Origin: Sphingobacteriia bacterium 24-36-13
GTDB lineage: Bacteria > Bacteroidota > Bacteroidia > Chitinophagales > Chitinophagaceae
NCBI GenBank assembly: GCA_002281875.1
Contig: NCHN01000001.1
Coordinates: forward strand, 62,001-126,000
Reading direction: 5' to 3'
Length of the DNA stretch: 64,000 bases
Made by a program: the position numbers and the translations under genes. Each line of letters starts with the position of its first letter. Positions within the stretch are counted from its first letter, which is position 1. Below, piece by piece: positions 1 through 64,000 of this stretch. The notes under the pieces were generated by a model. It saw only the letters and a program-made list of their open reading frames with translations, was not told where the DNA came from and did no database searches.

Positions 1-27
1 CTATCTATCCTTCTGATAAAAAAATAA

Positions 28-906
28 TTATTTGATGCTAGACAATATTTCCAAGCTTTTTACGATAAGGCTTTCTACGGCTTTCCCGCCATCTTTGCTA
101 AAGGTTTGTTCCACTCGATTTGCAACTATTGCGCTCAGGCTTAAGCAATTATGATTTAATAATTTTCCTAATCCATAAATTGCACTGGTTTCCATTTCAA
201 AATTGCTGATTCGATGTTGTCCAAATTGAAAATGGGTCAATTGGTTAATAAGGTCGGGAAATTGTAGCGGTAAACGCAAAATTCTTCCTTGAGGTCCATA
301 AAACCCAGGACAAGTAACTGTAATTCCTTGGTAAAATCCACTAACAAACTCTTTTAAAATATGAGTAGAAGCTGCAGCTATATAAGGTTGAAGTCCATTT
401 TGCCCTATTTGGGTATGAACATTGAATGCTTGTAAAATTTGCAATTCTTCTTCATTGTTCAACAATTTATAAAAATTGAGAAGGTTGTCAATACCTAGTC
501 CATGCGTACTTGCAACAAAACTATCAACCGGTATTGAAGCCTGTAATGAACCAGAAGTACCCATTCTTACGATGGTTAACCTTGTTTGATTGGGCTTTAT
601 GGTTCTTGTTTCAAAATCAATATTGACTAATGCATCTAATTCATTTAAAACAATATCAATATTGTCAGGCCCAATGCCTGTGGAGACAACGGAAATTCGT
701 TTATTGCCTACTAATCCAGTGTGAGTAATGAATTCTCTATGTTCGTATTTCCCCTCCACTGAATCAAAATATTTGCTCACTTCTGCAACCCTGCCAGGGT
801 CTCCAACGGTAATAATCGTATTAGCCAACTCCTCCGGCCTAAGATTCAAGTGATAAACTGCACCTCTATCATTAATTATTAATTCACTAGCGCCAATCTG
901 GTTCAT
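28..906 (-). CDS. Nucleoside phosphorylase (uridine/purine phosphorylase family)
   Basis: A 292-residue protein of the PNP/UDP phosphorylase superfamily, which cleaves nucleosides with phosphate in the cytoplasmic salvage pathway. Visible motifs are VGDPGRV near residues 34-40 (phosphate-binding loop), RMGTSGSLQ near 114-122, and NFEMETSAIYGL near 237-248, the Glu-Met-Glu ribose-binding signature of the family. The length is slightly above the usual 250-260 residues. Substrate (uridine versus purine) cannot be fixed from motifs, so no symbol is given. It is transcribed away from the downstream tRNA gene and appears monocistronic. Confidence 0.85.
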   Translation of the reverse strand: MNQIGASELIINDRGAVYHLNLRPEELANTIITVGDPGRVAEVSKYFDSVEGKYEHREFITHTGLVGNKRISVVSTGIGPDNIDIVLNELDALVNIDFETRTIKPNQTRLTIVRMGTSGSLQASIPVDSFVASTHGLGIDNLLNFYKLLNNEEELQILQAFNVHTQIGQNGLQPYIAAASTHILKEFVSGFYQGITVTCPGFYGPQGRILRLPLQFPDLINQLTHFQFGQHRISNFEMETSAIYGLGKLLNHNCLSLSAIVANRVEQTFSKDGGKAVESLIVKSLEILSSIK

Positions 907-973
907 AATCCATTATTTATCAAGTAAAATTCGGTATTTCTTATTTAGAATTTTAAAATTAGTTTGTTTCCGC

Positions 974-981
974 TATTTTTG
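974..981 (+). promoter_or_regulatory. Bacteroidota -7 promoter element of tRNA-Cys
   Basis: TATTTTTG matches TAnnTTTG fully and ends 13 nt before the mature tRNA-Cys. No convincing -33 element is seen at the right distance. Confidence 0.5.
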
Positions 982-994
982 CATCCCATTTAAA

Positions 995-1065
995 GGTCCT
1001 GTGGCCGAGTGGCTAGGCAGAGCTCTGCAAAAGCTTCCACAGCGGTTCGAATCCGCTCGGGACCT
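995..1065 (+). tRNA. tRNA-Cys (anticodon GCA)
   Basis: Folds as a cloverleaf: acceptor GGTCCTG pairs with CGGGACC (one T-G pair), D stem GCC/GGC, anticodon stem GAGCT/AGCTT with loop CTGCAAA (anticodon GCA), and T arm AGCGG-TTCGAAT-CCGCT. The discriminator base is T, as expected for tRNA-Cys. CCA is not encoded. Confidence 0.95.
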
Positions 1066-1080
1066 CCGAAGCACAAAAAT

Positions 1081-1110
1081 GAAACCCTCGAGTAATCGGG
1101 GGTTTTTCTT
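1081..1110 (+). terminator. Rho-independent terminator after tRNA-Cys
   Basis: The hairpin ACCCTCGA-GTAA-TCGGGGGT (one T-G pair) is followed directly by a T-rich run, 16 nt downstream of the tRNA. Confidence 0.75.
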
Positions 1111-1121
1111 TACAATAAAGT

Positions 1122-1165
1122 GTAACTTTTGTAACCGTTTCTCCCTAATTGTTTGTGCAACTTTG
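1122..1165 (+). promoter_or_regulatory. Crp/Fnr-type operator plus -7 element, sulfur regulon site 1
   Basis: GTAAC-TTTT-GTAAC (1122-1135) is one base from the palindrome GTAAC-N4-GTTAC. Its centre, 1128.5, lies 29.5 nt before the -7-like CAACTTTG (1158-1165, 5 of 6 consensus bases). This places the operator near -41, the class II activator position, upstream of the TauE/SafE gene at 1183. Confidence 0.7.
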
Positions 1166-1182
1166 TATTCTAAATTTATTCT

Positions 1183-1998
1183 ATGGTAATAATTGGATTT
1201 TTACTTGCGGCATTAGTGGGTATTTCACTTGGCTTAATTGGAAGTGGTGGATCAATATTGACTGTTCCTATTTTAGTATATGTGATGGGCGTTGATCCTG
1301 TTTTGGCCACTGCTTATTCTTTGTTTATAGTAGGGTCAACTGCTTTAGTAGGTGGAGTACAAAGTGCACTCCAAAAAAGAGTTGACTTTAAAACAGTATT
1401 AATTTTTGGGATTCCATCGATTGCTGCTGTATATGCAACTCGTTTGTGGTTGGTTCCATTCATACCTGCTGAAGTAGTTTCCATAGGTGGATTGGTGATT
1501 ACTAAATCAATTGCTTTAATGTTATTATTTGCGGTAGTGATGATACTCGCTTCTGTTAGCATGATTAGGCCTGGGAAAAAATCGGATGCGGATGAATCTG
1601 CACCAATGGTATATAACTATCCTATGATTTTATTAGAAGGAGCAATCGTAGGTGTGCTTACTGGATTGGTGGGAGCGGGTGGTGGATTTTTAATAATTCC
1701 AGCATTGGTAATATTGGCTAAAATGCCTATGAAATTAGCAGTAGGTACTTCTCTCTTTATTATAGCCGCAAAGTCTTTAATTGGTTTTACTGGAGACTTA
1801 CAAGGATCTCAAGTAATTGACTGGAAATTATTATTAACTTTTACTGCTTTTGCAGTAATAGGAATTTTTGGTGGCATAATATTATCTAAGAAAATTCCTG
1901 GTGAAAAATTAAAGAAAGCCTTTGGTTGGTTTGTTTTAATAATGGGAATTTACATCATTGTTAAGGAATTATTTTTTCCTTCTGGAGGTGGGCATTAA
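1183..1998 (+). CDS. Sulfite exporter TauE/SafE family membrane protein
   Basis: A 271-residue polytopic inner-membrane protein with two homologous halves. Each half opens with the family's Gly-rich helix: residues 7-25 with GLIGSGGSILTVP, and about 150-170 with GLVGAGGGFLIIPALV. About eight hydrophobic segments are visible, the usual size for TauE/SafE. Members move sulfite, sulfonates or related sulfur anions across the cytoplasmic membrane. It is the first gene of the sulfur island and has its own operator-controlled promoter. Export of sulfite made by the two persulfide dioxygenase-like enzymes downstream is a reasonable inference; direction and substrate are not shown by the sequence. 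Confidence 0.88.
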   Translation: MVIIGFLLAALVGISLGLIGSGGSILTVPILVYVMGVDPVLATAYSLFIVGSTALVGGVQSALQKRVDFKTVLIFGIPSIAAVYATRLWLVPFIPAEVVSIGGLVITKSIALMLLFAVVMILASVSMIRPGKKSDADESAPMVYNYPMILLEGAIVGVLTGLVGAGGGFLIIPALVILAKMPMKLAVGTSLFIIAAKSLIGFTGDLQGSQVIDWKLLLTFTAFAVIGIFGGIILSKKIPGEKLKKAFGWFVLIMGIYIIVKELFFPSGGGH

Positions 1999-2000
1999 AT

Positions 2001-2044
2001 GCAACAAATGTTACCAAACTACTATTTTAACCAACAGATATTTG
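2001..2044 (+). promoter_or_regulatory. Crp/Fnr-type operator plus -7 element, sulfur regulon site 2
   Basis: GCAAC-AAAT-GTTAC (2001-2014) is one base from GTAAC-N4-GTTAC. Its centre, 2007.5, is 29.5 nt before the -7-like GATATTTG (2037-2044, 5 of 6 bases). It drives the MBL-rhodanese gene at 2081. Confidence 0.7.
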
Positions 2045-2080
2045 TAATATAATTTTAATCAAACTTAAATACGAAACCAT

Positions 2081-3481
2081 ATGTTTTTTCAACACGTTTA
2101 CGACAAGAGTTTAGCACAAGCTAGTTATTTTATTGGGTGTCAAAAAGCAGGTGTTGCTGCCGTTATTGACCCTAAAAGAGATGTGGATACCTATTTGGAA
2201 ATTGCGAAGGCCAATAATATGACTATTACGCATATTTTTGAAACACATATCCATGCCGATTTTTTAGCAGGTTCAAGAGAATTGGCTCAATTAACTGGAG
2301 CTCAATTATACTTATCTGACGAAGGTGGAGAAGGCTGGGAATACGAATTTCCACATGTTGGGTTAAAAGACAACGATATTGTAAAATTGGGAAATCTTAG
2401 TTTTAAGGTATTACACACACCTGGTCATACTCCAGAAAGTATCAGTTTCTTATTAACCGATCACCCCGCTAGCAACGAGCCAGTAATGTTGTTCACAGGC
2501 GACTTCGTTTTTGTAGGCGATATTGGTAGACCAGATTTATTGGAAAAAGCTGCTGGAATGGTAGGTACTCAAGATAAAGGTGCAAAACAAATGTACCAGA
2601 GCATCAAGAAGTTTAATGCATTGGCAGATTATATTCAAGTATGGCCTGGTCATGGTGCAGGATCTGCTTGTGGAAAGGCATTGGGTGCTGTGCCAAGTAC
2701 AACGGTAGGTTATGAGAAAGCGCGTAACTGGGCATTTCAATATCCAACTGATGAGAATGGATTTACAAAGTATTTATTGGCTGATCAACCAGAGCCGCCA
2801 AAATATTTTGCAATGATGAAGAAGTTAAATAAAGTAGACCGTCCTTTATTAACCGAAGTTCCAAAGCTTAAAAAATTATCTATTGATGAAGTGAATTCAA
2901 ATATGGCTAAAGGAGTAAAGCTGTTAGATGCAAGACCTAAAACAGAATTTGCAGCTGGCTTCATTCCAGGTAGTTTAAATATTCAAGGTAATAATTCATT
3001 TGCTACTTGGGCAGGTTGGTTTTTAACTTATGATGAGCCATTCATGATTTTAGCTGACGAGTCGATGTTAGATGATTTAACAAGAAAATTAATGCGAATT
3101 GGTTTAGATAATATTGCAGGTTATTTGCCTTCTGTAGCTGAATATAGCAATGCAGGTGGAACATTGGAGAAGGTTAATTTAGTTGAACTAGCAGAAGCAA
3201 AATCATTAGCAAATGATTCTACTGTTCAGGTTGTTGATTTGCGTGGAGTAGCTGAATTTAATGCTGGTCACCTTAAAGGAGCAGACAATATATTTGTGGG
3301 AACATTGCCTAATAATTTAGACAAAATTAGTAAAGACAAAAAAGTAATGATTCATTGTCAAAGTGGGGATAGAGCTGCAATAGCTTATTCAATCCTTGTA
3401 AAAAATGGATTCAAAAATATTGTTAATTATTCCGGAGGTATGAATGAGTGGTTGAATGCCGGTGAACCGGTTGTAGATTAG
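2081..3481 (+). CDS. MBL-fold persulfide dioxygenase-like protein with two rhodanese domains
   Basis: A 466-residue cytoplasmic enzyme. An N-terminal metallo-beta-lactamase fold (about 1-240) has THIHADF (H56, H58, D60), HTPGHTPES, GDFVFVGDIGRPDL and WPGHGAGSACG, the mononuclear-iron ETHE1-like pattern. Two rhodanese domains follow at about 270-355 and 370-466. The second keeps the catalytic loop CQSGDR; the first has ILADES where the cysteine should be, so it is probably inactive. ETHE1 enzymes oxidise glutathione persulfide to sulfite, and rhodaneses move sulfane sulfur, so a coupled persulfide/thiosulfate role is likely. It has a paralogue at 3997. Transcription ends at the hairpin at 3503-3529. 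Confidence 0.85.
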   Translation: MFFQHVYDKSLAQASYFIGCQKAGVAAVIDPKRDVDTYLEIAKANNMTITHIFETHIHADFLAGSRELAQLTGAQLYLSDEGGEGWEYEFPHVGLKDNDIVKLGNLSFKVLHTPGHTPESISFLLTDHPASNEPVMLFTGDFVFVGDIGRPDLLEKAAGMVGTQDKGAKQMYQSIKKFNALADYIQVWPGHGAGSACGKALGAVPSTTVGYEKARNWAFQYPTDENGFTKYLLADQPEPPKYFAMMKKLNKVDRPLLTEVPKLKKLSIDEVNSNMAKGVKLLDARPKTEFAAGFIPGSLNIQGNNSFATWAGWFLTYDEPFMILADESMLDDLTRKLMRIGLDNIAGYLPSVAEYSNAGGTLEKVNLVELAEAKSLANDSTVQVVDLRGVAEFNAGHLKGADNIFVGTLPNNLDKISKDKKVMIHCQSGDRAAIAYSILVKNGFKNIVNYSGGMNEWLNAGEPVVD

Positions 3482-3502
3482 TGCATACCAAAGATTAATT
3501 AG

Positions 3503-3529
3503 AGCTGCCTCCCCCAGGCAGCTTTTTTT
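3503..3529 (+). terminator. Rho-independent terminator after MBL-rhodanese gene 1
   Basis: Perfect 8-bp stem AGCTGCCT / AGGCAGCT with a CCCCC loop and a run of seven T. Confidence 0.9.
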
Positions 3530-3573
3530 ATGATTATACTCATTTTTTAGCTACTTCTTGTCTTGTAATTTTG
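3530..3573 (+). promoter_or_regulatory. FNR-like operator plus perfect -7 element upstream of YHS lipoprotein gene
   Basis: ATGATTATACTCAT (3530-3543) is a near-perfect inverted repeat (TGAT-N4-CTCA). Its centre, 3536.5, lies exactly 29.5 nt before the perfect -7 element TAATTTTG (3566-3573). It differs at only two bases from the 14-mer in front of the nos operon (62838-62851), not from the GTAAC-type sites of the neighbouring sulfur genes. It abuts the T-run of the preceding terminator. Confidence 0.65.
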
Positions 3574-3592
3574 TAAATATTAAAATAGTAAA

Positions 3593-3907
3593 ATGCAATT
3601 AAAGTCAACTTTATTAGTCTTATTTATTTCATTATTATTTGCATCATGCAAGAATAATGAAACTGATTCAACATCCACATTAACACCTGTAAAACATGGC
3701 TCAACTATGCAGGTTGTTCATTCAGATTCTGCCCCAAAATTCACCCCAGAAATGGTCAGCAATAAAAGAGATTTTATTTGTGGAATGCCAGTGATAGCAG
3801 GTATAGCGGATACCGCACAGTACAATGGTAAAGTGTATGGTTTTTGTGCAACAGAATGCAAAGATGAATTTCTGAAATCTCCTGAAGCATACACTACAAA
3901 AAAATAA
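3593..3907 (+). CDS. YHS-domain lipoprotein (metal-binding)
   Basis: A 104-residue lipoprotein: signal peptide with lipobox LLFASC (lipidated Cys about residue 19), a polar linker, then a YHS domain at about 55-104 with FICGMPV, AQYNGKVYGFCATECKDEF and SPEAY. YHS domains bind heavy metals, often copper, and are related in style to NosL. It lies inside the sulfur island but has its own terminator-isolated promoter with an FNR-like operator of the type that precedes the nos operon in this window. A periplasmic copper-handling role in N2O respiration is therefore an attractive inference. Confidence 0.75.
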   Translation: MQLKSTLLVLFISLLFASCKNNETDSTSTLTPVKHGSTMQVVHSDSAPKFTPEMVSNKRDFICGMPVIAGIADTAQYNGKVYGFCATECKDEFLKSPEAYTTKK

Positions 3908-3925
3908 TTCAGCTAAAGTATATAT

Positions 3926-3969
3926 GTAACTTTTGATACGGTGTGTCAACAGATTGTTTCAGAAATTTA
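3926..3969 (+). promoter_or_regulatory. Crp/Fnr-type operator, sulfur regulon site 3
   Basis: GTAAC-TTTT-GATAC (3926-3939) is one base from GTAAC-N4-GTTAC. The expected -7 position 29.5 nt after the centre holds GAAATTTA (3962-3969), 4 of 6 consensus bases. It precedes the second MBL-rhodanese gene. Confidence 0.6.
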
Positions 3970-3996
3970 CTATATAAATAATACAAAATATTGGTT

Positions 3997-5412
3997 ATGA
4001 AAATAGAGCAAATTTATACTGGATGTTTAGCGCAAGGTGCTTATTATATAGTTTCAAATGGAGAAGCTGCAATTGTTGATCCATTAAGGGAGACTAAGCC
4101 CTACTTAGATCGATTATCAAAAGACAATGTACAACTCAAGTATATTTTTGAAACACATTTTCATGCAGATTTTGTGAGTGGTCATGTAGATTTAAGTCAA
4201 AAGACTGGAGCTCAAATTGTTTATGGCCCTACAGCAAAAGCTGCTTTTGAATGCATTACCGCAAACGATGGCGATTTATTTAAAGTGGGAGATATTACTA
4301 TCAAAGTATTGCATACGCCAGGTCATACCATGGAAAGCAGTACTTTTTTGTTAATTGATGAATCAGGAAAAGAACATTGCATTTTTAGCGGAGATACTTT
4401 GTTTCTTGGAGACGTTGGTCGTCCTGATTTAGCGCAGAAGGCGGCAAATATGACAAAAGAAGAATTGGCTGGAATGTTGTACGAAAGTTTAAAGAATAAA
4501 ATAATGCCTTTAGCGGATGATCTTATTGTTTATCCAGCTCATGGCGCTGGCAGTGCATGTGGTAAAAATATGATGACTGAAACGGTTGACACATTGGGGA
4601 ATCAGAAAAAAGTAAACTACGCTTTAAATCAGCCAAATAAAGAAAGCTTTATTAAATCAGTTACTGATGGGTTATTGCCTCCACCAGGATATTTTGGAAT
4701 GAATGTTGCAATGAATAAACAAGGATATGCTTCATTTGATAAAGTATTAACTGAAGGAACTAAACCTTTATCTGTTAAAGCTTTTGAAGCAGCAGCAGCA
4801 GAAACAGGGGCCCTTATTTTAGATACTAGAGATCCAGACCTTTTTTTCAGAGGCTATATTCCTCAGTCGGTAAATATTGGATTGAATGGTGACTTTGCAC
4901 CTTGGGTAGGTGCTTTAATGGTTGATGTTAATCAACCCATATTGTTAGTTTGCAATGAAGACAAGCAAGAGGAAGCAATTACTAGGTTGAGTAGAATTGG
5001 ATTTGATCATGTGATTGGATTTTTATCAGGCGGATATGAAGCTTGGTTAAATGCAGGTAAACCGGTAGATACAATCGAACGAATTGATGTAAAGTTGTTT
5101 GAAGAAAATTACGACCCAATAACAGACCAAGTAATTGATATTAGAAGAGAATCAGAATTTGCAGCTGAGCATATAGAAAATGCATACAATAAACCATTGT
5201 CTTACATTAATGATTGGATAAAAGAGATTGATCCAAAGCAACATTTTTTTATGCATTGTGCAGGTGGATACAGAAGCATGATTGCAGCTAGTATATTACA
5301 AGCAAGAGGGTATAGAAACTTTACAGAAATTGCTGGCGGGTACAAGGCAATTCTAGAAACAGCTATTCCGAGAACTGATTTTGTTTGTCCTTCAAAACTT
5401 ATGAAAATTTAA
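3997..5412 (+). CDS. MBL-fold persulfide dioxygenase-like protein with two rhodanese domains (paralogue 2)
   Basis: 471 residues from the ATG at 3997; a TTG two codons upstream is possible but less likely. The MBL domain has THFHADF, HTPGHTMESS, GDTLFLGDVGRPDL and YPAHGAGSACGK. Rhodanese domain 1 keeps a cysteine in LLVCNEDK; domain 2 has the active loop CAGGYRS. Domain order matches the paralogue at 2081, but the sequences are clearly diverged, so this looks like an old duplication with possible division of labour on persulfide, thiosulfate or thioredoxin-bound sulfur. Gene order continues into OsmC five bases later, so the two are probably co-transcribed. Confidence 0.85.
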   Translation: MKIEQIYTGCLAQGAYYIVSNGEAAIVDPLRETKPYLDRLSKDNVQLKYIFETHFHADFVSGHVDLSQKTGAQIVYGPTAKAAFECITANDGDLFKVGDITIKVLHTPGHTMESSTFLLIDESGKEHCIFSGDTLFLGDVGRPDLAQKAANMTKEELAGMLYESLKNKIMPLADDLIVYPAHGAGSACGKNMMTETVDTLGNQKKVNYALNQPNKESFIKSVTDGLLPPPGYFGMNVAMNKQGYASFDKVLTEGTKPLSVKAFEAAAAETGALILDTRDPDLFFRGYIPQSVNIGLNGDFAPWVGALMVDVNQPILLVCNEDKQEEAITRLSRIGFDHVIGFLSGGYEAWLNAGKPVDTIERIDVKLFEENYDPITDQVIDIRRESEFAAEHIENAYNKPLSYINDWIKEIDPKQHFFMHCAGGYRSMIAASILQARGYRNFTEIAGGYKAILETAIPRTDFVCPSKLMKI

Positions 5413-5417
5413 TCATT

Positions 5418-5861
5418 ATGAATAACGCACATCATTACGAAGTTGATTTGGTTTGGACAAGTGATAGAAAAGGAACAATTAGTTCACCCGTATTAAATAG
5501 TTCAATTGAAGTGGCTACTCCACCAGAGTTTCCAAAAGGAATTCCAGGAATATGGTCACCAGAGCATTTATTGGTAGCCGCAGTCAATTCTTGTTATATG
5601 ACTACTTTTTTAGCCATAGCTGAGAATTTTAAATTAGCGTTTGAATCGCTTGATTGTAAAGCAGTAGGATTATTAGAGCAGCCTGAAGGTAAGTACCTAA
5701 TAACCACAGTACTTTTAAAGCCAGTTTTGGTAATAAATGATGAGCACAATGCAGAAAAGGCAATGCGTGTATTAGAAAAAACAGAAAAAGCCTGTTTGAT
5801 ATCTAATTCAATCAAAGCAACCATAAAATTAGATGCAGTTGTAAAAGTTTCACACAATTAA
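5418..5861 (+). CDS. OsmC/Ohr family protein
   Basis: 147 residues from the ATG at 5418, five bases after the preceding stop. A longer TTG-start frame from 5385 would overlap the upstream gene and is less likely. The family pattern is visible: PGIWSPEHLLVAAVNSCYMTTFL carries the first catalytic Cys (about residue 59), and KACLISNSIKATI holds the second Cys near the C-terminus. OsmC/Ohr proteins reduce hydroperoxides with a Cys pair and in several bacteria respond to reactive sulfur species. Placement directly behind a persulfide dioxygenase-like gene fits removal of organic or sulfur peroxides. Confidence 0.85.
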   Translation: MNNAHHYEVDLVWTSDRKGTISSPVLNSSIEVATPPEFPKGIPGIWSPEHLLVAAVNSCYMTTFLAIAENFKLAFESLDCKAVGLLEQPEGKYLITTVLLKPVLVINDEHNAEKAMRVLEKTEKACLISNSIKATIKLDAVVKVSHN

Positions 5862-5875
5862 TCAATGCTGTAGCG

Positions 5876-6313
5876 ATGGATAAGTCCTTTGCTTATATAC
5901 TAGTTTTGATCCAATTTTCTTTAATTGGTTGGTTGCTGCAGTCGGCCTATCCATTCAATTTAAATATAAATGGTCTTATTCTTGCTTCGGTTGCGATTGT
6001 GCTAGGTTCATGGTCATTATGGGTAATGCGCATTAGTAAAATTCGAATTTTACCCATGCCACATTTAGAAGCAGCGTTAATAACCAGTGGCCCGTACCGT
6101 TTATTGAGGCATCCAATGTACACGGCTGTATTGTTATTTACTGCAGGGATTAGTATAGATCATCCTAATTGGGAAAAGATAATTATATGGCTTATATTAT
6201 TGATTGTGTTAATAATTAAGCTTCATTGGGAAGAACGTATGCTGAATCAACAATTTCCTGAGTACCATTTTTATCAGCAAAAATCATTCAGACTAGTTCC
6301 TTACTTATATTGA
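5876..6313 (+). CDS. Isoprenylcysteine carboxyl methyltransferase (ICMT)-like membrane protein
   Basis: 145 residues with about four membrane segments and the C-terminal ICMT/PEMT signature: SGPYRLLRHPMYTAVLL at about 76-92 (SAM-binding RHPxY motif) and HWEERMLNQQFPEY at about 121-134. Bacterial members are integral-membrane methyltransferases, some acting on isoprenoid or sulfur substrates; this one's substrate is unknown. It follows OsmC by 14 nt and is probably the last gene of the operon starting at 3997. Confidence 0.75.
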   Translation: MDKSFAYILVLIQFSLIGWLLQSAYPFNLNINGLILASVAIVLGSWSLWVMRISKIRILPMPHLEAALITSGPYRLLRHPMYTAVLLFTAGISIDHPNWEKIIIWLILLIVLIIKLHWEERMLNQQFPEYHFYQQKSFRLVPYLY

Positions 6314-6323
6314 CTTTGTTTGC

Positions 6324-6367
6324 GTAACTTTTGTTACAAATGCGAGCATATTTTAATTCTACCTTGC
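6324..6367 (+). promoter_or_regulatory. Crp/Fnr-type operator, sulfur regulon site 4
   Basis: Perfect palindrome GTAAC-TTTT-GTTAC (6324-6337). Its centre, 6330.5, is 29.5 nt before the degenerate -7 element TACCTTGC (6360-6367, 4 of 6 bases). It precedes the MFS gene at 6384, leaving a leader of roughly 10 nt. Confidence 0.72.
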
Positions 6368-6383
6368 TATCTGTTAGCCAAAT

Positions 6384-7616
6384 ATGCAAGGACTAAAAGA
6401 AAATAAAACCCAGTTTCTATTATTGGTATTGGTCAATGCCTTTGTAGGAGCAATGGTTGGTATGGAGCGATCAATTTTACCTGAATTTGGCAAAACCATA
6501 TTCTCTTTATCAGCAGCATCTGCATTAACTAGTTTTATTGTAGCTTTTGGAATCAGTAAGGCAATAAGCAATTATGCAGTAGGAATTTTATCTCGAAAAT
6601 TTACCCGCAAACAAATATTAGTGACTGGTTGGTTATTGGCATCTCCTGTGCCATTTATTTTGATGTACGCCAATCATTGGAACTGGATTATAGTTGCAAA
6701 TATATTTTTAGGAATAAGCCAAGGGCTTACATGGAGCACTACTGTAGTGATGAAAATAGATTTAGTGGGCAGTAAGAATAGGGGTTTAGCAATGGGAATT
6801 AATGAATTTGCTGGTTACTTATCTGTAGGTTTGGCCGCTTATCTTTCTGCACAAATAGCTTCGAAATTTGGATATGCATTTTATCCTTTTATTCCAGGCT
6901 TATTTTTTGTTTTAGCAGGATTAGTAATTTCACTTTTTTGGGTAAATGATACAGCTCCATTTATTCAAAGGGAGACAACACAAAGTAATATTCCTTTACT
7001 TAAAAATATTTGGGCTTCCACCAGCTGGGAACACCGAAATTTAGGTTCGGTAACTTTAAATGGGTTGGTGAATAATTTAAATGATGGAGTAATGTGGGGA
7101 TTGGTTCCTTTGCTTTTAGTACAAAGATCTTTTAGTATTGCAGAAGTAGGTATTGTAGCTGGCATTTATCCAATGGTCTGGGGCATTTCTCAATTGTTTA
7201 CAGGTAAAATGGGAGATCTTTTTTGTAAAAAACAATTGATAACCTCAGGTATGTTATTGCAAGCTTTGGCAATTGTTCTATTAGTGCTTTTTTCATCTTT
7301 TGCTGGCGCGATTATAGCAGCCGTTTTACTGGGCTTAGGAACAGGGTTGGTTTACCCCAATTTTTTAACTGTAGTTGCTGAAAATGCTCACCCCACCCAA
7401 AGGGCTGAAATAATGGGTGTGTTTAGATTTTGGAGGGATGGAGGATATGTAATAGGGGCTTTGCTGAGTGGATTTCTTGCAGACTGGATGGGTTTGAATT
7501 GGGCTTTGTACTCAGTTGCAGCTATAACGGCTGGAGCAGGTATCGTTGCAAATATTAGAATGTGCTGTACGTTAAAACTGTTTTGGCGATCACAGGAGTG
7601 TATGCCAGCTGTGTAA
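6384..7616 (+). CDS. MFS transporter
   Basis: A 410-residue major facilitator protein with about 12 hydrophobic helices, the helix 2-3 loop motif GILSRKFTRKQ (about 66-76) and its second-half counterpart GKMGDLFCKKQ (about 275-285). The substrate is not identifiable. It has its own sulfur-type operator, so it is likely to move a sulfur compound or a metabolite linked to sulfur oxidation. The last residues (CCTLKLFWRSQECMPAV) are Cys-containing and hydrophilic. The stop codon lies inside the palindrome of the next operator. Confidence 0.82.
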   Translation: MQGLKENKTQFLLLVLVNAFVGAMVGMERSILPEFGKTIFSLSAASALTSFIVAFGISKAISNYAVGILSRKFTRKQILVTGWLLASPVPFILMYANHWNWIIVANIFLGISQGLTWSTTVVMKIDLVGSKNRGLAMGINEFAGYLSVGLAAYLSAQIASKFGYAFYPFIPGLFFVLAGLVISLFWVNDTAPFIQRETTQSNIPLLKNIWASTSWEHRNLGSVTLNGLVNNLNDGVMWGLVPLLLVQRSFSIAEVGIVAGIYPMVWGISQLFTGKMGDLFCKKQLITSGMLLQALAIVLLVLFSSFAGAIIAAVLLGLGTGLVYPNFLTVVAENAHPTQRAEIMGVFRFWRDGGYVIGALLSGFLADWMGLNWALYSVAAITAGAGIVANIRMCCTLKLFWRSQECMPAV

Positions 7617-7656
7617 CCTTTGTTACCAATTTGCCCGTTTAGCTATTCTACATTTG
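7613..7656 (+). promoter_or_regulatory. Crp/Fnr-type operator plus perfect -7 element, sulfur regulon site 5
   Basis: Perfect palindrome GTAAC-CTTT-GTTAC (7613-7626), overlapping the MFS stop codon. Its centre, 7619.5, is 29.5 nt before the perfect -7 element TACATTTG (7649-7656). This is the only clear promoter before the long run of same-strand genes from 7680 to 15442, so it probably drives the whole thiosulfate operon including the Crp/Fnr gene. Confidence 0.78.
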
Positions 7657-7679
7657 TATTCAATTATAGAAGAATCATT

Positions 7680-7919
7680 ATGAAGGAAGTATTGTTTAAC
7701 AATTGGAGTTTTATGCGCATTGTACGCTTATTAGCAGGAATGGCCATTATTATTCAAGCAATTGCTAATAAGGATGCGGTATTTGGAGTGGCAGGTTTTT
7801 TATTCACGATTATGGCCCTTTTTAATACGGGTTGTTGCGGAACAGGAGGATGTTATACACCAGTAAAAAAGACAACTAAAACAACAGAGGAGATCAGTTA
7901 TGAAGAAGTGGTTAAATAA
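7680..7919 (+). CDS. Small DUF2892-like membrane protein
   Basis: 79 residues from the ATG at 7680; an upstream in-frame TTG at 7620 would place the start before the promoter and is rejected. Two hydrophobic segments (about 12-28 and 32-50) are followed by a Cys-rich stretch, NTGCCGTGGCYTP, and a charged tail. It resembles the DUF2892/YgaP-type membrane domain often found beside rhodaneses. Its end overlaps the next gene by 20 bases, suggesting translational coupling. The Cys cluster may carry or sense sulfane sulfur; this is inference. Confidence 0.65.
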   Translation: MKEVLFNNWSFMRIVRLLAGMAIIIQAIANKDAVFGVAGFLFTIMALFNTGCCGTGGCYTPVKKTTKTTEEISYEEVVK

Positions 7920-8115
7920 TAATAAGCTTTACTTGATAGGGTCTTTATTAGGCGCTATTGGAGGATATATTTATTGGCAACAAATTGGTTGCGATTCAGG
8001 AACATGTGCTATTACATCAAAGCCACTAAATAGTACACTATATGGTGCAATGATGGGAGCTTTACTACTGGGTATCTTTAAAAAAGAAGAAAAAACAAAA
8101 ACGGCTAATCAATAA
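7900..8115 (+). CDS. Small DUF6132-like membrane protein
   Basis: 71 residues with two membrane helices (about 9-27 and 45-61) flanking a loop with two cysteines, GCDSGTCAI, and a Lys-rich C-terminus. It looks like the small DUF6132 family of Bacteroidota. It overlaps the preceding DUF2892-like gene and precedes thioredoxin by 12 nt. No enzymatic motif is present; the two extracytoplasmic Cys could form a disulfide or accept sulfur. Confidence 0.6.
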   Translation: MKKWLNNNKLYLIGSLLGAIGGYIYWQQIGCDSGTCAITSKPLNSTLYGAMMGALLLGIFKKEEKTKTANQ

Positions 8116-8127
8116 AAATAAAGTGTT

Positions 8128-8421
8128 ATGACATTTAATGAAATGATACAATCGGATAAACCTGTTTTGGTAGATTTTTTTGCAGAATGGTGCGGCCCTT
8201 GTAAAATGATGTCGCCTATTTTGAAAGAAGTGAAAGACAGCTTAGGAGATGAAGTAACTATTATAAAAGTGGATGTAGACAAGAATCCACAAGCAGCAGC
8301 TGCTTATCAAGTTCAAGGAGTTCCTACTTTGATTGTTTTTAAAAAAGGAGAAGCGGTTTGGAGACAAAGTGGGGTGGTGCCTAAAGCAGGATTAGTAAAT
8401 ATTTTACAACAATTTAAATAA
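8128..8421 (+). CDS. trxA: Thioredoxin
   Basis: 97 residues, the standard thioredoxin length, with the catalytic WCGPCK motif at about 21-26, the DFFAEWCGPCKMM context, and the cis-proline loop GVPTLIVF at about 64-71. Cytoplasmic, with no signal peptide. Its position between sulfur-transfer genes suggests a role as sulfane-sulfur acceptor or reductant for the rhodaneses rather than as the general housekeeping thioredoxin. Confidence 0.92.
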   Translation: MTFNEMIQSDKPVLVDFFAEWCGPCKMMSPILKEVKDSLGDEVTIIKVDVDKNPQAAAAYQVQGVPTLIVFKKGEAVWRQSGVVPKAGLVNILQQFK

Positions 8422-8428
8422 TAAAGTC

Positions 8429-8740
8429 ATGAGTATATTTAGTCAAATTTTTGGAGGTGGACCATCTGTAGATTTAAAGTCTGTAATAGCTGAAGGCGCT
8501 TTTTTAGTAGACGTAAGAACTCCTGGGGAGTTTGCAGATGGTAATGTTAAAGGGTCAGTGAATATTCCGCTCGACAATCTTACAAAGGAAATTGCAAAAT
8601 TCAAAGACAAGAAAAATATCATTGTTTTTTGCAGAAGTGGTAATAGAAGTGGAATGGCAAAATCATTGCTTGAGCAACAAGGGTTTAAGAATGTTATTAA
8701 TGGCGGTACTTGGCAAAATGTAGCCCAATTTGTTCACTAA
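8429..8740 (+). CDS. Single-domain rhodanese-like sulfurtransferase
   Basis: 103 residues containing one rhodanese domain: FLVDVRTPGEFADGNVKGSVNIP with the conserved Asp and Arg, then the active-site loop VFCRSGNRS with catalytic Cys at about residue 71, and GFKNVINGGTW near the end. It transfers sulfane sulfur to a thiol acceptor, plausibly the thioredoxin encoded 7 nt upstream. No signal peptide, so cytoplasmic. Confidence 0.9.
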   Translation: MSIFSQIFGGGPSVDLKSVIAEGAFLVDVRTPGEFADGNVKGSVNIPLDNLTKEIAKFKDKKNIIVFCRSGNRSGMAKSLLEQQGFKNVINGGTWQNVAQFVH

Positions 8741-8747
8741 CCAAATA

Positions 8748-9587
8748 ATGAAAATGGAAACCTTGAAAATTTTAATACCTACTGATTTTTCTGTACAATC
8801 TGAATTTGCCTATTTGATGGTAAAAAAATTAGAAGAAAAGATTAATACAGAAATACATTTTTTACATGTTTTAGCTGTACCAGATACGGTTACCATGGAT
8901 TCATCAGGTAAAATAAATACTTGTGGCGAAATTGACGTGGCCTATATAGAAAAACAAAAAGAAATAGCAGAAAGGCAATTAGCAAATTTGAAAACCCTTT
9001 ATGGATCAGCAATAAACGCTCATTTGTTATTGGGTAAAACTACTGATGCTATTGTAGATTTTGCTCAATCTGCAAAGATGGATTTAGTGGTGATGGGAAC
9101 TAAAGGCGCTTGGGGATTAAAGGAAAAAATTTCAGGCACCGCCACACAAATGGTTGCTCGAAAATCTACGATTCCGGTATTGTCATTAATGTGTGATCGA
9201 TCTGATTTAACCATTAATCATTTATTATTGGTACACGATTTTTCAAATCCTGCGGCAGAGAATTTAACGTTGATGCACAAGATTTTGAAAGCATTTAATC
9301 CAACATTGCATTTATTACAAATAGTTTCTGGAGAAGTTGCGCTGGTTAAAACAACCATTGAATTAAATATGCAACAATTTGCTAACTTAAATTCAATCAA
9401 CAAATTTGAATGTCATATCATAAGCGATAAAGATGTTGAAAATGGAGTAATTCATTTTAACCAAATGAATAATATGGATATGATTTGTATTGGTACTCAT
9501 GGAAAAGGTGGTATACTTCACCAAAGTGCAACTGAAAAATTAATCAACCATTTATTTAAACCAATCATTTCTTTTCATCTTAAATAA
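8748..9587 (+). CDS. Tandem universal stress protein (UspA family)
   Basis: 279 residues from the ATG at 8748; the frame opens at 8730 but that would overlap the rhodanese. It holds two Usp domains. The first (about 1-150) starts LKILIPTDFS and has VVMGTKGAWGLKEKISGTATQMVARKSTIPVL, an ATP-binding-type G-x2-G-x9-G(S/T) loop. The second (about 155-279) is more diverged but ends with CIGTHGKGGILHQSATEKLINH. Usp proteins support survival under redox and energy stress. They are frequent in Bacteroidota operons under Crp/Fnr control. Confidence 0.85.
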   Translation: MKMETLKILIPTDFSVQSEFAYLMVKKLEEKINTEIHFLHVLAVPDTVTMDSSGKINTCGEIDVAYIEKQKEIAERQLANLKTLYGSAINAHLLLGKTTDAIVDFAQSAKMDLVVMGTKGAWGLKEKISGTATQMVARKSTIPVLSLMCDRSDLTINHLLLVHDFSNPAAENLTLMHKILKAFNPTLHLLQIVSGEVALVKTTIELNMQQFANLNSINKFECHIISDKDVENGVIHFNQMNNMDMICIGTHGKGGILHQSATEKLINHLFKPIISFHLK

Positions 9588-9599
9588 TAACCATTTTAT

Positions 9600-10157
9600 A
9601 TGCGTGAAATAATTACCCAAACTTGGGCTTGGTGGTTCTCTGGGGCCATGATTGCCGGCATTATGTTTTTCCTTTTATATTTTGGACAGTCTTTTGGATT
9701 CTCCTCTAATTTGCGCACTATTTGTGCAGCCGCAGGATTAGGAAAGAAAACTAAATTCTTTGATTTTAACTGGAAAGCACAAACCTGGAATATTGTTTTT
9801 TTAATTGGGTCAATTATTGGTGGTTATATTGCTTCCCAATTTTTATCTAGTGGTCAACCTGTAGAAATATCGGCTGCTACTATTAACGACTTAAGTAAGA
9901 TGGGTATAGCTGCACCGGCATCTCTGCAGCCTCAAGAGTTGTTTGGTTGGAATGCTGTATTTAGTATAAAAGGCTTTTTAATTTTGGCTTTTGGTGGTTT
10001 GATGGTTGGATTTGGTTCACGCTATGCAGGGGGCTGTACATCAGGACATGCTATTAGCGGGTTATCTAATTTGCAGTTACCGTCTTTAATTGCTGTTGTC
10101 GGATTCTTCATTGGAGGATTAGCAATGACTTATTTAATCATGCCTTTAATTTTTTAA
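9600..10157 (+). CDS. YeeE/YedE (TsuA-type) thiosulfate transporter, N-terminal half
   Basis: 185 residues with about five membrane helices. The YeeE/YedE signature GGCTSGHAISG at about 142-152 carries the conserved Cys that relays thiosulfate in TsuA structures. In many bacteria the transporter is one protein; here, as is common in Bacteroidota, it is split, with the second half (DUF6691) encoded immediately downstream. Located in the inner membrane, importing thiosulfate or a related sulfur ion. The downstream reading frame begins at 10161, three bases after the stop. Confidence 0.85.
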   Translation: MREIITQTWAWWFSGAMIAGIMFFLLYFGQSFGFSSNLRTICAAAGLGKKTKFFDFNWKAQTWNIVFLIGSIIGGYIASQFLSSGQPVEISAATINDLSKMGIAAPASLQPQELFGWNAVFSIKGFLILAFGGLMVGFGSRYAGGCTSGHAISGLSNLQLPSLIAVVGFFIGGLAMTYLIMPLIF

Positions 10158-10160
10158 ATA

Positions 10161-10210
10161 ATGAAATTCATAAAGTTTTTATTGTTAGGAAAATAGTATT
10201 CGGAATTGTA
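10161..10210 (+). other. Frameshifted 5' end of the DUF6691 gene
   Basis: Reading from the ATG at 10161 gives MKFIKFLLLGK and then a stop at 10194-10196. One extra base in the A run at 10190-10193 would continue the frame as IVFGIV straight into MAKSEAISWF of the next entry, giving a 138-residue protein of normal family length. The missing 17 residues are the first transmembrane helix. This is a one-base deletion in a homopolymer: either a genuine mutation, a site of transcriptional slippage, or a sequencing error. Confidence 0.8.
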
Positions 10211-10576
10211 ATGGCTAAATCTGAAGCCATTTCCTGGTTTAGAATTCAAGAGATGTTTAGATTTCAGGCATTTCATATGTATGGAATTATTGGGACAGCT
10301 GTAACCCTTGGTGTGATTGGGGTTGCTTTAATTAAAAAATTTAATATTAGAGATTTTCATGGTAACCCAATCTTGTTTTTCCCTAAAGATAAATCTATAA
10401 CGAGATACTTAATTGGTGGTACCATTTTTGGATTGGGATGGGCTTTAAGTGGAGCTTGCCCTGGCCCAATGGTAGTTAATATTGGGTATGGCTTTTTATC
10501 TATGATAGTTGTATTCTTTTTTGCTATTGTAGGTACTTACTTATATGGTGTTTTTATGAAAAAACTTCCTCATTAA
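10211..10576 (+). CDS. YeeE/YedE (DUF6691) thiosulfate transporter, C-terminal half, 5'-frameshifted
   Basis: 121 residues from the in-frame ATG at 10211. It contains the second YeeE/YedE motif, LGWALSGACPGP at about 76-87, with the conserved Cys, and three to four membrane helices. It pairs with the gene at 9600 to form a complete split TsuA-like transporter. The natural start is almost certainly 10161; a one-base loss in an A run separates it (see the preceding entry). From 10211 the protein would lack its first helix and might be non-functional unless slippage restores the frame. Confidence 0.8.
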   Translation: MAKSEAISWFRIQEMFRFQAFHMYGIIGTAVTLGVIGVALIKKFNIRDFHGNPILFFPKDKSITRYLIGGTIFGLGWALSGACPGPMVVNIGYGFLSMIVVFFFAIVGTYLYGVFMKKLPH

Positions 10577-10594
10577 TATAATATTGAACTGAAG

Positions 10595-11668
10595 ATGGAA
10601 CTCAATAATACCAACAATAAAGAGCAAAGTTTAATTAAAATGATTCAGCGAATGCTGAACTTGATTATTGTTCTAGTAACATTTATTGTATTGTTGCCAT
10701 TGATCATTTACAATGCAGAAACCATAAAAAATTGGTTTAAGCCAAACAATCAAAAAGCAATAACACCTGAATTCCCAGTGTCAAAGCCTGCGAAGGGAAA
10801 TATGGTTGAAACAACAGCGGCATACTGGCAACCAGCTGCAATGGATGCAGTAACTGACCCTCAATTAAAGGAGCAGGTTTACTATGGCAGAGAATTAATT
10901 GCACATACTGCAAAGTATTTAGGACCTAATGGATCAGTATTGCAAATCACCAATGGTCAAAATTGTCAAAACTGTCATTTACAAGCAGGTACAATGGCAT
11001 TCGGAAATAATTATGGTTCGGTTGCTGCTACCTATCCTAAGTTTAGAGCAAGAAGCGGTACTTCGGAAAATATTTATAAAAGGGTTAATGATTGTTTTGA
11101 ACGGAGTTTAAACGGAAAAGCATTAGACACAGCAAGCAAAGAAATGCTTGCTATTGTAGCTTATATTAATCATATTGGATCAAATGTTCCAAAGGGCGAG
11201 AAGGCAGAGGGTGCTGGTTTAAAAGATTTGGCTTTTTTAGATAGGGCTGCAGATCCCAAAACTGGTAAAATAGTTTATGAAACCAAATGTCAGAGTTGTC
11301 ACCAAGCGAATGGCGAAGGGGTGTTAAATCCAGATAAAATTGAGTATAGTTTTCCGCCGCTTTGGGGTAAACATAGCTTCAATGACGGAGCTGGGCTTTA
11401 TCGAATTACCAACTTCGCAAAGTATATTAAATACAATATGCCATTGGGTGTAACGCATGAAAATCCGCAGTTAACAGACGAAGAGGCTTGGGATGTATCG
11501 GCTTATGTGTTAGCGCAATCACGTCCTCATATTGCAGTACCCAAAGACTGGCCCGATATATCTAAAAAACCAATTGACCATCCATTTGGTCCATACGCAG
11601 ATCCCTTTTCAGAAAAACAACATAAATACGGTCCTTTTAAACCTATTGCTGAAAAAGCAAAAAAATAA
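10595..11668 (+). CDS. Dihaem c-type cytochrome, thiosulfate dehydrogenase (TsdA)-like
   Basis: 357 residues. An N-terminal membrane anchor (about 21-40) precedes two cytochrome c domains with haem sites CQNCH (C124, C127, H128) and CQSCH (C232, C235, H236). The segment RVNDCFERSLNG places a Cys at 167, matching the Cys axial haem ligand region of TsdA. KYNMPLGV and VLAQSRP supply the Met/Lys-type ligand region of the second domain. TsdA joins two thiosulfates into tetrathionate in the periplasm. It sits between the thiosulfate importer and the SoxB-like gene, which supports a thiosulfate substrate. Confidence 0.8.
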   Translation: MELNNTNNKEQSLIKMIQRMLNLIIVLVTFIVLLPLIIYNAETIKNWFKPNNQKAITPEFPVSKPAKGNMVETTAAYWQPAAMDAVTDPQLKEQVYYGRELIAHTAKYLGPNGSVLQITNGQNCQNCHLQAGTMAFGNNYGSVAATYPKFRARSGTSENIYKRVNDCFERSLNGKALDTASKEMLAIVAYINHIGSNVPKGEKAEGAGLKDLAFLDRAADPKTGKIVYETKCQSCHQANGEGVLNPDKIEYSFPPLWGKHSFNDGAGLYRITNFAKYIKYNMPLGVTHENPQLTDEEAWDVSAYVLAQSRPHIAVPKDWPDISKKPIDHPFGPYADPFSEKQHKYGPFKPIAEKAKK

Positions 11669-11673
11669 TTCCT

Positions 11674-13365
11674 ATGTCTAATAATAGAAGAAAATTCATA
11701 CAACAAATAAGTGCTTTGGGTGGAGTTGGATTGGTTTCGGCAGCTGGGATTAATGAAGTAGCTGCATCAGTGGGCCATCAAGAAAATGCTGATTTTATTG
11801 ATGCAGACGGAGTAACAACGTTGACAATATTACAAACTACTGATGTTCATTGTCAGGTTCATCCACATGATGAATTATTTTGGGAGAATGGGAAAGCGGT
11901 ATTTAGAAAGACGGGCGGGTACGCACATTTAGCTACTTACTTAGCGAAAGAAAAAAAACAACATCCAAACAGTTTTTTAATTGATACAGGAGATATGTTT
12001 CAAGGCAGTGAGTTGTCGGTTAAAACATTAGGCAAAGCAATGGTTCCCATTTTAAATGCTTTAAACTACGACTTGTATTTGCCGGGTAATTGGGAAGTAA
12101 TTTATTATAAAAAAGCGATGCAAACTTTATTAGGAGCTTTACATGCTCCCAAAGTTTGTGCTAATATGTACCACGATTTGGGCCAGGGTAAAAAAGGCGA
12201 ATTAATATTCCCTCCTTATCATATTTGGCATTCTAATGGAATCAAAATTGGTTTTATTGGTTACACAGATCCATTGGTACCATTGAGACAATCACCCAAT
12301 TACAGTAAGGGAATCATCTATACAAAGCCAGAGGAAAATTTAGCGCATTACGTGGATGTACTAAGAAACCAGGAGCAATGTGCGGCGGTTATGGTGATTG
12401 CCCATTTAGGATTATCTCAACAATTGCATTTAGCCAATCAACCTGAATGTGAAGGGGTTGATTATATTTTAGGTGGTGATACACATGAACGTGTTAGAAA
12501 ACCTATTGTATGTAAATACGCAAAAGTGGTAGAACCAGGGGCATTTGGTTCTTTTGTTGGAAAGTTACAATTGAGTTTTAAAGATGGAAAATTAGTAAAT
12601 GATGAATATCATTTGGATGAAGTAAATGCTTCTGTTTACAAAGCCGATAAAAATTTGGCTGCATTAATTAGTCAATATGAGCAACCATTTGCCAATCAAA
12701 TTTATAAAGTAGCTGGGTATAGTACCATTCCTTTGTATCGATATTTTGTAGTAGAGAATCCCATTGATACAATGATCCTAAATGCATTGAAATGGAAATT
12801 ACCTGAAACGGATATTGTATTGTCAAATGGATTCCGTTTTTGCCCACCAAGAACAACCCCCGATTCAACAGGCAATATTCCAATTACGGAAGGATTTATT
12901 TTTGATATGCTCCCTGTAGATAGCACTGTTAGAACAGGCGCAGTAACCGGAAAGCAATTATTCGATTGGTTAGAAAAAGAAATGAATAATGTATTTGCAA
13001 AAGATGCTGTAGAAAGGTTTGGAGGTTGGGTTATCAAGTTTAAGGGGATGACCGTAAAATTTGAGGCATTTGCAGAAAAGGGAAAGCGTGTTAAAGAAGT
13101 TAAAGTAGGTAACCAGCTTTTAGACCTCAATAAAACCTATACCATTTGCGCTTGTGAAAGAGATGGTGACCCTGAAGATATGTTGTGCAGAATTCGAAAT
13201 GTTCAGCAGCCAAAAAACACACCTTACACTTTACATAGTACAATGTTAGATTATTTGAAAAATAATTCACCAGTTACGCCAACACCTGAAAGGAATGCAA
13301 TTATTCTTGATGGTCCACAAGACTTGTTAACCCAAGTAACTGGTGTAGACTATGTGTTTCGTTAA
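11674..13365 (+). CDS. SoxB-like thiosulfohydrolase / 5'-nucleotidase family metallophosphatase
   Basis: 563 residues. The N-terminus NNRRKFIQQ followed by a hydrophobic stretch is a twin-arginine signal, implying a folded periplasmic metalloenzyme. Metal ligands: TTDVHCQVHPHD (D57, H59), DTGDMFQGS (D104), LPGNWE (about 137-141), IAHLGLS and GGDTHERV. The GNW in place of GNH is closer to SoxB (GHW) than to 5'-nucleotidases. A C-terminal 5'-nucleotidase domain completes the fold. SoxB cleaves sulfate from SoxYZ-bound sulfur, but no SoxYZ, SoxAX or SoxCD is encoded here, so the carrier or substrate must differ or lie elsewhere. Confidence 0.8.
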   Translation: MSNNRRKFIQQISALGGVGLVSAAGINEVAASVGHQENADFIDADGVTTLTILQTTDVHCQVHPHDELFWENGKAVFRKTGGYAHLATYLAKEKKQHPNSFLIDTGDMFQGSELSVKTLGKAMVPILNALNYDLYLPGNWEVIYYKKAMQTLLGALHAPKVCANMYHDLGQGKKGELIFPPYHIWHSNGIKIGFIGYTDPLVPLRQSPNYSKGIIYTKPEENLAHYVDVLRNQEQCAAVMVIAHLGLSQQLHLANQPECEGVDYILGGDTHERVRKPIVCKYAKVVEPGAFGSFVGKLQLSFKDGKLVNDEYHLDEVNASVYKADKNLAALISQYEQPFANQIYKVAGYSTIPLYRYFVVENPIDTMILNALKWKLPETDIVLSNGFRFCPPRTTPDSTGNIPITEGFIFDMLPVDSTVRTGAVTGKQLFDWLEKEMNNVFAKDAVERFGGWVIKFKGMTVKFEAFAEKGKRVKEVKVGNQLLDLNKTYTICACERDGDPEDMLCRIRNVQQPKNTPYTLHSTMLDYLKNNSPVTPTPERNAIILDGPQDLLTQVTGVDYVFR

Positions 13366-13382
13366 TGACTAAATAAATTTGT

Positions 13383-14807
13383 ATGCGTCTTATATATACA
13401 GCTATAGCAATAATGCTATGGACAGCTAATACTTTTGCCCAACACCAAGAAATAACTGCTAAGCCAGATATGTGGAAGGGGAAACAGGAAAATACGGTAG
13501 ATACCAGTTCATTGTTGTATGCGTTTAAATCTGGAACAGTGAATGGGCATTTTCGTTATTTTTTTATGGCAACTGATAATGCTAAAGGATTAACTGATTT
13601 TCATGCGAATGCAGCTGGAGGCGGAATTCGTTTTGAAACAGCTAAGTTTAAAGGCTTTCAATTTGCAGTAAGTGGATTTTATATTTTTAATATTGGTTCT
13701 TCAGACTTAGCAAAAAAAGATCCTTTATCTGGGCAGGGAAGTAGGTATGAAACCACGTTATTTGATATAGAAGATCCACATAATACAATGGATTTAGATA
13801 GACTTGAAGAGTTTTATTTAAAATACAATTTTAAAAAATCATCTGTAACGCTTGGACGACAGTTGATTAATACCCCTTTTATCAATTTGCAAGATGGTCG
13901 TATGAGGCCTACTGGAGTTGAAGGTATTTGGGCAGTTATTAATGATGTTCCTAAAACAAAAATTGAAGGGGGGTTATTGTACGCCATTTCACCTAGAGGA
14001 ACCGTAAAATGGTATGGTGTAGGTGAATCATTCGGAATTTACCCTTCAGGGGTTAATACGGATGGTACAAGGTCTGGTTATCCAGGACATGTAGAAGCCA
14101 GTAACTTGGTACAGATAGGTATTCATAGAGAACTTTCTAAAAAGACTACTTTACATGCTTGGAACTTAACGGTTCCAAATGTTTTCAATGCGGCTTTATT
14201 GCAATTAGATTACACCATCCCTGCACATCAAAAAGGCCATGAATATTATGGTTCATTGCAAGCAGTTAAGCAACATGCTTTAAAGGATGGTGGAAACGAA
14301 GATCCAGCAAAAAGATTTATAGAGAAAGACAATGGCTCATTTAGTTTTGGTGCAAGAGTGGGTTATAAAACTCCTGTTTGGGATTTCTCTTTAAACTACA
14401 ATCGTATCACTAAAGAAGGTCGTTATTTAATGCCAAGAGAGTGGGGGCGTGATCCATTTTTTACTTTTATGCCTCGCGAAAGAAATGAGGGATTTGGAGA
14501 TGTTCACGCGGTGGTTGCTAAAGCGGCGTATGCGATCCCCCAGAAAAGATTAAAGTTTAATTTAGCAGGAGGGTACTTTAAATTGCCCGATGTAAATAAT
14601 ACCCTCTTAAACAAATTCGGGATGCCTTCATTTGTACAAATCAATGCAGATATTCGCTACTCATTTGCTGGATTTTTACAAGGGATGGATGCACAAATAT
14701 TGATAGTTGGTAAAATCAATCAAGGAGAAACCTATCAACAAACAAAATATGAAATAAATAAAGTGAACATGGTTCTATATAACTTTGTACTGAACTATCA
14801 CTTTTAA
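13383..14807 (+). CDS. Outer-membrane porin-like beta-barrel protein (OprD-type)
   Basis: 474 residues with a clear Sec signal peptide (MRLIYTAIAIMLWTANTFAQ) and alternating aromatic/polar beta strands ending in YNFVLNYHF, a C-terminal Phe typical of outer-membrane barrels. The segment LEEFYLKYNFKKSSVTLGRQLINTPFIN resembles OprD-family porins. It probably provides outer-membrane passage for the substrate of the periplasmic thiosulfate enzymes encoded just upstream, from which it is separated by 17 nt. Confidence 0.75.
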   Translation: MRLIYTAIAIMLWTANTFAQHQEITAKPDMWKGKQENTVDTSSLLYAFKSGTVNGHFRYFFMATDNAKGLTDFHANAAGGGIRFETAKFKGFQFAVSGFYIFNIGSSDLAKKDPLSGQGSRYETTLFDIEDPHNTMDLDRLEEFYLKYNFKKSSVTLGRQLINTPFINLQDGRMRPTGVEGIWAVINDVPKTKIEGGLLYAISPRGTVKWYGVGESFGIYPSGVNTDGTRSGYPGHVEASNLVQIGIHRELSKKTTLHAWNLTVPNVFNAALLQLDYTIPAHQKGHEYYGSLQAVKQHALKDGGNEDPAKRFIEKDNGSFSFGARVGYKTPVWDFSLNYNRITKEGRYLMPREWGRDPFFTFMPRERNEGFGDVHAVVAKAAYAIPQKRLKFNLAGGYFKLPDVNNTLLNKFGMPSFVQINADIRYSFAGFLQGMDAQILIVGKINQGETYQQTKYEINKVNMVLYNFVLNYHF

Positions 14808-14809
14808 GG

Positions 14810-15442
14810 ATGAATAAAAATGTCACGCCATTTGATGCAATATTTGAACCAGCTTTGGTTACAGAAATGTACCAGTTTGGTGAAGTAAGGCAGTTTAAGG
14901 AGGGGGATTTAATTATGGATTACGGAAAGTATATCCGATATATGCCATTGATTTTAAAAGGTACTATCAAAGTTTTGCGAAAAGATGAAAATGGCAAAGA
15001 ACTATTGTTGTACTATTTGTCTAGTAATGAAAGCTGTTCCATGGCCTACAGTTGCTGTGTAGAAGCAAAAAAAAGCGAGGTAAAAGCCATTGCTGAGGAA
15101 GACGTTGAGTTGCTGGCCATTCCTCATATTAAGTTAGAAGAGTGGTTGTGTAAATATCCAAGCTGGAAAAATTATATCATGCGCAGTTTTAATGAACGGT
15201 TCTTAGAATTGCTGAAGAATATTGAATCAATTGCGTTTCACAAATTAGATGAGCGCTTGATTGCTTACCTGCGCGATAAAAAGCAAGTGACAGGTTCCAG
15301 TGTTATCAAAGCCTCCCATTATTTAATTGCCGATGAATTGGCTACATCTAGAGTGGTTATTTCGAGATTGTTAAAGCAATTAGAGAATGATGGTCGCATC
15401 TTATTGTACAGAAATGAGATTAAATTGCTGAAAGACTTTTAA
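14810..15442 (+). CDS. Crp/Fnr family transcriptional regulator, likely sulfur-island regulator
   Basis: 210 residues: cyclic-nucleotide-binding-like jelly roll (about 20-120), long dimer helix, and C-terminal winged helix with recognition region ELATSRVVISRLLKQLENDG (about 174-193). It carries a Cys cluster, ESCSMAYSCC (C76, C82, C83), in the sensor domain. There is no N-terminal FNR iron-sulfur Cys set. It begins two bases after the porin stop, as the last gene of the operon driven by the promoter at 7613-7656, so positive autoregulation is possible. It is the best candidate to bind the GTAAC-N4-GTTAC palindromes. The Cys cluster could sense sulfane sulfur, although similar Cys pairs seem common in Bacteroidota relatives. 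Confidence 0.85.
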   Translation: MNKNVTPFDAIFEPALVTEMYQFGEVRQFKEGDLIMDYGKYIRYMPLILKGTIKVLRKDENGKELLLYYLSSNESCSMAYSCCVEAKKSEVKAIAEEDVELLAIPHIKLEEWLCKYPSWKNYIMRSFNERFLELLKNIESIAFHKLDERLIAYLRDKKQVTGSSVIKASHYLIADELATSRVVISRLLKQLENDGRILLYRNEIKLLKDF

Positions 15443-15444
15443 GT

Positions 15445-15452
15445 TAACTTTG
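15445..15452 (+). promoter_or_regulatory. Bacteroidota -7 promoter element
   Basis: TAACTTTG matches TAnnTTTG fully, 17 nt before the gene at 15469. It suggests that gene is transcribed separately from the sulfur operon. Confidence 0.6.
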
Positions 15453-15468
15453 CAGTACAATTGAAAAA

Positions 15469-15864
15469 ATGAAATATTCTCAAACCATTGGATTTATAGC
15501 TGTTATATTGGCCATTTTGGTATGTTTTATGCCGTTGGTTTACATTGAAAGTAAAAGTTTAACCATCACTGGTTTTAAAGCAGAAGGAACTCGATTTGGA
15601 AGGCCAGGAATGTTTATTGTTTATATGGGGAGTATAGCCGCCCTTCTATTTTTGATTCCCAAAATTTGGGCTAAAAGGGTAAATGTTTTTTTGACTGCCA
15701 TGGTTTTTGCATGGGCAGTAAGAAATTATTTACTTCTTACTACTTGTTCTGCAGGTGAATGTCCGAAAAAACAAATAGGATTATTTCTCCTACTTGCTTT
15801 CTCGGCTATTACGATGGTCATGTCTTTCTTACCTAAGATAGATCTTTCAAAGAAGCAGCAATAA
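15469..15864 (+). CDS. Small hypothetical membrane protein
   Basis: 131 residues with about four hydrophobic segments (about 5-24, 44-62, 68-86, 101-118) and no recognised motif. It contains [11 protein letters not shown] between helices 3 and 4. It has its own perfect -7 element. The last 32 bases overlap the 3' end of the convergent rocD gene. No function can be assigned. Confidence 0.7.
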
Positions 15865-17065
15865 TAGCGACGCATTCTAAAATCTGTTCTTGATTAATCA
15901 CCAAAGGAGGGGCAAAACGAATTTTATCTCCATGCGTTGGTTTTGCTAATAAACCTTTGTCTTTTAAAATTAAACAAAGGTCCCAAGCTGCTTCTGGATT
16001 GGGATGATTAATTACGATTGCGTTTAATAATCCTTTTCCCCTGATGGTTTTGATATATGGTGAGTTGAGCTTACTCAATTCATTGCGTAATAGTTGGCCC
16101 ATTGCTTCTGCATTCTCTACCAACTTTTCTTCTTTAATAACAGTTAATGCACTCATAGCAACTGCACAAGCCAAGGGGTTTCCGCCATAAGTTGAACCAT
16201 GTTCTCCTGGCTTAATATTCATCATGATAAAGTCGTCTGCAAGTACTGCCGATACGGGTAAAACTCCGCCACTTAAGGCTTTCCCAAGAATTAAAATATC
16301 TGGTCTAACGCCTTCATGGTCGCATGCAAGCATTTTACCAGTTCTTGCTAATCCTGTTTGAATTTCATCCGCAATAAATAATACATTGTATTGGGTGCAT
16401 AATGCTCGAACTTTAGTGAGGTATCCTTCGTCTGGAATAACTACTCCTGCTTCTCCTTGAATAGGCTCTACCATAAATGCTGCCACATTAGGATCTTGCA
16501 ATGCTTTTTCTAGTGTAATTAAATCGTTGTATGGAACCAATTCAAAACCTGGCATGAATGGACCAAATTGGTGGTAACTACTAGGGTCGGTTGACGAAGA
16601 AATAGCAGCTAGTGTTCTTCCCCAAAAATTACCTTCAGCAAAAATGATTTTGGCTTTATTTTCTTCAACACCTTTTTTAGTATAAGCCCATCTGCGAGCT
16701 AGTTTGATGGCAGTTTCTCCACCTTCTACACCCGTATTCATGGGCAACACTTTATCGTAACCAAAATAGGTTGCAATAAACTGCTCGTATTGGCCTAATA
16801 AGTTATTATGAAATGCACGAGAAGTGAGGGTGAGTTTTTTTGCTTGATTAACCAAACTCTCAATAATACGAGGATGGCAGTGGCCTTGGTTTACCGCTGA
16901 ATAGCCACTTAAAAAATCATAGTATCGTTTTCCTTCAACATCCCATAAAAAAACGCCTTCTCCTTTTTCTAGAACCACAGGTAGGGGATGATAATTATGT
17001 GCACCATATTGATCTTCTAGTTGCAAGTATGCAGCAGTAACTGGCGACAGTAACGCAGTTTCCAT
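15833..17065 (-). CDS. rocD: Ornithine--oxo-acid transaminase (ornithine aminotransferase)
   Basis: 410 residues of the class III PLP aminotransferase family, the normal ornithine aminotransferase length. The PLP region reads [16 protein letters not shown] (Asp of the ring-N contact), and the Schiff-base Lys is in [19 protein letters not shown]. The N-terminal [27 protein letters not shown] is typical of RocD. It converts ornithine and 2-oxoglutarate to glutamate semialdehyde and glutamate in arginine breakdown. It stands alone, convergent with and overlapping the small membrane protein gene. Confidence 0.93.
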
Positions 17066-17276
17066 TGATAAAAATTTATGAATAAAAGAATAAGTTGTTC
17101 AGTGTGCTATGGTCATAAAACAATGAGCATGCAACTGTTTATACAACAACAAAATGGACAGGGTTATTTATCTAGTACCCGCAGGATGGTCTAGAAAATC
17201 TAAGTTGAAGTGTAGAAAATGCATGTTTAGCATAGATGCAAGATAATTAATTATATTCAATCTCAAATTGTACAAT

Positions 17277-18413
17277 ATGAGATTGATAAAATTGATATTT
17301 ATTTTCTTGGTAATCATACTTGGGGCATTGTCGGCTTACGCAGTTTTATTTGATAAGACCTATTTATTCAAGGCTGCCTATTATAATTTTTCAGCCATTG
17401 ACGATTATACCATTTTTGAAAACAATACAGTGGCCAAAGCCAAAGAGGTCAAAACATGGCCCTTGGCTAGTGAATACAATAAACAAGCTTACCCAGATAG
17501 CTTGAATAATTTATTAGAAGATTTGAGAACAGTGGGGGTATTAATGATTAAAAACGATTCAATTTTATTTGAAAAATATTGGGATGGCTATAGTGACAGT
17601 TCATTGTCGGGTTCCTTTTCTGTTGCAAAAAGCATTACGAGCATTTTAATTGGGGCAGCTATTAAGGAAGGTAAAATTCAATCTATAGAGCAATCGGTTG
17701 GGGATTTTATTCCTGCATTTGCAGTGGGGGATAAAGCAGCTGTTAAAATCAAAGATCTACTAACAATGAGTAGTGGTACCGATTGGAATGAAAGTTATTG
17801 GAATCCTTTGGCTGTAACTGCTGAAGCCTATTATGGTGCAGATTTAAATAAGACTGCAACAGCATTGAAAATGATTAATCAGCCTGGTACTTTACACAAA
17901 TATAAAAGTGGAGATACACAACTATTAGGCCTTATTTTAGAGAAAGTAACTGGTAAAAAATTGAGTGAATATGCTGCAGAAAAATTATGGCAGCCTCTTG
18001 GAGCAACACATGATGCATTGTGGAGTACAGATGGTTCTAATGGAAATACCAAAGCATTTTGCTGTTTTAATACCAATGCCAGAGACTTTGCACGAATTGG
18101 TAAGTTCATGCTCGATTCTGGAAAAATAAATGGGGTGCCAGTAATAGACAGTACCTATTGGAAGCAATCTATCACCGCTTGTAAGATCAAAGATGAAAAA
18201 GGACTAGCCTGTAATTATTATGGATTTCAATGGTGGCTTGATCCACAGCATTCCGAAATTTTTTATGCAAGAGGAATATTGGGCCAGTACATTATTGTAA
18301 TTCCTTCTAAGAAAATTGTCATAGTAAGATTAGCGCATAAAGCTTCTAAAGAACGGGTACAAACTGTTCCGAGAGAAGTGAGGGCATTAATTAATTGGGG
18401 ACTGAATAGTTAA
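17277..18413 (+). CDS. Serine hydrolase of the beta-lactamase/penicillin-binding (class C) family
   Basis: 378 residues from the ATG at 17277. An N-terminal membrane anchor or signal (about 4-23) is followed by a beta-lactamase-fold domain. The catalytic SxxK is in GSFSVAKSITSIL (Ser about 116), the Tyr motif region is YKSGDTQLLGLILEKVTG, and LLTMSSGTDW is the family hallmark. These are periplasmic esterases, peptidases or transpeptidase relatives; the substrate is unknown. About 210 bp of non-coding DNA separates it from the divergent rocD. Confidence 0.82.
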   Translation: MRLIKLIFIFLVIILGALSAYAVLFDKTYLFKAAYYNFSAIDDYTIFENNTVAKAKEVKTWPLASEYNKQAYPDSLNNLLEDLRTVGVLMIKNDSILFEKYWDGYSDSSLSGSFSVAKSITSILIGAAIKEGKIQSIEQSVGDFIPAFAVGDKAAVKIKDLLTMSSGTDWNESYWNPLAVTAEAYYGADLNKTATALKMINQPGTLHKYKSGDTQLLGLILEKVTGKKLSEYAAEKLWQPLGATHDALWSTDGSNGNTKAFCCFNTNARDFARIGKFMLDSGKINGVPVIDSTYWKQSITACKIKDEKGLACNYYGFQWWLDPQHSEIFYARGILGQYIIVIPSKKIVIVRLAHKASKERVQTVPREVRALINWGLNS

Positions 18414-18425
18414 CCATTTTGATTG

Positions 18426-18433
18426 TACTTTCG
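18426..18433 (+). promoter_or_regulatory. Probable -7 promoter element of glycosyltransferase gene
   Basis: TACTTTCG matches 5 of 6 fixed TAnnTTTG bases, 14 nt before the TTG start of the glycosyltransferase gene. Confidence 0.4.
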
Positions 18434-18447
18434 CCAAAATACTGATT

Positions 18448-19470
18448 TTGACCCCATCTGTTGCAGTAGTAATATTAAATTATAATGGTAAAAAACACCT
18501 TGAGCAATTTTTGCCCTCGGTAATGGCAAGTAATTACCTTAATTTAAAAATTATTGTTGCAGACAATGGGTCTACAGACAATTCAATCTCATTTGTAACT
18601 GACACCTATCCGCATATTCAAATTCTAGATCATCATACCAATGAAGGATTTGCTGGTGGATATAATTGGGCTTTACAAAGGGTAGAAGCAGACTATTATG
18701 TGTTGCTTAATTCGGATGTTCAGGTTAGCAATGATTGGATTAATCCAGTGATTGATTTAATGGAGAAGGACAAAACAATTGCTGCAGCTCAACCTAAAAT
18801 GCGTTCTTTTCATGAACCCAGTTTATTTGAATATGCTGGAGCGGCAGGAGGATGGATTGATTATTTAGGTTATCCTTTTTCTAGGGGCAGGGTTTTTGAT
18901 GTATGCGAAACAGATGAGGAGCAGTTCAATCAAAGTGAAAATATATTTTGGGCTTCGGGTGCAGCTATGTTTGTACGAGCTTCTGTTTTCCACGAAATGA
19001 AAGGGTTTGATCCTTATTTTTTTGCACACCAAGAGGAAATTGATTTGTGTTGGAGAATGCAACTAGCTGGATATAAAATAATGGCTTGTCCTTCATCGGA
19101 AGTATTTCATGTAGGAGGGGGAACATTACCAAGAGGGGGAAGAAAAGTTTTTTTGAATTTTAGGAACAACTTGATCATGTTGGCTAAAAATTTGCCATTT
19201 ACTGAATTGGTTTGGAAATTACCTTTTCGGTTTTTCTTAGATGCAATCTCTGCTTGGAAAGGGTTATTAACAGGCGATATTTATTTTTTTACCGCTATAA
19301 TGAAAGCACATATGGCTTTTAGCTGGTGGTTTTTAACTCGTTATTGGAGTGCCCCCAAAGTAAGTATCCCCATGCTTGAATTGAATGGAGTGTTTGGGGG
19401 ATCGGTGGTTTGGAACTATTTTATTCGGAATAAAAAACGTTTTCTAGAAATTATATCCACAAAGGGATGA
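18448..19470 (+). CDS. Family 2 glycosyltransferase
   Basis: 340 residues starting at TTG, with no usable ATG near the family N-terminus; translation begins TPSVAVVILNYNGKKHL, the standard GT2 nucleotide-sugar start. Further motifs are IIVADNGSTDNS (about 32-43), LLNSDVQVS (DxD-like, about 89-97) and the acceptor-side HQEEIDLCWRM (about 193-203). It resembles rhamnosyl-type GT2 enzymes with a C-terminal amphipathic/membrane-associated region. It probably acts on cell-surface polysaccharide at the cytoplasmic membrane. Confidence 0.87.
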   Translation: MTPSVAVVILNYNGKKHLEQFLPSVMASNYLNLKIIVADNGSTDNSISFVTDTYPHIQILDHHTNEGFAGGYNWALQRVEADYYVLLNSDVQVSNDWINPVIDLMEKDKTIAAAQPKMRSFHEPSLFEYAGAAGGWIDYLGYPFSRGRVFDVCETDEEQFNQSENIFWASGAAMFVRASVFHEMKGFDPYFFAHQEEIDLCWRMQLAGYKIMACPSSEVFHVGGGTLPRGGRKVFLNFRNNLIMLAKNLPFTELVWKLPFRFFLDAISAWKGLLTGDIYFFTAIMKAHMAFSWWFLTRYWSAPKVSIPMLELNGVFGGSVVWNYFIRNKKRFLEIISTKG

Positions 19471-19489
19471 TAATTTTAGTTGCTTACCC

Positions 19490-19497
19490 TATTTTTG
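19490..19497 (+). promoter_or_regulatory. Bacteroidota -7 promoter element
   Basis: TATTTTTG is a full TAnnTTTG match, 17 nt before the small gene at 19515. Confidence 0.5.
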
Positions 19498-19514
19498 CAA
19501 TGCAATAATCTACT

Positions 19515-19718
19515 ATGTCACAGGAAATAATAGAACACAAAGAAAAAGACATTAAGACAAACTGGGTGAATTCATCTAGATTCTTATTTTACCTACAAGT
19601 ATTTTGCATTCTTGCATTTGTATTAGGCGGTTGCTACCGTATGTACAACCAGCGCTACAAGGGAAAACCTAAAGTAGAAGTACAAAGTAGCTCTAAATAC
19701 AAGCCTGAGTATAAATAG
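19515..19718 (+). CDS. Small single-pass membrane protein of unknown function
   Basis: 67 residues: a charged N-terminus, one hydrophobic segment (about 24-43, LFYLQVFCILAFVLGGCYRM) and a basic tail ending KYKPEYK. It has its own perfect -7 element. No domain recognised. Likely a genuine small membrane protein given its promoter and the clean codon use, but function is unknown. Confidence 0.6.
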   Translation: MSQEIIEHKEKDIKTNWVNSSRFLFYLQVFCILAFVLGGCYRMYNQRYKGKPKVEVQSSSKYKPEYK

Positions 19719-19730
19719 TCCAAAAAAAAT

Positions 19731-19760
19731 TTTGTTATGAACTAGAGATTGCTATTTTTG
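19731..19760 (+). promoter_or_regulatory. Promoter of the tRNA-Gly/tRNA-Leu unit
   Basis: TTTG (19731-19734) and TATTTTTG (19753-19760) are separated by 18 bases, a close match to the Bacteroidota -33/-7 consensus, 26 nt before tRNA-Gly. Confidence 0.65.
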
Positions 19761-19786
19761 CACTCCCAATTTAGTTCTTACAAACC

Positions 19787-19859
<73 letters not shown>

Positions 19860-19861
19860 CC

Positions 19862-19896
19862 AAAAAAATCCCGCTCTTATTGGGTCGGGATTTTTT
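19862..19896 (+). terminator. Hairpin between tRNA-Gly and tRNA-Leu
   Basis: AAAAATCCCG / CGGGATTTTT stem with a 12-base loop and trailing T run, starting three bases after tRNA-Gly. It looks like an intrinsic terminator, so tRNA-Leu may be expressed by readthrough. Confidence 0.7.
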
Positions 19897-19903
19897 CATG
19901 GCA

Positions 19904-19989
19904 GCCCCGGTGGTGGAATTGGTAGACACGCAGGACTTAAAATCCTGTTCGCCGCAACGCGAGTAACGGTTCAACTCCGTTCCGGGGCA
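19904..19989 (+). tRNA. tRNA-Leu (anticodon TAA)
   Basis: 86-nt class II tRNA: acceptor GCCCCGG/CCGGGGC, anticodon stem CAGGA/TCCTG with loop CTTAAAA (anticodon TAA), a long variable arm, and T arm ACGG-TTCAACT-CCGT. Discriminator A as required for tRNA-Leu. No encoded CCA. Confidence 0.95.
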
Positions 19990-19990
19990 C

Positions 19991-20023
19991 AAAGCCTCTC
20001 TGAGAATTTAGAGAGGCTTTTTT
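19991..20023 (+). terminator. Terminator after tRNA-Leu
   Basis: AAGCCTCTCT / AGAGAGGCTT stem around an AT-rich loop, followed by TTTT, two bases after the tRNA end. Confidence 0.85.
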
Positions 20024-20074
20024 ATTTGTGAGCGACGAAAGCTTGCTTTCGGAAGTGAACAAATAAAAAAGCCT
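20014..20074. repeat. 16-bp perfect inverted repeat enclosing a second palindrome
   Basis: AGGCTTTTTTATTTGT (20014-20029) is repeated exactly in inverted form at 20059-20074. The 29-base interior contains CGAAAGC-TT-GCTTTCG. The left arm overlaps the tRNA-Leu terminator and the right arm overlaps the next GC-rich hairpin, so the three structures are mutually exclusive or nested. Confidence 0.75.
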
Positions 20075-20104
20075 TCATCGCCGAAGGCGATGAGGAGGCT
20101 TTGG
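20070..20104. terminator. Bidirectional GC-rich hairpin downstream of purE
   Basis: AGCCTTCATCGCC-GAA-GGCGATGAGGAGGCT forms a long stem with one or two mismatches, flanked by A and T runs. It can terminate the tRNA unit from one side; purE transcripts arriving from the other side (gene end 20193) would also meet it. The remaining bases to 20192 hold short GAGCGAAGCGAGC-type palindromes and no gene. Confidence 0.6.
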
Positions 20105-20192
20105 GTAAGACCCACTATTCGGTAATCAGCGAGCGAAGCGAGCTAATCCGTTCCGGTATTTTTCTAATCCGCTCCGTTAATTCAACAAAAAT

Positions 20193-20711
20193 TTACTGAT
20201 CAAATTGATTCGGCCACTTAGACTTCATGCCTGCAGCTTTTTCTTCAACCGCATGTTTCATATCAGTTTTATAGTTGGCCATTTTAGTTGCAATGCTTGC
20301 ATCAAAAGCACCAATAATTTGTGCTGCCAAGAGCCCCGCATTTTTTGCTGCATTTAGTGCCACTGTTGCAACTGGAACACCATTAGGCATTTGTAAAATG
20401 GACAAAACTGAATCCCATCCGTCAATTGAATTAGAAGATTTAATAGGAACACCAATTACGGGCAATGTAGTTACTGAAGCAACCATGCCAGGTAAATGTG
20501 CAGCTCCACCAGCACCAGCAATAATCACTTTTAATCCTCTATGTGCAGCTGAAGATGCATAGTTGATCATTCTTTGCGGCGTTCTATGTGCAGACACAAC
20601 AGTTAGCTCAAAAGAAATTCCCATTTCTTGCAAAACCAATGCTGCAGCTTCCATCACGTTTAAATCGCTATCGCTTCCCATGATGATGCCTACCTGAGGT
20701 TGATTATTCAT
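20193..20711 (-). CDS. purE: 5-(carboxyamino)imidazole ribonucleotide mutase
   Basis: 172 residues, the class I PurE length. Motifs: [16 protein letters not shown] near the N-terminus, the phosphate/ribose-binding [11 protein letters not shown] (catalytic His about 45), [15 protein letters not shown] and [10 protein letters not shown]. It converts N5-CAIR to CAIR in purine synthesis. It lies 10 nt downstream of pdxJ on the same strand and is probably co-transcribed with it. Confidence 0.96.
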
Positions 20712-20721
20712 ATTGTGGTAA

Positions 20722-21444
20722 TTAATGCGTTAATTGTCTTTTATATAATTGTACGGTGTTTTCTAATCCTAAATAAATGGCATCACATATTAATGCATGC
20801 CCAATACTCACTTCGTTTAGCCAAGGAATTTCTTTACTAAAATAACCCAAATTAAACCTATCTAAATCATGACCTGCATTCAATCCTAAACCCAATGATT
20901 TGGCTGCTTCTGCGGCTTCTTTAAATGGAGCAATCGCTTTTTCTTTTTGACCATTGGCAAACTCAACTGCATAAGATTCTGTGTACAATTCAATTCGATC
21001 TGTGCCGGTTGTTGCTGCGGCTTCTACCATTGAAACATCTGCGTCTACAAAAATAGAAACCCGAATACCAGCATTTTTAAAAACAGCAATGATGGTTTTT
21101 AAATATGCTTGGTGTTCAATGGTATTCCACCCATGGTTACTCGTTAATTGTCCTAATGCATCTGGTACCAATGTAACTTGGGCTGGCTTTGAAGCCAACA
21201 CTAAGTCTACAAATTTTTGTTCTGTAGGATTCCCTTCAATATTGAATTCAGTATTCAATACTTTTTTCAAATCGTACACATCGGCATAACGAATATGACG
21301 CTCGTCTGGTCTGGGGTGAACCGTGATTCCATCGGCACCAAATTGCTCTATATCTAAAGCAGATTTTACCAGGTTGGGATTATTGCCTCCTCTACTGTTT
21401 CGGAGTGTTGCTAATTTATTGATATTGACACTGAGCTTTGTCAT
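20722..21444 (-). CDS. pdxJ: Pyridoxine 5'-phosphate synthase
   Basis: 240 residues, the normal PdxJ length. [22 protein letters not shown] and [16 protein letters not shown] contain the conserved substrate-binding residues; IELYTE and LGLNAGHDL with the catalytic His follow. It forms the pyridoxine ring from 1-deoxyxylulose-5-phosphate and 3-amino-2-oxopropyl phosphate. A perfect -7 element ends only four bases before the ATG, so the mRNA may be leaderless. Confidence 0.96.
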
Positions 21445-21448
21445 GGCA

Positions 21449-21456
21449 CAAATTTA
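21449..21456 (-). promoter_or_regulatory. -7 element directly abutting the pdxJ start
   Basis: On the minus strand TAAATTTG is followed by TGCC and then the pdxJ ATG (21444). With the usual distance from -7 to +1, transcription would start at or within a few bases of the start codon. Confidence 0.6.
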
Positions 21457-21488
21457 CTTAAACTATTCGCATATCAACTTTTGCTGTT

Positions 21489-21496
21489 TAGCTTTG
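21489..21496 (+). promoter_or_regulatory. -7 promoter element of the ubiD-type gene
   Basis: TAGCTTTG is a full TAnnTTTG match, 10 nt before the ATG at 21507. It is divergent from the pdxJ promoter, and the two upstream regions overlap. Confidence 0.6.
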
Positions 21497-21506
21497 TTAG
21501 TATAAT

Positions 21507-23345
21507 ATGAACTATCCATCACTCGAAGCCTGTTTAATTGATCTGGAAAAAAATGGTCAATTAATTAGAATTAAAGAAGAAGTTGATCCTTATTTAGAAA
21601 TGGCCGCAATCCATTTAAGGGTATATGAAGCCAAGGGACCGGCTTTATTATTTGAGAATGTGAAAGGAAGCAAATTCAGAGCAGCATCCAATATTTTCGG
21701 CACCCTAGAAAGGTCTAAGTTCATTTTTAGGGATACGATTGCTTCGGTTCAACAATTGATTGAATTAAAGAATGATCCCATCAAAGCCATTAAATCTCCA
21801 TTGCAAAATGCATCTGCTGCTTTGGCTGCTTTAAAAGCATTGCCATTAAAAAATCCATGGTCTAAGCCAGTGATGTATGAAGAAATCAAGATTAGTGACC
21901 TGCCGTTGATTCAACACTGGCCTATGGATGGGGGCGCATTTGTGACTTTACCTCAAGTTTACACAGAAGATATTGACCAGCCAGGTATAATGAAATCTAA
22001 CCTTGGCATGTATCGAATACAGCTTAATGGGAATGATTATATAAAGGATAAAGAAATAGGCTTACATTATCAATTGCATAGAGGCATTGGGGTACATCAA
22101 ACCAAGGCCAATGCAAAAGGGCAGCCGTTAAAAGTGAGCTGCTTTGTAGGAGGTCCGCCATCACATACTTTATCGGCTGTAATGCCATTGCCTGAAGGAA
22201 TTAGTGAAATGACTTTTGCTGGTGTATTAGGTGGAAGAAGATTCAGGTACACTTATGATGATGGTTATTGTATCAGCACCGATGCCGATTTTGTTATTAC
22301 TGGAGAAGTTTATCCTGGAGAGAACAAGCCAGAAGGACCATTTGGCGATCACTTAGGATATTATAGTTTGAAGCACGATTTCCCATTGATGAAAGTGCAC
22401 AAAGTATATGCTAAAAAAGATGCAATCTGGTCTTTTACAGTAGTGGGAAGACCTCCACAAGAAGACACCAGTTTTGGGGAATTGATTCATGAAATTACTG
22501 GTGCTGCTATTCCGCAAGAAGTGCCTGGATTAAAAGAAGTACATGCTGTGGATGCAGCGGGTGTTCACCCTTTGTTATTAGCTGTGGGAAGCGAGCGCTA
22601 TACTCCCTATACGCCCACCAAGCAACCCGCAGAACTTTTAACTATTGCCAATCATGTGTTGGGAACTGGTCAATTAAGTTTGGCTAAGTTTTTATTTATT
22701 GCAGCAGATGATACCAATCAATTAAGGGCACACCACGTGTTCGATTTCATGAAATACGTTTTAGAAAGAATCAATTTGCAAAGGGATATTCATTTTTATA
22801 CCAACACCACTATTGATACACTCGATTATTCAGGAACAGGATTAAATACTGGTAGTAAAGTGGTATTGGCTGCGTATGGAGAACCTATTCGAACACTCGC
22901 CACAGAAGTTCCTACAGTACTAAACGATTTAACTTCATTTGAGCAAGCTAAAGTTGTCATGCCAGGTGTGGTTGCAATAAAGACCAAGCCTTTTACAAAC
23001 TATGAAACGGTAAAGGAAGAAATGAAAATGCTTAACTACCAATTACATGATTCTGTTGAACAGTTAAAAGGAGTGGCTATACTGGTAGTTTGCGATGACT
23101 CAGCCTTTGTTGCTGCTAATATGCGAAATTATTTATGGGTCACTTATACCCGCTGCAATCCATCGCATGATATGCATGGCATTAAAGAAAGTTTTGTGAA
23201 CAAACATTGGGGTTGTGAAGGACCCTTGGTCATTGATGCTAGAATTAAACCCCATCATGCACCGCCGGTTGAGAAAGACCCCTCTGTTGAAAAACGCATC
23301 GATCGAATTTTTGCCAAGGGAGGGAGTCTGCAGAATATTGCGTAA
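21507..23345 (+). CDS. UbiD family decarboxylase (menaquinone-biosynthesis type)
   Basis: 612 residues of the UbiD superfamily, whose members decarboxylate aromatic acids with prenylated FMN. The prFMN/Mn-binding and catalytic region is visible as VGRPPQEDTSFGELIHEITGAAIPQEVPG (about 311-339) followed by HPLLLAVGSERY. EGPFGDHLGYYS at about 274-285 is also typical. It is longer than E. coli UbiD (about 490) because of a C-terminal extension seen in Bacteroidota and other menaquinone decarboxylases. No UbiX is encoded nearby. Menaquinone synthesis is the most likely role. Confidence 0.85.
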   Translation: MNYPSLEACLIDLEKNGQLIRIKEEVDPYLEMAAIHLRVYEAKGPALLFENVKGSKFRAASNIFGTLERSKFIFRDTIASVQQLIELKNDPIKAIKSPLQNASAALAALKALPLKNPWSKPVMYEEIKISDLPLIQHWPMDGGAFVTLPQVYTEDIDQPGIMKSNLGMYRIQLNGNDYIKDKEIGLHYQLHRGIGVHQTKANAKGQPLKVSCFVGGPPSHTLSAVMPLPEGISEMTFAGVLGGRRFRYTYDDGYCISTDADFVITGEVYPGENKPEGPFGDHLGYYSLKHDFPLMKVHKVYAKKDAIWSFTVVGRPPQEDTSFGELIHEITGAAIPQEVPGLKEVHAVDAAGVHPLLLAVGSERYTPYTPTKQPAELLTIANHVLGTGQLSLAKFLFIAADDTNQLRAHHVFDFMKYVLERINLQRDIHFYTNTTIDTLDYSGTGLNTGSKVVLAAYGEPIRTLATEVPTVLNDLTSFEQAKVVMPGVVAIKTKPFTNYETVKEEMKMLNYQLHDSVEQLKGVAILVVCDDSAFVAANMRNYLWVTYTRCNPSHDMHGIKESFVNKHWGCEGPLVIDARIKPHHAPPVEKDPSVEKRIDRIFAKGGSLQNIA

Positions 23346-23396
23346 TCAATACTTCTGTTTGCGGTTGTTTGCGTATTTTAGGTAAAATTATCAAGC

Positions 23397-24602
23397 ATGA
23401 ACCAATATATTGCTCAATTAGCTCGAATGGGGGCTGCTGAAAAAAGGACCATTATTGGCTTAATGAGTGGTACTTCCTTAGATGGATTGGATATTGCTTT
23501 ATGCGAAATTGCTGGAAGTGGTATGGAGACAGAAGTGGTATTGAAAAAGTTTACCACAGTTCCATTTGAAGAAGATTTCAAAACAGCCATCCGTTCTATT
23601 TTTTCCAAGAAAATGGTTGACTTTGAAAAGTTGTGTTTATTAAATCCTTGGGTTGGAGGAAAACATGCATCCATTATTTTAGCCACTTTAAAGGGTTGGG
23701 GGATTGATCCCTCCAAAATCGATTTAATTGCAAGTCATGGGCAAACGGTATACCATGCACCAAAAATTTTGCACGGAGATCCAGTATTTGGAAACGGTAC
23801 TTTGCAAATAGGAGATGGGGATCATATTGCTGTAAAAACTGGCATTATTACTATCAGTGATTTCAGGCAAAAACATATTGCAGCTGGGGGAGAAGGTGCA
23901 CCATTAGCTGTATATGGAGACTATTTTATTTTCAGCAAAAAGGGAGAAGACCGAATCATGTTGAATATTGGCGGTATTGCTAATTATACATTTTTGCCAG
24001 GGAATTTAGATGCTTCTAAAATTTTCAGTACTGATACAGGTCCTGGAAATACTTTAATGGATCAGTTTGTACAAAAACATTTTGATTTGCCTTATGATAA
24101 AGATGCTGCCATTGCCAAACAAGGTAAAGTGAATGAGGCTTTATTGACGGTTTTATTAGAAGATGATTTTTTTGCAAAACCTTTTCCCAAAACTACTGGA
24201 CCTGAATTGTTTAATCTAGCTTATGTAGAAAAATGCGTTGTTGCTGCTGGGCAAATTGGTATTTCTCTATACGATATAATGGCAACGCTGAATAGACTGA
24301 CTGCAGTAACAATTGTAGCAGCCATTCAAAAAGGACAAGAAATGATTGGGCATAAGCAATTGTCTATTTACAGTAGTGGTGGGGGAATGCATAATCCAAT
24401 GATTATGCAACATATTCAATCTTGCCTGCCAGATTCAAGCTTTTTTACAACCGATGCTTTGCATATTCATCCAGATGCTAAGGAAGCAGTGTTGTTTGCT
24501 GTTCTAGCAAATGAGCATGTAGCAGGTGGTGCACTTGAAATTGGCGGAGGCAAAGCAGGCATACCCGCCGTAACGATGGGGAAGATCAGTTTCCCCAAAT
24601 AA
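23397..24602 (+). CDS. anmK: Anhydro-N-acetylmuramic acid kinase
   Basis: 401 residues with the family ATPase motifs: IIGLMSGTSLDGLDIAL (about 19-35), SHGQTVYHAP with the catalytic Asp/His region, MLNIGGIANYTFLPG and STDTGPGNTLMDQFV. It phosphorylates and opens 1,6-anhydro-MurNAc during peptidoglycan recycling. Convergent with the gene at 24657, with a weak hairpin between them. Confidence 0.93.
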   Translation: MNQYIAQLARMGAAEKRTIIGLMSGTSLDGLDIALCEIAGSGMETEVVLKKFTTVPFEEDFKTAIRSIFSKKMVDFEKLCLLNPWVGGKHASIILATLKGWGIDPSKIDLIASHGQTVYHAPKILHGDPVFGNGTLQIGDGDHIAVKTGIITISDFRQKHIAAGGEGAPLAVYGDYFIFSKKGEDRIMLNIGGIANYTFLPGNLDASKIFSTDTGPGNTLMDQFVQKHFDLPYDKDAAIAKQGKVNEALLTVLLEDDFFAKPFPKTTGPELFNLAYVEKCVVAAGQIGISLYDIMATLNRLTAVTIVAAIQKGQEMIGHKQLSIYSSGGGMHNPMIMQHIQSCLPDSSFFTTDALHIHPDAKEAVLFAVLANEHVAGGALEIGGGKAGIPAVTMGKISFPK

Positions 24603-24632
24603 AAAGCCACCCCTTTTGGGAGCGGCCTTTCA
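24601..24632. terminator. Possible weak bidirectional terminator
   Basis: AAAGCC-A-CCC...GGG-AGC-GGCCTTT forms an imperfect hairpin flanked by A and T runs between the convergent genes ending at 24602 and 24657. Confidence 0.4.
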
Positions 24633-24656
24633 TCTTAAACCATATTGCTCTGAGTA

Positions 24657-25094
24657 CTACTTCCTTGTATTAGAAAAAATGCTTACTTCACCATATTCTG
24701 TAATGGCTAAAACCAAATAGTCTGTTTCAGTTGTCATAGAAACATAATAGGTTGCCTCATTGTATCCATTCATAAATACAATACATTCTTGTAAATTGTA
24801 TTCTGGGAATGTATACTTACTTGTGATGGTTTTAATTGCATTCTTGGGAAGCTTATCGAAATCTTGGTAACGTGTACTTCCAATTAAATCTCCTTCTTGG
24901 TTGTAGAATACTTCTACTTTTTGTTCTTCAATAACCACACTTGCTTTTTCAAAATTGGCTGCAGATTTCCATTGAACATTGGAAACTTTACCCAATAAGC
25001 TTTTCAAATTGCCTTTGTCGTTTGAACTGGTTGTTGTAGTTGCGAAGCTACTGGTACTTACTAAGATAGCTGCTGCAATTAAAATCTTTTTCAT
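24657..25094 (-). CDS. Secreted PepSY-like protein of unknown function
   Basis: 145 residues with a Sec signal peptide (MKKILIAAAILVSTSSFATT, cleavage after FAT-type site). The mature part resembles the PepSY-like/BLIP-like small periplasmic proteins of Bacteroidota: VEVFYNQEGDLIGSTRYQDFDKLP, then AIKTITSKYTFPEYNLQECIVF. No catalytic residues are seen. Such proteins are abundant in Chitinophagaceae; their role is unknown. Confidence 0.65.
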   Translation of the reverse strand: MKKILIAAAILVSTSSFATTTTSSNDKGNLKSLLGKVSNVQWKSAANFEKASVVIEEQKVEVFYNQEGDLIGSTRYQDFDKLPKNAIKTITSKYTFPEYNLQECIVFMNGYNEATYYVSMTTETDYLVLAITEYGEVSIFSNTRK

Positions 25095-25415
25095 GGTGTT
25101 TTATTTTTTGTTAGTTGTTTAATTTTTACAAGTCAAAACTACTTGCTTGCCTATATCAGACGAAGCCGATTGTGATAGGTTACATGGCAATAGGGGGCAT
25201 TTAGATGAACGGTAAGGCATGCGGTGAGCAAGATTGTGTTAGACTTGCTGAAACAGGCTACAGTAGCGGTTTTGGTAATATTTGTTCAAGAAATGTTAAG
25301 GCGCTTCGGGCTGTGATGAGAATTGTTAAAGGATCTTTCACACTTGATAAAAGGTTGGTAAATAGCCTGTTTTAGGGTTAATTTTGAAAAAAATGGAAAA
25401 AAACCTTTTTTACTC
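25095..25415. other. Intergenic region without a supported gene
   Basis: About 320 bp between the divergent PepSY-like gene and rpmB. A 56-codon frame opens at 25207 but has atypical composition and no promoter, and is not called. The stretch 25140-25330 is more GC-rich than its surroundings; no tRNA, riboswitch or clear hairpin was recognised. Confidence 0.5.
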
Positions 25416-25445
25416 TTGTTATTTTGGTGGATTTACTTACCTTTG
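25416..25445 (+). promoter_or_regulatory. Promoter of the rpmB-rpmG-DUF4295 operon
   Basis: TTG at 25416-25418 and TACCTTTG (25438-25445, full -7 match) are separated by 19 bases. The ribosomal gene start follows 34 nt downstream. Confidence 0.65.
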
Positions 25446-25479
25446 CCGTCCGAAAAAATCGGAAAAAAACATTTGAGTC

Positions 25480-25716
25480 ATGGCAAGAGTATGTCAGATA
25501 ACCGGTAAAAAGCCAATAGTTGGTAACAGTGTTTCTCACTCGAACATTAAAACCAAGCGTCGTTTCTTACCTAATTTGCAAAAAAAGCGTTTCTTCTTTG
25601 CAGAAGAAGATCGTTGGGTAACAATGAAAGTGTCTACGGATGCTCTCAGAACCATTAATAAAAATGGTCTTAGTACAGTAATCAAAGAAATGAGGGCCAA
25701 CGGCGCTAAAATCTAA
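25480..25716 (+). CDS. rpmB: 50S ribosomal protein L28
   Basis: 78 residues beginning [29 protein letters not shown], the characteristic L28 N-terminus, with [16 protein letters not shown] following. First gene of a three-gene ribosomal cluster in the order rpmB-rpmG-DUF4295, which is typical of Bacteroidota. Confidence 0.97.
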
Positions 25717-25741
25717 CTAAACACAGTAAACTACCTATAAA

Positions 25742-25924
25742 ATGGCAAAGAAAGGTAACAGGGTTCAAGTAATATTAGAATGCACTGAGCATAAGACCAG
25801 CGGTCAGGCCGGTACAAGTCGTTATATTACTACCAAGAACAAGAAGAATACGCCTGAGCGTATTGAATTGAAGAAATTCAACCCAATTTTGAAAAAAGTA
25901 ACCGTTCATAAAGAAATCAAATAA
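25742..25924 (+). CDS. rpmG: 50S ribosomal protein L33
   Basis: 60 residues: [21 protein letters not shown], then [21 protein letters not shown], the L33 core. It has a single Cys and not the zinc ribbon of Cys4-type L33, so it is the zinc-independent form. It lies between rpmB and the DUF4295 gene, two bases before the latter. Confidence 0.96.
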
Positions 25925-25926
25925 TC

Positions 25927-26100
25927 ATGGCTAAAGTAGCTTCCAAAAACGCGAAAGTAAAAGACTTAAAAGCAGCAGCTGAAGCAAAGAACTGGACTAA
26001 AGTAATTAAGGCCGTTCGTAGCCCTAAGTCTGGTGCATACACTTTCAAAGAGCAAATCATACACAAAGACAAAGTAAACGAGTTCATCTCAGCGAAATAG
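25927..26100 (+). CDS. DUF4295 small ribosome-cluster protein
   Basis: 57 residues, starting MAKVASKNAKVKDLKAAAEA and ending KDKVNEFISAK; highly basic. DUF4295 proteins occur almost only in Bacteroidota, directly behind rpmG as here, and are presumed ribosome-associated; a precise function is not established. The gene starts two bases after the rpmG stop and ends before a strong terminator, so it is the last gene of the operon. Confidence 0.9.
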   Translation: MAKVASKNAKVKDLKAAAEAKNWTKVIKAVRSPKSGAYTFKEQIIHKDKVNEFISAK

Positions 26101-26121
26101 TCTTTTGTTGTTAATAATCTT

Positions 26122-26154
26122 AAAGCTTCCTTCATCATAGTCGGAGGCTTTTTT
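26122..26154 (+). terminator. Terminator of the rpmB operon
   Basis: AAAGCTTCC / GGAGGCTTT stem (one T-G pair) with a 12-base loop and T run. Confidence 0.85.
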
Positions 26155-26179
26155 GTATTAAACCATAAATACTTCTACA

Positions 26180-27142
26180 ATGGGTTTTTTCGATAAATTA
26201 TTTGGTAAAAAAGAGAAAGAGAGCCTTGATCAGGGATTGCAAAAAACCAAGGAAGGTTTCTTGTCTAAACTCACCAAAGCAATTGCCGGCAAAACCACTA
26301 TTGACGATGAAGTGCTGGATAATTTAGAAGAAGCATTAATTGGCGCAGATGTAGGTGTTGAAACCACTTTAAAAATAATCAAGCAAATTGAATTGAGGGC
26401 TAAAAATGATAAATACCTCAATACTAGTGAGTTAAACACGATACTTCAAGAAGAAATTGCATCTGTTTTAGTAGACGCCCCAGCAGATTCCTTACAAGGG
26501 TTTTCGATTCCTGCTAACAAGAAGCCTTATATTATATTAGTCGTTGGCGTAAATGGAGTAGGAAAAACAACCACCATTGGAAAGTTAGCTTCCCGATTTA
26601 AAGCGGCTGGTAACTCCGTTATCTTAGGTGCTGCTGATACTTTTAGAGCTGCAGCAGTGGATCAATTAACCATCTGGAGCGAACGGGTAGGTGTTCCTAT
26701 TGTAAAGCAAGCCATGGGTTCAGATCCCAGCGCAGTTGCTTATGATACAGTGGCCAGCGCGGTTGCTAAAAATGCAGATATTGTCATTATTGATACGGCT
26801 GGTCGTTTACACAATAAAGCGCATTTAATGGATGAGCTAAATAAAATTAAGCGGGTAATACAAAAAGTGGTTCCAGATGGACCTCATGAAGTATTGCTGG
26901 TTTTAGATGGGTCTACTGGACAAAATGCAGTAGAGCAGGCCCGTCATTTCACTGCCACAACCAATGTAACTGCTTTAGCAATTACTAAATTAGATGGTAC
27001 TGCAAAGGGAGGAGTTGTTTTAGCCATTGCTGATCAATTTAGTATTCCAGTAAAATATATTGGTGTAGGCGAAAAAGTAGAAGACTTATTAATATTTAAT
27101 AAAGAAGCTTTTGTAGACACTTTATTTTCCATTCAAAAATAA
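26180..27142 (+). CDS. ftsY: Signal recognition particle receptor FtsY
   Basis: 320 residues with the SRP-GTPase NG domains. The N domain occupies about 1-105. G motifs: VGVNGVGKTTTIGKLA (G1), DTFRAAAVDQL, IIDTAGRLHNKAHLMDEL (G3), ITKLDGTAKGG (G4) and YIGVGEKVEDL. The acidic A domain of E. coli FtsY is absent, so this is the compact form. It docks SRP-ribosome complexes at the membrane. Transcribed after its own terminator-separated leader. Confidence 0.97.
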   Translation: MGFFDKLFGKKEKESLDQGLQKTKEGFLSKLTKAIAGKTTIDDEVLDNLEEALIGADVGVETTLKIIKQIELRAKNDKYLNTSELNTILQEEIASVLVDAPADSLQGFSIPANKKPYIILVVGVNGVGKTTTIGKLASRFKAAGNSVILGAADTFRAAAVDQLTIWSERVGVPIVKQAMGSDPSAVAYDTVASAVAKNADIVIIDTAGRLHNKAHLMDELNKIKRVIQKVVPDGPHEVLLVLDGSTGQNAVEQARHFTATTNVTALAITKLDGTAKGGVVLAIADQFSIPVKYIGVGEKVEDLLIFNKEAFVDTLFSIQK

Positions 27143-27147
27143 TCAAA

Positions 27148-27558
27148 ATGAAAAAAGGGATCATTCTATTGGCCATTTTGGCTATTGTTTCAACGGAAAC
27201 CAACGCTCAATTAGGAAATGTTTTAGACAAAGCTAAATCGGTGGCAACTAATGCTGGTTTTGATGTGAATACATTAACTACTGGAATTATGGGAAAACTT
27301 TCTCCAGCATTAACATTATCTGCTGCACAAAAACCCAAAGTAACCAATGCCATCACCGAGTATTTAAGTCAGAAAGCACAGTTTATTGCCAAGCAACAAA
27401 CCAATCCTGCAGAGTATAAGCAGCGTCAAATGGGTATTTTTCAAGGATTAAAATCAAAGTTGGCCGGAATATTGGTCAAGAATCAAATGAATAAATTCCT
27501 TGGATTAAAGCCCGCAACCAATGATCCGGCCAACGTACTGTCTCAATTATTTTTTTAA
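27148..27558 (+). CDS. Secreted hypothetical protein
   Basis: 136 residues with a Sec signal peptide (KGIILLAILAIVSTETNAQ) and a mainly helical mature part; AGFDVNTLTTGIMGKLSPALTLSAAQKPKVTNAITEYLSQKAQF is a possible periplasmic helical bundle. No named domain recognised. It begins five bases after ftsY and is probably co-transcribed. Function unknown. Confidence 0.65.
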   Translation: MKKGIILLAILAIVSTETNAQLGNVLDKAKSVATNAGFDVNTLTTGIMGKLSPALTLSAAQKPKVTNAITEYLSQKAQFIAKQQTNPAEYKQRQMGIFQGLKSKLAGILVKNQMNKFLGLKPATNDPANVLSQLFF

Positions 27559-27573
27559 ATAGTTCAGCGGTTT

Positions 27574-28050
27574 TTAAAAAGTATAGCGAATCGCTAATCC
27601 GCCCCAACCACCTTCAAAATAATTGTACCCAATAATATTAAAGGAGGGCTGCCAATCAAAACTGAGATTGAGCGGTGCTCCTTTAATTTTATAGTCCAAT
27701 CCTAATACGCCATCTACACCTATGGCCAATCCATCGGCCCTTGTTGGGTACCTGCTTTTCCAGCTATCACTCCAAACCCCAATATGGCCACCTCCGCCTA
27801 CATACCACTGTAAACCTTCGGCTCCTGCAATGGGAAAATGGAGTTCATATAATCCAGTTAGTCTAAATCCATCTGAAGAAATATATCCCAAACCTTCAAT
27901 AGCCCTACCTTTTGCTACAAAATGTTTTACAGAAACTGCTCCCGGGTACATTTTAACCCCCAGTGCTGTTTGATAATTGGTGCCATTATTTTGGGCATAG
28001 ATTGTACCGCCAATAAATAGGGCAGCTAAAAGTGCAAATGCTCTTCTCAT
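27574..28050 (-). CDS. Small outer-membrane beta-barrel protein
   Basis: 158 residues with signal peptide (MRRAFALLAALFIGGTIYAQ) and alternating beta strands rich in Gly and aromatics; it ends LAIRYTF, the aromatic outer-membrane C-terminus. Its size suits an eight-stranded OmpX/OmpW-type barrel. Convergent with the gene at 27148, with only 15 bases between them. Specific function unknown. Confidence 0.7.
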   Translation of the reverse strand: MRRAFALLAALFIGGTIYAQNNGTNYQTALGVKMYPGAVSVKHFVAKGRAIEGLGYISSDGFRLTGLYELHFPIAGAEGLQWYVGGGGHIGVWSDSWKSRYPTRADGLAIGVDGVLGLDYKIKGAPLNLSFDWQPSFNIIGYNYFEGGWGGLAIRYTF

Positions 28051-28148
28051 GTTCTTTGTTTTATGTTATGCTTATAAAATCATGCCAATCATCAACCTAA
28101 GTAGTAAAAAAAATGTTAAGCTCCTGAAGAGTTCCATTTTTTTATAAT

Positions 28149-28156
28149 TAGGTTTG
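28149..28156 (+). promoter_or_regulatory. -7 element directly abutting the polyprenyl synthase start
   Basis: TAGGTTTG is a full match, followed by TAGC and the ATG at 28161. The four-base gap is identical to those of pdxJ and prfB and predicts a leaderless or near-leaderless transcript. Confidence 0.6.
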
Positions 28157-28160
28157 TAGC

Positions 28161-29126
28161 ATGTATTCATTTAAAGAGTTAGTTGTACAGTTTAGTGAAC
28201 GTTTTGCTTCTGCTCATTTTGACAGTGAGCCAGCATCATTGTATGATCCCTGTAATTATTTTTTAACGATTGGTGGTAAAAGAATCAGACCCATTTTATG
28301 TTTAATGGGAAATGAATTATTTAATGAAATTGATAAGGATGCTTTTCATTTATCTACTGCTATTGAGCTCTTTCATAATTTTACTTTGATTCACGATGAT
28401 ATTATGGATGCGGCTGCTTTAAGGCGTGGCATGGAAACAATTCATACCAAGTATAATAACAGCACTGCAATTCTTGCTGGTGACGTAATGATGATTAAAT
28501 CTTATGAGTACATCAACAAGATGAATGGACCTTACTTACAAAAAATCTTACGCATTTTTAATACGACTGCTAAAGAAGTATGCGAAGGACAACAACTTGA
28601 TATGGATTTTGAACAAAAAGAGGTTGTTACTTTAGATCAGTATATACAAATGATCACTTTAAAAACTTCAGTTCTATTAGCAGCGAGTTTAGAAATGGGG
28701 GCCATTATTGGAGGTGCAAGCGAAGGGAATTGCAGGCATTTATATGAGTTCGGTATAAATTTAGGTATTGCTTTTCAAATACAAGACGATTATCTAGATG
28801 CTTTTGGTGACCCCGAAAAATTTGGTAAAGAAGTAGGGGGCGATATTCGTCAAAATAAGAAAACCTTTTTATTGTTACATACTTTAGAAGTTGCTCCTGA
28901 AGAGCAAAGAGCGCAATTGTTTCAACTAATGAAAGACCAATCTTCAGACAAAGTGCAGAAGGTATTAGCTATTTACAAAGCTTGTGGAGTAGATGCATGG
29001 GCCAATACTTTAAAAGAACATTACTTAAATACCGCACTAAAACACCTTGATGATATTGCGGTGGTCTCTTCAAGAAAATTACCATTGAAAGAATTGGCTA
29101 ATTTCTTGATTCAACGAGATGTTTAA
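28161..29126 (+). CDS. Polyprenyl (trans-isoprenyl) diphosphate synthase
   Basis: 321 residues with both Asp-rich motifs: LIHDDIMDAAALRRG (about 75-89, FARM) and FQIQDDYLDAFGD (about 210-222, SARM), plus GGKRIRPILCL near the N-terminus. It condenses isopentenyl diphosphate with allylic diphosphates. Chain length cannot be read with certainty. The size and context suit farnesyl/geranylgeranyl or longer chains for quinones or undecaprenyl carriers. A perfect -7 element ends four bases before the ATG. Confidence 0.9.
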   Translation: MYSFKELVVQFSERFASAHFDSEPASLYDPCNYFLTIGGKRIRPILCLMGNELFNEIDKDAFHLSTAIELFHNFTLIHDDIMDAAALRRGMETIHTKYNNSTAILAGDVMMIKSYEYINKMNGPYLQKILRIFNTTAKEVCEGQQLDMDFEQKEVVTLDQYIQMITLKTSVLLAASLEMGAIIGGASEGNCRHLYEFGINLGIAFQIQDDYLDAFGDPEKFGKEVGGDIRQNKKTFLLLHTLEVAPEEQRAQLFQLMKDQSSDKVQKVLAIYKACGVDAWANTLKEHYLNTALKHLDDIAVVSSRKLPLKELANFLIQRDV

Positions 29127-29157
29127 TTTGCTTATCTTCCAACCTAAATAATCATAC

Positions 29158-30858
29158 ATGTCTTCTTCTTTATTTAGAAAGAAATCATTGGATAAAATTA
29201 CTGCAGATGCAGCTGCTGGTATTAGCGATTCTCATTCAAGTGGGCTTAAAAAAGTCTTAGGTGTTAAAGACCTCACTTTCATGGGAATTGCAGCTGTTAT
29301 TGGAGCAGGTATTTTTTCTACTATTGGATCTGCCGCTTATAATGGTGGGCCAGGAATTGCCATCTTATTTGTTATAACAGCTATCACTTGTGGATTCAGT
29401 GCATTATGTTACGCAGAGTTTGCCAGTAGAATTCCAATTTCGGGTAGTGCATATACTTATGCTTATGTTTCATTTGGTGAAGTTGTTGCATGGATTATTG
29501 GATGGGCTTTAATTTTGGAATACGCCATCGGAAATATTGTTGTAGCGATTAGTTGGAGCGGTTATTTTAATAATTTATTAGAGGGCTTTCATATTCATTT
29601 GCCAGGTTGGTTAGCAACCAATGCCAGCAATGCCCAGCTAGGGTATGAAGAAGCAGTAAAAGCATTGGCTGCAGGAGAAGCTCCAGAAACCATGACCAAA
29701 CATGCAAAATTGGGTTATGACGCAATCATGAATGCACCAATGATTGGAACATGGAAGGTTATTTTGAACGTACCTGCATTTTTTATTGTGATGTTAATTA
29801 CCTGGTTAGCATATATCGGAATAAAGGAAAGTAAGCGTAGTACCAATATCATGGTGATTTTTAAATTAGCGGTAATTGTAGGAATTATTATTGTTGGATT
29901 TTTTTATGTAGATACCACTAACTGGACCCCATTTCTACCCAATGGATTTGGAGGAGTCTTGGCTGGGGTTTCTGCTGTATTCTATGCCTATATTGGTTTT
30001 GACGCTATTTCAACAACTGCAGAAGAATGCAAGGATCCACAAAGAGATTTACCAAAAGGGATGATGTATTCCTTATTAATCTGTACGGTATTATATATTC
30101 TCGTGGCACTTGTTTTAACAGGAATGGTGCATTATAGTGAATTGAAAGTGGATGATCCTTTGGCTTATGTTTTTGATAAACTAAACATGAATAAAATTGG
30201 GTACTTGATTTCTGTGAGTGCGGTAGTAGCTACAACTAGTGTATTATTGGTTTTCCAAATGGGGCAGCCTCGTATCTGGATGAGCATGAGTAGGGATGGA
30301 TTATTGCCTAAGAAATTTGCACAAGTGCATCCTAAATACCAGACCCCATCTTTTTCTACTATTGTAACCGGTTTATTAGTCGGTATTCCTTCTTTGTTTA
30401 TCAGTAGTGGCTTTATGACCGACCTTACCAGTATCGGCACTTTATTTGCTTTTGTATTGGTTTGTTTTGGGGTTTTAGTGTTACCTAAAATAGCGGAAGG
30501 CGCTGGAAGAAAAGGATTTAAACTTCCTTATATAAACGGCAAGTTTATTATTCCTGCAATTGTATTACTCATTACTTTTTTGTTTAGGAGTAGAATAAAT
30601 GATGCTTTCTTAAACATTGGAAATGAGGGATCACAAGAGATATTGTTTTTAATATTTATGGTGATTGCTTTAGTTACTGCTTTCTATAGTTTTATTCGTT
30701 CTTATTCATTTATACCTGTAGCAGGTGCGCTTTGTTGTTTATACCTGATGATTGAAATTCCAGCTATTAGTTGGCTTTGGTTTTTTGGATGGATGGCATT
30801 GGGATTAATTATTTATTTCTTTTACGGCAAAAACAAAAGCAAACTGGCTCAATCATGA
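29158..30858 (+). CDS. APC family amino-acid permease
   Basis: 566 residues with about 12-13 hydrophobic helices. The first helix carries the APC substrate motif GIAAVIGAGIFSTIGSAA (about 42-59), and GFDAISTTAEECKDPQRDLP is the conserved helix 6 to loop signature. It has an extra loop of about 60 residues between helices 3 and 4, as in YfnA-type transporters of Bacteroidota. It imports amino acids by proton symport or exchange; the specific substrate is unknown. The stop overlaps the next start (ATGA). Confidence 0.88.
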   Translation: MSSSLFRKKSLDKITADAAAGISDSHSSGLKKVLGVKDLTFMGIAAVIGAGIFSTIGSAAYNGGPGIAILFVITAITCGFSALCYAEFASRIPISGSAYTYAYVSFGEVVAWIIGWALILEYAIGNIVVAISWSGYFNNLLEGFHIHLPGWLATNASNAQLGYEEAVKALAAGEAPETMTKHAKLGYDAIMNAPMIGTWKVILNVPAFFIVMLITWLAYIGIKESKRSTNIMVIFKLAVIVGIIIVGFFYVDTTNWTPFLPNGFGGVLAGVSAVFYAYIGFDAISTTAEECKDPQRDLPKGMMYSLLICTVLYILVALVLTGMVHYSELKVDDPLAYVFDKLNMNKIGYLISVSAVVATTSVLLVFQMGQPRIWMSMSRDGLLPKKFAQVHPKYQTPSFSTIVTGLLVGIPSLFISSGFMTDLTSIGTLFAFVLVCFGVLVLPKIAEGAGRKGFKLPYINGKFIIPAIVLLITFLFRSRINDAFLNIGNEGSQEILFLIFMVIALVTAFYSFIRSYSFIPVAGALCCLYLMIEIPAISWLWFFGWMALGLIIYFFYGKNKSKLAQS

Positions 30859-31880
30859 AGTACCAAATCGGAGATGATATTTTAGTGTTGCACAGCAATG
30901 AAGAAGGTAAGGTAATTGAAATTATCAACGACAAAATGGTGATGATTGAAGTTAGAGGAGTGAAGTTTCCTGCTTATATGGATCAGATTGATTTTCCGTA
31001 TTTTAAAAGATTTACAGAGAAAAAAAATATTCCTTCCAAAAAAATTGAACCCAAAACTTATGTAGATCAGGTTCCAAAAGAAAAGCCACAACCCAATCAA
31101 ATCAAAGTATCTGATGGAGTATGGCTGTCTTTTATTCCAAAATTTGCTTTAGATGATTTTAATGACGAAGTAGTAGAACTACTAAAAATACATTTGGTTA
31201 ACAAAACCAATCAGGGTTATCAATTTATTTATCGGCAATATTTTAATGGGGAGGAATTTTTTTCATTGAAAAATGAGGTTCAACCTTTCCATGATTTTTA
31301 TTTGCACGATATCAAATTTGAAGCGGTGAATGATACCCCTTCTTTTTCTATTGATTTTAGTTTACAAAATCCACAAAAAGGAAAAGCAGAACATTTTGAA
31401 GTTCAATTAAAATTGAAACCTAAACAGGTATTTCAAAAAATTGAAACATTAAAAGAAAATAATGAGCCCACTTTTTCTTATTCCCTTTTTAATGACTATC
31501 CCGATAAAGCATTAGAAGCATTGCCATTAGATAGTTTACGTGCTAAAGGGTATAAAGTATATGATGCTGGCCGAGTAAAAGAATTCTTACCTCCTGCAAG
31601 ATCTGTAATTGATTTGCATATTGAAAAATTGACCAATGAGCATGCTCAAATGAGCAATTTTGAAATGTTAACGTTACAATTAGCTGAATTAGAAAAATGG
31701 GTGGATTTGGCAGTAGCACACAAACAAGCGGAACTTGTCATTATTCATGGGGTAGGAACTGGGAAACTCCGTGAAGAAGTACACGAATTACTTAAAACTC
31801 GAAGAGAAGTAAAGCATTTTTACAATCAATATGATGCCCGTTTTGGATATGGGGCAACACAAGTATTCTTTCAATATTAG
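30855..31880 (+). CDS. DUF2027 and Smr domain protein (MutS2-related)
   Basis: 341 residues starting at the ATG that overlaps the permease stop. An N-terminal KOW/Tudor-like DUF2027 segment (about 1-60, YQIGDDILVLHSNEEGKVIEII) is followed by a beta-rich middle. A C-terminal Smr domain (about 250-341) has VIDLHIEKL, LVIIHGVGTGKLREEVHELL and YGATQVFF. Smr domains nick or bind nucleic acids, in MutS2 linked to ribosome rescue or recombination control. No MutS ATPase is present, so this is the stand-alone Bacteroidota form. Confidence 0.82.
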   Translation: MKYQIGDDILVLHSNEEGKVIEIINDKMVMIEVRGVKFPAYMDQIDFPYFKRFTEKKNIPSKKIEPKTYVDQVPKEKPQPNQIKVSDGVWLSFIPKFALDDFNDEVVELLKIHLVNKTNQGYQFIYRQYFNGEEFFSLKNEVQPFHDFYLHDIKFEAVNDTPSFSIDFSLQNPQKGKAEHFEVQLKLKPKQVFQKIETLKENNEPTFSYSLFNDYPDKALEALPLDSLRAKGYKVYDAGRVKEFLPPARSVIDLHIEKLTNEHAQMSNFEMLTLQLAELEKWVDLAVAHKQAELVIIHGVGTGKLREEVHELLKTRREVKHFYNQYDARFGYGATQVFFQY

Positions 31881-31984
31881 TTTTTCGGCATTAATTGATG
31901 TATAAATTATACCAAGTATTGGGTATTTTTTATGCCTATCTGCTTATTCAATCGTCCTATAGACCACATTGGCCACTCAATACG

Positions 31985-32358
31985 TATCTTCGTAAGTACT
32001 ATAAACCCGAACCATCGCTCCAATTTATTGGGGAGGAAAGTCCGGACAGTATAGAGCAACCCACCGGTTAAGCGCCGGCTTCTCAATTTATTGGGAAAGA
32101 GAGAGTGCCACAGAAAATAACTACCATGGTAAAACATGGAAAAGGTGAAAATGTGAGGTAAGAGCTCACGATGACAAATGGTAACATTTGTTGAGGGTAA
32201 ACCTTGGGTACTGTAATGCCATGTAAAGGATTGTTGTAGAGTTGCTCGCTCTCGTTTCCAATTTATTGGAGCGCAATCCAGGGTAGGCAGCAAGATCACA
32301 GCAGTAATGTTGTGGCTAGATAAATGATGGAGTTGAAACAGAATCCGGCTTACGAGGT
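31985..32358 (+). ncRNA. rnpB: RNase P RNA (bacterial type A)
   Basis: Conserved core segments are present in order: GAGGAAAGTCCGGAC (32034-32046), GCCACAGAAA (32107-32116) and CAGAATCCGGCTTACG (32339-32354). The ends pair as P1: TTCGTAAG (31989-31996) with CTTACGAG (32349-32356). It processes the 5' ends of tRNA precursors with RnpA. Three peripheral hairpins share the same stem-loop sequence CAATTTATTGG (32021, 32084, 32259). No protein gene overlaps it, and no convincing -7 element was found. Confidence 0.95.
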
Positions 32359-32432
32359 TTATGGTATTTTTAACCGCACCCTATCAATTGCTGTAATACA
32401 GCATTGGAACAATTATTTTGTCATAACCAGAA

Positions 32433-35400
32433 ATGAAGTTGATGTCTAAGACAAGTATATATTGTGTAAAAGGGTTTATGGCCATGTTGCTAATTTTTGC
32501 AACACAGCTATTAACTGCGCAATGCGTATTTGTAAGTATCTCGGGTCCTAAATGCGCTGGAGAAGGAACCATAACGGGTACATTTAGTCGAAGTCCTTAC
32601 CAAATAGAGTGGATTCTCAATGACTCTGTAATTCAAAAAACAAAAGCTTCTTTAAGTACGGTTGCTACTCCTGTAGTAAGTGGTAATATTGCCGGTAAAC
32701 CTAAGGTTTCCGGAACCCATGGTATAGCAATTGATAATAGTGGAAATATTTATGTTTCCGACACCATTAATAATAGAGTTGTTGCCTATAACAAGAATAC
32801 ACCTGATGGAGTAACAGTTGCAGGGGGAAATGGTGGAGGTAATATGCCTAATCAACTAAACAAGCCTGCGGGATTATTTATTGATGGCTTTGGAAATTTA
32901 TTTGTAACCGATCAGTATAATAATAGAGTACTTCGTTTTGCACCAGGATCTAGCAATGGATTTTTGGTAGCAGGGGGAAATGGGAAAGGTTCTGGGGCCA
33001 ATCAGCTAAGTGATCCAAGAGACGTTTATGTAGATGCACAGGGTTTTGTGTATATAGCTGATGCTGGAAATCATCGTATACAAAGATGGGCACAAGGTGG
33101 AGCTTCAGGGTTAACTGTTGCAGGTGGCTTCGGTGCTGGATCAGACTCTCTGCGTTTAAATAGCCCACAAGGTGTTGCGGTAGATCGCAATTTGAATATT
33201 TATGTAGCAGACTCTGCAAATAATAGAGTACAAAGGTTTCGGTTGGGAAATTCTGTTGGAACTACCGTAATGGGTCAATTAGGAAAAGGTACAGGTTATG
33301 GATATTTATTTCAACCAGTAGATGTTTTAGTGGATGCTTTTGGAGATGTATATGTTATTGAAGCTGGCAATAATCGTGTTCAAAAATTATTTAACAATGG
33401 TGTAGGTATGGTTACCATTGCTGGGAGCGATAATGGTAGCAATGGCTCAGACAACAATCAATTTAATTACCCTACCGGTATTGCATTTGATGCATCAGGT
33501 AATTTATTTGTATTAGATCAACAAAATGCAAGAGTGCAGCAATATGGGGTGGTTCCAATCAATACCGAATTAAGACCTTACCAAGGGGGTGTTTATACGG
33601 CAAGGGTTAATTCTTTTTCAGGTTGTGTTCAACAATCAAATATCATATATGTAAACCCTAAGCCAGATATAAATATTACTGGTAAAACAGCCATTTGTAC
33701 TGGTGATGTGGCTGAAATAAAATTAACTGGAAGTACCAATTATACTTGGTTCCCTAATACTGGAGTTAATAAAATAAATGATAGTACTTATTTACTTAAA
33801 CCTGATTCAACTACTTTTTATGGAATTAATTCTTTAACCGATAGCGGTTGTGTTTCATTTAGAGCTTTAACAATTAATGTTGGTTCAAGATCAATTCCAG
33901 TGGTAACTCCTACTATTTGTTTATCTCCTGATGCTACAAAAATTACTACCACCATTTTAGGTGAGCGACCAGCTAGTTTAAATTACTTTAGGAACAATGG
34001 AATTAAAGCAGGTAGTTTTTTCCCAGAATGGAGTAAAATTGGAACTGCTTTTGCAGGAGGCAATGGTATTGGAAATGGTGCCAGTCAATTTGGCTTACCC
34101 ATGGGAGCTTTTGTTGACCCTAAAGGAAATGTTTATATAGCAGATGCAGTCAATCACAGAATTCAACTTTGGAAGCCAGGCGATTTGGTGGGCACCACTG
34201 TTGTAGGAGGAAAAGGAGAAGGTAGTGCAAACGATCAACTTAATTATCCCACAGGCGTATTTGTGGATGTTGCAGGTAATATATATGTAGCAGATCAAAA
34301 CAATCATCGTATTCAATATTTTGCGAAAGGAGCAACTATTGGAACTACAGTAGCTGGTGGATTAGGTGCTGGTAATAGCACTTATCAATTAAATTTCCCT
34401 GCCAGTGTTTTTGTAGATAGCTATGGAAATATTTATATAGCAGATGCGGGTAATCATCGGGTGCAAAAGTGGAGCAATTCGGGTTCACAAGTTAAAACAG
34501 TTGCAGGAACAGGCTTGCCTGGTAATGATGGAGTTAGACTAAATAATCCTCAAGCTGTTTACGTAGACCAGCGTAACAATTTATTTGTTGCCGATGCAGA
34601 AAACCATCGAATCATGTTTTACGACCAAACAAGTTTGGTAGGAGCAGTTGCTGCCGGTAATCGAGGCCCTGGTACATTACCCAATCAATTAAATTTTCCG
34701 GCTGGAATTTTTGTAGATGGAAATAGCAATATGTTTATTGCAGATAGAGGTAACAATAGGATTCATCGCTGGGCCTTATATGATACTGTAGGAACTACTG
34801 TAGCAGGATTAGCAAACGGAAGTTCTGGTTCAGCATTAGATCAATTGCAATTACCCAATGCTGTTGGAATTGACTTAGAAGGAAATATGTATGTGGCAGA
34901 TAGTAGAAATTATCGGATACAAAAATATACCATAACAGCAGGAGCAGATACCGTATTACAAACAGGAATTTCAGGAACTTATACTGCTTTATCTGCATCT
35001 TTCTCTGGTTGTGTTACTGGATCGGGCAACGCGTTTGTAGTTGTAGCGCCCAATTTGAAAATCAAAAATGATACCACGGCAATTTGCGAGGGCGGTCAGG
35101 CCAATCTTATTGTAACTGGATCTAATAATTATAGGTGGTCGCCTGCAGCAGGGTTAAGTGCAACCAACAGAGATACCATTATTGCAAGGCCTTCTGTAAC
35201 GACTAAGTATACGGTTGTTTCATCAATTGGTAATGGTTGTAACTCTACTGCGGATGTAACGATTACTGTATATAAAAAACCAGTGCTGAATATTATCAGT
35301 CCTACTTGTGTTTCAAATGAACCAATGAAATTGTTTAGTAGCCCTAGAGTAAGAAATGTTCTATGGACGCTAAATAACGACACATTAATTAATTTGACCA

Positions 35401-37193
35401 CTGGCTTTAGTAAAACTGCTGAAACGGTTGCTGGTAAGTTGGTTGGTGGAACAGACTCTACTCAATTTGGTAGACCCAGTTTTGTTTTTGTAGATGAAAA
35501 GAAAAATATATTTGTATGTGATCAATGGAATCATCGAATACAAAAATGGGTTCCTGGCGCTAAAGCAGGAATAACTGTTGCGGGCGGAAGGGGTGCAGGT
35601 AAAAGATTGAGCCAATTAAATAATCCTACGGGTATTTTTGTAACAGCCGACGGGCTTTTATACATCGCTGATACAGACAATGATCGAATATTGGTTTGGA
35701 AAGAAGGTGATACAACAGGAACTGTTGTTGCTGGCGGAAATGGAAGAGGTATCAAGCCCAATCAATTGTCTTATCCAACAAGTGTGTTTGTAGATGCATA
35801 TGGATCCGTTTATATTGCTGATGCGTTAAATGCTAGAATTCAACTTTGGATTAAAGGAAGCATTGCAGGTAAAACGGTTGCTGGAGGTAATTTTGCCGGT
35901 GCTGGGGCAAACCAATTGAGTAATCCCTTGGGTGTTTTTGTAGATCAAAGAGAAAATATTTATATAGCCGATTCTCAAAATGACCGAATTCAAAGATGGA
36001 AATTAGGCGATATTAGAGGAACTACTGTTGCTGGTGGAAAAGGCAAAGGGAATAATGCCAATCAAATTGTGTCTCCTTTAAATGTTTTTTTGGATGCCAA
36101 TAATCAATTAATCATAACTGAGGGAGGAACTGCCAACAGAGTCAAGAGTTGGAGAGTTGGAGCAGACTCAGGGCAAGTTATTGCAGGCGGAATTGAAAAA
36201 GGAACTGGGGCTGATCAATTGGATTTACCCGGAAGTAGCTTTGTTGATTTAGACGGCAATTTATTTGTTGCTGATATGAATAATTTTAGAATTCAACAAT
36301 ATAGTATAACTGATACCATTTTCTCCATTCAACCTAAAACAAAAGGCGTTTATAATGCATTGGCCACCAGCTTTAGCGGGTGTTCGGCTAATTCAGATGA
36401 CTTTAGATTAGACAGCGGCTATACTCCAGCTAAACCTGTGGTATTTGATATACAATATTGCCTAAATGAAACGGCAAGACCTTTGGGTGCTCTAGGGGAT
36501 AGTTTGCTCTGGTATACAAGGGCGAATGGTGGAATTGGTGCAACAACTGCACCTACTCCAATAACTAATACTGTTGGTACTGCAACTTATTGGGTTTCTC
36601 GCACAAATACTTTAGCAGGTTGCGAGAGTGTTAGACAGAAAATTACAGTAAACACCAAACCATTACCTGGCGCAGCTCTTGCCATTCTTGGGAAACAAAA
36701 TATTTTACCTGGAGATACAACTAGATTAATTGCATCTGCAGATTCAGGAAAAGTGATTAGTAAAATTTTATGGTATAGAAATGGAACACAATTGAATGCT
36801 ATACCAGATACAACCGATAAATTATTTGTTTTTTATTCAACCATTGGCCGATACAATATTGCTGTAACGGATACCAATCTTTGTACCTCTATTTCTGATA
36901 CCATTGATATTAGGGCCGATTTAACCACAGAGCAACAAATTTATTTTTTCCCTAATCCAGTAATCAATTCTGCCAAAATTATTTTTACTCCTTTAACCAA
37001 TAGTAGTACTTATCTTAAAGTCATATCTAATACTGGGGTGATTATGGTAAATAAACGAATCATCACTGGTACAACAACAGGTAACTTTGTTTACGATTTA
37101 GAGTTGGCTCAATTACCTAAAGGAATTTACAATCTTGAATTAGTTACAGGGGCAGGAAGGATTATTGCTCGAAATAGATTTGTGAAACTCTAA
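32433..37193 (+). CDS. Giant NHL-repeat protein with T9SS C-terminal sorting domain
   Basis: 1586 residues with a Sec signal peptide (about 1-30). Three large blocks of NHL beta-propeller repeats recur at roughly 70-380, 520-830 and 1000-1300; each repeat reads like GVFVDxxGNIYIADxxNHRIQxW followed by G(T)TVAGG. Each block is closed by a SFSGC motif, and the first two are followed by PKD/Ig-like segments with TAIC-type Cys. The C-terminal 75 residues (IYFFPNPVINSAKIIF to IARNRFVKL) form a type A T9SS sorting domain, so the protein is exported and attached to the cell surface. An adhesive or glycan-binding propeller role is likely; no enzymatic site is evident. Confidence 0.85.
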   Translation: MKLMSKTSIYCVKGFMAMLLIFATQLLTAQCVFVSISGPKCAGEGTITGTFSRSPYQIEWILNDSVIQKTKASLSTVATPVVSGNIAGKPKVSGTHGIAIDNSGNIYVSDTINNRVVAYNKNTPDGVTVAGGNGGGNMPNQLNKPAGLFIDGFGNLFVTDQYNNRVLRFAPGSSNGFLVAGGNGKGSGANQLSDPRDVYVDAQGFVYIADAGNHRIQRWAQGGASGLTVAGGFGAGSDSLRLNSPQGVAVDRNLNIYVADSANNRVQRFRLGNSVGTTVMGQLGKGTGYGYLFQPVDVLVDAFGDVYVIEAGNNRVQKLFNNGVGMVTIAGSDNGSNGSDNNQFNYPTGIAFDASGNLFVLDQQNARVQQYGVVPINTELRPYQGGVYTARVNSFSGCVQQSNIIYVNPKPDINITGKTAICTGDVAEIKLTGSTNYTWFPNTGVNKINDSTYLLKPDSTTFYGINSLTDSGCVSFRALTINVGSRSIPVVTPTICLSPDATKITTTILGERPASLNYFRNNGIKAGSFFPEWSKIGTAFAGGNGIGNGASQFGLPMGAFVDPKGNVYIADAVNHRIQLWKPGDLVGTTVVGGKGEGSANDQLNYPTGVFVDVAGNIYVADQNNHRIQYFAKGATIGTTVAGGLGAGNSTYQLNFPASVFVDSYGNIYIADAGNHRVQKWSNSGSQVKTVAGTGLPGNDGVRLNNPQAVYVDQRNNLFVADAENHRIMFYDQTSLVGAVAAGNRGPGTLPNQLNFPAGIFVDGNSNMFIADRGNNRIHRWALYDTVGTTVAGLANGSSGSALDQLQLPNAVGIDLEGNMYVADSRNYRIQKYTITAGADTVLQTGISGTYTALSASFSGCVTGSGNAFVVVAPNLKIKNDTTAICEGGQANLIVTGSNNYRWSPAAGLSATNRDTIIARPSVTTKYTVVSSIGNGCNSTADVTITVYKKPVLNIISPTCVSNEPMKLFSSPRVRNVLWTLNNDTLINLTTGFSKTAETVAGKLVGGTDSTQFGRPSFVFVDEKKNIFVCDQWNHRIQKWVPGAKAGITVAGGRGAGKRLSQLNNPTGIFVTADGLLYIADTDNDRILVWKEGDTTGTVVAGGNGRGIKPNQLSYPTSVFVDAYGSVYIADALNARIQLWIKGSIAGKTVAGGNFAGAGANQLSNPLGVFVDQRENIYIADSQNDRIQRWKLGDIRGTTVAGGKGKGNNANQIVSPLNVFLDANNQLIITEGGTANRVKSWRVGADSGQVIAGGIEKGTGADQLDLPGSSFVDLDGNLFVADMNNFRIQQYSITDTIFSIQPKTKGVYNALATSFSGCSANSDDFRLDSGYTPAKPVVFDIQYCLNETARPLGALGDSLLWYTRANGGIGATTAPTPITNTVGTATYWVSRTNTLAGCESVRQKITVNTKPLPGAALAILGKQNILPGDTTRLIASADSGKVISKILWYRNGTQLNAIPDTTDKLFVFYSTIGRYNIAVTDTNLCTSISDTIDIRADLTTEQQIYFFPNPVINSAKIIFTPLTNSSTYLKVISNTGVIMVNKRIITGTTTGNFVYDLELAQLPKGIYNLELVTGAGRIIARNRFVKL

Positions 37194-37216
37194 CACAAAT
37201 CCTGCAACATCTTTTG

Positions 37217-37224
37217 TACTTTTG
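37217..37224 (+). promoter_or_regulatory. -7 element abutting the prfB start
   Basis: TACTTTTG matches TAnnTTTG fully, and the gap to the ATG at 37229 is four bases (ATAC). It is the third such arrangement in the window and predicts a leaderless prfB mRNA. Confidence 0.55.
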
Positions 37225-37228
37225 ATAC

Positions 37229-38318
37229 ATGACAATAGAGCAAGTTAAATATATGAGGGACCGCGTAATGGTCCTGAGGAGGTTTCTTTGACGTCGATAA
37301 TAGATTATACAAAGTAGAAACCGATAGACAACTTTCCCTTTCACCTGGTTTTTGGGACGACAATGCCCGAGCAACTTCGGTCATGAAAGAAATTAAAGTA
37401 AACGAATACTGGCTTAAGCTGTATAAACAGTTAGAGAATGCAGTGGAAGACTTTGTTCTTTTATTCGACTATTGGAAAGCTGGTGATGCTTCAGAAGAAG
37501 AAACCAAAGAAGCATTTCAATCTGCACTTTCTCAAATTGAAGAAGCTGAATTTAAAAGTACACTCAATAAACCGGAGGATGAGTTACCTGCAGTGCTACA
37601 AATTAATCCTGGAGCAGGTGGTACAGAAAGCCAAGACTGGGCAGAAATGTTGCTCAGAATGTATCGCATGTATGGAGAGAAGCAAGGATGGAAAGTGACT
37701 GAACTTGATTTTCAAGAAGGGGATGGTGCAGGTATTAAAAGTGCCACATTGCAATTTGATGGAGACTTTGCTTATGGGTTTTTAAAAGCTGAAAGTGGCG
37801 TACATCGCTTAGTGCGTATTTCTCCATTCGACAGCAATGCAAGAAGACATACTTCATTTGCATCTGTATTTGTGTATCCTCTTATAGACGAGAGTATAGA
37901 AATAAATGTAAACCCTGGTGATTTGGAATGGGCTTTCTATAGAAGTGGAGGAAGTGGTGGCCAGAATGTAAACAAAGTAGAAACTGCTGTTCGGCTTAAA
38001 CATATACCTAGCGGTATAATTGTTGAATGTCAGCAAGCTAGAACACAGGGAGAAAATAGAGAGTTGGCAATGAAAATGTTGAAGAGCAGACTATATGAGG
38101 AGGAGTTGAGAAAAAGACAAGAAGCCATTGATGCCACAAACGCCGGAAAGAAAAAAATTGAGTGGGGAAGTCAAATAAGGTCCTATGTGTTTCATCCTTA
38201 TAAAATGATAAAAGATCATAGAACAGATTATGAAGTGGGAAATATAGGGCCTGTAATGGATGGGGAAATTGATGGTTTTATTAAGGCTTATCTAATGATG
38301 CAACAAGAAAATAATTAA
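37229..38318 (+). CDS. prfB: Peptide chain release factor 2 (programmed +1 frameshift)
   Basis: Frame 1 runs from the ATG at 37229 for 20 codons (MTIEQVKYM...RRFL) to an in-frame TGA at 37289-37291. Translation continues in the +1 frame from GAC (37290) for 342 residues, about 362 in total. The shift site is the classic AGGAGG (37277-37282), three-base spacer, CTT TGA C. Downstream, the anticodon-recognition SPF (RISPFDSN) and the catalytic GGQ ([13 protein letters not shown]) are present. RF2 terminates at TGA and TAA; frameshifting is autoregulatory because low RF2 leaves the TGA unread. A start at 37383 would delete the N-terminal domain and is wrong. Confidence 0.96.
37277..37291 (+). promoter_or_regulatory. 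prfB recoding element
   Basis: AGGAGG-TTT-CTT-TGA: the internal Shine-Dalgarno-like sequence sits at the exact distance from the slippery CTT/TGA that promotes +1 shifting in other bacteria. It is notable because normal Shine-Dalgarno use is rare in this genome. Confidence 0.93.
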
Positions 38319-38327
38319 ATTATAATT

Positions 38328-39719
38328 ATGTCTTTGGAACTGGAACAACCTAATTTATTTGAACAATTTGAATTATTAATTCAAAACGATGATCCCTTAG
38401 AAATAAGGGAATTTTTGAACGATCAAAATATTAGTGATGTTGCAGATTTGATTAATGAATATCCAGAATACGAAGCAAGAATTGTGGCGAATATGGCCAT
38501 TCACAGGGCAGCCAGCGTATTTAAAATTTTGGATATTGCACAGCAAAAAGACATTGTAAAAGAATTGCCTTCTGCAAAAACAGCAGAATTATTAAATGAG
38601 TTGCCGGCAGATGATCGAACAGATTTTTTAGAAGAATTACCCAAAGCGGCCATTAGAGATTTAATCAAATTATTAGATCCAGAAGAAAGAAAAATCACCC
38701 TTTCTTTATTGGGATATCCCGAAGATAGTGTGGGCCGATTAATGACACCAGATTATGTATATGTGTATTTACACAATACCATGTCTGAAGTATTCGAAAC
38801 CATTCGTAAGTATGCCAGAAACAGTGAAACCATTGATGTCATTTATGTAATTGATGAAAATGGGTTATTAATTGATGACGTTCGAATAAGAGATATTATT
38901 TTGGCAGCTCCAGAAAAAAGGATTGATGAAATAATAGATGGGAGAGTAGTATCTCTACAAGTAAATGATGACCAAGAAAATGCCAGCCAAGTCTTTAAAA
39001 TGAATAACCGGGTGGCTTTGCCAGTGGTAGATGAAAATAATATCTTATTGGGGATTGTAACCATTGATGATATGTTATGGGTAGCTAATGAAGAGTTTAG
39101 TGAAGACATGCAGAAAATGGGAGGTACTGAAGCCTTAAATGAACCCTATTTAGATATTCCCTTATTAAAATTGTTTAGAAAAAGAGTAGGCTGGTTAATC
39201 ATACTATTTATTGGTGAATTATTAACAGCTACTGCAATGGGACATTTTGAAGATGAAATTGCCAAAGCTTTAATATTGGCCTTATTTGTTCCCTTAATTA
39301 TTTCAAGTGGAGGCAATAGTGGGTCTCAAGCATCCACCTTAATTATCCAAGCGATGGCAGTTGGAGAAATTTATATTTCCGACTGGTGGCGCGTATTGAA
39401 AAGAGAAATTATAAGTGGAATACTATTGGGATCCGTATTGGGATTGCTGGGCTTTTTTAGAGTAGCTATTTGGCATTCTATTATCCCTAATGTGTATGGC
39501 CCTCATTGGGCTATGATTGGTGCAACTGTAGGCTTTTCACTTATAGGAGTAGTATTATGGGGCACATTAACTGGATCTATGTTACCCATTTTATTAAAGA
39601 AACTAGGAGCCGACCCAGCCGTATCATCCGCCCCTTTTGTAGCAACATTAGTGGATGTAACTGGGCTGATTATCTATTTTAGTTTTGCTTATCTTTTTTT
39701 AGCGGGATTGCTTTTGTAA
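38328..39719 (+). CDS. mgtE: Magnesium transporter MgtE
   Basis: 463 residues: MgtE N domain (about 20-125, with LLNELPADDRTDFLEELP), two CBS domains (about 130-255), and five membrane helices (about 285-463) with SGGNSGSQASTLIIQ and the selectivity region GADPAVSSAPFVATLVDVTGL. It forms a Mg2+-gated homodimeric channel in the inner membrane; the cytoplasmic N and CBS domains sense Mg2+. It follows prfB by 9 nt and is probably co-transcribed with it. Confidence 0.93.
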   Translation: MSLELEQPNLFEQFELLIQNDDPLEIREFLNDQNISDVADLINEYPEYEARIVANMAIHRAASVFKILDIAQQKDIVKELPSAKTAELLNELPADDRTDFLEELPKAAIRDLIKLLDPEERKITLSLLGYPEDSVGRLMTPDYVYVYLHNTMSEVFETIRKYARNSETIDVIYVIDENGLLIDDVRIRDIILAAPEKRIDEIIDGRVVSLQVNDDQENASQVFKMNNRVALPVVDENNILLGIVTIDDMLWVANEEFSEDMQKMGGTEALNEPYLDIPLLKLFRKRVGWLIILFIGELLTATAMGHFEDEIAKALILALFVPLIISSGGNSGSQASTLIIQAMAVGEIYISDWWRVLKREIISGILLGSVLGLLGFFRVAIWHSIIPNVYGPHWAMIGATVGFSLIGVVLWGTLTGSMLPILLKKLGADPAVSSAPFVATLVDVTGLIIYFSFAYLFLAGLLL

Positions 39720-39734
39720 AAGTCTGCATTGATT

Positions 39735-39750
39735 TTCCTAAGTTTAGGAA
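39735..39750. promoter_or_regulatory. Perfect 7-bp palindrome upstream of the DUF3472 gene
   Basis: TTCCTAA-GT-TTAGGAA overlaps a -7-like TAAGTTTA, 14 nt before the ATG at 39764. It is a possible repressor operator; no regulator can be named. Confidence 0.4.
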
Positions 39751-39763
39751 TAATTCATGCATT

Positions 39764-41425
39764 ATGACTCGTTTTCTCTTAGTATGTACTTGTTGTTTTT
39801 TTGTATTTACACTTTCTGCTCAAACAGTTTTGATACCTGCATATACAGGGTATGCTTTGCCTGCTGAAAAAGAAAATATTCAGCTCTTTTCAATTAAAGC
39901 AGGTTTGCAAAATTGGGTGGACCCACAGCAGAAAATCAGTTGGTTTTTTTATGTGAAAAATCCAGGAGAACTCCAATTGAGTTTGTTAACTAATAAAATA
40001 AATACAGGTTCTACTATCGAAATTGCATTAGCAGGAAAAGCATTTAAAATAAAATTGCTTTCAAGTGCTGCAACAAAGAAAACTACAGTTGGTAAGGTGG
40101 TTATTACAGATACCGGGTTTTATTCAATAACTATATCTAGTATAAATAAAGTAGGCAAATCCATCGCAAATATTCAATCATTAGAACTGAAGGGGCCAGC
40201 AACAGAAGGCATGCATTTTAACCCCGTTGAAAGAAGAAATGCTGCTTCTGTTCATTTAAAATACCCTCTTGCCGACTCAACAAAAGCCATGGCTTTTTAC
40301 AATGAAATCATGGTTCCTGCAGGTGCAGACCATTTATACAGCTATTATATGGCTTGTGGATTCAAGCGAGGGTATTTTGGTATACAAGTCAATAGTCCAA
40401 CTGAACGAAGAGTTATTTTTTCAGTTTGGGATGCAGGCAATGAAGCAATTGATCGAAGCAAAGTACCTGATTCAAATAAAGTTAAATTATTAGCAAAGGG
40501 ATACAATGTGGTAGCGAATGATTTTGGCAACGAGGGTACAGGAGGTCATAGTCATTTTGTATATCCTTGGAAAACTGAAGAAAAATACCAATTCATGGTT
40601 TTCGCATTAACGGATAGTGCAAAAGCAAGTACCATTTATTCTGGATACTTTTTTATACCGGAAACGGGTAAATGGAAACTAATTGCAAGTTTTCGCGCAC
40701 CCAAGGATGGCAATTATTTGCAAAACCTGTATTCATTTAGCGAGAATTTTTGGGGAATAAATGGTCAGTTAGAACGCAAAGCCTATTTTGGTAACCAGTG
40801 GATACAAAAGTCAAATGGCCGTTGGGAAGAATTGCTAACCAGTAAATTTTCTTATGATGCAACAGGAAAAGCGGGTCATAGAATTGATTATGGTGCGGGG
40901 GTAGAAGGGAAACAGTTTTATTTGAGCCATGGCGGATTTAAGCCGGCTAATATTCTATTTGGTCAAAGCTTATTTAGGCAACCAACTAGTCAAAGACCCA
41001 ATGTAGATTTAAACAGAAATTCAGATTCATTGGTTCAAGCTAAAATAGATGAGGAAACAATTAAAGCTGCTGTAAGTAAAGGGATAATTGATACAACAGG
41101 AAATGAGTCATCTGTTTATTATCATATTGTTAAGCAAGGGGATGGAAAGCCAATCATAGTAACTGATACTGTAACAGTATATTACAAGGGTTCCTTGCTT
41201 TCCGATGGTAGTATTTTTGATCAAACCAAAGAGAAGCCTGCCACTTTTCCTTTAAATAGATTAATTAAAGGTTGGCAGTTGGCTGTTCCAAAAATTAATG
41301 TAGGCGGCAGTATCAAAGTAATTATTCCATCTGGGTTAGCGTATGGCATTAGAAGCAGAAGTAAAGACATACCTGCCAATAGTGTACTGGTTTTCGATAT
41401 TGAAGTCTTGGATGCTCGGCAATAA
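39764..41425 (+). CDS. DUF5077-DUF3472 protein fused to an FKBP-type peptidyl-prolyl isomerase
   Basis: 553 residues with a Sec signal peptide (about 1-19). A DUF5077-like region (about 22-130, IPAYTGYALPAEKENIQLF) and a DUF3472 region (about 150-400, with FGIQVNSPTERRVIFSVWD and FGNEGTGGHSHFVYPW) precede a C-terminal FKBP domain (about 445-553, VTVYYKGSLLSDGSIFD, PATFPLNRLIKGWQLAVPKI and IPSGLAYGIRS). DUF3472 is linked to carbohydrate-related surface proteins of Bacteroidota; the FKBP part folds prolyl-bond-containing clients. A periplasmic or surface protein; the fusion is unusual. Confidence 0.75.
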   Translation: MTRFLLVCTCCFFVFTLSAQTVLIPAYTGYALPAEKENIQLFSIKAGLQNWVDPQQKISWFFYVKNPGELQLSLLTNKINTGSTIEIALAGKAFKIKLLSSAATKKTTVGKVVITDTGFYSITISSINKVGKSIANIQSLELKGPATEGMHFNPVERRNAASVHLKYPLADSTKAMAFYNEIMVPAGADHLYSYYMACGFKRGYFGIQVNSPTERRVIFSVWDAGNEAIDRSKVPDSNKVKLLAKGYNVVANDFGNEGTGGHSHFVYPWKTEEKYQFMVFALTDSAKASTIYSGYFFIPETGKWKLIASFRAPKDGNYLQNLYSFSENFWGINGQLERKAYFGNQWIQKSNGRWEELLTSKFSYDATGKAGHRIDYGAGVEGKQFYLSHGGFKPANILFGQSLFRQPTSQRPNVDLNRNSDSLVQAKIDEETIKAAVSKGIIDTTGNESSVYYHIVKQGDGKPIIVTDTVTVYYKGSLLSDGSIFDQTKEKPATFPLNRLIKGWQLAVPKINVGGSIKVIIPSGLAYGIRSRSKDIPANSVLVFDIEVLDARQ

Positions 41426-41469
41426 ATTATTTAACTTAACTTGAATTCAAATCCAATATAATAAGTAAT

Positions 41470-42963
41470 ATGAGAAAGTATATTTTCATCTTTATTTTAT
41501 TTGTGCCTATTTCATATCTATTCGCACAAAAGACTGCACCTATTACTGAACCAACACCTGCAGGGGTTACAGTAGTAACTACAAAGAACAGTGTTACCAT
41601 TTCTGGGAAAAAAGTAGATTATACCGCTTTCACAGGATATCTGAATTTGAAAAATGATACAGGTAAGTTGATTGCAAAAATGTTTTTTACTTATTACAAA
41701 AAAGACGGGGAGGATGCAGCAAAGCGTCCTGTTACATTTACTTTTAATGGAGGCCCTGGGTCATCATCTGTTTGGTTACATATGGGTGGATTAGGTCCTA
41801 AAAGAGTGCAGTTCAACGATGAAGGATTTTCTGAAGGTCCTCCTTACAGTTTTATTAGTAATGAATATAGTTGGTTAGATAAAACTGACTTGGTTTTTAT
41901 TGATCCAGTTTCTACTGGTTTTAGCAGACCTGCCCCTGGGGAGAGTCCTAAACAGTTTCATGGTTTTAATGAAGACGTTGCATCAATGGCATCATTTATT
42001 AGACATTTTTTGTCGAGGTATGAAAGATGGGGATCTCCAAAATATTTAGCTGGTGAAAGTTATGGTACTACAAGAGCTGCTGGGTTATCTAAATATTTAC
42101 AAGATAGACATCGCATTTACTTGAATGGCATTTTTATGATATCAGCCGTGTTGAATTTTGGGACCAATGATTACTATGTTGGGAATGATTTACCAAGGGC
42201 TTTATATATTCCTTCTTATACAGCAGCTGCTTGGTACCATAAGAAACTAGCTCCTGCATTACAAGCGAATTTGCAAAATGCATTGAAAGAGGCTGAAGCA
42301 TTTGCCATTGGACCATATGCAACTGCCTTAATTAAAGGTGGTTGGTTATCAGAATTGGAGAAGAATGCAATTGCCGAGAAGATGAGTTATTATACTGGAC
42401 TATCTAAAGAGTACTGTTTACAAGCAAACTTACGTGTAGAAGAGAGTCGGTTTTATAAAGAACTTAGAAGAAAAGATGGGTTAAGTATTGGCCGGTTAGA
42501 CGCCAGATTTACTGGTAGAGATATAGACGATGCCGGAGAAGTGAACAGCTTTGATCCATCCTTTGCCAATATCGATGGACCTTTTACTGCTACGATTAAT
42601 GATTATTTCCAAAGAGAATTAAACTTTAAGGAAGAAAACGGGTATAATATTTTTGGAGATGTTTATCCTTGGAATTACAGTAATGTTCAAAATCAGTTCT
42701 TAAATGTTGCTGAAAGTTTAAGAGATGCAATGAGTAAGAATCCAGATTTAAAAGTATATATGGGTGCTGGTTATTATGATTTTGCTACTCCTTATTTTAC
42801 TGCGAAGTATGATATTGAACATATGTTTTTAAGACCAGAACAAAGAAAAAATGTGCAATTCTATTTTTATGAATCAGGTCATATGTACTATATTCACAAA
42901 CCATCACTAGTGCAATTTAAAAAAGACGTAGATGCATTCTTCGAATTCAGTAGGGGGAAATGA
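41470..42963 (+). CDS. S10 family serine carboxypeptidase
   Basis: 497 residues with a signal peptide (about 1-19). The catalytic serine is S197 in LAGESYGTTRAAGL. The oxyanion/substrate motif FNGGPGSSSVWLHMGGLGP is at about 92-110, and GAGYYDFATPY (Asp) and FYESGHMYYIHKP (His) complete the triad near the C-terminus. It is an exported peptidase removing C-terminal residues. Its last 32 bases overlap the start of the ECF sigma gene, which suggests coupling to the regulatory pair downstream. Confidence 0.9.
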   Translation: MRKYIFIFILFVPISYLFAQKTAPITEPTPAGVTVVTTKNSVTISGKKVDYTAFTGYLNLKNDTGKLIAKMFFTYYKKDGEDAAKRPVTFTFNGGPGSSSVWLHMGGLGPKRVQFNDEGFSEGPPYSFISNEYSWLDKTDLVFIDPVSTGFSRPAPGESPKQFHGFNEDVASMASFIRHFLSRYERWGSPKYLAGESYGTTRAAGLSKYLQDRHRIYLNGIFMISAVLNFGTNDYYVGNDLPRALYIPSYTAAAWYHKKLAPALQANLQNALKEAEAFAIGPYATALIKGGWLSELEKNAIAEKMSYYTGLSKEYCLQANLRVEESRFYKELRRKDGLSIGRLDARFTGRDIDDAGEVNSFDPSFANIDGPFTATINDYFQRELNFKEENGYNIFGDVYPWNYSNVQNQFLNVAESLRDAMSKNPDLKVYMGAGYYDFATPYFTAKYDIEHMFLRPEQRKNVQFYFYESGHMYYIHKPSLVQFKKDVDAFFEFSRGK

Positions 42964-43540
42964 GGAAATTAAAGATTTGCTGGTTGCCATTGCTTATAAC
43001 AATGACCAGTCCGCTTATCGTACCCTATTTATTCAATTGCATGGAAAATTAAAGCAATTCTCATTCTCTATTGTAAGGTCTGAAGAAGAAGCAGAAGATA
43101 TTGTATCGGAACTATTTGTATTAATTATACAGCGGAAAGAACAGCTTTGTCAGTTGGAATCTCCGCTGTATTATTTTTATACCACTGTTCGAAATATGTC
43201 TTTGAATTTATTGAAAAAGCAAAAGCGAAGAGCAGGGCTTTCAATGGATGAATGGCAGGTTCAACTAAATAGTATATACTTTAGACCAGATTTATTGATG
43301 ATTACGGAAGAAATGGTATTGAAGATAAAAATGGCCGTTAATAGCCTTCCCAACCGCTGCAGGCTAATTTTTAAGCTGATTAAAGAAGATGGCTTAAAAT
43401 ATAAAGAAGTTGCAGAATTGTTGAATATTTCTATTAAAACGGTGGAAGCTCAAATGGCAATTGCTATGCGGAGAATGGCCCAAAGCATGCAGGTTGATCT
43501 TCAATCAAGACCAATTTTAGAAAAAAGGGTCAAAAAATAA
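42932..43540 (+). CDS. ECF RNA polymerase sigma-70 factor
   Basis: 202 residues: region 2 (about 15-85, with EEEAEDIVSELFVLI) and region 4 (about 130-180, MAVNSLPNRCRLIFKLIKEDGLKYKEVAELLNISIKTVEAQM) with the helix-turn-helix. It belongs to the Bacteroidota FecI-like ECF class that pairs with FecR anti-sigma factors and TonB-dependent receptors. The first 32 bases lie inside the end of the S10 peptidase gene. It is followed by the FecR gene and the SusC gene that carries the STN domain, the complete transenvelope signalling unit. Confidence 0.9.
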   Translation: MHSSNSVGGNEEIKDLLVAIAYNNDQSAYRTLFIQLHGKLKQFSFSIVRSEEEAEDIVSELFVLIIQRKEQLCQLESPLYYFYTTVRNMSLNLLKKQKRRAGLSMDEWQVQLNSIYFRPDLLMITEEMVLKIKMAVNSLPNRCRLIFKLIKEDGLKYKEVAELLNISIKTVEAQMAIAMRRMAQSMQVDLQSRPILEKRVKK

Positions 43541-43602
43541 TTAATTCATTTTAGGGGTAAATGTATTACTCAGTTGTTATAGAAGTGGAATCAACTATAA
43601 CG

Positions 43603-44682
43603 ATGAGTCAGGAAAGATTTTGGGTATTAATTGCTAAAAAGATTGCAAAGGAAGCCAATGAGCAAGAACTCATTGAGCTTAACCAATATATTCAGGATCA
43701 TCCTGAATGGCAATTTGCCATTCAAAACCTAGAAAATATCTGGGAAATTCCACTCCCCAATAATAAAGCAGAAGCAGAAGATGCATTCATGCTTCACCTC
43801 AATAAAATTGCAGGAAACAATACAAATGATTTTTTAGAAGAACAAAACACTCCTAAAAATTCAATACGAATTATTCCTAAATGGGTTTATTATGCTGCAG
43901 CTTCTCTATTAATTGTTTTAGGATTCACGTATTTCCTATTTAAACCATCATTTTCGCCTACATTGGTAAAAGTTCAACCAGAATCTAATGAAATTTCAAC
44001 TCGGTTGGGTTCAAAAACACAAGTAAAGTTACCTGATGGGTCTATTGTTTGGTTAAATGGAGGGAGTAAACTTGTTTATCAAAAAGAATACGGCAAAACT
44101 TTACGAGAAGTTAGTTTAATAGGGGAAGGATATTTTGACGTGGTAAAAAATAAAGAAGTACCCTTTATCATTAATACGAAGAGTATAAAAATAAAGGTTT
44201 TAGGTACTGTTTTTAATGTAAAAGCATATCCCGAAGACAAACAAACAGAAACCAGTCTTATAAGGGGTAAAATTGAAGTGACCATAAAAAATAGGCCAGA
44301 TAATAAAATTATTTTATCTCCTAATGAGAAACTGATTGTAGAAAATGAACTAATTGAAGCGCAAAACAAGCGTAAATCCATTGAACTAATCCCTACTGTT
44401 TCCATTAACAAGCTAAAATTCATTTCACCAGACAGTTCTGTTGCAGAAAATCAATGGGTAGAAAATAAATTAGTTTTTAGAGATCAAACTTTTGAAGAGT
44501 TGGCATTGATGATGGAGCGATGGTATAATATCAAATTAGAAATTCAATCGACTTCATTGAAGTCTACAAGAATGAATGGAAATTTTGAAAAAGAAACCAT
44601 TGATCAGGCTATAGAGGCTTTGAAGTTAATAATACCATTTAAAACTTACCAAAAAGGGAATACGATTATTATTTACCAATAA
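43603..44682 (+). CDS. FecR-type anti-sigma factor
   Basis: 359 residues from the ATG at 43603 (MSQERFWVLIAKKIAKEANEQEL), which matches family N-termini; an in-frame ATG at 43561 would add 14 residues. A cytoplasmic helical N-terminus is followed by one membrane helix (about 93-111, VYYAAASLLIVLGFTYFLF), then the periplasmic FecR domain (STRLGSKTQVKLPDGSIVWLNGGSKL) and a DUF4974-type C-terminus that contacts the STN domain of SusC. It holds the sigma factor until the SusC receptor is occupied. Confidence 0.88.
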   Translation: MSQERFWVLIAKKIAKEANEQELIELNQYIQDHPEWQFAIQNLENIWEIPLPNNKAEAEDAFMLHLNKIAGNNTNDFLEEQNTPKNSIRIIPKWVYYAAASLLIVLGFTYFLFKPSFSPTLVKVQPESNEISTRLGSKTQVKLPDGSIVWLNGGSKLVYQKEYGKTLREVSLIGEGYFDVVKNKEVPFIINTKSIKIKVLGTVFNVKAYPEDKQTETSLIRGKIEVTIKNRPDNKIILSPNEKLIVENELIEAQNKRKSIELIPTVSINKLKFISPDSSVAENQWVENKLVFRDQTFEELALMMERWYNIKLEIQSTSLKSTRMNGNFEKETIDQAIEALKLIIPFKTYQKGNTIIIYQ

Positions 44683-44726
44683 AATTGCTGCCTTATGAGA
44701 TTAAGATTGAATTCAACTTAAAAATG

Positions 44727-44756
44727 GGCGAAGTTCCGTTGGCGCGGAACCCCGCC
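44727..44756 (+). promoter_or_regulatory. GC-rich hairpin in the susC leader
   Basis: GGCG-AA-GTTCCG ... CGGAAC-CC-CGCC forms a two-part stem with a 2x2 internal loop, 63 nt before the susC ATG in an AT-rich intergenic region. It may be an mRNA leader structure or attenuator between fecR and susC. Confidence 0.5.
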
Positions 44757-44819
44757 AGGTTTAGAAAAATACAAACTGTACAATCTGAATGTAATTCATA
44801 ACCCTTTCAATTTGAAAAT

Positions 44820-47800
44820 ATGAAAAATAATGAAACACCTGATGTTTCACACAAAGATCTTTTTATACAAAAGCTTGCCCGAATTATGAAAATCACTACT
44901 GCGTTACTGCTACTTGTATGTATGCAAGTTTCAGCAATTGGCTTTTCTCAAAGCCGTATTACAATAAAGATGGCTTCGCTAGATTTAAAAAAAGCATTAT
45001 TTGAAGTGGAGAAAAAAACCGATTATCGGTTCTTATTTGCTGAAGAAGTAGTAAAAGGCAAACCAAAAGTTACTATTAACATGGTAGATGCTACTTTAGA
45101 TGAAATCATGGGTAAGCTATTGGTAAATACAGGTATCAACTACAAAATACTGGGAACAAACTTAGTGGTTCTAAAGGAAACCAATAGTGCTACCAAAGAT
45201 CTTGCGGAGATTGTTGTAAAAGGAAGAATAACTTCTGCTTCTGGAGAGTCTTTATCTGGTGTGTCCATACAAGTAAAAGGCACCCAAGTTGGTACAACTT
45301 CAGATAATACTGGTGCATTTGCGATAACTGTTGCAGATGAAAACGCAAAATTATTGATCTCTTATATTGGATACGAACCACAAGAAATTTCAGTTGCCGG
45401 TAAACGAGATTTGAGTATCATATTAACCACGGCTGTTAATAATTTAGAACAAGTTGTTGTAACTGGTTATGGTACACAACGTAAAAGAGATCTTACTGGC
45501 TCTGTTACAACTATTAAAGGGGAAGAATTGGCAAAAATGCCCAATACCAATCCTATTAGTTCATTACAGGGAAGAGTTGCAGGTTTAACAGTTGCTAATT
45601 CTGGAGTAGCAGGTGCTAGCCCAGTAGTTAGAATAAGAGGTGTCAATAGTACCAATAGTGCGAGCCCTGTTTATGTAGTAGATGGAATTTTGCAAGACAA
45701 TATCGATTTCTTAAATCCAGCGGATATTGAAACAATCGATATTTTAAGAGATCCTTCATCAATAGCTATTTATGGTTTAAGGGGTGCGAATGGTGTAATT
45801 GCTATTACATCAAAAAAAGCTGCAAGAGGTCAAACAAGAATTAATTTTCAAAGCACTGTTGGATTTCAAAAAGTGACAGATAAAATTAAAGTAACAGATG
45901 CTGCTGGGTTTAAAAAACTGTATGATGCACAATTAGCCAATATCAATGCTGCTCCATTTGATTACAGTAATTATACTGCTAATACAAACTGGCAAAATGA
46001 AATTTTGCAAAATGCATTGCTTACAACAAATAACTTGAGTGTTTCTAATAATTCTGAAAAAAGCAGTACTTATTTAAACATTGGTTATAATAAACAAGAT
46101 GGGGTAGTTAAGTATAATAGCTATGAAAAATTCATGATTCGTTTGAATCAAGAAATTCGTTTCAATAGTAATATTAAAGTTGGTGGAGAAATCAATGCTT
46201 CACATTGGATACAAAATCCTGCAGGGGTTAGTTTAACGAATGCATTATGGGCAGCTCCAATTGTGCCAATTCAACAGAATGCAACAACCTACTACAGTAT
46301 GCCTTCTTTCCAACGGGCACAGGTAGGTAATCCAATTGCAGCACTGAATAGAAATAATGGAACTAATATCAATAAAGGTTTCCGCTTTATTGGATCATTA
46401 TACGCTGAAGTTAAATTCTTAAATGATTTTACTTTTAAGTCATCAGTATTTGCAGATTTAGGATTTAATAATTCTAGGTCTTATACTCCACTTCCGTTCA
46501 CTTTTATTAACCAGGGTGAAGGAACAGCGCCAACTACAAGCTTTTTCGACAACACAGTAAGAACAGGGGTTAGTCAAGAAATGGCTGAGTTTAAGCGTTA
46601 TCAACAAGATCATACACTTACTTATGACAAAAAATTAGGGGATGGTCATAAATTAACTGCATTGGTTGGTTTTACCTCTATTTACAGTGTTAGTACTAAT
46701 ATAAATGGTAATAGAAGAGATACTTCTGTAAACGTACCTAATAACCCAGATTTCTGGTACATCAGTACTATTAATGCAAACAATCCAGGATTGTATGGTG
46801 GTGGTGGTGGAGAGAGTGCCATCATGGGTATGTTTGGTAGATTAAGTTATGCTTATCAAAATAAATATTTGGTAAACGCTACATTAAGAAGAGATGGTAG
46901 TTCAAAGTTTGCACCACAGAATCGTTGGGGTACTTTTGGATCAGTCGGTTTAGGTTGGATTGCATCTGAAGAATCATTTGTAAGAAAGTTCAACTTTATT
47001 AATTTCTTAAAATTAAGGGCTGCTTGGGGTGAAACAGGAAATGCTAATGGATTTGCAGATAACTTATTTAGACCTGGTATTTCAAATGCATCAACGGCTA
47101 TTTTTGGTAATAATGTCTACACGGCTATTCAGGCAGCTTATATACCTGACCCCAACTTGCGTTGGGAAGTAGTAAGAGGTCTTGACATAGGTTTCGATTT
47201 GAAAACTTTACGCAATCGATTGAATGTAGAGTTTACTTATTATAATAGAACCACATCCGATATTTTAACAGCGGTTACATTGCCTAATGAAACCAGAAGT
47301 TATTTTACCAATTTGGGTAAAATAACCAACCAAGGGATAGAATTGAGCTTAAACTGGACAGATAAAATTGGTAAGGATATCACTTACTCTATTGCCCCCA
47401 ATTTTAGTTACAATAAGAATACGGTTAACTCTATTGGAGACAAAATCAATTTCCAACTTTTTGGAAATGGTGGTGCTAACTTAACTGAAACTGGCCAGTC
47501 AATTGGTTACTTCTTTGGGTACAGACAAATAGGTATTTATCAATCAACTGCTGAACTGGGAAAAATGGCGCGTTTTAATAACTCTTTGCCAGGAGATATT
47601 GCTTATGCAGACATCAATGGAGACGGTTTATTAACGCCAGCTGATAGAACCTATTTAGGAACCCCATTCCCTCCATATAGTTACGGATTAAATATTAATG
47701 TAGCGTATAAAGGATTTGATTTTACCATTGAAGGACAAGGAGTAGCAGGCAATAAGATTTATACGCAAAGAAGAATTGCCAATTTTGCAACATTGAATTA

Positions 47801-48152
47801 TGAAGCCAATAGATTGAATGCATGGACTGGCGGTGGTACAACAAATGTTGAACCCATTCTTGATAATACAAGAGGTAATAATTTCTTGTTCAGTAGCTAT
47901 TATTTAGAGCCAGGCGATTATTTCAGATTAAGAACATTGCAAATTGGATATACTTTTTCTGAAGGATTATTAAGACGTGTGGGTATTTCTAAAGCTCGTG
48001 TTTTTGTAAATGGACAAAATATTAAGAGCTGGAGTCAAGTTACTGGGTATTCTCCTGAAGCCCAGATTGGCAGCATCTTAGGTGGGGGAGCCGACAATGG
48101 AACTTTCCCTGTACCTGCAGTTTATTCTATGGGTATTAATGTTACATTTTAA
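44820..48152 (+). CDS. SusC/RagA-type TonB-linked outer-membrane protein with STN domain
   Basis: 1110 residues. Signal region about 22-46; STN (secretin/TonB N-terminal) domain about 55-115 (LDLKKALFEVEKKTDYRFLF); a carboxypeptidase-regulatory-like domain about 125-200 (VKGRITSASGESLSGVSIQVKG); plug starting VVVTGYGTQRKRDLTGSV (about 209-226); then a 22-strand barrel with VYVVDGILQDNIDFLNP and AIYGLRGANGVIAITSK. It imports glycan fragments with SusD as lid. The STN domain relays occupancy to FecR and the ECF sigma factor encoded just upstream. Confidence 0.95.
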   Translation: MKNNETPDVSHKDLFIQKLARIMKITTALLLLVCMQVSAIGFSQSRITIKMASLDLKKALFEVEKKTDYRFLFAEEVVKGKPKVTINMVDATLDEIMGKLLVNTGINYKILGTNLVVLKETNSATKDLAEIVVKGRITSASGESLSGVSIQVKGTQVGTTSDNTGAFAITVADENAKLLISYIGYEPQEISVAGKRDLSIILTTAVNNLEQVVVTGYGTQRKRDLTGSVTTIKGEELAKMPNTNPISSLQGRVAGLTVANSGVAGASPVVRIRGVNSTNSASPVYVVDGILQDNIDFLNPADIETIDILRDPSSIAIYGLRGANGVIAITSKKAARGQTRINFQSTVGFQKVTDKIKVTDAAGFKKLYDAQLANINAAPFDYSNYTANTNWQNEILQNALLTTNNLSVSNNSEKSSTYLNIGYNKQDGVVKYNSYEKFMIRLNQEIRFNSNIKVGGEINASHWIQNPAGVSLTNALWAAPIVPIQQNATTYYSMPSFQRAQVGNPIAALNRNNGTNINKGFRFIGSLYAEVKFLNDFTFKSSVFADLGFNNSRSYTPLPFTFINQGEGTAPTTSFFDNTVRTGVSQEMAEFKRYQQDHTLTYDKKLGDGHKLTALVGFTSIYSVSTNINGNRRDTSVNVPNNPDFWYISTINANNPGLYGGGGGESAIMGMFGRLSYAYQNKYLVNATLRRDGSSKFAPQNRWGTFGSVGLGWIASEESFVRKFNFINFLKLRAAWGETGNANGFADNLFRPGISNASTAIFGNNVYTAIQAAYIPDPNLRWEVVRGLDIGFDLKTLRNRLNVEFTYYNRTTSDILTAVTLPNETRSYFTNLGKITNQGIELSLNWTDKIGKDITYSIAPNFSYNKNTVNSIGDKINFQLFGNGGANLTETGQSIGYFFGYRQIGIYQSTAELGKMARFNNSLPGDIAYADINGDGLLTPADRTYLGTPFPPYSYGLNINVAYKGFDFTIEGQGVAGNKIYTQRRIANFATLNYEANRLNAWTGGGTTNVEPILDNTRGNNFLFSSYYLEPGDYFRLRTLQIGYTFSEGLLRRVGISKARVFVNGQNIKSWSQVTGYSPEAQIGSILGGGADNGTFPVPAVYSMGINVTF

Positions 48153-48176
48153 TTGAACTAATAAAAATATTCAAAA

Positions 48177-49727
48177 ATGAATAATTTAATTAATAAAAAA
48201 AGCTTTGGTAAATGGATGCTACTGCTTTTAACCGTATCAGTTTTTACAGCATGTAAAAAGAATTTTTTAGATACTGCAAGACAAGGGGGATATGATGAAG
48301 AAAACTATCCTTACCCTGGTGGCTCTGGTCCATATGACCAATATATTTTTGGTGCATACAATAGTTTAAGAGACTATAGCGTCCATGTAGATGGTTTTAT
48401 TAATGCTACTAGTATTAGAAGTGATGATGCAGATAAAGGCAGTACCCCAAATGATGGAGGCGCAGATGTAATTAGTATGGATAATTTCCCTGTACTTCCA
48501 AATAGTGGTAGAGCCAATGCACTTTGGACAGGATATTATGGATTAATTAATAGGTGTAATAATACTTTATTTCAAATAGGATCAAACAAACAGATAGTTG
48601 CAACTGATGCTGTTAAGTTACAATCACAAGCAGAAGTAAGATTTATTCGTGGCTACTCTTATTTCATGTTGACTAGATTGTTTGGTAAAGTTCCAATCAT
48701 CGATACTTTATTTTCAGATCCTGCAGCACAAAATAATGTTCCTCAAAGCTCTGTTGACCAAGTTTATGCATTTATAGAGCGTGACCTCAATTTTGCAGCC
48801 GCGTATTTGCCCGCATTTTGGGATGCCGTTAAATTCCCTGGAAGAATAACTAGTGGTGCTGCAAACGGATTGTTGACTAAAGTATACTTGACACAACAGA
48901 AATGGGCACAAGCTATGAATACTGCAAACATGGTTATGAATTCTGGTCAGTATAATTTAAGTACACCTTATAACACAATTTTTGGTGAAGAAGGTGAAAA
49001 TAGCAAAGAGTCTATTTTTGAAGTGCAAGCAAGAGCAGACGCTATCAATCCAACTTCTCAGGGGATACAGTATACCAACTTGCAAGGAGTTAGAGGTGCA
49101 GGTCCTTGGGATTTAGGTTGGGGTTGGAATTCGCCAAGTGCAAACCTTGCAGCAGCATATGAGCCCAATGATCCAAGAAGAGCAAGAACTATATTATTTA
49201 CAAGTACTCCCACAACACCAGGTGTAACTATTTACGGAGAAGTTACTCCTATTGGGTTGCCTAATCCTCGCTACAATCATAAAGTACATACAAACCCAGC
49301 AACAAGAGCTGCAGTAGGTAATCGATTTGGATGGTGGAATAATGTGCGTATTCTTCGTTATGCAGATGTAGTATTGATGTATGCAGAAGCCGCCAATGAA
49401 TTAGGAGGAGCAAATAATATTACCGCTGCTAAAGCGGCACTTAATAGTGTTCGTTTTAGAGCAAGAGCTGGAAACAATGCTATTCTTCCTGATGTAACTA
49501 CCAACGATCAAGCGTTATTAAGAGATGCAATTAGACATGAAAGAAGAATTGAGTTGGCTATGGAACACGATCGTTTCTTTGATATTGTTAGATGGGGTAT
49601 TGCTCAAAATGTAATGAATGCTGCTGGTAAATCTAATTTTAATGCTGCTCGAGATGTATTGTTACCAATACCACAAGCGCAGATTGATTTAACTGGAGGG
49701 GTATTAAAACAAAATCCAGGATATTAA
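48177..49727 (+). CDS. SusD/RagB-type glycan-binding lipoprotein
   Basis: 516 residues with lipobox VFTACKK (lipidated Cys about 26). TPR-like helices are visible: AEVRFIRGYSYFMLTRLFGKVPIID (about 152-176), AANGLLTKVYLTQQKWAQA, and the conserved C-terminus LRDAIRHERRIELAMEHDRFFDIVRWG. It sits on the outer face of the SusC channel and binds the target polysaccharide. Starts 24 nt after susC, in one operon. Confidence 0.95.
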   Translation: MNNLINKKSFGKWMLLLLTVSVFTACKKNFLDTARQGGYDEENYPYPGGSGPYDQYIFGAYNSLRDYSVHVDGFINATSIRSDDADKGSTPNDGGADVISMDNFPVLPNSGRANALWTGYYGLINRCNNTLFQIGSNKQIVATDAVKLQSQAEVRFIRGYSYFMLTRLFGKVPIIDTLFSDPAAQNNVPQSSVDQVYAFIERDLNFAAAYLPAFWDAVKFPGRITSGAANGLLTKVYLTQQKWAQAMNTANMVMNSGQYNLSTPYNTIFGEEGENSKESIFEVQARADAINPTSQGIQYTNLQGVRGAGPWDLGWGWNSPSANLAAAYEPNDPRRARTILFTSTPTTPGVTIYGEVTPIGLPNPRYNHKVHTNPATRAAVGNRFGWWNNVRILRYADVVLMYAEAANELGGANNITAAKAALNSVRFRARAGNNAILPDVTTNDQALLRDAIRHERRIELAMEHDRFFDIVRWGIAQNVMNAAGKSNFNAARDVLLPIPQAQIDLTGGVLKQNPGY

Positions 49728-49748
49728 TTGACTTTTAAACTTTATTAT

Positions 49749-50675
49749 ATGCAAATGATGAATAATCATATTAAGTTTTCCCTCATCACTGCTTTTGCTA
49801 TCAGTAGTTTGATGATTTCTTGTAAAAAAGATGGGAATCCCAATAATCTTCCATCTGTTTCCACTGCAGACTATGTTGGAAAAATTGATGGCTTTAATTC
49901 TTCTGATGAAGTGTTCCCTGAAAGCTTGGTTGCCTACTGGCCTTTTGATAATTCAAAGAATGAGGTCAAGTCTAATACAGCACCTGGTACTTCATTGAAC
50001 GATAGTTATATTGCAACAGGTGTTAAAGGGCAGGCATTAAGATTAAATGCAGGCTTCTTATATTATCCTACTCAGTTTAATGCATTTAAAACAGATGCGT
50101 TTAAAAGTTTTGCCATTAGTACATGGATTCAGATTTCCAATAATGGGTCTAAGCGGACGATGCTTTTTCAGTTAACTAGACCAGGTGTATTTAATGGTAG
50201 TTTAAACTTTGCTTTAAACACTCAATCCTTTCCAGCTTCAAATGTAACTGATCTTAAAGTGCAACCTACTTTTATTACGATTGGAGGAGGAACGCAAGAC
50301 AATATAAATACACTAAGAGACGCTCCTGGGGCTCCTAATTATATGCCATATATCACACCCCCAATTGGCCCAGATAAATGGGTTCATTTAGCCTTGAATT
50401 ATAATGCGAGCAATGGGTTCTTTGATATTTGGATTAATGGTACAAGAGCAGGCGCTTTCCCAAGTAGAGGAACTGGAAATAATAATTTTAAAGCCTATGA
50501 GCCCAGTGAAGTAATAATTGGTGGCAATTATAATGTTATCCCAGGTAAATCAGTAAGCTCCGATGTGAGTTTTGCTGCAATGACTGGAGTGATAGATGAA
50601 ATGCGGATTTATAATATTGCACTACCCGATGCACATATACGCGCATTATATAATTTGGGTAAGGCAGGCAAATAA
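49749..50675 (+). CDS. LamG-type (concanavalin A-like) lipoprotein
   Basis: 308 residues from the ATG at 49749; a shorter start at 49758 is also possible. Lipobox LMISCKK gives a lipoprotein. The mature part (about 60-300) is a LamG/laminin-G jelly roll: LVAYWPFDNSKNEVKSN, SFAISTWIQISN, WVHLALNYNASNGFFDIWINGTRAG and VIDEMRIYNIALPDAHIRALY. It occupies the surface glycan-binding protein (SusE/F-like) position after SusD and probably binds the same polysaccharide. Confidence 0.82.
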   Translation: MQMMNNHIKFSLITAFAISSLMISCKKDGNPNNLPSVSTADYVGKIDGFNSSDEVFPESLVAYWPFDNSKNEVKSNTAPGTSLNDSYIATGVKGQALRLNAGFLYYPTQFNAFKTDAFKSFAISTWIQISNNGSKRTMLFQLTRPGVFNGSLNFALNTQSFPASNVTDLKVQPTFITIGGGTQDNINTLRDAPGAPNYMPYITPPIGPDKWVHLALNYNASNGFFDIWINGTRAGAFPSRGTGNNNFKAYEPSEVIIGGNYNVIPGKSVSSDVSFAAMTGVIDEMRIYNIALPDAHIRALYNLGKAGK

Positions 50676-50718
50676 ACAATAGTTTTTTAGGGTTGAATAC
50701 TGGGTTTATTATTGACTA

Positions 50719-50743
50719 ATACCCGCCCAAGGGCGGGTATTTT
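50719..50743 (+). terminator. Terminator after the susCD-LamG genes
   Basis: Perfect 10-bp stem ATACCCGCCC / GGGCGGGTAT with a two-base AA apex, followed by TTT. It probably sets susCD above the downstream enzyme genes. Confidence 0.85.
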
Positions 50744-50762
50744 AAATTGATTAAATTTTAAC

Positions 50763-52109
50763 ATGAAAAAATATTTACTGCTGATTGCTTGCCTTTTGGG
50801 AACTACTTTATTCGCACAAAAAAAACGAATAAGTGTAGATCCGATTTCGCCTAGTGATACCGCTTTGTTTAGAAAAGTACAAGCTGCCACTTTTCAATAT
50901 TTTTGGTCTGGGGCAGAACCTACTAGTGGATTAGCTAGGGAAAGGGTTCATATGGACAATATTTATCCGCAAAACGACCAAGATGTAGTAACAAGCGGTG
51001 GAGGTGGTTTTGGTGTAATGGCCATTCTTGTAGGAATAGAAAGAAAATTTATAACAAAGGCAGAGGGAATAAAACGGTTAGAAACCATTTTACATTTTTT
51101 AGAAACAGCAGATCGTTTTCATGGAGCATGGCCACATTGGTGGAATGGTAAAACAGGAAAAGTAAAACCATTTAGTAGATATGACGATGGAGGTGATTTA
51201 GTAGAGAGCTCGTTTATGTTACAAGGTTTATTATGTGTTAGGCAATATTTTAAAAATGGGAATAAACAAGAAAAAGCATTAGCAGAAAGAGCAGATAAAC
51301 TTTGGAAAGAAGTTGATTTTAATTTCTATCGCAATAACCAGAATGTATTGTATTGGCATTGGAGTCCTAACCATGAATGGAAAATGAATTTTCCAGTAAG
51401 AGGATATAATGAATGTTTAATCATGTATGTTTTGGCTGCATCTTCACCCACCCATGCAGTGCCTGCTGAAGTTTACCATGAAGGTTGGGCAATGAATGGC
51501 AAGATTAAGGAAACTAAAAGATCCTATAATTTACCACTTGACTTAAAGCACCAAGGTAATCCACCCAATGGTGGTCCTTTGTTTTGGGCGCATTATTCTT
51601 ATTTAGGTCTTGACCCAAGAGGATTAAAAGATCAATATGCCGATTATTGGAATGAAACAGTAAATCAAGCTAAAATCAATTATGAGTGGTGTGTACAAAA
51701 TAGTGAAGGGTATAAAGGCTACGGCCCCAATAACTGGGGATTAACTGCCAGTTATTCTATAAAGGGGTATGCTGGTCATGCCCCAAGTAAAGAGAGAGAT
51801 AAAGGGGTTATTTCTCCTACAGCGGCACTTTCTTCCTTTCCATATACGCCAAAAGAGTCTATGCAAGCCATGAAATTTTGGTATAATGAATTGGGTAATA
51901 AAGTTTGGGGGAATTATGGTTTTTATGATGCATTTAGCATTCATCACAATTGGTTTGAGCCTAGGTATCTTGCAATTGACCAAGGTCCAATAGTGGTAAT
52001 GATGGAAAATTATCGAACCGGCTTATTGTGGAAATTATTCATGAGTAGCCCTGAAATACAACAAGGATTATCTAAGTTGGGATTTACAAGCCCTTATATA
52101 AAAAAGTAA
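50763..52109 (+). CDS. Glucoamylase-like protein, probable GH144 endo-beta-1,2-glucanase
   Basis: 448 residues with a signal peptide (about 1-19). The sequence matches the glycoamylase-like (PF10091) fold: FQYFWSGAEPTSGLARERV, TSGGGGFGVMAILVGIERKFI, GAWPHWWNGKTGKV, RYDDGGDLVESSFMLQGLLCVRQYF and WFEPRYLAIDQGPIVVMMENYRTGLLW. GH144 members, first described in Chitinophaga, cleave beta-1,2-glucans. This placement in a Sus locus fits a secreted depolymerase; substrate is inferred from family only. Confidence 0.8.
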   Translation: MKKYLLLIACLLGTTLFAQKKRISVDPISPSDTALFRKVQAATFQYFWSGAEPTSGLARERVHMDNIYPQNDQDVVTSGGGGFGVMAILVGIERKFITKAEGIKRLETILHFLETADRFHGAWPHWWNGKTGKVKPFSRYDDGGDLVESSFMLQGLLCVRQYFKNGNKQEKALAERADKLWKEVDFNFYRNNQNVLYWHWSPNHEWKMNFPVRGYNECLIMYVLAASSPTHAVPAEVYHEGWAMNGKIKETKRSYNLPLDLKHQGNPPNGGPLFWAHYSYLGLDPRGLKDQYADYWNETVNQAKINYEWCVQNSEGYKGYGPNNWGLTASYSIKGYAGHAPSKERDKGVISPTAALSSFPYTPKESMQAMKFWYNELGNKVWGNYGFYDAFSIHHNWFEPRYLAIDQGPIVVMMENYRTGLLWKLFMSSPEIQQGLSKLGFTSPYIKK

Positions 52110-52111
52110 GT

Positions 52112-52954
52112 ATGAAAAAGTATTTGATTTGGGTTGCTACAGTTTTATTTGTCACTAATGGTAGTGCACAAACAACCATCAAAGCCATGTCATTTAATAT
52201 TCGTTTAGATGCTGCATCTGACGGAGAAAACAGATGGGATTTGAGAAAAAATAGGGTAGCGGGCCTTATGCAGTATTATGAACCAGATTTTATTGGTGCG
52301 CAAGAAGTATTACATCATCAGTTAACTTATATAGACAGTATGCTGGTTCAATACAGCTTTATTGGCGTAGGTAGAGATGATGGTAAAACACTTGGAGAAT
52401 ATTCTTGTATTTTTTACAATCAAGAAAAATATATCCCAATAAAGCAATCTACATTTTGGTTAGCACCTAAATCAGACTCTGTTTGTATGGGTTGGGATGC
52501 TGTATGCAATCGCGTTTGTACATATGGGTTATTTAAAAACAAAAAAACCAATCAAGTTGTATGGGTTTTCAATACCCATTTTGATCATGTAGGCAAAACA
52601 GCTAGAATTGAGTCAGCAAAATTGATATTGCAAAAAATAAAAGAACTGAATGTTAAAAATGACCCAGTGATTTTATTGGGAGATTTTAATTTGAGACCAA
52701 CCGAGGAGCCTATCCAAAATATTGCGAGTGAAATGAATAATGCAAGGGATATTAGTAAAATGGTTTATGGCAATATAGATACTTGGAATGCTTTTAAGTT
52801 TAAGGAAAAGCCGAACGGCGGAATTGATTATATATTTGTGAATAAGCACCAGAAATTAGTGGTTGAGAAATTTGCAACTATTACAGATTCATATGATTTA
52901 AAATATCCAAGCGATCATTTCCCAGTAATGGCTACCATCACTTTGTTAAAATAA
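52112..52954 (+). CDS. Secreted endonuclease/exonuclease/phosphatase family protein
   Basis: 280 residues with a signal peptide (about 1-19). The EEP fold is clear: MSFNIRLDAASDGENRWDLRKNR, GAQEVLHHQL (metal Glu), NTHFDHVG, LLGDFNLRPTE and the terminal YPSDHFPVMATI (Asp-His pair). Such proteins are Mg2+-dependent phosphodiesterases or phosphatases; in PULs they may remove phosphate or phospho-substituents from glycans. It starts two bases after the GH144-like gene. Confidence 0.82.
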   Translation: MKKYLIWVATVLFVTNGSAQTTIKAMSFNIRLDAASDGENRWDLRKNRVAGLMQYYEPDFIGAQEVLHHQLTYIDSMLVQYSFIGVGRDDGKTLGEYSCIFYNQEKYIPIKQSTFWLAPKSDSVCMGWDAVCNRVCTYGLFKNKKTNQVVWVFNTHFDHVGKTARIESAKLILQKIKELNVKNDPVILLGDFNLRPTEEPIQNIASEMNNARDISKMVYGNIDTWNAFKFKEKPNGGIDYIFVNKHQKLVVEKFATITDSYDLKYPSDHFPVMATITLLK

Positions 52955-52960
52955 TAGTAA

Positions 52961-53629
52961 ATGAAATTTATAATTAAGTGTGTTTGTACCTTTTTTGTTT
53001 TTTTACAATTTGGCTTTGCTAATTTTGTTAAAGCACAACCTTTTATTAAAGAGATAAAAGCTTTTCAATCAGCCGACAGTACGTTAATGCCTCCCCAAAA
53101 TGCAATTTTATTTGCAGGCAGTTCTTCTTTCCGACTTTGGAAAAATATTCAAGAAGATTTTCAAGGGTATACTATAGTCAATAGGGGCTTTGGTGGTTCT
53201 GCCTTGCCTGATGTTATTCGTTATAGGGAGGAAATTTTATTTCCATATCATCCAAAGCAAGTAGTGATTTATTGCGGTGAAAATGATTTTGCCATTGACC
53301 CAAAATTGCCAAGTGATTCAGTAGTGGAAAGGTTTAAAACCCTTTTTAAAATGATTAGAGAACGTTTTAAAAAAACTAATATTACTTATGTGAGCATGAA
53401 GCCAAGCCCTTCAAGATGGAAAATGAAAGACCAAATGATGGCAGCTAATGAAGGGATTAAAACATACTTAAAGTCTCAACGAAGAACAAATTATGTAGAT
53501 GTTTGGACACAGATGTTGGCAGAAAATGGGGAACCAATGAAAGACTTATTTTTATCTGATAATTTGCATATGAATGCAAAAGGCTATGCTATTTGGAAAG
53601 AGGCAATTACGCACTTTTTAATCAAATAG
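52961..53629 (+). CDS. SGNH/GDSL hydrolase
   Basis: 222 residues with a signal peptide (about 1-25). All four SGNH blocks are present: FAGSSSFRLW (catalytic Ser), NRGFGGSALPDV, YCGENDFAI (block III Asn) and DNLHMNAKGYAIW (Asp-His). It is a secreted esterase or deacylase, likely removing acyl groups from the PUL's glycan. It begins six bases after the EEP gene and ends the operon. Confidence 0.85.
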   Translation: MKFIIKCVCTFFVFLQFGFANFVKAQPFIKEIKAFQSADSTLMPPQNAILFAGSSSFRLWKNIQEDFQGYTIVNRGFGGSALPDVIRYREEILFPYHPKQVVIYCGENDFAIDPKLPSDSVVERFKTLFKMIRERFKKTNITYVSMKPSPSRWKMKDQMMAANEGIKTYLKSQRRTNYVDVWTQMLAENGEPMKDLFLSDNLHMNAKGYAIWKEAITHFLIK

Positions 53630-53633
53630 GAGC

Positions 53634-53667
53634 ATTGCATAACTGTTTTTGTTTAACTTTATGCAAT
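53634..53667. repeat. 9-bp inverted repeat upstream of the Crp/Fnr gene
   Basis: ATTGCATAA (53634-53642) and TTATGCAAT (53659-53667) are perfect inverted arms with a 16-base spacer, followed by ATTTTTAC. It could end the PUL transcript or be an operator for the regulator starting at 53690. Confidence 0.5.
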
Positions 53668-53689
53668 ATTTTTACTTCTAAAGTGTAGC

Positions 53690-54283
53690 ATGAACATTGA
53701 AGTCGACACGTTACTAGCTTATGGTGCCACGTCCAAAAAATGGATAAAGGGAGAACAGATTTTTACGCAAGGAAATGAAGCTAGGTATTATCATCAGATT
53801 GCGGAAGGATCTGTGAAAATGATAACTTCTGCTAATTTATCTAAAGAGTTTATCCAGGGCCTTTTTTTTAAGGGTAATAGTTTTGGGGAGCCTGCATTAA
53901 TGATTGGGAAACCTTATCCAGCAAGTGCATATGCAGAAACCGACTCACTCATTTATCGGTTATCGAAAGAGAAATTTTTAATACTTCTGGAGGATCACCC
54001 ATCTTACTATAAAAATTTATTTTTAATTTTCGCCGAGCGGCTTTACTGTAAGACCCTTACAGCAAATATTTTAATGAATAATTCTCCTGAAGAAAAAATT
54101 ATTGGGTTATTGGAGAAACTAAAAATAGAGAAGAAGCTGAACGAACAAGGATTGGTTCCATATACACGACAGCAAATCGCTGATTTTACAGGATTAAGAG
54201 TAGAAACTGTGATAAGAACGCTTGCTAAACTGGTAGAAAAGAGGCAAGTAGTAATTATTAACCATAAAGTATTTTATTTATGA
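53690..54283 (+). CDS. Crp/Fnr family transcriptional regulator, likely nos regulator
   Basis: 197 residues: effector-binding jelly roll (about 15-120, EQIFTQGNEARYYHQIAEGSVKM), dimer helix, and a winged helix with recognition sequence YTRQQIADFTGLRVETVIRTLAKLVEKRQV (about 160-189). The recognition helix contains the R-x-E-T-V-x-R pattern of FNR/DNR-type proteins that bind TTGAT-N4-ATCAA-like sites. No N-terminal Cys set for an iron-sulfur cluster is visible, so haem or another sensor mode is more likely. It is next to the nos cluster and overlaps the following membrane gene by four bases. Confidence 0.85.
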   Translation: MNIEVDTLLAYGATSKKWIKGEQIFTQGNEARYYHQIAEGSVKMITSANLSKEFIQGLFFKGNSFGEPALMIGKPYPASAYAETDSLIYRLSKEKFLILLEDHPSYYKNLFLIFAERLYCKTLTANILMNNSPEEKIIGLLEKLKIEKKLNEQGLVPYTRQQIADFTGLRVETVIRTLAKLVEKRQVVIINHKVFYL

Positions 54284-55485
54284 AGATTAATCAGTTATTA
54301 AAGGTTGGATTGTACAATTTGGTAATAGTGGCCATTTTAGGGGTTTTAATGCGTTACAAAATTGGGTTCGAACTCCCCATTGTTAACCAAAAAAACCTTC
54401 AATTGGCCCATTCTGGCTTTGCGTTTTCAGGCTTTATATCAATTGTGATTATGAGTCTGATGGTAAAAACGAACCTAAAATGGTTATCAGCTTCGCAAGT
54501 TAAGTTTTTAGAAAGCCAAATTTCCCTGAGCTTGTTTTCAGCATATATTGCTTGTATCGCGTTGATATTTTGGGGCTATGGAGTTTATTCTGTTGTTTTT
54601 CAGGTAGCGGGTTTACTTTTTAATATGCTTTATATTATAGCCTTCATAAAGACGCTGCATCAACATCCGAATAAGGATACTGCAAACTGGTACAAAGCTG
54701 CTGGTATATTCTTTTTCATTTCTGTATTTGCAAGCTTTTGGTTGATTTATATGCTGTTTTCTGGGAATAAAACCCAGCATTCTTATCTAGGAGCAACTTA
54801 TTGGTTTTTACATTTTCAGTACAACGGTTGGTTCTTTTTTGCTTGTATTGGTATGTTTTTTCAGTGGTTAGATCAAATGAATATTGATACGAAGCTTAAT
54901 AGAACTACTTTTTTATATTTCGCCATTAGTTGTATTCCTGCGTATGGCTTGTCTGCACTATGGTTGAATTTACCCGTTTGGATGTATTTATTAGTCGTTA
55001 TTTCGGCTATTCTACAATGTATAGGTGTTATAAAATTCTTCTCCATAGTATTCAACAAAAGAGTGGTTAATGCTATTCATCAGAACCCGGTTGTTAAGCT
55101 ATTATTTATTTTTTCTTTTGGCGCCTTGCTAGTAAAAATATTACTACAAATGGGTTCTACGATCCCGTTCTTAAGCAAATTAGCATTTGGTTTTAGGCCA
55201 ATTGTAATTGCCTATTTACACCTAGTGCTCTTGGCTTTTACCGCATTATTTCTAATTGCCTATACACATCTGACTGCTGGGCTTAATTTTAGTAAGGCTG
55301 CTATTTTAGCGACTAAAGTATTTGCTATTTTTGTAATTTTAAATGAAATGGTATTAGGTGTTCAGGGAATAGCTTCTCTTAGTTATCAGGTAATCCCTTT
55401 TGTAAACGAAGCATTGCTAATAATAGCTGGAGGTATGCTTATTGCTTCAGTAGTTATGATGCCTAGTTCTCAAAAAATAGGATAA
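54280..55485 (+). CDS. Polytopic membrane protein, haem-copper-oxidase subunit I-like
   Basis: 401 residues with about 11-12 membrane helices. Four membrane His stand out: H44 in LQLAHSGFAFSGFIS, H178 in WFLHFQYNGWFFF, and H314 and H330 in YLHLVLLAFTALFLIAYTH. The first two recall the haem-ligand helices of cbb3/NorB-type subunit I (RxH... and GHNxVGFF). The full oxidase His set is not visible, so it may be a haem sensor, assembly factor or degenerate oxidase. It is translationally coupled to the Crp/Fnr gene (ATGA overlap), which suggests they act together. Confidence 0.6.
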   Translation: MKINQLLKVGLYNLVIVAILGVLMRYKIGFELPIVNQKNLQLAHSGFAFSGFISIVIMSLMVKTNLKWLSASQVKFLESQISLSLFSAYIACIALIFWGYGVYSVVFQVAGLLFNMLYIIAFIKTLHQHPNKDTANWYKAAGIFFFISVFASFWLIYMLFSGNKTQHSYLGATYWFLHFQYNGWFFFACIGMFFQWLDQMNIDTKLNRTTFLYFAISCIPAYGLSALWLNLPVWMYLLVVISAILQCIGVIKFFSIVFNKRVVNAIHQNPVVKLLFIFSFGALLVKILLQMGSTIPFLSKLAFGFRPIVIAYLHLVLLAFTALFLIAYTHLTAGLNFSKAAILATKVFAIFVILNEMVLGVQGIASLSYQVIPFVNEALLIIAGGMLIASVVMMPSSQKIG

Positions 55486-55500
55486 AAATTATCTTAAAAT

Positions 55501-55544
55501 GTGATTGAAATCATATAACTATTTAATGCTATTTTAGAACTTCG
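55501..55544 (+). promoter_or_regulatory. FNR-like operator upstream of the fasciclin gene
   Basis: GTGATTGAAATCAT (55501-55514) has the FNR core TGAT-N4-ATCA. Its centre, 55507.5, is 29.5 nt before a degenerate -7 element, GAACTTCG (55537-55544, 4 of 6 bases), as expected for an activator-dependent promoter. Confidence 0.62.
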
Positions 55545-55565
55545 CTTAAACAATAAACATATTTT

Positions 55566-56123
55566 ATGAAAAAAAATGCAATCCTTTTATCTGGACTAGT
55601 TCTACTTTTTGCTACCGGATGCTCAAACGGAAATACAACTGAAACGGAAAATGCAAGCCCTGCAACCGTTACTGAAACTGGCGCAGGTCAATCTGCGGTA
55701 CAGGATGAAACATCTAATCCTAATATTGTTCAAGTTGCTGTTGGCAGCAAGGACCATAGCACGTTAGTTGCAGCAGTTAAAGCCGCAGAATTGGTGGATG
55801 CATTGAGTAATGCCGGTCCATTTACTGTATTTGCTCCAACAAATGCTGCTTTTGAAAAATTACCAGCTGGAACAGTAGATGATTTATTAAAGCCTGAAAA
55901 AAAGGCAGATTTAAAAAATATATTAGAATACCATACTTATGTAGGTGTTTTAAAAGCTGAATACATGCAAGATGGTCAAGAATTTGAACAAGTAAACGGC
56001 GGTAAAGTAAAAATTACCAAGAAAGATGATAAGGTTTTTGTAAATGGTTCTGAAGTGGTAGCCTCAATAGTTACTTCTAATGGAATCATCCATGTAATTA
56101 ATGATGTTCTATTGCCTAAATAG
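55566..56123 (+). CDS. Fasciclin-domain lipoprotein
   Basis: 185 residues with lipobox LLFATGC and a Thr/Glu-rich linker before one FAS1 domain (about 50-185): KDHSTLVAAVKAAELVDALSNAGPFTVFAPTNAAFEKLP and SNGIIHVINDVLLPK. FAS1 lipoproteins are periplasmic or surface adhesion-like folds. They are often found with denitrification and copper enzymes in Bacteroidota, but their role there is not established. Its promoter carries an FNR-type site like that of the nos operon. Confidence 0.88.
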   Translation: MKKNAILLSGLVLLFATGCSNGNTTETENASPATVTETGAGQSAVQDETSNPNIVQVAVGSKDHSTLVAAVKAAELVDALSNAGPFTVFAPTNAAFEKLPAGTVDDLLKPEKKADLKNILEYHTYVGVLKAEYMQDGQEFEQVNGGKVKITKKDDKVFVNGSEVVASIVTSNGIIHVINDVLLPK

Positions 56124-56124
56124 A

Positions 56125-56496
56125 TTAACTGAACATTTTTATTTGCATTACAGTAGCAATGCTTGTTGCCCTTTGCTTTGCAAGTTCACTAGTATTTCCT
56201 TCAAATAATTCATCTACTGTTTCTGTAAATAAATGAATCCATCTTTGAAAATGCTCCATCTTCATGGGGCATTTTTGATGTATATCCCTATGCTTGGCCA
56301 TGGGATTTCCTTCATACTTTCCTGCGTAGAATAAGATATTATCCCAAAAGTCATACATGACAGGTAAGTGTTTTTCCCAATCAACAGCTACTATTTCAGA
56401 AAAGAAAAATGAAATCAGTTCATCTTCTCTGACTTTATTATAAAAGCTATTGACCAATAATTCCACATCGGCTCTGTTGCTTATATCTTTTTTCAT
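56125..56496 (-). CDS. Group III truncated haemoglobin
   Basis: 123 residues of the 2-on-2 globin fold: VELLVNSFYNKVREDELISFFF, WEKHLPVMYDFWDNIL and NPMAKHRDIHQKCPMKMEHFQRWIHLFTETVDELF, with a candidate proximal His in MEHFQRW. Group III truncated globins bind O2 or NO. Together with the nos genes it may detoxify NO. It converges with the fasciclin gene, leaving one base between the stops, and lies downstream of nosY on the same strand. Confidence 0.85.
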   Translation of the reverse strand: MKKDISNRADVELLVNSFYNKVREDELISFFFSEIVAVDWEKHLPVMYDFWDNILFYAGKYEGNPMAKHRDIHQKCPMKMEHFQRWIHLFTETVDELFEGNTSELAKQRATSIATVMQIKMFS

Positions 56497-56525
56497 TGGA
56501 TGATTTTAACAAATAAAAATGTTTA

Positions 56526-57293
56526 TTATAAATCCTTTTTCTTGAATTTCTTTAAAGAGACTAGAAAAGGGATAGTTGACCATAATATTAAGAGGGTAAA
56601 CGAAATACTCATGCCAACGGTATTGCCAAAAAAGTTTCTAAAGATGGCGCCAGTATATCCCATGATTGCTGTAGAATCTAGTTGCAGCAATAATAAGATT
56701 CTAGATAGGTCTAGAGGGCTTAATGCAGTCATTAATACCATTGGTTTCTCAATAGGGTAGTCGGCAAATTGGAACATTAAAAACAACAAAAGGCCATCAA
56801 ACAACAACGCAAAATATATCCAGATTAATATAGTTAATCCAATTCCTTTTGCCTTATCTCGGTAAATAATGGTACTCAATAATGCCAATGAAACGAAAAT
56901 AACCGTAATTAAAATTCCAACAACAAGCATTAGTAAACTGATGGTGAATTCTGCGAATAATAATAATGGAATTCCTGCACCAATTATAAATGCTGTTACT
57001 AAGCTTCCACATAACCCCCAATAGAGGCTTAACCATATCTTACTTCTTTTTATTGGATGACTAACCAATAGTTCAATGAACTCACTACTATTGTAAATAT
57101 AAATGGCTGAAAAAAGAACAGAAACTAGCGGAACGGTTAGTAAAATCAGATTCAATAAGGTGAGCATTCCTTTAGCACTATTGTCTTCTAGGGTAAATGC
57201 TGACCAGGCAACGAGTGACATCATTACCATATAAGCAATTACAAACTTGTTTTTTAAAATATCAAGCATTACATATTTAAAAATTCTACCCAT
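56526..57293 (-). CDS. nosY: NosY-like ABC transporter permease
   Basis: 255 residues with about six membrane helices in the ABC2 permease arrangement; SSEFIELLVSHPIKRSKIWLSLYWG is the typical cytoplasmic coupling segment. It directly follows nosF with no spacer. NosDFY is needed to deliver sulfur or copper for the CuZ cluster of N2O reductase in the periplasm. It is the last nos gene before the globin. Confidence 0.85.
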   Translation of the reverse strand: MGRIFKYVMLDILKNKFVIAYMVMMSLVAWSAFTLEDNSAKGMLTLLNLILLTVPLVSVLFSAIYIYNSSEFIELLVSHPIKRSKIWLSLYWGLCGSLVTAFIIGAGIPLLLFAEFTISLLMLVVGILITVIFVSLALLSTIIYRDKAKGIGLTILIWIYFALLFDGLLLFLMFQFADYPIEKPMVLMTALSPLDLSRILLLLQLDSTAIMGYTGAIFRNFFGNTVGMSISFTLLILWSTIPFLVSLKKFKKKDL

Positions 57294-57998
57294 CTATTTA
57301 TTTTTTAAAATTTGTAAAATAGCACTTGAAATTTTCGCTGTTTGAGTTGATTCTTTAAGTGCTGTTACTGCTCGATGAAAAATAATATTCCCCTCTTGCA
57401 TAAAAATGATTTCACTAACCATATCATCTAATTCACTTAATAAATGAGATGTTATAATGATTAGTTTTCCATTTCCTTTTTCTTTAATGATTTTTTGTTT
57501 CAAAATTTCTGCTGCAATTGGATCCAAGCCAGCCGTTGGCTCATCTAGAATAAGTATACTAGGATTGAATAAGAAGGAAAGTACTGCGCTTACTTTTTGC
57601 ATTGTTCCACCACTGAGGGTACTCATTTTCTTGTCTAATAACTTGTCAAGCTCGTAAGCTTTATATAATTCTTCGTCTAATGGTTTTTTTTCGTTTCGAA
57701 TACCTTTCACCATATCAATAATTTGACCGATGGTCATATTTTGAGGGTATCTTCCAATTTGTGGCATGTAGCCTATATGCTGTTTGTATAATTCGCTCTT
57801 AGTAATAGACTCATTATTTACTAAAATACTGCCACTGTCAGCCATTACCATACCTAAAATGATTTTCATTAAAGTGGTTTTGCCGCAGCCGTTAGGACCT
57901 ATCAATGCAATGCACTCACCTTTTTTAAGTGTAAGATCAATCCCATTTAGCACAACAAGTTTTCCGAATTTCTTTTTTATATTTTCTACAGTAATCAT
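57294..57998 (-). CDS. nosF: NosF-like ABC transporter ATPase
   Basis: 234 residues with Walker A IGPNGCGKTTLMKI (about 33-46), Q loop YMPQIGRYP, signature LSGGTMQKV, Walker B ILILDEPTAGLDP and H loop IITSHLL. It powers the NosY permease to support NosD in CuZ-cluster assembly. The gene overlaps the nosD end by four bases and abuts nosY. Confidence 0.9.
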   Translation of the reverse strand: MITVENIKKKFGKLVVLNGIDLTLKKGECIALIGPNGCGKTTLMKIILGMVMADSGSILVNNESITKSELYKQHIGYMPQIGRYPQNMTIGQIIDMVKGIRNEKKPLDEELYKAYELDKLLDKKMSTLSGGTMQKVSAVLSFLFNPSILILDEPTAGLDPIAAEILKQKIIKEKGNGKLIIITSHLLSELDDMVSEIIFMQEGNIIFHRAVTALKESTQTAKISSAILQILKNK

Positions 57999-59227
57999 AA
58001 TCTTAAAGCACTCATAAGTGGTTTATTGTCAATAAAATTTTCAGGTGTTAAACTTGGAATCTTTTTTTCTGATTGATCTAAAAGCGACACAAAAAAGCTT
58101 CTGAACAAAATCATAGCAGTGGGGTTGCTCTCCACAATAACAGAGTACAGACTTAGTGGTCTATATGGAACATCTCCAATTTTGTCTTTATTTAAATCGT
58201 AGCCACTGTATTTATCCCAATAGTTTTGTGAAAAAATATTTAATAGCAAAGTGCCATTGGTACTAACATCAAAAGTGTTTTTAATAAAATTATTTTTTTG
58301 GATAATATTGTCCATGCAATTCGCTTGTATTTTCAATCCCCATCCATTATTACTAAAAACATTATTTTCTACAATCGTTCTATTGCTGCCATCCATGAAA
58401 ATGGCGGCCGTATTTTTGTTAAAATGATTTCCCGATAAATGACAGTCAGATATTTCTTTGAATAATAATCCGTATGCTGCGTCTCCCCAATTTTCATTGA
58501 AAGTATTGTTCATCATGGTAATTTTTTTAGAGAACATAACGGCCACTCCAGCGCCATTTCTACTAAAAATATTGGTGAAGTATGAATCATTATTTGAATT
58601 CATAAAATGTAATCCATAACGAATATTATCAGTAACAATATTTCTCCATATCACTGAATTATTTACAAATTCAAAATAGACCCCATCTCTACAACCATTG
58701 ATATTGTTACCTATAATTTGTAGGCTATCACTTTTCCAACAATGCACTCCATTCCCAATTGTTTGTTCTTCTTTGCCAAATGCAATGATGGAGTTGTTTT
58801 TAATGAGGCAATTGGTACTGAATTGAATGTATATGCCAAAAAAATTGTCGAATAATTCATTATCGATAATGGTAACTTTCGTTGCTTCGTATACTTTTAT
58901 CCCTCCTGGGTCGTCTAAGCTTGCATAACCAGAGTGCTGAACCCTCAATCCTTTTATTGTAACATAGCTCGATTTGATTGATAATACTTCATATTTTTTG
59001 TCGCCATCTAATATTGGTCGATCAATACCTATGATCGTTATGGCTTTTTGAACAATTATATTTCCTTCCTTATATAGACCTTTATGGATATAAACAGTGT
59101 CACCTTCATTGGTTACTGCCAAAGCAGATTTAATGGTTTTATATGGATGCTGCGCACCAACGTGGAATACTTTTCCTGAAGCTGATAATCCTTTAAATAG
59201 GAGTAGAACAATAAAAAAACACTTCAT
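57995..59227 (-). CDS. nosD: NosD periplasmic copper-cluster maturation protein
   Basis: 410 residues with a signal peptide (about 1-18) and a right-handed parallel beta-helix built of CASH/PbH1 repeats: VQKAITIIGIDRPILDGD, IYIQFSTNCLIKNNSI, GVYFEFVNNSVIWRNIVTDNIRYGLHFMNSNNDSYFTNIF, etc. NosD is the periplasmic partner of the NosFY ABC complex in maturation of the tetranuclear CuZ site. The start lies two bases after the NosL fusion stop. Confidence 0.9.
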   Translation of the reverse strand: MKCFFIVLLLFKGLSASGKVFHVGAQHPYKTIKSALAVTNEGDTVYIHKGLYKEGNIIVQKAITIIGIDRPILDGDKKYEVLSIKSSYVTIKGLRVQHSGYASLDDPGGIKVYEATKVTIIDNELFDNFFGIYIQFSTNCLIKNNSIIAFGKEEQTIGNGVHCWKSDSLQIIGNNINGCRDGVYFEFVNNSVIWRNIVTDNIRYGLHFMNSNNDSYFTNIFSRNGAGVAVMFSKKITMMNNTFNENWGDAAYGLLFKEISDCHLSGNHFNKNTAAIFMDGSNRTIVENNVFSNNGWGLKIQANCMDNIIQKNNFIKNTFDVSTNGTLLLNIFSQNYWDKYSGYDLNKDKIGDVPYRPLSLYSVIVESNPTAMILFRSFFVSLLDQSEKKIPSLTPENFIDNKPLMSALRL

Positions 59228-59228
59228 T

Positions 59229-60233
59229 TTATTGAATTATATTCTCCCAGGAAATAATTGAAACAACAGCAGACTTTGCCAAATTCTCAGCTGCTTCTTT
59301 TTGCGCAAATGCGGCTGTATTGCTACCCATAGGACTTTTAATGGTTTCATGCTTTACATACCATGCTTTGGTGGCATCAATCAAATGATTATCGGCATTG
59401 TAGTCATTTACAAAATATTGTTTTAGGACAATTTTCTGATTGGATTTATTAAATGAAATCATGCAGTTTAAATCATCAAATTTGTAAATTCTTCCTTTAT
59501 CGCTGATTGCTTCTGCACCAAATCTTGCATCTGCAACAGTCATCTTGCAAAACTCGCATTGGTCTTTATTTAAAACCAATTTTTCAGGTTGTGTATTTCC
59601 ACATGCACTAAATAAAAACAGCAATAAAACGGTGGTAACTACTTTGGGTTTTATTATTTTTTTTAACCACCCTGCCTCGATTGCTACAGCAAGTAAACAT
59701 AAAAGTCCAGCACCAATAAATAGCCATCCGCCCATATCTGGTATAGAATAAGCTCCAAAGTTGAGTAATTGTTTAAATCCAATGAGTGGTGGTTGGTAAG
59801 CCATGCCTGGAACAATAATGGCAGCATTCGGGTCTAAGTTATGGCCATAGTTATATTCCCATCTCCAAAAATCAACCATTGCAACAATGCCAAATACTAC
59901 AAAAGCAATAAAAGTGGTGTAAAGCATTTTTCTACCACCCTTAATTCCTGTGATGAACATTAAAATAGCATAGAAGCCAATAATATAGGGAAGAAGGGTG
60001 AATTCAATAAAGTTTTCTTCATGTAAAGTTTGCATCCCTATATAGTGATTCAAACCATTAATTATAGCAACATCACCTCCTAATTTGTAAGAAAATATTT
60101 TTAAGCCTAATCCCTCTGGATATTGCGGCGCATCTAGTTCAATTCTCCATATTGGTAACACAATTGATACAGCTAAAAAAATACCACTAATGATTAGTAA
60201 CCATTTTGATAATTTTGATATTTCTATTTTCAT
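59229..60233 (-). CDS. Membrane domain fused to NosL copper chaperone
   Basis: 334 residues. Residues about 1-205 contain four to five membrane helices (LLIISGIFLAVSIVLPIWRIEL, FIEFTLLPYIIGFYAILMFI, etc.). A helix followed by LFLFSACGNTQ looks like an internal former lipobox. Residues about 215-334 are a NosL domain: LNKDQCEFCKMTVADARFGAEAISDKGRIYKFDDLNCMISF, with the Cys-x2-Cys-x-Met copper site. NosL carries Cu(I) to apo-NosZ. The fusion joins what are two genes in classical nos clusters and tethers the chaperone to the inner membrane. Confidence 0.85.
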   Translation of the reverse strand: MKIEISKLSKWLLIISGIFLAVSIVLPIWRIELDAPQYPEGLGLKIFSYKLGGDVAIINGLNHYIGMQTLHEENFIEFTLLPYIIGFYAILMFITGIKGGRKMLYTTFIAFVVFGIVAMVDFWRWEYNYGHNLDPNAAIIVPGMAYQPPLIGFKQLLNFGAYSIPDMGGWLFIGAGLLCLLAVAIEAGWLKKIIKPKVVTTVLLLFLFSACGNTQPEKLVLNKDQCEFCKMTVADARFGAEAISDKGRIYKFDDLNCMISFNKSNQKIVLKQYFVNDYNADNHLIDATKAWYVKHETIKSPMGSNTAAFAQKEAAENLAKSAVVSIISWENIIQ

Positions 60234-60251
60234 CTTTCTATTTTTAAAATA

Positions 60252-60285
60252 AAAAAGGAGCAGTTATGATTTACTGCTCCTTTTT
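60252..60285 (-). terminator. Strong bidirectional hairpin between nosZ and the nosL fusion gene
   Basis: Perfect 13-bp inverted arms AAAAAGGAGCAGT / ACTGCTCCTTTTT with an eight-base loop and a T run on both strands. Lying between two same-strand nos genes, it probably limits readthrough so that nosZ is made in excess over the maturation genes. Confidence 0.85.
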
Positions 60286-60296
60286 GTATAAACTAT

Positions 60297-62273
60297 TTAC
60301 TTAGTTTCTGGAACAGGTTTTCCTAAACTAAAGCTAAGCGGCACATTGCTTCCAGCAGGAGAAACTCTGATATATCCTTGCATTTCTTGGTGTAATGCAC
60401 TACAGAAGTCTGTACAATACATTGGGAACATACCAGGTTTTTTAGGTAACCACTTTAAAGTAGTCGTTTCACCTGGCATAATCAATAATTCTGCATTGTC
60501 AGCTCCTTTGATAGCAAAACCATGCGGAACATCCCAATCTTGTTCTAAGTTAGTTACGTGGAAATACACTTCATCTCCAACTTTGATTCCTTCAATATTA
60601 TCAGGCGCAAAGTGTGAACGGATAGAGGTCATATAAACATGCACTTTATTTCCTTCTCTGGTTACTTTAGCGTTTGCTTCACCTTGTGTTACATAAGGGT
60701 GCTTGTTATCAGACAATTTATATAATTTCAATTGTCCATTATTTCTAATGATATCCGCTGGTGCAGACTGAGCATAGTGTGGTTCACCAATAGTAGGGTA
60801 GTCTAGAATCAGCTGCATTTTATCTCCACTAATATCATATAGTTGAGCACTTTGTGCTAATTCAGGACCAGTTGGTAAATAACGATCTTTAGTGATCTTA
60901 TTGTACGCAACAAGGTATTTACCATTTGGCTTTTTAGTGTTACCACCAGGGATGCTTAAGTGACCAACAGAATAATAAGTTGGAACACGGTCAAGCACTT
61001 TTAAATCTTTAATATTCCATTTAACAACTTCAGAAGATACAAAGAAAGAAGTGTAGGCATTTCCTCTACCATCAAATTCGGTATGCAAAGGTCCTAAACC
61101 TGGTTTTTTTACTTCACCGAATAATGCAGACTCGTATTTAATTACAGGAATACCTTCGTAATCTCCATCATAAGATTTAGCAGCGATAGATTGTTGAATT
61201 TTATCAAAGCTAAATACAGGGATTAAGGCAGCTAGTTTACCAGAACCAACAATGTATTCACCAGTTGGATCTACGTCACAACCATGTGGAGATTTAGGAC
61301 AAGGAATAAAGTAAACGATGTCTTTAAATTCTTTTACATCTAATACCAATACTTCTTCTTCCATTTTAGAAGTTGCAGTGTGAGTAGCTTCATTCCAAGT
61401 GTTATGGGCATATTTAGTTTTTACTTTTTTGCCTTTACCTGCTTTGATGTATTCCTCTGCTTTTTTCCAGTTTACTGCCATTATAAAGTCTTTATCTTTT
61501 TGAGAAGCATTGACTTCTAATAAAGTACTTGCTTGTTCAGTATTGTAGCAGCTAAAGAAAAACCAACCATGTGATTTGCCTTTGCCGGCTCTAGCCAAGT
61601 CAAAGTTTACGCCAGGTGTTTTTAATTGGAATGCAACTTTCATTTCCCCTGTTTCTTTTGCAACGCTCACAAAAGAGATATGGCCTTTAAAGTTTTTCTT
61701 GTAAGAATTGATAGGAACATCACCGTTGTCTTCATCAGAAGGAACGCTAAAACGTGTTCCTGCTACAATGTATTCAGAGTTTTCAGTTCCAAAAGGAGAA
61801 CTGTGGTTTCCAGCACTATTGGGAAGTTCTATTATCTCAGCAGTTTTGAAAGTTTTCAAATCAATTCTTGCTAAACGTGGCGTATTGTTACCATTTGCAA
61901 AAACCCATTTACCGTCGATTTCACCATTGGTCTGGCTCATTTCGGTGTGGTGTAAATCGTCCCAAGGAACAAAACCATGAGAAGTATTTAGCATTGGTTT
62001 TGTTTCTTCGCTATATCCCCATCCTTTTTCAGGATCAACAGAGAATACAGGAATTACCCTAAGCAAACGGCCACTAGGTAATCCGTATACACTCATTTGT
62101 CCGCTGAATCCACCAGATACGAAATTATAGAATTCATCGTATTTGCCAGGTGCAACATAAGCTTTTGCAGCAGCGTCTCCACTTACTGCACTACCTGTGC
62201 TTTTGGGTTTACACGAGAACAATGCAGCAGCAGATATCACTGCAGCAATCGAAGTTGATTGTATTAGTTTCAT
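60297..62273 (-). CDS. nosZ: Nitrous-oxide reductase, clade II (Sec-type lipoprotein)
   Basis: 658 residues. The signal ends in a lipobox (AAALFSC), so this is a Sec-exported lipoprotein, typical of clade II (atypical) NosZ, instead of the Tat signal of clade I. The CuZ ligand His occur in a seven-bladed propeller: DDLHHTEMS, SPHGCDVDPTG, GPLHTEFDGRGNAY, GHLSIPGG and GEPHYAQ. The C-terminal CuA domain carries C620, C624, H628 and M631 in YCTDFCSALHQEM. It reduces N2O to N2 in the periplasm. No nosR is present, also clade II-like. Confidence 0.95.
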   Translation of the reverse strand: MKLIQSTSIAAVISAAALFSCKPKSTGSAVSGDAAAKAYVAPGKYDEFYNFVSGGFSGQMSVYGLPSGRLLRVIPVFSVDPEKGWGYSEETKPMLNTSHGFVPWDDLHHTEMSQTNGEIDGKWVFANGNNTPRLARIDLKTFKTAEIIELPNSAGNHSSPFGTENSEYIVAGTRFSVPSDEDNGDVPINSYKKNFKGHISFVSVAKETGEMKVAFQLKTPGVNFDLARAGKGKSHGWFFFSCYNTEQASTLLEVNASQKDKDFIMAVNWKKAEEYIKAGKGKKVKTKYAHNTWNEATHTATSKMEEEVLVLDVKEFKDIVYFIPCPKSPHGCDVDPTGEYIVGSGKLAALIPVFSFDKIQQSIAAKSYDGDYEGIPVIKYESALFGEVKKPGLGPLHTEFDGRGNAYTSFFVSSEVVKWNIKDLKVLDRVPTYYSVGHLSIPGGNTKKPNGKYLVAYNKITKDRYLPTGPELAQSAQLYDISGDKMQLILDYPTIGEPHYAQSAPADIIRNNGQLKLYKLSDNKHPYVTQGEANAKVTREGNKVHVYMTSIRSHFAPDNIEGIKVGDEVYFHVTNLEQDWDVPHGFAIKGADNAELLIMPGETTTLKWLPKKPGMFPMYCTDFCSALHQEMQGYIRVSPAGSNVPLSFSLGKPVPETK

Positions 62274-62295
62274 GTTGATTTAATTGGTTTATTAT

Positions 62296-62790
62296 TTATT
62301 TAGCGCCATCATTTTTACGCATAAATTCAAGGATTTCTCTAGCCTCATTGTCTACCAAACCTTGATTAGGCATTCTAACCAAACACAATTCTAATTGTGC
62401 TTGTACTTTAGGATCTTTTTCAATCATTGGATCTGGGTTTGAAATAAAGTTCATAATCCAATAAGGAGTATTGCGGGTAGTTACACCTTTCCATCCTGGT
62501 CCTACTAATCGCTCTTCAGTAAGTTTATGACAAGAGGTACATTTTGTTGCTGAAATGGCTTCTCCTTTTGTTGCCATTGCATTATCTAAAGCGCCAAGTG
62601 TAACATTTGACTCATTGAATTTACCTTCACCTCTCTTAGGGTCATAATCAGAGGGAGTGGCAGTTGTAGTTGTTGCAGCTGCATCAGTCTCTGTTGCAGT
62701 TGCTTCGGCTTTAGGACCTCCACCACCGCAAGCAATTACAGCTAAGCAGAATGAAGTCATTAATAAGAATACGATAGGTTTTTTATTCAT
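62296..62790 (-). CDS. c-type cytochrome lipoprotein of the nos operon
   Basis: 164 residues from the ATG at 62790; a GTG at 62808 is possible but lies at the last base of the -7 element. Lipobox LAVIACG gives a lipoprotein; an Ala/Thr-rich linker precedes one haem c domain with CTSCH (about residue 92) and a Met-containing sixth-ligand region, VRMPNQGLVDNEAREILEFM. It precedes nosZ by 22 nt and is probably the direct electron donor to N2O reductase. Confidence 0.88.
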   Translation of the reverse strand: MNKKPIVFLLMTSFCLAVIACGGGGPKAEATATETDAAATTTTATPSDYDPKRGEGKFNESNVTLGALDNAMATKGEAISATKCTSCHKLTEERLVGPGWKGVTTRNTPYWIMNFISNPDPMIEKDPKVQAQLELCLVRMPNQGLVDNEAREILEFMRKNDGAK

Positions 62791-62807
62791 AACATAAATA
62801 TTTAGCA

Positions 62808-62851
62808 CAAATTTAGGTAGACCAAATATCCTATTTTATGATTATGGTCAT
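62808..62851 (-). promoter_or_regulatory. FNR-like operator plus perfect -7 element of the nos operon
   Basis: On the minus strand the inverted repeat ATGACCATAATCAT (62851-62838; plus strand ATGATTATGGTCAT) has its centre at 62844.5. The perfect -7 element TAAATTTG starts at 62815, exactly 29.5 nt on. It drives the cytochrome c-nosZ operon, with a leader of roughly 13 nt. Confidence 0.72.
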
Positions 62852-62893
62852 ATTTCAAAACTATAATATAGCTTGCACTCAATATTTTTTTTT

Positions 62894-63541
62894 ATGTCCG
62901 CAATTTTTATTATATTAAGTACTTCAGTTACTTGGTTAGATTCGCTTTTAAAAGCAGATCAGGAATTGTTTTTAAAAATCAATACTGTTTATATTCATCC
63001 ATTACTTGATGCTGTTTATCCTTGGTTTAGAGAAGGAAATACTTGGATGCCTTTGTATTTATTTATCATTGTGTTGTCCTTGGTGAATTTTAAACATAAG
63101 GCTTTTGCTTTTATTTTATTTGCAGTAGTAACAGTTGTATTAACCGATCAAATAAGTAGCAGTATAATAAAGCCTTTTTTTGAAAGACCTAGACCTTGCA
63201 GAGATCCTATTTTGATGAATCAAATTCGACTATTACTAAACGGTTGTTCTGGAGGATATAGTTTTACTTCCTCACATGCTACTAATCATTTTGGTTTTGC
63301 TATTTATATATGTTTAACGATGGGAAATATCATTGGCAAGTGGAAATATGCTTTTTTAATTTGGGCAGCAACAATTGCCTATGGTCAAGTATATGTTGGG
63401 GTGCACTATCCATTAGATATTTTTTTTGGCGCAATTCTCGGGTCTTTAATTGGATTCGTAACGGCATATTTGAACAATAAAACTGCTGGAAAAATTACTT
63501 CAGATGACATTCAAAATAAACTAACACATGGTATCCAATAA
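62894..63541 (+). CDS. PAP2 family membrane phosphatase
   Basis: 215 residues from the ATG at 62894 with about six membrane helices. The three-part phosphatase motif is present: KPFFERPRP (about 94-102), SFTSSHATNHFGF (catalytic His region) and GQVYVGVHYPLDIFFG (second His and Asp). Members remove phosphate from undecaprenyl diphosphate or lipid phosphates at the periplasmic side. Its last 14 bases overlap the start of the glycosyltransferase gene, so both probably act on lipid-linked surface glycans. Confidence 0.9.
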   Translation: MSAIFIILSTSVTWLDSLLKADQELFLKINTVYIHPLLDAVYPWFREGNTWMPLYLFIIVLSLVNFKHKAFAFILFAVVTVVLTDQISSSIIKPFFERPRPCRDPILMNQIRLLLNGCSGGYSFTSSHATNHFGFAIYICLTMGNIIGKWKYAFLIWAATIAYGQVYVGVHYPLDIFFGAILGSLIGFVTAYLNNKTAGKITSDDIQNKLTHGIQ

Positions 63542-64000
63542 ATTCTTTTATGCTGTTATTGGAAGTTGTATTGTTATTTATATAATTGGAATATTTGCAA
63601 TTCCTCTAATGGATATTGATGCTTCTCAATATGCTTCAATAAGTAGAGAAATGCTAGAGCGGGATAGTTTCTTGCAAATTTTTGACCAAGGGCAAAATTA
63701 TTTAGATAAACCACCTTTACTATTTTGGTTGTCTGCATTCAGCATGCATATATTAGGCGTTTATGATTGGGCATATAGACTGCCTTCTTTATTTGTGCTG
63801 TTGGGGGGTATTTATGCCACTTATCAATTTGCGAAAATGTATTATGGAGATGCGATTGGTAAACTGAGCGCAATGGTATTGGCTTCTTCTCAAGCAGTAT
63901 TTTTAATTAGCCACGACGTAAGAACAGATACCATGCTGATGGGTTGGGTAATGCTTTCTATTTGGCAACTAGCGGTTTGGTTTAAACACCAGCGCTGGGC
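63528..64000 (+). CDS. ArnT-like glycosyltransferase family 39, truncated by window end
   Basis: Starts at the ATG at 63528 (MVSNKFFYAVIGSCIVIYII) and stays open to the end of the window, 157 codons. A membrane helix is followed by the periplasmic loop with DIDASQYASISREMLERDSF (Asp-containing substrate site) and YLDKPPLLFW, the ArnT/PMT family hallmark. These enzymes move sugars from undecaprenyl phosphate to lipid A or proteins. The 3' part and exact substrate are outside the window. Confidence 0.85.
   Translation, partial: MVSNKFFYAVIGSCIVIYIIGIFAIPLMDIDASQYASISREMLERDSFLQIFDQGQNYLDKPPLLFWLSAFSMHILGVYDWAYRLPSLFVLLGGIYATYQFAKMYYGDAIGKLSAMVLASSQAVFLISHDVRTDTMLMGWVMLSIWQLAVWFKHQRW

Follow-up and report, generated by a model that had tools for sequence, protein, structure and literature searches.

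Five copies of the palindrome GTAAC-N4-GTTAC, here called P1 to P5, lie in front of sulfur-related genes in a 64,000-nucleotide stretch of the genome of Sphingobacteriia bacterium 24-36-13 (hereafter the window), and a Crp/Fnr gene lies further along the same strand (Table 1). The question is whether these palindromes are operators of a single regulon and whether the Crp/Fnr protein (the 14810 protein) is its regulator. We hold with good confidence that P1 to P5 are operators of the 14810 protein acting as a class II activator, and that the regulon handles sulfur species. This reading rests on what is observed, namely the sites, their spacing, their conservation, their covariation with residue 182 of the regulator and the families of the target genes.

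Table 1. Candidate operators, -7 boxes and genes of the sulfur island; mismatches of the boxes are counted against TAnnTTTG.
Feature	Position in window	Strand	Remarks
P1 candidate operator GTAACTTTTGTAAC	1122..1135	+	1 mismatch; upstream of TauE/SafE exporter gene
P1 -7 box CAACTTTG	1158-1165	+	1 mismatch
Sulfite exporter TauE/SafE family	1183..1998	+	P1 target; PF01925 141.4 bits (cut-off 32.6)
P2 candidate operator GCAACAAATGTTAC	2001..2014	+	1 mismatch
P2 -7 box GATATTTG	2037-2044	+	1 mismatch
Metallo-beta-lactamase fold + rhodanese domains	2081..3481	+	P2 target; PF00753, PF00581 above cut-off
P3 candidate operator GTAACTTTTGATAC	3926..3939	+	1 mismatch
P3 -7 box GAAATTTA	3962-3969	+	weak; 2 mismatches
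Second metallo-beta-lactamase fold + rhodanese protein	3997..5412	+	P3 target
OsmC-like gene	5418		downstream of 3997..5412 gene
Methyltransferase-like gene	5876		after OsmC-like gene
P4 candidate operator GTAACTTTTGTTAC	6324..6337	+	0 mismatches
P4 -7 box TACCTTGC	6360-6367	+	weak; 2 mismatches
MFS transporter	6384..7616	+	P4 target; PF07690
P5 candidate operator GTAACCTTTGTTAC	7613..7626	+	0 mismatches; overlaps MFS gene end
P5 -7 box TACATTTG	7649-7656	+	0 mismatches
Presumed operon from P5	7680..14807	+	co-transcription predicted
79-aa membrane protein			P5 operon; no Pfam match; presumably DUF2892
DUF6132 protein	7900-8115		P5 operon
Thioredoxin, rhodanese, Usp, two Sulf_transp (YeeE-like) proteins			P5 operon
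Cytochrome c with SoxA/TsdA domain, OprD-like porin			P5 operon
SoxB-like hydrolase	11674-13365		P5 operon
Crp/Fnr regulator (crp)	14810..15442	+	C76, C82, C83; recognition helix SRVVISR (V182)
131-aa gene	15469..15864	+	starts 26 nt after crp; possibly last of operon; no Pfam match

A sequence-only reading of the window had listed five palindromes with at most one mismatch, each centred 29.5 nt upstream of the first base of a -7-like octamer, and we found all five in place at that distance. The -7 boxes of P3 and P4 must be considered weak because each has two mismatches to TAnnTTTG, and the first two bases of the box are GA in two of the five promoters and CA in one, not TA. When offsets from 19.5 to 38.5 were scanned, the best octamer lay at 29.5 for four of the five sites, P4 tying with 23.5. 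The whole window holds 8 palindrome matches with no more than one mismatch, five of them being P1 to P5, against 1.21 expected, and none of 100 shuffles reached 8.

It could be argued that a frequent palindrome simply happened to fall in five promoters, and the bare motif is indeed common: the 3.07 Mb genome has 97 sites with at most one mismatch, six of them exact, including two in the island. Random scatter of the motif over the genome, named earlier as refuting the idea, is thus true of the palindrome taken alone but not of the palindrome at its spacing, which is far less common. Allowing two mismatches in total, the palindrome with a -7 box at 29.5 was found at 8 genome sites, four of them in the island; P3 needs three mismatches and is one of 37 sites at that level. 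Three two-mismatch sites of the same genome (C1:102902, C40:47251, and C89:33092) were set aside as lying inside or across open reading frames.

The spacing was also recovered in loci around related regulators with valine at residue 182 (V-type, as opposed to E-type with glutamate). Among 1024 five-base palindromes at 31 offsets upstream of perfect TAnnTTTG boxes in 85 V-type loci, the top count of 75 belonged to GTAAC at 29.5 (runner-up 8), and a site at 29.5 with at most 1+1 mismatches was present in 63/88 V-type loci 9 kb or longer versus 1-8/88 at eight other offsets, both samples including near-identical loci. A similar palindrome upstream of the gene next to a Thiothrix homologue has a 3-nt spacer and was left out of the locus count. 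With two mismatches allowed in the -7 box, 66/88 loci had a site at 29.5 and 13-25/88 at the control offsets, so that single weak sites of the P3 and P4 kind prove little. Among loci of at least 9 kb, no site was found in 25/88 of the V-type and 24/51 of the E-type. In 100 whole genomes we counted 83 sites (18 exact) at the 29.5 spacing versus 13, all inexact, when the spacing was shortened by 3 nt. This spacing-dependent enrichment in loci and whole genomes, together with the conservation in relatives, makes chance a negligible explanation.

In four close genomes, all 80 operator and -7 positions of P1 to P4 and of a TolC promoter (50/50 half-site and 30/30 -7 positions) were invariant versus 36/110 spacer positions, a count that is partly circular because the relatives' sites were located using the motif. 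The half-sites and -7 core of the weak P3 were likewise invariant across the four genomes. Comparing P1 to P4 of the window with the more distant locus L047 alone, 40/40 half-site and 24/24 -7 positions were identical, against 42/88 in the spacer. P5 was excluded from the four-genome sum because its spacing moves by one base in two genomes; its operator was conserved at 10/10 positions, its -7 box at 3/6 and its spacer at 3/22. Orthologous islands thus keep motif and spacing as anticipated, the exception being the P5 orthologue, which lies at 30.5 in two close relatives, so that the spacing is not absolutely fixed.

The 14810 protein belongs to the Crp/Fnr superfamily (PF00027 38.7 bits, cut-off 27.5; PF13545 32.6 bits, cut-off 27). 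It is neither an NtcA, the cyanobacterial nitrogen regulator of the same family (TIGR03697 42.8 bits, cut-off 244.95), nor a cAMP-CRP (NF008732 43.3 bits, cut-off 266), and it appears to have no recognisable cAMP site. In the 155 regulators of its family, C76, S89, R181, S185 and R186 are present in 155/155, and position 182 holds V in 96 of them and E in the other 59.

Several lines of evidence connect this family to the palindrome. Sites with motif and spacing were found in 25/34 genomes that encode a close 14810 orthologue versus 9/43 genomes lacking one; in six of these nine the site belongs to one near-identical promoter-like stretch that precedes an ABC-transporter gene, and in another it is inside a coding frame. 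Two site-bearing stretches are conserved, one (three genomes) in a long frame and the other (seven genomes) promoter-like. When repeated operator sequences were skipped, Val182 paired with GTAA-N6-TTAC (92 vs 3) and Glu182 with GTGA-N6-TCAC (42 vs 1). Four loci encode both regulator types, and A-type sites occur in all four and G-type sites in two. The exceptions are one E-type locus (L135), whose sites are GTAAC, and three V-type loci that each have a single GTGA site. A tree was made of the 78/155 loci whose operator class is clear, and on it the V/E label switches just three times; the operator follows the switch on average in 1.9 of the 2 independent pairs on well-supported branches, too few for a sign test. 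Regulator and operator do covary in these sequences, though over only two to three independent switches.

The operator core of CRP is TGTGA-N6-TCACA, and the E-type relatives have the same operator. E. coli CRP E181V mutants reportedly have a changed operator specificity, and in the family studied here a Val in place of Glu comes with an A:T pair in place of G:C at the corresponding half-site position. The 14810 protein would thus read GTAA instead of the GTGA of CRP because it has Val in place of CRP Glu181. FNR-like TTGAT/TTGAC operators were also looked for in three E-type islands and nothing consistent was found. A one-residue change in the helix accompanies a one-base-pair change in the operator, which ties the 14810 family to the GTAAC operator. 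The Crp/Fnr gene might still be a mere neighbour, another regulator binding the palindrome: two more Crp/Fnr proteins of the genome score above the family cut-off, and the promoter-like match before the ABC-transporter gene recurs in six genomes where no close orthologue was found. However, neither paralogue has a V-type helix (TSTESCIR and LRVETVIR), sites are commoner where the 14810 family is present, and operator base and residue 182 change together, which makes another regulator very improbable. We infer that the 14810 protein binds the palindromes, and the earlier proposal of regulon, regulator and operator as one set is supported by co-occurrence and covariation.

A dimer of the 14810 protein would sit on the palindrome with its centre near -41.5 relative to the transcription start, replacing the -33 element, and would activate in the class II manner by contacting RNA polymerase at a sometimes weak -7 box. 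The constant 29.5 nt agrees with the class II geometry proposed earlier, although the value near -41 is deduced from the -7 box and not from a mapped start. The layout is that of an NtcA class II promoter (GTAN8TAC about 22 nt before TAN3T), the core GTA-N8-TAC is common to NtcA and island sites, and NtcA aligns with a Val at the equivalent recognition-helix position. At ilvG, PMC3898017 places the NtcA site near -41.5 with a gap of 22 nt to the -10 box, the same gap as in the island. The 14810 protein differs from NtcA by its pocket-region cysteines, by its sulfur targets, by a Bacteroidetes -7 box and by a host of another phylum.

Repression is also open to a dimer that covers the -35 region, and PMC3898017 reports some promoters as repressed by NtcA, but the NtcA repressor sites named there are downstream of the -35 box. 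The constant class II spacing, the weak -7 boxes of P3 and P4 and a spacer poor in information where the -33 element would be also argue against a repressor or dual regulator, which we regard as quite unlikely, whereas activation is highly probable. P5 would drive the presumed operon that includes the regulator, so that the regulator would make more of itself; such autoregulation most probably occurs. The sequence-only reading had crp closing this operon; the gene is inside it but not clearly at its end, because a same-strand gene starts 26 nt downstream.

The activated regulon would handle sulfide, persulfide, thiosulfate and sulfite. The product of the P2 target appears persulfide-dioxygenase-like; the SoxB-like hydrolase reached 237.2 bits, against a curated cut-off of 550, and is not called SoxB. 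Of the sites, 117/221 (226 rows minus identical 44-mers) lie upstream of homologues of island genes; choosing loci around the regulator gene tilts such counts towards sulfur neighbours. For 54 distinct sites found by motif only, 19 precede island-gene homologues, 27 other genes and 8 no open reading frame. A tRNA-Cys gene is located at 995-1067; its 3' end is not repeated within the window, and a tRNA-bounded mobile island was rejected.

Concerning the signal, FNR, the iron-sulfur protein, has an N-terminal cysteine cluster, and an FNR-type cluster was ruled out since the first Cys of the 14810 protein is at position 76. Judged by alignment, its C76, C82 and C83 seem to lie in the pocket region, which sets it apart from E. 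coli CRP of the same superfamily. C76 occurs with C82 or C83 in 152/155 family members, three lacking both of the latter. In sulfane-sulfur sensors, two reactive cysteines form a polysulfide bridge, and the pattern is compatible with such a sensor; an invariant cysteine with a near-invariant pair suggests a sulfur-sensing family. The likely signal would be sulfane sulfur (or sulfide) reacting with Cys76 and Cys82/83 in what was once the pocket for cyclic nucleotides, to which we give about an even chance.

The signal could instead be redox state, oxygen, NO or a small ligand, the sulfur genes being one part of a respiratory regulon. Clustered cysteines could bind metal or form a disulfide, and the further targets include cytochrome bd, peroxiredoxin, TolC, SulP, DUF983 and fatty-acid-hydroxylase genes besides SQR-like ones. 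But dioxygenase-rhodanese (44/221) and TauE (27/221) outnumber every other target class, and in Acinetobacter baumannii sulfide induces cytochrome bd too, according to PMC7315123; we find a non-sulfur signal rather unlikely. The 14810 regulator probably turns on the handling of sulfide and persulfide.

These targets overlap with those of FisR, BigR and CstR of other phyla (persulfide dioxygenase, SQR, TauE, YeeE/YedE). CstR is a CsoR-type repressor. FisR is a sigma-54 activator and BigR an ArsR-family repressor, and none of the three is described as a Crp/Fnr protein in the accessible part of PMC7315123. Our literature search found no described regulator of sulfide and persulfide genes in Bacteroidota. 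We tentatively propose, at slightly less than even confidence, that the family is a counterpart of these regulators across several orders of Bacteroidota, a Crp/Fnr activator that uses an invariant Cys and a neighbouring pair to sense sulfane sulfur or sulfide, and in which a natural switch of the CRP-specificity residue was followed by the operators. The outcome is a single candidate regulator with a single operator at a set distance and a list of targets, all accessible to testing in a strain that grows in culture. The Val/Glu covariation mirrors in nature the classical protein-DNA specificity experiment and makes operators predictable from one residue.

The best match to the family profile among solved structures is the Crp/Fnr protein 3dv8 (2.3e-32), which we take to be from Eubacterium rectale and for which we know of no described function. 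It differs by its phylum and its E-type helix (HREVITR), and two of its cysteines align with C76 and C82.

The five palindromes that the sequence-only reading had placed before sulfur-island genes were recovered, as was their constant 29.5 nt from palindrome centre to a -7-like octamer (see table). These octamers resemble the Bacteroidetes -7 consensus, TAnnTTTG, published in the available text of PMC7366714.

Candidate operators and neighbouring features (window positions unless stated; mismatches to GTAACNNNNGTTAC)
Feature	Position	Mismatches	-7 octamer (likened to TAnnTTTG)	Octamer start past operator centre	Remark
P1	1122 (+)	1	CAACTTTG	29.5 nt
P2	2001 (+)	1	GATATTTG	29.5 nt
P3	3926 (+)	1	GAAATTTA	29.5 nt
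P4	6324 (+)	0	TACCTTGC	29.5 nt
P5	7613 (+)	0	TACATTTG	29.5 nt	presumed driver of the regulator operon
TolC-like gene promoter	G000:C57:13575-13618 (L077, own genome)		TACTTTTG	29.5 nt	operator GTTACATATGTTAC
Regulator	14810..15442 (+)				Crp/Fnr, Val182
Second Crp/Fnr gene	54098-54250				different recognition helix (LRVETVIR)
tRNA-Cys	995-1067				adjoins the island upstream
Cytochrome c with SoxA/TsdA domain (Pfam) and adjacent SoxB-like hydrolase	10595-13365				hydrolase far under the SoxB cut-off

The expectation that this motif would not be scattered over the genome failed for the palindrome alone, which occurs 97 times with at most one mismatch in 3.07 Mb (6 exact), but stood for the composite site: with a correctly placed -7 box, 37 sites remained at up to three mismatches and only 8 at up to two. 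The sulfur island holds four of these eight (P3 has three mismatches), and another, C57:13575, is intergenic and lies upstream of a TolC-like outer membrane protein gene; a homologue of this protein (L113) belongs to the OEP family.

To score spacing and sequence together, each of the 1024 possible five-base inverted repeats (4-nt spacer, at most one mismatch) was counted at 31 distances upstream of an exact TAnnTTTG in 85 loci around regulators with Val at residue 182 of the recognition helix (V-type; 69 and 16 loci from two collections). GTAAC at 29.5 came out on top with a count of 75, followed by GTGAC (8), GTTAC (7) and ATGAT (6), every one at 29.5. Allowing 1 + 1 mismatches at most, 63 of the 88 V-type loci that span 9 kb or more had a site at 29.5 vs 1-8/88 at eight other offsets; relaxing the -7 box to two mismatches gave 66/88 vs 13-25/88.

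Conservation was assessed for P1-P4 in the window and three relatives (L046-L048) and for the TolC promoter in L077, L225, L227 and L243, four genomes each. Half-site positions were invariant in 50/50 cases and -7 positions in 30/30 vs 36/110 for the spacer, the operator and -7 box of the TolC promoter being unchanged throughout. L046 is a near relative of the window; against L047 only, P1-P4 gave 40/40, 24/24 and 42/88, respectively. These counts are partly circular because the relatives' sites were located using the motif, a concern that does not touch the position of all five sites upstream of orthologous genes. The predicted conservation in orthologous islands held for P1-P4 in both motif and spacing, but P5 was left out of the sum because its operator, invariant at 10/10 half-site positions, lies 30.5 nt ahead of a perfect -7 box in L047 and L048; one additional base therefore seems tolerated.

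Across 100 related genomes, the motif with its spacing (at most one mismatch) yielded 83 sites in 44 genomes, 18 of them exact, vs 13 sites in 11 genomes and none exact when the spacing was shortened by 3 nt. Where a genome encoded a close orthologue of the regulator (E < 1e-43), sites occurred in 25/34 cases, compared with 10/23 where the orthologue was more remote (1e-43 to 1e-30) and 9/43 where there was none (Fisher p 7e-6 for co-occurrence, kinship among genomes ignored). Six of these last nine share an almost identical promoter-like stretch upstream of an ABC-transporter gene, carrying GTAAAATTAGTTAC at the 29.5 spacing; it was found in seven small genomes (L238, G020, G030, G042, G051, G053 and G058), six of them without a detected close orthologue. 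Of the other three, one has its site inside a coding frame, another (G035) encodes a fragment of the regulator where a contig ends, and the site in G023 fits none of these explanations.

In CRP, Glu181 contacts the G:C pair of TGTGA, and Val at that position favours A:T. Orthologues of the regulator carry Val or, in some cases, Glu (E-type) at residue 182. We compared 161 loci, 96 with just V-type regulators, 59 with just E-type ones, 4 with both and 2 whose type was unread, counting sites at the 29.5 offset whose outer half-sites were perfect and whose -7 box had no more than one mismatch. GTAA..TTAC, GTGA..TCAC and hybrid sites numbered 92, 3 and 10 in V loci vs 1, 42 and 5 in E loci (Fisher p 1e-30, kinship ignored), and 2, 0 and 0 in unread loci; the expected class was represented by one or more sites in 48/96 V and 27/59 E loci. 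L135, with an E-type regulator beside GTAAC operators, is an exception. On a tree built from the 78 loci whose operator class was clear, the helix label changed three times, and two V/E pairs were independent on well-supported branches (three counting all branches); the operator followed the label in a mean of 1.9/2 pairs and never the opposite, numbers too small for significance. The four loci with both regulator types (L180, L181, L182 and L338) contained 7, 2 and 2 sites of the three classes, A-type sites being present in 4/4 and G-type sites in 2/4.

The 221 distinct sites from all loci lay upstream of window-gene homologues in 117 cases (dioxygenase-rhodanese 44, TauE 27, rhodanese 12, 79-aa membrane protein 11, YeeE 10, DUF6132 5, regulator 5, Usp 2, thioredoxin 1), of other genes in 88 and of no ORF in 16. 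The other families, assigned from one representative per cluster, included TolC (17), DUF983 (8), cytochrome/Tll0287 (6), SulP (6), cytochrome bd (5), fatty-acid hydroxylase (5) and peroxiredoxin (4), together with an SQR-model family (7) and SorA-like sulfite dehydrogenase (2) that both score below cut-off. Regulator-centred choice of loci enriches for sulfur neighbours; the 54 distinct sites picked via the motif alone (L215-L267) preceded island homologues in 19 cases, other genes in 27 and no ORF in 8. The target families from all loci overlap with the FisR/BigR genes and the sulfide-induced genes of A. baumannii, as far as the available text of PMC7315123 describes it.

Regarding the signal, C76 and S89 are present in 155/155 regulators, C82 in 97% and C83 in 96%, and two cysteines of the nearest solved structure, 3dv8, align with C76 and C82. 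Our best guess for the sensing mode is a sulfane-sulfur switch. By alignment, NtcA likewise carries Val at the equivalent of position 182. The promoter layout is also that of NtcA, which, in the available text of PMC3898017, recognizes GTAN8TAC centred near -41.5 and, for ilvG as an example, lies 22 nt from the -10 box. Curated-model scores ruled out that the regulator is itself NtcA or CRP. No description of such a regulon was found in the openly available literature searched.

The closest named record among the matches listed is a Sediminibacterium MAG (regulator 98% identical), and the names available on 80 of at least 579 loci include Chitinophagaceae, Sphingobacteriaceae, Saprospiraceae, Flavobacteriaceae and Spirosoma. 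Within the window's order, 212/298 genomes searched encode a relative (E <= 1e-35, V- and E-type pooled). In Thiothrix subterranea, a sulfur bacterium, a plasmid encodes an E-type homologue (28.5% identical), and the next gene is annotated DUF2892. No second copy of the tRNA-Cys 3' end was found elsewhere within the 64-kb window. A contig labelled Bifidobacterium breve (L125) encodes a regulator 67% identical to that of the window and is probably a mislabelled MAG.
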